A DNA stretch of 11,937 bases, taken from the NCBI GenBank assembly GCA_003152145.1, contig PLZL01000306.1:4517-16453 (forward strand). The letters run 5' to 3'. This document shows, one piece after another, positions 1 to 11,937 of this stretch (position 1 is its first letter; every line of letters starts with the position of its first letter). The DNA is from Limisphaerales bacterium (GTDB lineage Bacteria > Verrucomicrobiota > Verrucomicrobiae > Limisphaerales > UBA11358). The notes under the pieces are model-generated. The model made no database searches. It worked only from the letters and a program-made list of their open reading frames with translations, and was not told the DNA's origin. Position numbers and translations under genes: made by a program.

Positions 1-1293
1 ATTGAAGACCCAGTTGGTCACGCCGGTGTAGCGCAGGTCCAGGCGTTCACACACATCGAGCAAGTCGCGTCCACTGTGGCTCTTGAAAGATTGCGTTTCA
101 CCCTGGCTGGCAGACGGATCATACAACGTGCCGGTGCCGGCGGAACTGGCGTTCCAGTCGTCCTCTTGAACTCGCACCGAGGGGATGATGCTGAATGTCT
201 TGGTCGGCAGCCACATGAGGTTGGCGTTCATGACATACTCGTTCTTGTGGGTGCCGCCATTGAGTCCGGTGTAGCCATAGCTGAGGGCTGGATAAGCTGG
301 CGAATAAACCACGTCAAAGTCAGCTCCGTAAATCTGGCTGCCGCTAAAGGTGTCGTCGAGATTGGCATACATGAATCCGGTGGACAGAAACAGGTTGTTC
401 TTGATCCAACTTTCGGCAAAGGCATGGGCGCTCAACATGTCGTAGGAGGTGCCTTCCTGGTCGGTGACTTTTTGCTTAACGGTTTCGCCTGACCAGAAGG
501 TCAGCTTGTGGGCATCGTTCAAATCGCCGGTCTCATAGCTCACGCCCGCCCCGTAATTCACTTTCTTGTAGTGGTGGGTCAGATCAAGCTGGAACGCGTC
601 CGACTTTTCGTCCACGTCGAGAACCGTCGGATACACCCGGAACACAGTCATCGGGGAATTCAGCGGGTCGGGATGCACCGGCGCCCAAAGCGTTGAACTC
701 TCTTCGCCGTCGCGGACGCGGTGGCTGTATTTGAAGGTGATTTGCGGAACATTCGGTTTGGTCAGTCCCGCCTCGAATGAAATCAATCCGCGATCCAGCG
801 CCAGCACGTCGCCCGGCAGCGCATACGAACGCTGCTTGGCGGGGATGTATCCTCCGGTGCCGGAATCCCAAGTGCGGAAATTCTCAAAATGGAGACGGAC
901 AAAACCAAGATCGTCGCGGTTCAGGCCGAGGCCGACACTGTAATCGTGCTCGTCAAAAATGGAATGCCCGTCCAGCGTGAAGGTGGTTTTTTTGGCCACC
1001 AGGCTTTCGTAATGCAGGTCCGCGATGCCGCCGAAGACGCCGGCGTTGAGCTGTTTCCCCTGGGTTGCCTGGTTTGCATCACCCCGGGTCAGCATGGCGC
1101 CGCTGGAAAGCTCAATCCAATTGCTGTAGGTGTTGGTGCCGCCTTCATACCATTCTTGCGGGGTGATGGCGTCACCCGCCAGCGCCGCTTGGGTGCCGAG
1201 GACAATCAAGGACGCTCCCATGATATACCTCCCGAGGCTGGATTTCCGCCGTCCAGCGCGAGGCGATTTTGACTTTCGGTATTTCATTTTCAT
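1..1293 (-). CDS. Outer-membrane beta-barrel of a porin-cytochrome conduit (MtrB/PioB/OmbB-like), 3' end outside window
   Basis: Reading frame is open from an ATG at 1293 to the left edge (431 codons, no stop), so the C-terminus is missing. It starts with a long Lys/Arg-rich n-region, then a hydrophobic stretch (about residues 25-38) and a likely cleavage after 'QAALA', giving a mature N-terminus 'GDAITPQEW'. The rest is typical of a barrel: alternating polar/hydrophobic strands rich in Tyr, Trp, Asp, Asn and Thr (for example 'ADLHYESL', 'GLGLNRDDLGFVRLHFENF', 'RLDLRYTGVTNWVFN'), with no cysteine pairs binding heme. The gene begins 18 bases after the stop of the octaheme cytochrome, the arrangement known for porin-cytochrome pairs (MtrAB, PioAB, OmaB-OmbB). 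Inferred role: the sheath that lets the octaheme protein pass electrons across the outer membrane. Family assignment rests on context and barrel character; a generic porin is the alternative. Confidence 0.8.
   Translation of the reverse strand, partial: MKMKYRKSKSPRAGRRKSSLGRYIMGASLIVLGTQAALAGDAITPQEWYEGGTNTYSNWIELSSGAMLTRGDANQATQGKQLNAGVFGGIADLHYESLVAKKTTFTLDGHSIFDEHDYSVGLGLNRDDLGFVRLHFENFRTWDSGTGGYIPAKQRSYALPGDVLALDRGLISFEAGLTKPNVPQITFKYSHRVRDGEESSTLWAPVHPDPLNSPMTVFRVYPTVLDVDEKSDAFQLDLTHHYKKVNYGAGVSYETGDLNDAHKLTFWSGETVKQKVTDQEGTSYDMLSAHAFAESWIKNNLFLSTGFMYANLDDTFSGSQIYGADFDVVYSPAYPALSYGYTGLNGGTHKNEYVMNANLMWLPTKTFSIIPSVRVQEDDWNASSAGTGTLYDPSASQGETQSFKSHSGRDLLDVCERLDLRYTGVTNWVFN
1228..1233 (-). 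promoter_or_regulatory. Strong internal Shine-Dalgarno inside the beta-barrel signal peptide region
   Basis: GGGAGG lies six bases upstream of an in-frame ATG at 1221-1219, a better ribosome-binding arrangement than the GGAAG close to the ATG at 1293. Starting at 1221 would give 'MGASLIVLGTQAALA', a signal peptide without any positive n-region, which is poor for export; the 1293 (or 1287) start supplies 24 further residues rich in Lys and Arg. I kept the longer form. The internal site may be coincidental or an alternative start. Confidence 0.35.
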
Positions 1294-1311
1294 CGGCTTC
1301 CGTGACAATGA

Positions 1312-2181
1312 TTAAAATCTAAGCGACGGGCTCACGCGCGAACCGTGGACCGCCTCGTGGCAACCGGCGCTCCAACAGGCGCCCTGGCTCAATTGCGAGG
1401 TGTGGTCCACCCCGCCGATTAGTATTACGCCGGGCTGGTTAGGCTGTCTTTGCTGGAAATGGCACTTCAGGCACAGGTTCGCGTTGCGTTCGGTGAGCAT
1501 CTTGGCGTTGACGCTGCCGTGCGGGGAATGGCAGGTGGTGCAGCCTTCGCGCAGGGCCTCGTGTTCAAAGACAAAGGGGCCTTGCTGGGAAGGATGGCAT
1601 TGGACGCAGTTTCCTTCCTGTGAAAGCAGTTGGGTGCCGCCGCCGGCAAAGGCAACGCCCTTGTGCGGCGGATGGCACTTGATGCAGGTCATCCGGCCCT
1701 CGGGCACCGGATGATGGTTGGGCAGATTGAACTGGCCCCGCACGTCCATGTGACATTTATAACAGGTGTTCTCGACTGCGCGCGCCGGGTCGAGCGGGAA
1801 TCGCCCGCTCAACCCCTCCGGCTGTGGCCGGCCGGCGCTGAAGCTGAAAGGCGGTTTGGTTTCGCCGCCGGAATCCGAGTGCAGACTGCAGGGGCCGTGA
1901 CAGGATTCACAACCGGCGTCAATCCCGTTTTTGCCTTGAGCGATGAGCCGGGCATGATCGGCGGTCCGGAAGTTGCGGTAAATTTCCTCGTGACATTGTT
2001 CACATTCCGCGGAGCCGATGTATTTCGCGCCCGGCACGTCCGGGAGCACCACCGCCCGGCGGCTGAGAGTGCTGCAGGAAATCACCACGAACAGCAGGAG
2101 TCCCATGGCGGCCAGAGAGACCAGGCCGCGCAACCGTAGTGAACGGGGCAAAAGCCGGTGGAAAAAGGAAATGGTTTTCAT
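1312..2181 (-). CDS. Octaheme c-type cytochrome lipoprotein, DmsE/MtrA/OmaB-like, conduit subunit
   Basis: 289 aa. A hydrophobic N-terminus ends in 'FVVISC', which fits a lipobox with Cys36 as the lipidated residue. Seven CXXCH heme sites start at about residues 60, 91, 140, 166, 192, 214 and 237. An eighth, unusual CX4CH site (C-W-S-A-G-C-H, residues 269-275) is followed by 'EAVHGS', matching the end of DmsE/MtrA-type proteins. The 'CHSPHGS' and 'CLKCHFQ' segments also fit that family. Family members such as MtrA have ten hemes; eight equals Geobacter OmaB. It sits between a nonaheme cytochrome (25 bases after its stop) and the outer-membrane barrel (18 bases before it), so it most likely fills the barrel and relays electrons across the outer membrane. 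An extra Cys98 replaces a residue I would expect to be Gly in 'CHGPGS'. No good Shine-Dalgarno precedes the ATG, so translation may be coupled to the upstream gene. Confidence 0.9.
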   Translation of the reverse strand: MKTISFFHRLLPRSLRLRGLVSLAAMGLLLFVVISCSTLSRRAVVLPDVPGAKYIGSAECEQCHEEIYRNFRTADHARLIAQGKNGIDAGCESCHGPCSLHSDSGGETKPPFSFSAGRPQPEGLSGRFPLDPARAVENTCYKCHMDVRGQFNLPNHHPVPEGRMTCIKCHPPHKGVAFAGGGTQLLSQEGNCVQCHPSQQGPFVFEHEALREGCTTCHSPHGSVNAKMLTERNANLCLKCHFQQRQPNQPGVILIGGVDHTSQLSQGACWSAGCHEAVHGSRVSPSLRF

Positions 2182-2206
2182 GCGATTGTCAGTGGCGGAA
2201 TTTCAT

Positions 2207-3886
2207 TCATTGCAACACCTGCACCATCCAGATTTGTGCGGCGTTCAACAAGTTGATGGCCAGCGTCGGATTGTGAACGCCAAAACTGCCGTCGTTCAAG
2301 ACCAGATACAAATTGAACCGTGTCCGCTTGATCTTATCCGGAATCAGGGCTTGGCCGGCGGTGCCTGGCCCGGTGAACGTCACCGGATTGTTCAGTGTCC
2401 AGCCAGTCACGTTGCCGGCGGAATTGGTCTGCCATGTCAGGCCGCCCGGATTCGTGTATTCCCACGCCACCACGCCGTGGGTGGCGAGGAGCGGATTGGT
2501 CTGATTCGCCGCCCAGTGGTTCAAGGCCGTGATCAGCGCGGTCACACTGTTGGAGATGACCGGCGTGAGATAAAATTCCTCCAGCACCGCCGGCGGGATG
2601 AGATGACAGTTCAAACAAACTGTGTCGCTCGTGATCAGGGTGGAGTGATTCGGCGCACCACGGCGGTCGGGCTGCATGTGGCAGTCCGCGCACTGGTTGG
2701 TCAGATAAAACGTGCCGGAAATCGAGTAGCCGGCTGACGACGGCAGACCTGCATGGGTCCCCGGATTGAAGGTGGACGAGCCGTTGAGCAATTCGCCGAC
2801 GGAACCGAGCAGGAAGTTGTATTGCAGCGAACGGTGCGGCGCGAGGGAGGTGTCCGTCCACGCGGCCCCGCGATCGTTGTGGCACTGGCCGCAGAGGTTG
2901 ATGTTGGTGTTCGCGTTGTATTTGTTCGTGAACACGTCCGAGGTGGCGAGGAAGAAATCCGTGGTCGAGGAAACAGGGTTGCGGAGCTGCGCCGGATTGG
3001 CATTGGTCTGGTGAGGATCGTGACAGACGACGCAGGTGATGGCGACGTTGTAGTCGTTAGCAAGTGTGACGGCGGGGTTCAGTCCGTTGATCAGCGCGAG
3101 CCGGGCGGAGCCGGAATGACAACGGCCGCAACTGCTGATGTTGTTGGCGGATGCGCTCATGGATGCGAGCACGTCCGGCGTCACGGCGGCATGTTCGCTG
3201 GTGTTCCATTCTTCAAACGTCGGCGCGTTGGTGTAGGTGGTGTGGCTTGCGCTATGGCAGCCGCCGCAGGCGGTGGCGGCGATTTCAACGCGCGGGACCG
3301 CGGTGGGATCATCGGTGGCGGCCGCATGATTGGCCGCCGGACCGTGGCAATTTTCGCACTGAACGCCGCCGAGCAACGGCGTCGCCGTCGCACTGACAAA
3401 CCCGGTTGGCAAGCCATAACCAACGGTATGACAAGGCAGGCATAACGGATTGGTCTGACCGCCCAACGTCTTGAACTTCGGACTGCTGAAGGCGCTGGCG
3501 TGGAGCGTGTTCGTCACGTAACGGCAAATGCTCAAATGGCACGTGAGGCAGACCTTCGAGCCGGCATATTTCGGCGCAGGCCCGGAAACGCGGAAGAAAG
3601 CATTGCTGTAAAGCTTCGTGATGACGGCGTAGCGGACCAGGTTGGTGGCCTGGCCCAGCGCCACCCACGGGGCCAGCAAGCCGTTGCTTTTTTGATAGAC
3701 CTGGTAATAGCCGGAGGGCCCATCCCAGGTGACCCGCACGCCGTGGGTCAGCCTTTCCATACTACCCATGACCGGCTGTCCCGGCATTCCGCCCGGCTGG
3801 ATCGTGTTCAAATGCTGGACCGACTGGGATAGCAGGGTGGTCGTGGCTAAAAAAAACAACGTCACCGCGGAAATGAACAACCGCAT
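2207..3886 (-). CDS. Secreted nonaheme c-type cytochrome with N-terminal FFRV-type module
   Basis: 559 aa from the chosen start. 'MRLFISAVTLFFLATTTLLSQS' is a clear Sec signal peptide; the frame is open upstream to 4021, but earlier starts put 23-45 charged residues before it. AGGAAGGA lies 13 bases upstream, rather far. Residues 44-109 form a small beta-rich module ending 'SNAFFRVSG', resembling fibronectin-like units of verrucomicrobial secreted proteins. Nine CXXCH sites follow between about residues 113 and 428, including 'CHTVGYG', 'CENCHGPAANH', 'CHDPHQT' and 'CADCHMQP'. A heme-free C-terminus holds 'DGSFGVHNP', a motif I recall from multiheme cytochromes near the last helices. The order and spacing of hemes match the protein at 5300-7759, so the two are paralogs. 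It is the first gene of the conduit operon, which suggests an outer-face or extracellular electron acceptor (OmcB/MtrC-like role by position, not by sequence). It has no lipobox. Confidence 0.88.
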   Translation of the reverse strand: MRLFISAVTLFFLATTTLLSQSVQHLNTIQPGGMPGQPVMGSMERLTHGVRVTWDGPSGYYQVYQKSNGLLAPWVALGQATNLVRYAVITKLYSNAFFRVSGPAPKYAGSKVCLTCHLSICRYVTNTLHASAFSSPKFKTLGGQTNPLCLPCHTVGYGLPTGFVSATATPLLGGVQCENCHGPAANHAAATDDPTAVPRVEIAATACGGCHSASHTTYTNAPTFEEWNTSEHAAVTPDVLASMSASANNISSCGRCHSGSARLALINGLNPAVTLANDYNVAITCVVCHDPHQTNANPAQLRNPVSSTTDFFLATSDVFTNKYNANTNINLCGQCHNDRGAAWTDTSLAPHRSLQYNFLLGSVGELLNGSSTFNPGTHAGLPSSAGYSISGTFYLTNQCADCHMQPDRRGAPNHSTLITSDTVCLNCHLIPPAVLEEFYLTPVISNSVTALITALNHWAANQTNPLLATHGVVAWEYTNPGGLTWQTNSAGNVTGWTLNNPVTFTGPGTAGQALIPDKIKRTRFNLYLVLNDGSFGVHNPTLAINLLNAAQIWMVQVLQ

Positions 3887-4005
3887 TGCGCCGCGCAAGT
3901 CCTTCCTGCAACGCCAGAACCGGAAATCAAATATTGAGCTTCGAGGCGGCATCTTTTGTTCAGTTAAGAATAAAATTGCCTGCGGGCAAAGACTAAACCT
4001 CTCTT

Positions 4006-4020
4006 GCTGTATTCTTGCCA
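4006..4020 (-). promoter_or_regulatory. Candidate sigma-54 (-24/-12) promoter of the conduit operon
   Basis: Read on the minus strand, TTGGCAAGAATACAGCA carries GG and GC separated by exactly ten bases, the invariant spacing of sigma-54 promoters. Eleven or so of the consensus positions match, with a weak -12 (CAGCA instead of TTGCA). It lies about 120 bases upstream of the chosen start of the nonaheme gene, in an AT-rich divergent region without a convincing sigma-70 site on this strand. Chance matches of this quality are possible. Confidence 0.35.
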
Positions 4021-4077
4021 AAAATTGTCCGATTGACGGATTAGACGCAATTATTCGCCGTTTTATTATTTCCCGAC

Positions 4078-4105
4078 TTTACTTGAATGGGGGCACCTTC
4101 ATAAT
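4078..4105 (+). promoter_or_regulatory. Candidate sigma-70 promoter for the GldG-like gene
   Basis: TTTACT (4078-4083) and CATAAT (4100-4105) are 16 bases apart, giving 4 of 6 and 5 of 6 consensus matches. The expected start of transcription near 4112 would leave a leader of about 30 bases before the ATG at 4142. The site is in the divergent region between the plus-strand gene and the conduit operon. Confidence 0.4.
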
Positions 4106-4141
4106 GTCCGAAGATTGAAATAACAAACAGAGACGCCGCTG

Positions 4142-5056
4142 ATGAACTCATCCTCCGCCAACACTCCAAGCACTCCACGTCCAACCGCCCGGCCACCCGG
4201 CCGCCGCGCGCCGATTCTCGCGCTGTGTTTTTTTCTATTGGGAGTTGCCCTGACCATCGCATGGTATGAATACGGCAAAAACGGCTTGCCGGGACGAGGC
4301 GTCGCCGGGCTTTCCGGCGACACCCTCGATGTGTTGCGCCAGTTGAATGCGCCTGTGCAAATCCGGTTCTATTCGGTGCTACCTGCCGGGAGCGCCCCAC
4401 AAGCGCTTCAGGATTTTTCGCAGCGGGTGGATCATTTGTTGTCCGAATTTCAGAACGCAAACCCGGCAAAAATCCAGGTAATCCGGAACATCTCGGCGGC
4501 AGGGGCCAACGCCGACGCCGCAGCGGGCGACGGACTCCGGCCTTTCAACTTGGAAAAAGGCGAAGCTTGTTTTCTGGGCGTCACCGTGGCCAACGGGGAG
4601 CGAAAGGAATCCTTGGTGCAACTCCAGCCGGAATGGGAGTCGGCGCTGTCTTCTGACCTGGCCCGCGCGATTCTTCGCGTGGCCGCGGAATCGCCGCCGC
4701 CCGTGGTCGCGAAAAGCGTTCCTCTCACTCCCGCCATCACCAACGAAATCATGCGGCTCATCCCCGACATCAACGCCGCTTCGCCGGAAGATGCCAACCG
4801 GATTTTTCACAACGATTTTCTGAACCAGTGCGCCAAAGCCGGCGCCGAAATGGAGGCGCAAATCAACGCCGCCGCACAGAAGGTCGTCAATGCGCAGAAC
4901 AGTGGTTCAGCGGCGGAACTGGAAGCGGCTCGGAAACATTTGTCGCAGGTGCAGCTTGAACAAACCGAAAAGCTCAAGGAGGTCGCCGCCCATCTCCAGT
5001 TGCAACTGGATGCCTTCCAACAGATGAAGGCCGCCACGACCAACGCGCCAAAATGA
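4142..5056 (+). CDS. GldG/ABC-auxiliary-like membrane-anchored protein with C-terminal coiled coil
   Basis: 304 aa, the only plus-strand gene. Residues 1-23 are Pro/Ser/Thr-rich with a basic patch before one membrane helix (about 24-42), so the rest should be periplasmic. Residues 55-115 ('LSGDTLDVLRQLNAPVQIRFYS' region, then 'VDHLLSEFQNANPAKIQVI') resemble the start of the GldG/ABC_transp_aux family, which accompanies gliding-type and other uncharacterised ABC exporters. The family's usual C-terminal membrane helix is absent; instead residues 225-295 are Ala/Gln/Glu/Leu-rich and predicted coiled coil. No ATPase or permease gene is next to it, so a transporter function is not supported here. 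It has no CXXCH site. It is divergent from the conduit operon and convergent with the large cytochrome gene. Family call is by motif only; its role next to the cytochromes is unknown. Confidence 0.65.
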   Translation: MNSSSANTPSTPRPTARPPGRRAPILALCFFLLGVALTIAWYEYGKNGLPGRGVAGLSGDTLDVLRQLNAPVQIRFYSVLPAGSAPQALQDFSQRVDHLLSEFQNANPAKIQVIRNISAAGANADAAAGDGLRPFNLEKGEACFLGVTVANGERKESLVQLQPEWESALSSDLARAILRVAAESPPPVVAKSVPLTPAITNEIMRLIPDINAASPEDANRIFHNDFLNQCAKAGAEMEAQINAAAQKVVNAQNSGSAAELEAARKHLSQVQLEQTEKLKEVAAHLQLQLDAFQQMKAATTNAPK

Positions 5057-5058
5057 TC

Positions 5059-5188
5059 ATGACTAAATCCGAATGACGAAAGAATTGCCAATTACGAAAT
5101 CTGAAAATACCAAATATCTGGCGACGCCGCAATGGCATTGGGAGCTTCGTCATTCTTTAGTCATCAGGGTTTCGTCATCAGTCATTTC
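5059..5188. repeat. Inverted-repeat intergenic element
   Basis: Just after the stop of the GldG-like gene, 5059-5082 reads ATGACTAAATCCGAATGACG and onward, and 5145-5164 is its reverse complement apart from a three-base gap and one missing A. A second reduced copy of the right arm (TTCGTCATCAGTCATTTC) follows at 5170-5187. Arms are about 20 bases with about 60 bases between them. The wording 'AATGACGAA...ACTAAATCC' resembles dispersed intergenic repeats I recall from verrucomicrobial genomes, but copy number cannot be judged from one window. No coding potential is seen. Confidence 0.5.
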
Positions 5189-5230
5189 ATCTGGTCACTC
5201 CCTTGTTTTATAACGTCTCCCGGAAAGCAA

Positions 5231-5260
5231 AACTCCTCCCCGCTTGCGCGGGAAGGGGTT
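5231..5260. terminator. Bidirectional terminator-like hairpin between convergent genes
   Basis: A stem of 13 positions with one C-A mismatch and one G-U pair (core CCCGC / GCGGG around a TTGC loop) lies between the convergent stops at 5056 and 5302. T-rich sequence follows on both sides: GTTGTTGTTTCT on the plus strand and TTTTGCTTT on the minus strand. This fits a shared intrinsic terminator for the GldG-like gene and the nonaheme cytochrome gene. Confidence 0.6.
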
Positions 5261-5299
5261 GTTGTTTCTGGATGATTCCAGCTTGAATTCAGTCCGTGA

Positions 5300-7759
5300 T
5301 CACGGAGTGTGAACCACGCGGAAGAACATCTGCGCATTGTTCCGTGTCGGCGTCAGGTAACTGATGCTGCCGCCGGTGCCGGGGATGTTGGTGCTGATGT
5401 TATACCAGTTGCCAGCCAGCGCAGAAATGCCCTGAATGGTGTAGGTCGTGCCCACCTGGGTGTTGAAGGCGATTTCCGCCGCCGTGTAGATGGCAACGGT
5501 GTTGGTGGCGCCGTTGACGATGTTGCCGCCATTCATATAGATCACGCCATTGACGGCGGTGGAGCTGCTGAACGGACTAAGCCCCAGGGCATACATCATC
5601 CAATTGGGCAGCCCGTTCGAGTTGTTGATGCCGTAGAGACCCGCCGCCGGATTCGTGGCAAAGTTCGCGCCAAAATAGTTGGCTTGCCAGCTGTCCGGCA
5701 GACCGTCGCCGTTGGCGTCACCCGTCAGATTGCCGATGGACGCCTTGAGGAGGCCGACGGCAAAGGGTCCGTTATGCACGCCCATGCTGCCGTCCATCTG
5801 AACGAACTGGAAGTTGTAGGCGGCATTGAGGAACTTAGCCGGCATGTTGGTGTAGCTGGTAAGCGAGGTCTTGACCTTGCCATCCGCCACGTAGTTGTTG
5901 GGATTGGCTTGGTAGACCGCCGGCGGATAGAGCGTGGACAGCTTGTTCAAGAGCTGCTGGACCTGGGTCTGGATGCCTTGTCCGTAACCCACGCCGACAT
6001 AATCGGGAGCCGGGACGTCAAAGCTGGTGAGGGTGCCGTGACATTGGACGCAGACATCGGTCACCGGAACCTCGACGCCATTGGTATTGATGTAGCTCAT
6101 CTTGAAGGTGTGGCCGCCCGCCTTGGTGAAGGCCGGATTGGCATTGGTCACGCCGTTGACAACAACCGTGGCCGCCACCGGCTGCATATGGCAGCCGGCG
6201 CAGGTGTCGGTTATGACGTTGGCGTGCGGGGCGCTGGGTATGTTCTGGCCGTAGGTGATGGCGTTGACGCCTTCGAGCATGTCGCCCTGCGGGCTGTCAT
6301 GTGTGCCGAAGGCGGAGCCGCCGGCCCAGTTCGGCTGGCTTAAGGGGTATCGGGCCATCTGGTTGGTGACGGAACCGTTGCGGCTGTTGTGACATTCCAT
6401 GCAGAAGCCTCCGGCGCCGGCATTGGTCACGATGGTGCCATCGGACAGCGTGACATTATAGCCCATGCGCAACTGGTGCGGATTGGAAGCATCGTGCGGG
6501 TCATGGCAGGCCTGACAGGTAATCGGATAATAGGTCGTATTCGGCGGGTTAGCCGGTGAGGTATAGGCCGGGGCAGTGCCAGTATAGGCCAGGATATTGG
6601 TGGAAGTGGAATTCGCCCAAAAGATGTTGGTCGGATACTTATTCAGCATCGCCATGCCACCGGCAGTAGCCCAACCCGCGAAACCCGCCGCGGTGTGGCA
6701 GCGGACGCATTGCGGGCGGCTGATGCCGGACGGCGTCCGGGAGGCGGCCGCATGGAGCGAATTGTTCCATTCGGCGCTCTTGAAATCTGTGGTCATGTTG
6801 TCGTGGCATTGCGCGCAGTCGCCCGCCGCATAGTTGACGGAAATGGCGTTGGTGTTGCCCACCACGTTTTGCGAAAAGATGTGCTGGTTGCCGGGTCCGT
6901 GGCAGTTTTCGCACTGGATGTTGGCCAGACCGGCAACGGAGGGATAATTCGCCTGCATGCTCGCCCAATTGCCATTGGTCAAAACCGCCGGAAAGGTCCA
7001 GTTGTTGATGAGCGCCTCATCATCAAAGCCGAGATTGACGGCAAAAGAATTGGTGTCATAACCTAGCGTGTGACAGGAGATGCAGCTCTTGCTGTAATGG
7101 CTACTGACCAGGCCGTCAATACCCCTCGCGAACATCGAGGCGTGCGGCGTGTTGGTATAGGTGGGATAAATGCTAGGCACTTGCTTGCCATTAAAGACGG
7201 ATCCACCGCTGTGGCAACCGGCACAGGTCAGAACCCCAACATAGGTGCCCGCCGTGATCGTGACGGCCAGATTGGTCGAACCGCTGCCGACCGTGGTGAT
7301 GGTGGCATTGACGGTGTAGGACCCGATGAGATCCGGGCGGAAAAAGGTGCGACCCGCCAGTTGATACGCCGGGGTGGCGCTCTCGCCAGTATACCGGTCC
7401 GACGTGTTGTAGAGCGGCACGTTGTTGCTGAGCGGCCCGGCCGACAATGCGGTCAGCGACCCGGCCTGTTTAACCAGCGTCCAAGTAACTCCAACGATGT
7501 TGGACGGGGCAATCGCCGCGTTCACCATGGCATCCACATAGACCGGCTCGCCGAGCGCAACGTTTTTGCAGCCGGCGGAGAACTGGGCATTCGATCCGGT
7601 GAGGCCGTAGGTTTTGATTTCTGTCGGCGTCAATGGCCGCACGGTCAGCGAGCCACTTAATGCCGGAGCCGCCGCACGAACTGCGGCCGCAGTCCCAAGC
7701 AATGTCAGGGCCGCCGCGAGGCAGACCAGCGCTTTTCGGTATGAGTTTTGTTTTTTCAT
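5300..7759 (-). CDS. Large secreted nonaheme c-type cytochrome with PKD/Ig-like and C-terminal FFRV modules
   Basis: 819 aa from the ATG at 7759; an in-frame GTG at 7783 only adds eight polar residues before the signal peptide (residues 1-30, cleavage near 'AVRA-AAP'). Neither start has a clear Shine-Dalgarno. Residues about 33-175 look like a PKD/Ig-like beta domain ending 'FFRPDLIGSYTVNATIT'. Nine CXXCH sites lie between residues 179 and 574: 'CAGCH', 'CISCHTLGYD', 'CENCHGPGNQH', 'CAQCH', 'CVRCH', 'CQACHDPHD', 'CMECH', 'CAGCHMQP' and 'CVQCH'. 'HDSPQGDML' and 'DGSMGVHN' are further family motifs. The C-terminal 140 residues contain 'GDANGDGLPDSWQANYFG', a calcium-loop-like segment, and end with 'AQMFFRVVHTP'. 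The heme order matches the 2207-3886 protein. Likely exported, perhaps cell-surface or released, as an outer electron-transfer protein; no lipobox or anchor is seen. It follows hemA by 70 bases on the same strand. Confidence 0.9.
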   Translation of the reverse strand: MKKQNSYRKALVCLAAALTLLGTAAAVRAAAPALSGSLTVRPLTPTEIKTYGLTGSNAQFSAGCKNVALGEPVYVDAMVNAAIAPSNIVGVTWTLVKQAGSLTALSAGPLSNNVPLYNTSDRYTGESATPAYQLAGRTFFRPDLIGSYTVNATITTVGSGSTNLAVTITAGTYVGVLTCAGCHSGGSVFNGKQVPSIYPTYTNTPHASMFARGIDGLVSSHYSKSCISCHTLGYDTNSFAVNLGFDDEALINNWTFPAVLTNGNWASMQANYPSVAGLANIQCENCHGPGNQHIFSQNVVGNTNAISVNYAAGDCAQCHDNMTTDFKSAEWNNSLHAAASRTPSGISRPQCVRCHTAAGFAGWATAGGMAMLNKYPTNIFWANSTSTNILAYTGTAPAYTSPANPPNTTYYPITCQACHDPHDASNPHQLRMGYNVTLSDGTIVTNAGAGGFCMECHNSRNGSVTNQMARYPLSQPNWAGGSAFGTHDSPQGDMLEGVNAITYGQNIPSAPHANVITDTCAGCHMQPVAATVVVNGVTNANPAFTKAGGHTFKMSYINTNGVEVPVTDVCVQCHGTLTSFDVPAPDYVGVGYGQGIQTQVQQLLNKLSTLYPPAVYQANPNNYVADGKVKTSLTSYTNMPAKFLNAAYNFQFVQMDGSMGVHNGPFAVGLLKASIGNLTGDANGDGLPDSWQANYFGANFATNPAAGLYGINNSNGLPNWMMYALGLSPFSSSTAVNGVIYMNGGNIVNGATNTVAIYTAAEIAFNTQVGTTYTIQGISALAGNWYNISTNIPGTGGSISYLTPTRNNAQMFFRVVHTP

Positions 7760-7829
7760 AATTTTCGTGAATTTCGGTGTCACTTTTCAGGGTTCATTTT
7801 TGTTTCCATCACAAATTATTCATGGCCAT

Positions 7830-8918
7830 TCAGCTCCGGCTGGCGGCCGCGCCACCCAAGAACCAGCCTGGCAGCAGTTCGATCTCCTGGTCCGGACGTT
7901 TCTCCGGAACCGGTTGAATTTTCGTCATCAGCGCCGCCGTGCGCCGGGCGATGATTTCGTTGCACTTGGAAAGTTCCTGTTCCCGCATCCGGGAATTCTC
8001 GCGGACAATCGCCTCCAGGTGGTCAATGTTGTAGAGATAAACGTTGCTCAATTCCTCCACGTCCGGGGCAATGTCCCGCGGCACGGCGATATCAATTAAA
8101 ATCAGCGGACGGTTGCGTCGCATTGGCAGGATGGCGGCAATATCGTCCTTGTGCAGGATCGTCGTCGGGCTGCCGGTGGAACTGACGACAATATCCGCCT
8201 CCTTCATCGCGTTCATGCGTTCATCGAAGGGCAGGGGGCGTCCGCCGAATTCCGAGGCCAGCGCTTGGGCGCGTTCGACGGAGCGGTTGGCCACCAGCAC
8301 CAGACGGGCGCCCCGCTTGGCCAGATGGCGGACACAGGCCTCGCCCATTTTGCCCGCTCCCAAAATCATCACCGTCTTGTCAGACAAATCGCCGGCAAAA
8401 ACCTTCTCCGCCAGTTCCACGGCCACGCTGCCCACGGAAGTTGCGCCACGGCCAATGGCGGTGTGGGTGCGGATTTCCTTGCCGATTTGAAGCGCGGTCT
8501 GGAACAGCCGGTTCAAAACGCGGCCGGTCAACCCGGCCTGCTGCGCCGCCTGATAGGCGTTTTTCACCTGACCGGTGATTTCCGTTTCGCCGATGACCAT
8601 CGAATCAAGGCCGCTCGTCACCGAAAATAAATGCTCCACCGCCGCAACGCCTTCCTTGACGTAAATGCAGGGAGTCAAATCAACGTCTGTCGGGCAAAGC
8701 TGGCGGAAGAGGCGATCCACTTTGCCATGAACCCAGGATTCGGTGGTGCCATAAATCTCGACGCGATTGCAGGTGGACAGCAGCACAACTTCGTCCAGCC
8801 CGGCATTAAGCTTCAGCCGGCAGCCGTAGCAGGGCAGAAGCGACGGACGCACCGCCAGTTGTTCGCGCACTGGCACGGGCGCGGTCTTGTAACTCAAACC
8901 TGCGACAAATATGTTCAT
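7830..8918 (-). CDS. hemA: Glutamyl-tRNA reductase, short C-terminus
   Basis: 362 aa. It reduces glutamyl-tRNA(Glu) with NADPH to glutamate-1-semialdehyde, the first committed step of C5 tetrapyrrole and heme synthesis, in the cytoplasm. The catalytic motif 'LLSTCNRVE' has the nucleophile at Cys50, the same number as in E. coli; His96 in 'EHLFSVTSGLDSMVIGE' matches the conserved second residue. The NADPH domain shows 'ILGAGKMG' at residues 185-192, followed by 'VANRS' and 'STGSP'. GGGGAG eight bases before the ATG supports the start. The family is usually about 400-430 aa; here the protein stops soon after the first dimerisation helix ('SKCNEIIARRT'), with a Pro-rich tail. No continuing frame is visible after the stop, so this looks natural or an old truncation. 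An additional C30-x2-C33 pair has no following His and is not a heme site. It sits among cytochrome genes, consistent with heme demand. Confidence 0.96.
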   Translation of the reverse strand: MNIFVAGLSYKTAPVPVREQLAVRPSLLPCYGCRLKLNAGLDEVVLLSTCNRVEIYGTTESWVHGKVDRLFRQLCPTDVDLTPCIYVKEGVAAVEHLFSVTSGLDSMVIGETEITGQVKNAYQAAQQAGLTGRVLNRLFQTALQIGKEIRTHTAIGRGATSVGSVAVELAEKVFAGDLSDKTVMILGAGKMGEACVRHLAKRGARLVLVANRSVERAQALASEFGGRPLPFDERMNAMKEADIVVSSTGSPTTILHKDDIAAILPMRRNRPLILIDIAVPRDIAPDVEELSNVYLYNIDHLEAIVRENSRMREQELSKCNEIIARRTAALMTKIQPVPEKRPDQEIELLPGWFLGGAAASRS

Positions 8919-9095
8919 GCGAACATCTCCCCGGTGAAAACATATCCGCGCGACGTTCGTGTCATCATGCCGCAGCCGGCGCCAAACGTCCGGTCATCGC
9001 CGGTTTCGCCCGCCTGGCAGCAAACAATTCGGAATTGGCATACTTGCTTCACGAAACAAATCTACAAGACGGGGAAAAAGCCGCTGCTCATTCAT

Positions 9096-9121
9096 TGGCA
9101 AGCACTTGACATTTCTTGCCA
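9096..9121. promoter_or_regulatory. Perfect 7-bp inverted repeat overlapping a TTGACA
   Basis: TGGCAAG (9096-9102) and CTTGCCA (9115-9121) are perfect inverted arms 12 bases apart, and the plus-strand gap contains TTGACA (9106-9111). It lies 178 bases upstream of hemA. The shape fits a dimeric regulator site. The plus-strand -35 has no good -10 at 16-18 bases (CATATT is 19 bases away) and no plus-strand gene follows, so only the operator-like palindrome is proposed. Confidence 0.3.
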
Positions 9122-9277
9122 TCGGAACAGCATATTTCAATTAGGTAAAATAAATAATTATCCTTATGCCTAGTATAAACTAATGGCCTTTCCCCTCGTG
9201 TCGTCGCCGGTTGTGGCGGTTTCGCCGTTCAACAATCGAGCGGTGCAGGTGGGACGGTATGGCAGTCGAGCCCATCC

Positions 9278-9300
9278 GGCTGCGCAAGCTTTCCCGCAGC
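9278..9300. repeat. REP-like palindrome, copy 1
   Basis: GGCTGCG (9278-9284), AAGCTTT in the loop, and CCCGCAGC (9293-9300) form a hairpin with six perfectly paired bases (GCTGCG/CGCAGC). The same arms and the same AAGCT core recur at 11736-11758. It lies about 130 bases after the ImcH-like stop; no U-tract follows on the minus strand, so it is not a standard terminator. Confidence 0.5.
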
Positions 9301-9426
9301 ACAGTTAAAAATCACAGGCCAAAGGACAATCCGCAGACTGGACAAAATTTGAAAACGATCAGGCAAGGGACACATACCCGCACCAGCCTTCACCGTGTTC
9401 GTGATAATGCCCTCCGTCATCAGAAT

Positions 9427-10896
9427 CTACGGTCCGCCCGTGTGGCAATCGGAACAGGAAAGGTCGTAGTCTCCGCCTGTGTGTTTGAATTGCTGGCCGC
9501 CCGGCGTCATTTGTTCCAGTTCGGCCCCGCTGCCCTGCGCCAGGATGGTGTGGCAGGCGTTGCAATCGTTGGCCTTAACAATTCGGCCATCGTCGGCCTT
9601 GTGATTGCCGTCGTGGCAGCGGAAGCAGCCGGGCCAGATCATATGGCCGAGGTTGTCCGGATAAACGCTCCAGTTGGCCTTCATCTCGGGGAAGAAATTG
9701 TCACGGTAAATTTGTTGCACCACCGGGATCACGTCGTGGATACGCTGATCATTGGGATATCGGTCTGCCAGCGCGGTGGCGATGCCGTCGCGTGCCTGGG
9801 TGTCGTTGTCATATTTGCGGGTGAGGACATAGACCGCATTGGTTTTGATCCAGGGAATGGTGCGGTCAATCTGGCCGATTTCCATGGCCAGGTTGACCGC
9901 TTTGTCGGGTGGAACATAACGATGCGACGGACGGTTGTGGCAGTCCATACAGTCCATCGTGCGGATTTCCATTTTGGAAACGTCGTTGGTGAAATTTTTG
10001 GTTTTGAAAACGGTCACCACGCCCTGTTGGTCGGTGATCCGCACCCAGGGAATTTTCTGCCGGGCCTCATCCGTGGCGATGTATTCCACCTTGTTGCCCA
10101 CGACCATGTGCCAGTGGATGCCGCCGACTCGGCCGCGGGTGGGGTCTGCGCCGCCGACTTTGATCGAAAGCCGGATGGAATACGGTGAGTTGGATGCGTC
10201 ACCCTGAAAATAATTGAACGTGCGGTCCAGATCGCCGGAGAATTTTTGCGGCCAGTGACATTGCTCGCAGGTTTCCCGGGCGGGGCGCAAATTCTTGATG
10301 GGCGTGCCGATGGGGCGCGGATATTTGTTGAACATGACGGAATACACCTGATAGGAGCCTGAAAGTTTTGAACGGACGAACCAGCCCACCCCCGGCCCCA
10401 CATGGCAGGCCACGCAGGCCACGCGGGCATGCGGTCCGTGGTCGTGGGTCGTCAGTTCGGGTTTCATGACGCCGTGGCAGGTTTCGCCGCAAAACACGAC
10501 GGATTCGGTGAAATTAAAGGCGTTGTAACTGCCCACCGCCGAAAGCATGATGAACAGCAGACTGCTGATGACGAAGGTGACCAGGATGCGCCGGTCACGC
10601 GGGCGGGAAAGGTCAATTTGCACTGCTGCAACCATGAAATCGCCCCCCACGCGCTTGTGCCGCGTGCGCAGCACGCCGATCAAAGTCAAAATGAATCCGA
10701 AAACGAGAAACGCCGGCGTCACCATCCAGGTCAGGATGCTGATGTAAGGATTGGAAAAGTGCGCGACGGCATCCAGCATGAGCAGCATGAAGAACGAGAA
10801 CAGGCCGCCGATCACGATGACCAGCCCGGCCAAACTCATCCAATTTTGCAGCAGGGACGGCCGGTGGGGCGGCTTCCCCGTGTTCTCGGTGTTCAT
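9427..10896 (-). CDS. Inner-membrane heptaheme NapC/NirT-family cytochrome, ImcH-like quinol dehydrogenase
   Basis: 489 aa. Three membrane helices lie at about residues 20-42, 52-76 and 103-124, with a basic cytoplasmic loop ('RTRHKRVGG') between the second and third. After the third helix come seven heme sites: an unusual CX3CH (C-G-E-T-C-H, 136-141, followed by 'GVMKPE' as in NapC/NirT proteins), then CXXCH at 161, 210, 316, 424, 445 and 481. 'HDHGPHARVACVACHVGPG' is the classical NapC/NirT second-heme region. Size, helix count and heme count agree with Geobacter ImcH, the inner-membrane cytochrome needed for electron transfer to high-potential external acceptors; that identity is inferred. 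Likely reaction: oxidation of membrane quinol and transfer of electrons to periplasmic cytochromes, such as the monoheme protein encoded 200 bases upstream. No clear ribosome-binding site precedes the ATG. Other NapC-like quinol dehydrogenases are the main alternative. Confidence 0.87.
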   Translation of the reverse strand: MNTENTGKPPHRPSLLQNWMSLAGLVIVIGGLFSFFMLLMLDAVAHFSNPYISILTWMVTPAFLVFGFILTLIGVLRTRHKRVGGDFMVAAVQIDLSRPRDRRILVTFVISSLLFIMLSAVGSYNAFNFTESVVFCGETCHGVMKPELTTHDHGPHARVACVACHVGPGVGWFVRSKLSGSYQVYSVMFNKYPRPIGTPIKNLRPARETCEQCHWPQKFSGDLDRTFNYFQGDASNSPYSIRLSIKVGGADPTRGRVGGIHWHMVVGNKVEYIATDEARQKIPWVRITDQQGVVTVFKTKNFTNDVSKMEIRTMDCMDCHNRPSHRYVPPDKAVNLAMEIGQIDRTIPWIKTNAVYVLTRKYDNDTQARDGIATALADRYPNDQRIHDVIPVVQQIYRDNFFPEMKANWSVYPDNLGHMIWPGCFRCHDGNHKADDGRIVKANDCNACHTILAQGSGAELEQMTPGGQQFKHTGGDYDLSCSDCHTGGP

Positions 10897-10976
10897 AAAT
10901 CAGTCAAGTTGCCATCGTCGGAATTTGCCTGGCTTTGCATTTGTCAGTTTTCCCGCAGGCAAACAATCCCACTCCC

Positions 10977-10998
10977 GGCTGCGCAGGCATTTTCCGCC
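10977..10998. repeat. Degenerate REP-like sequence, possible third copy
   Basis: GGCTGCGCAGGCATTTTCCG resembles the copies at 9278-9300 and 11736-11758 on the left arm (GGCTGCGCA) and in the T-rich loop, but the right arm is CCGCC, not CCCGCAGC, so it would fold poorly. It lies in the 200-bp gap between the monoheme and ImcH-like genes. Confidence 0.22.
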
Positions 10999-11072
10999 CG
11001 GCGTGCCGGATTCGTCTCGGCTCTTTCCGAAGCAGCCAACCCTGCCGCCGCGCTTCACGGCCGCGTCATTCA

Positions 11073-11091
11073 CCCGGCAAGGGCTGCCGGG
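11073..11091 (-). terminator. Hairpin after the monoheme cytochrome gene
   Basis: CCCGGCA and TGCCGGG form a perfect 7-bp GC-rich stem with a five-base loop, beginning six bases after the TAA at 11099-11097. No U-tract follows on the minus strand. It may stop or slow transcription or protect the 3' end of the cytochrome mRNA, so that the small cytochrome is made in excess over the ImcH-like protein. Confidence 0.4.
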
Positions 11092-11096
11092 GTCAC

Positions 11097-11426
11097 TTAC
11101 TTCTTAAACGCCCGCACATACGCGACCAGTCCCTTGATGGCGTCGTCTGACAGGCCTTCAGCCGGCTTCATCACGGTCTTGTCATCCTTGTCCTTCACCC
11201 CTTCTTTGATCGCCTTGAATGCGGCATCGTCCTTCATGTCTGCCTGGACTTTGGCATCCGTGAAGTCCTTGACGCCAAGTTTCTGGCCTATTTTGGTATC
11301 ACCTTTGCCTTCGGCGCCATGGCACTTGGCGCAACTGTTGTCGTAGGTGGTTTTCGCGTCTTCCGCGCGAGCGGACAGTGCGGCAACAGTCATTGCCGCG
11401 ATGCCAAGAACGAGTAGTTTTTTCAT
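11097..11426 (-). CDS. Periplasmic monoheme class I cytochrome c
   Basis: 109 aa. Signal peptide 'MKKLLVLGIAAMTVAALSARA' with cleavage before 'EDAKTTY' gives a mature protein of about 88 residues. One heme site, CAKCH (32-36), lies near the mature N-terminus in 'YDNSCAKCHGAEGKGD', the usual c6/c553/cbb3-type layout. The probable axial Met is Met86 in 'VMKPAEGLSDDAIKGLVAYVRAF', where the final helix is typical of the fold. A GGAAA-type ribosome site lies about ten bases upstream of the ATG. It is a small soluble electron carrier. Its position before the ImcH-like gene suggests it shuttles electrons between the inner-membrane cytochrome and the outer-membrane conduit, but such cytochromes also serve oxidases and peroxidases, so the partner is inferred. 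Confidence 0.93.
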   Translation of the reverse strand: MKKLLVLGIAAMTVAALSARAEDAKTTYDNSCAKCHGAEGKGDTKIGQKLGVKDFTDAKVQADMKDDAAFKAIKEGVKDKDDKTVMKPAEGLSDDAIKGLVAYVRAFKK

Positions 11427-11489
11427 AAGCTTATTTCCATTTCGTTGACCAACCGACTCCGGTCATTACCCATTGTCGGGAACCCTGGA

Positions 11490-11518
11490 ATTCTTGCGGA
11501 ATTCCGTTCTTCATTCAA
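11490..11518 (-). promoter_or_regulatory. Candidate sigma-70 promoter for the monoheme cytochrome
   Basis: On the minus strand TTGAAT (11518-11513) and AAGAAT (11495-11490) are 17 bases apart, each matching four of six consensus positions. Transcription would begin near 11483, leaving a leader of about 57 bases. The match is modest and could be chance. Confidence 0.27.
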
Positions 11519-11735
11519 GCGCGTTCCAGCGACCTGATTTCGCCCGAATTTTCCGACGAACAGATAGTTACACAGACATTCTCATTCCATCTCGCCGCCT
11601 TGACCTTCCCAATCTTGCTGAAGCCTTGTCATTTTTTGGCATAGCGCACCATTTCAAAGCGGGCCGGTTCCCGCCTTCCGCCTTTCGATTTCAGCTGATA
11701 CGGTTTCCAGAGTGATTCAACCGGCGGCGAGGAGA

Positions 11736-11758
11736 GGCTGCGGAAGCTCCCCGCAGCC
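11736..11758. repeat. REP-like palindrome, copy 2
   Basis: GGCTGCGG (11736-11743) and CCGCAGCC (11751-11758) pair perfectly over eight bases around the loop AAGCTCC. The arms and the AAGCT core match the copy at 9278-9300 in the same orientation. It could also act as a hairpin terminator for whatever lies further right on the minus strand, but no U-tract is present. Confidence 0.5.
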
Positions 11759-11937
11759 GACGGTGAATAATTCTGCCGCGACAAAAAATTTGCGACCGGG
11801 TAAAGCAGATGCTGGCCGCATCGCTCTGGGGGGGGATCACGGCCAATTTCTGTTCGTCTCACAAAGACTTCTGAAAGTTTACCGGCCCCCTGAGCAGCGA
11901 CTGTCACAATGGCTGAGCCGTAACCATGGGATAGGAA

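Follow-up and report, generated by a model that had tools for sequence, protein, structure and literature searches.

A verrucomicrobial gene cluster for a probable MtrAB-type electron conduit with ImcH-like and OcwA-like partners

Can the multiheme cytochromes encoded side by side in this verrucomicrobial locus form a wire across the whole cell envelope, and to which known systems do its parts belong? In the window, by which we mean the entire analyzed stretch of 11,937 nucleotides, the genes of the minus strand follow one another in the order monoheme cytochrome, heptaheme NapC/NirT-type cytochrome, HemA, nonahemes MHC9a and MHC9b, octaheme MHC8 and barrel (Table 1). A six-frame scan detected 34 heme motifs, namely 32 CxxCH, one CX3CH and one CX4CH. 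Since all 32 CxxCH motifs lie inside the five cytochrome ORFs of the minus strand and the plus strand contains none, a chance occurrence is ruled out. The ORF-by-ORF motif count thereby arrives at the same 34 heme sites in five cytochromes that a first-pass annotation of this DNA had given. Its further statements that the heptaheme protein has three helices (three membrane segments by hydropathy), that the octaheme gene lies 18 bases from the barrel gene (from the MHC8 stop to an in-frame barrel ATG, read directly off the sequence), and that inner-membrane, periplasmic, trans-outer-membrane and secreted cytochromes are all encoded in one locus were likewise borne out. The remaining spacings are 200 bases between the monoheme and the ImcH-like gene, 508 between the latter and hemA, 46 between hemA and MHC9a, and 25 between MHC9b and MHC8. 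Two ORFs need comment: MHC9b likely starts at the ATG at 3886, which yields about 559 aa, and the barrel ORF runs off the window start, so that 436 of about 714 aa are present. The first-pass annotation was silent on this truncation as well as on the glutamyl-tRNA reductase gene and the plus-strand DUF7088 gene. A search of a plasmid collection gave no match.

Table 1. Features of the window with their positions and strands.
Feature	Position	Strand	Remarks
Monoheme cytochrome c, secreted	11097..11426	-	109 aa, putative periplasmic carrier
ImcH-like inner-membrane heptaheme cytochrome	9427..10896	-	489 aa, NapC/NirT region
Glutamyl-tRNA reductase HemA	7830..8918	-	362 aa
MHC9a, secreted nonaheme cytochrome	5300..7783	-	827 aa, nine CxxCH
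DUF7088 (GldG-like) membrane protein, divergent	4142..5056	+	between nonaheme genes
MHC9b, secreted nonaheme, putative outer partner	2207..4021	-	604-aa ORF, nine CxxCH
MHC8, octaheme MtrA-type lipoprotein	1312..2181	-	289 aa, putative trans-barrel heme wire
MtrB-like outer-membrane barrel, partial	1..1308	-	likely ATG at 1293

We compared each component with published systems as these are described in the available excerpts of the cited papers. At the inner membrane, the heptaheme protein carries its hydropathy segments near the N-terminus (about residues 18-47, 51-78 and 102-124), and a CGETCH motif at 136, just past the helices, is followed by six CX2CH motifs. Among the 120 homologs listed of 7999 matches, the CX3CH motif is present in 120 of 120 and the six CX2CH motifs in 119. 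This corresponds to the published signature of ImcH in the Geobacter group: three N-terminal helices, a CX3CH motif beside them and six CX2CH motifs (PMC6295460). The likeness to Geobacter ImcH thus comprises the helices, the CX3CH, the six CX2CH and the NapC/NirT region, whereas the protein is 489 aa long here and 495-519 aa there; outside its group, similarity to Geobacter ImcH is given as 31.5-49% (PMC6295460). As far as its excerpts extend, the same 2018 survey lists one verrucomicrobial and three Omnitrophica homologs of ImcH, describes ImcH as so far known only as a quinol oxidase and found no mtrAB or mtoAB next to imcH (PMC6295460). In contrast to those loci, the gene is linked here to an MtrAB-like pair. 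In related loci, homologs of the adjacent monoheme cytochrome (PF00034, 42.3 bits; heme motif CAKCH) stand next to either the ImcH-like gene or the barrel gene.

The octaheme MHC8 contains seven CxxCH motifs and one CWSAGCH. Searched against solved structures, it matched MtrA (6r2q_A) with an E-value of 1.9e-21 as a single sequence and of 1.3e-42 with a 25-member profile. The best NCBIfam match is NF041028, the GSU2203-family decaheme (176.8 bits, not reaching the cut-off of 325; no match in any of 14 named controls), and TIGR03508, the DmsE-family decaheme, scored 156.8 bits without reaching its cut-off of 192.2. The alignment of relatives has 25 rows, made up of 23 octahemes and two acidobacterial decahemes (L022 and L023), which all share eight heme columns; the two decahemes possess two extra hemes between hemes 2 and 3 that are missing in the other 23 rows. 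In the profile match, hemes 3-8 of MHC8 pair best with hemes 5-10 of MtrA. From the heme columns and this pairing it follows that the MHC8 wire has no equivalents of MtrA hemes 3 and 4. Judged by homology, MHC8 belongs with MtrA, yet with eight hemes instead of ten. It moreover has a lipobox-like VISC, with Cys36 conserved at 90% or above.

The barrel was assessed by means of the predicted model of a homolog that is 93% identical to the window barrel. This model has 26 strands, and its best fold match is MtrB, ahead in Z of every other fold listed; the Foldseek superposition on MtrB has a TM-score of 0.50-0.55 at an rmsd of 14.7. TonB-type receptors follow close behind MtrB in Foldseek (E 1.1e-10); an assignment as a TonB-type receptor or an ordinary porin was nevertheless rejected on account of the 26 long strands and the lower Z of the other listed folds, the closeness of the Foldseek E-values notwithstanding. 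Sequence searches gave no corresponding signal: up to an E-value of 10 the barrel profile retrieved no PDB chain and hence no MtrB match, and TIGR03509 produced no row for the window barrel at E 0.1 and none among 47 barrel members at E 1. A TIGR03509 scan of eight genomes (0/8) carries no information, since the 14 controls gave no match either. The most-matched family is NF041027 (the GSU2204 family), to which 12 of the 47 members align with E-values of at most 1 (the best being 7.7e-6), although row P0001 of the barrel set, at 12.8 bits, does not reach the cut-off of 350. TIGR03016 was matched by two of the 47 members (best E 0.00018). By its predicted fold, the barrel models as MtrB-type.

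Two known pairs are relevant for comparison. With MtrAB of Shewanella (PDB 6R2Q; PMC7198977) the locus shares an octaheme homologous to MtrA next to a barrel gene as well as a predicted 26-strand barrel with MtrB as its best fold match; it differs in that MHC8 has eight hemes, not ten, and carries a lipobox, that the barrel has no sequence link to MtrB, and that an MtrC homolog was not found. The closest curated families for MHC8 and the barrel are those of the Geobacter pair GSU2203 (OmcK)/GSU2204, but both scores lie under the curated cut-offs and the GSU2203 family is decaheme whereas MHC8 is octaheme. PMC4070692 lists this pair as up-regulated in the presence of hematite and magnetite, and the GSU2204 family is labelled an MtrB/PioB-family barrel (PMC13188914). 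The first-pass annotation had proposed an independent version of a conduit; an independent origin was rejected in view of the homology of the octaheme to MtrA and the modelled MtrB fold of the barrel. Concerning the barrel itself, its check against TonB receptors came out in favor of an MtrB-like 26-strand model, and of the profiles that it had named, the NapC/NirT region was recovered, while DmsE/MtrA scored below the cut-off and MtrB (TIGR03509) did not match.

The putative outer partners are the two nonahemes. With a profile of 49 sequences for MHC9b and of 13 for MHC9a, the best PDB match was in both cases OcwA (6i5b_A; E 4.8e-22 and 7.3e-15, respectively); in a single-sequence search 6qvm (7.5e-11) ranked slightly above 6i5b (5.3e-10). 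The aligned pieces of MHC9b and OcwA include all nine heme motifs in order and a DGSxGVHN stretch, with the significant pieces spanning hemes 2-6 only and those with hemes 1, 7 and 8-9 not being significant alone. The DGSxGVHN stretch is kept in 114 of 120 MHC9b homologs, and a control of one shuffle with heme Cys and His fixed gave no match at E 1 or less. OcwA (PDB 6I5B) serves Thermincola potens as a terminal reductase on the cell surface; it carries nine hemes and is built from c554-like hemes 1-4, NrfA-like hemes 5-9 and a C-terminal bundle of three helices, has five-coordinate hemes 2 and 5, and is unrelated to MtrC/OmcA (PMC6703420). MHC9b resembles it in its nine collinear hemes, its c554-like N-terminal part and the C-terminal DGSxGVHN stretch. 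A poor model of MHC9b with a mean pLDDT of 52.8 places C-terminal helices at 432-460, 517-532 and 540-558. MHC9a combines an OcwA-like heme part with a long C-terminal beta-type domain. By these matches both nonahemes are OcwA-like, although OcwA stems from a Gram-positive bacterium and the nonahemes are found in a Gram-negative setting behind a barrel conduit and with extra beta domains. The earlier view that the outer partners are unlike OmcB/MtrC therefore stands, whereas a purely verrucomicrobial origin does not, since both proteins match OcwA.

The same family resemblance leaves room for an enzymatic function: in the profile search against solved structures MHC9b also matches cytochrome c554 and octaheme nitrite reductases, and Pfam reports a c554 domain (PF13435, 62.8 bits) and, weakly, c552. 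The nonahemes might hence be extracellular oxyanion or nitrogen reductases of the NrfA/c554/OcwA superfamily that act on a soluble substrate such as nitrite, hydroxylamine or another compound and are fed by the conduit in the way that DmsEF feeds DmsAB, which we consider quite unlikely. Purified OcwA, with its two open heme sites, indeed reduces nitrite and hydroxylamine at a low rate, but in nitrite turnover it falls far short of NrfA, and it is proposed to act as a terminal reductase for solid acceptors (PMC6703420); moreover, typical NrfA has a CxxCK motif, whereas all nine motifs are CxxCH here.

Whether these components belong together was addressed by their distribution. We found 24 loci with an octaheme, 19 of which bear verrucomicrobial titles and many of which are represented by stretches that end early. 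The barrel gene adjoins the octaheme in 22 of the 24 and MHC9b lies directly upstream of it in 19, while MHC9a occurs in 12, the DUF7088 gene in 16 and hemA in nine. The ImcH-like gene is found in eight of the fetched stretches, once as a fragment, and is absent from the other 16, often where the contig or the 10-kb flank ended; in L011, L016 and L018 it comes directly after the barrel together with the monoheme gene. We also drew 288 genomes evenly from the phylum to which L004's genome belongs; 17 of them contained an octaheme relative, of which one (G281) is weak and has no barrel; in all 16 genomes with a strong match the barrel gene adjoins the octaheme. The ImcH-like gene occurs in 26 of the 288, and 15 genomes contain both genes compared with 1.5 expected (Fisher 2.4e-16, kinship ignored). 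In 12 of these 15 the two share a contig and are no more than 15 kb apart, and the discordant genomes comprise 11 with an ImcH-like gene but no octaheme match and two with the reverse combination. MHC9b, in contrast, was detected in a single genome of the 288, the seed genome, and consequently does not accompany the conduit in general. The counts from genomes and loci thus indicate that the inner and the trans-outer-membrane parts travel together widely, whereas the nonaheme of the window belongs to one lineage. The co-occurrence in related genomes on which the first-pass annotation had staked its reading is thereby found repeatedly for the octaheme, barrel and ImcH-like genes.

It could be argued that the octaheme and barrel form one unit and that the ImcH-like protein and the nonahemes act in other reactions, in the periplasm or at the surface: 287 of the 288 genomes lack MHC9b and 16 of those keep octaheme and barrel, the ImcH-like gene and hemA are separated by the 508-base gap, and a plus-strand gene stands between the nonahemes. 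With MHC9b directly upstream of the octaheme in most related loci and the ImcH-like gene no more than 15 kb from it in most sampled genomes that have both, we regard such separate systems as very improbable.

We instead consider it probable that the locus encodes an MtrAB-type trans-envelope electron conduit that electrons enter through an ImcH-type protein and leave through OcwA-type ones. Menaquinol would be oxidized at the inner membrane by the ImcH-like heptaheme protein, and the monoheme cytochrome would carry the electrons through the periplasm to the lipid-anchored octaheme, which inside the 26-strand barrel would act as a shortened MtrA-like heme wire. From secretion signals, gene order and the likeness to OcwA, we infer that one or both nonahemes lie outside, dock to the barrel and pass electrons to an external acceptor, for which Fe(III) oxide, humic quinones or another cell are candidates. 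Outward transfer is the best-supported reading, its steps up to the barrel resting on homology and co-occurrence. Nothing in the sequence fixes the direction of flow, however, and MtrAB-type wires are bidirectional in principle, homologs of PioAB/MtoAB being present in Fe(II) oxidizers (PMC6344600, PMC6295460). Fe(II) or a partner cell might accordingly feed electrons into the quinone pool in the manner proposed for PioAB/MtoAB; we deem this unlikely, as the only bacteria from which the excerpts of PMC6295460 report ImcH homologs are Fe(III) reducers, which implies quinol oxidation, and as the ORF and Pfam scan of the window revealed no Cyc2-like gene.

A conduit of this kind in Verrucomicrobia has been suspected before. 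He et al. proposed in 2017 that a verrucomicrobial porin of at least 20 predicted strands and an adjacent periplasmic octaheme form an extracellular electron conduit, with an extracellular multiheme cytochrome in several clusters; the system was called novel, and the Geobacter and Shewanella systems were said to have no homologs there (PMC5615132). Putative verrucomicrobial conduits were mentioned again in 2019 (PMC6344600). Compared by description only, those clusters fit the locus of the window (porin, octaheme, predicted extracellular multiheme cytochrome, Verrucomicrobia), whereas an ImcH-like gene, an OcwA-like partner and hemA are not mentioned in the available excerpts of that account. 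Within the open-licence PubMed Central literature, as far as its excerpts go, we found no report that links ImcH and MtrAB genes or describes verrucomicrobial OcwA-like proteins, and the excerpts of PMC12133095, PMC12545173 and PMC11475568 contain nothing on Verrucomicrobia. The present analysis adds the placement with MtrAB, the missing heme pair, the ImcH-like linkage, an outer module of the OcwA type and the second hemA copy within the cluster.

More tentatively, and with somewhat less than an even chance of being right, the parts may be assembled into a mosaic wire: an ImcH-type quinol oxidase, a shortened wire of the MtrA type with eight hemes inside a barrel of the MtrB type, nonaheme terminal reductases of the OcwA type whose hemes are open, and a hemA of its own, such that a Gram-positive surface reductase family would stand behind a Gram-negative conduit in place of MtrC/OmcB. 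If this holds true, porin-cytochrome conduits can exchange their outer modules, and a single lineage combines parts of Geobacter (ImcH), Shewanella (MtrAB) and Thermincola (OcwA) that have been known separately. The octaheme would then be a natural test of the minimum length of an MtrA-type wire, and verrucomicrobial extracellular respiration would gain a concrete and testable footing; the porin-octaheme system suspected there since 2017 had been tied neither to known families nor to a quinol oxidase.

The clustered HemA (TIGR01035, 361.2 bits, above the cut-off of 209.55) may supply heme for the conduit, the extra copy helping to cover the demand of 34 hemes. All seven verrucomicrobial genomes tested (G001-G007) have two hemA copies, one of which lies on the conduit contig about 10 kb or less from the octaheme. 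A truncated HemA specific to the cluster was rejected because both copies in these genomes stop at about 328-357 of the 416-position profile. In the Omnitrophica locus L020, genes for ResB/CcsA-type cytochrome maturation and hemC/cobA-hemD flank octaheme and barrel, and in L024 hemE and hemN lie downstream of the barrel. The DUF7088 gene (PF23357, 37.2 bits) is a conserved neighbor that we place outside the proposed wire.

Within the conduit cluster of the window, hemA is a member that turned out to be a second genomic copy in every one of the seven verrucomicrobial genomes tested (G001–G007). Between the two OcwA-like nonaheme cytochrome genes lies a gene for a GldG-like one-helix protein with a DUF7088 domain, which is oriented opposite to its nonaheme neighbors, an orientation found in 16 of 24 related loci. 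Inspection by eye indicates that both nonahemes have in common a beta-type stretch ending in FFRV, located C-terminally in MHC9a and N-terminally in MHC9b.

Coordinates of features in the window and in related loci
Feature	Location	Strand
DUF7088 protein gene	window 4142-5056	+
hemA	window 8918-7830	-
MHC9a	window 7783-5300	-
MHC9b	window 4021-2207	-
Second octaheme-barrel pair (L036)	G001:C10:139394-140134	
b561-type multiheme	L002:877-2592	
b561-type multiheme	L024:325-2496	
hemE, hemN and hydrogenase stretch	L024:13111-20116	
Single run	L020:1480-16086	
Genes between barrel and ImcH-like gene	L017:13728-17080	

Genome G001 harbors a second octaheme-barrel pair (L036; octaheme identity 52%), with no nonaheme or ImcH-like gene in the 20 kb covered. 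A nonaheme, octaheme and barrel of verrucomicrobial type also occur on a contig titled Acidobacteria (L013, octaheme 65% identical), for which either mis-binning or transfer may account.

Other genes accompany the conduit in further related loci. The omnitrophican L020 combines FeS and NrfD proteins, an ImcH-like cytochrome, HemA, ResB, a CcsA-type protein, octaheme and barrel in a single run that continues after the barrel with cysG, hemC and cobA-hemD genes. The barrel of L024 is followed by hemE and hemN and, beyond these, by a nickel-iron hydrogenase large subunit scoring below the curated cut-offs. In L017 the barrel is separated from the ImcH-like gene by genes for a tetraheme, an FeS protein resembling DsrO, and a member of the DsrP family (NrfD) that contains a cyclic-nucleotide-binding domain. 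Upstream of the conduit cluster, L002 and L024 encode multiheme proteins that resemble CbcL and carry a cytochrome b561-type domain at the C-terminus; this domain scores above the cut-off of 30.1 in L002 (46.0 bits) and just below it in L024 (29.1 bits).
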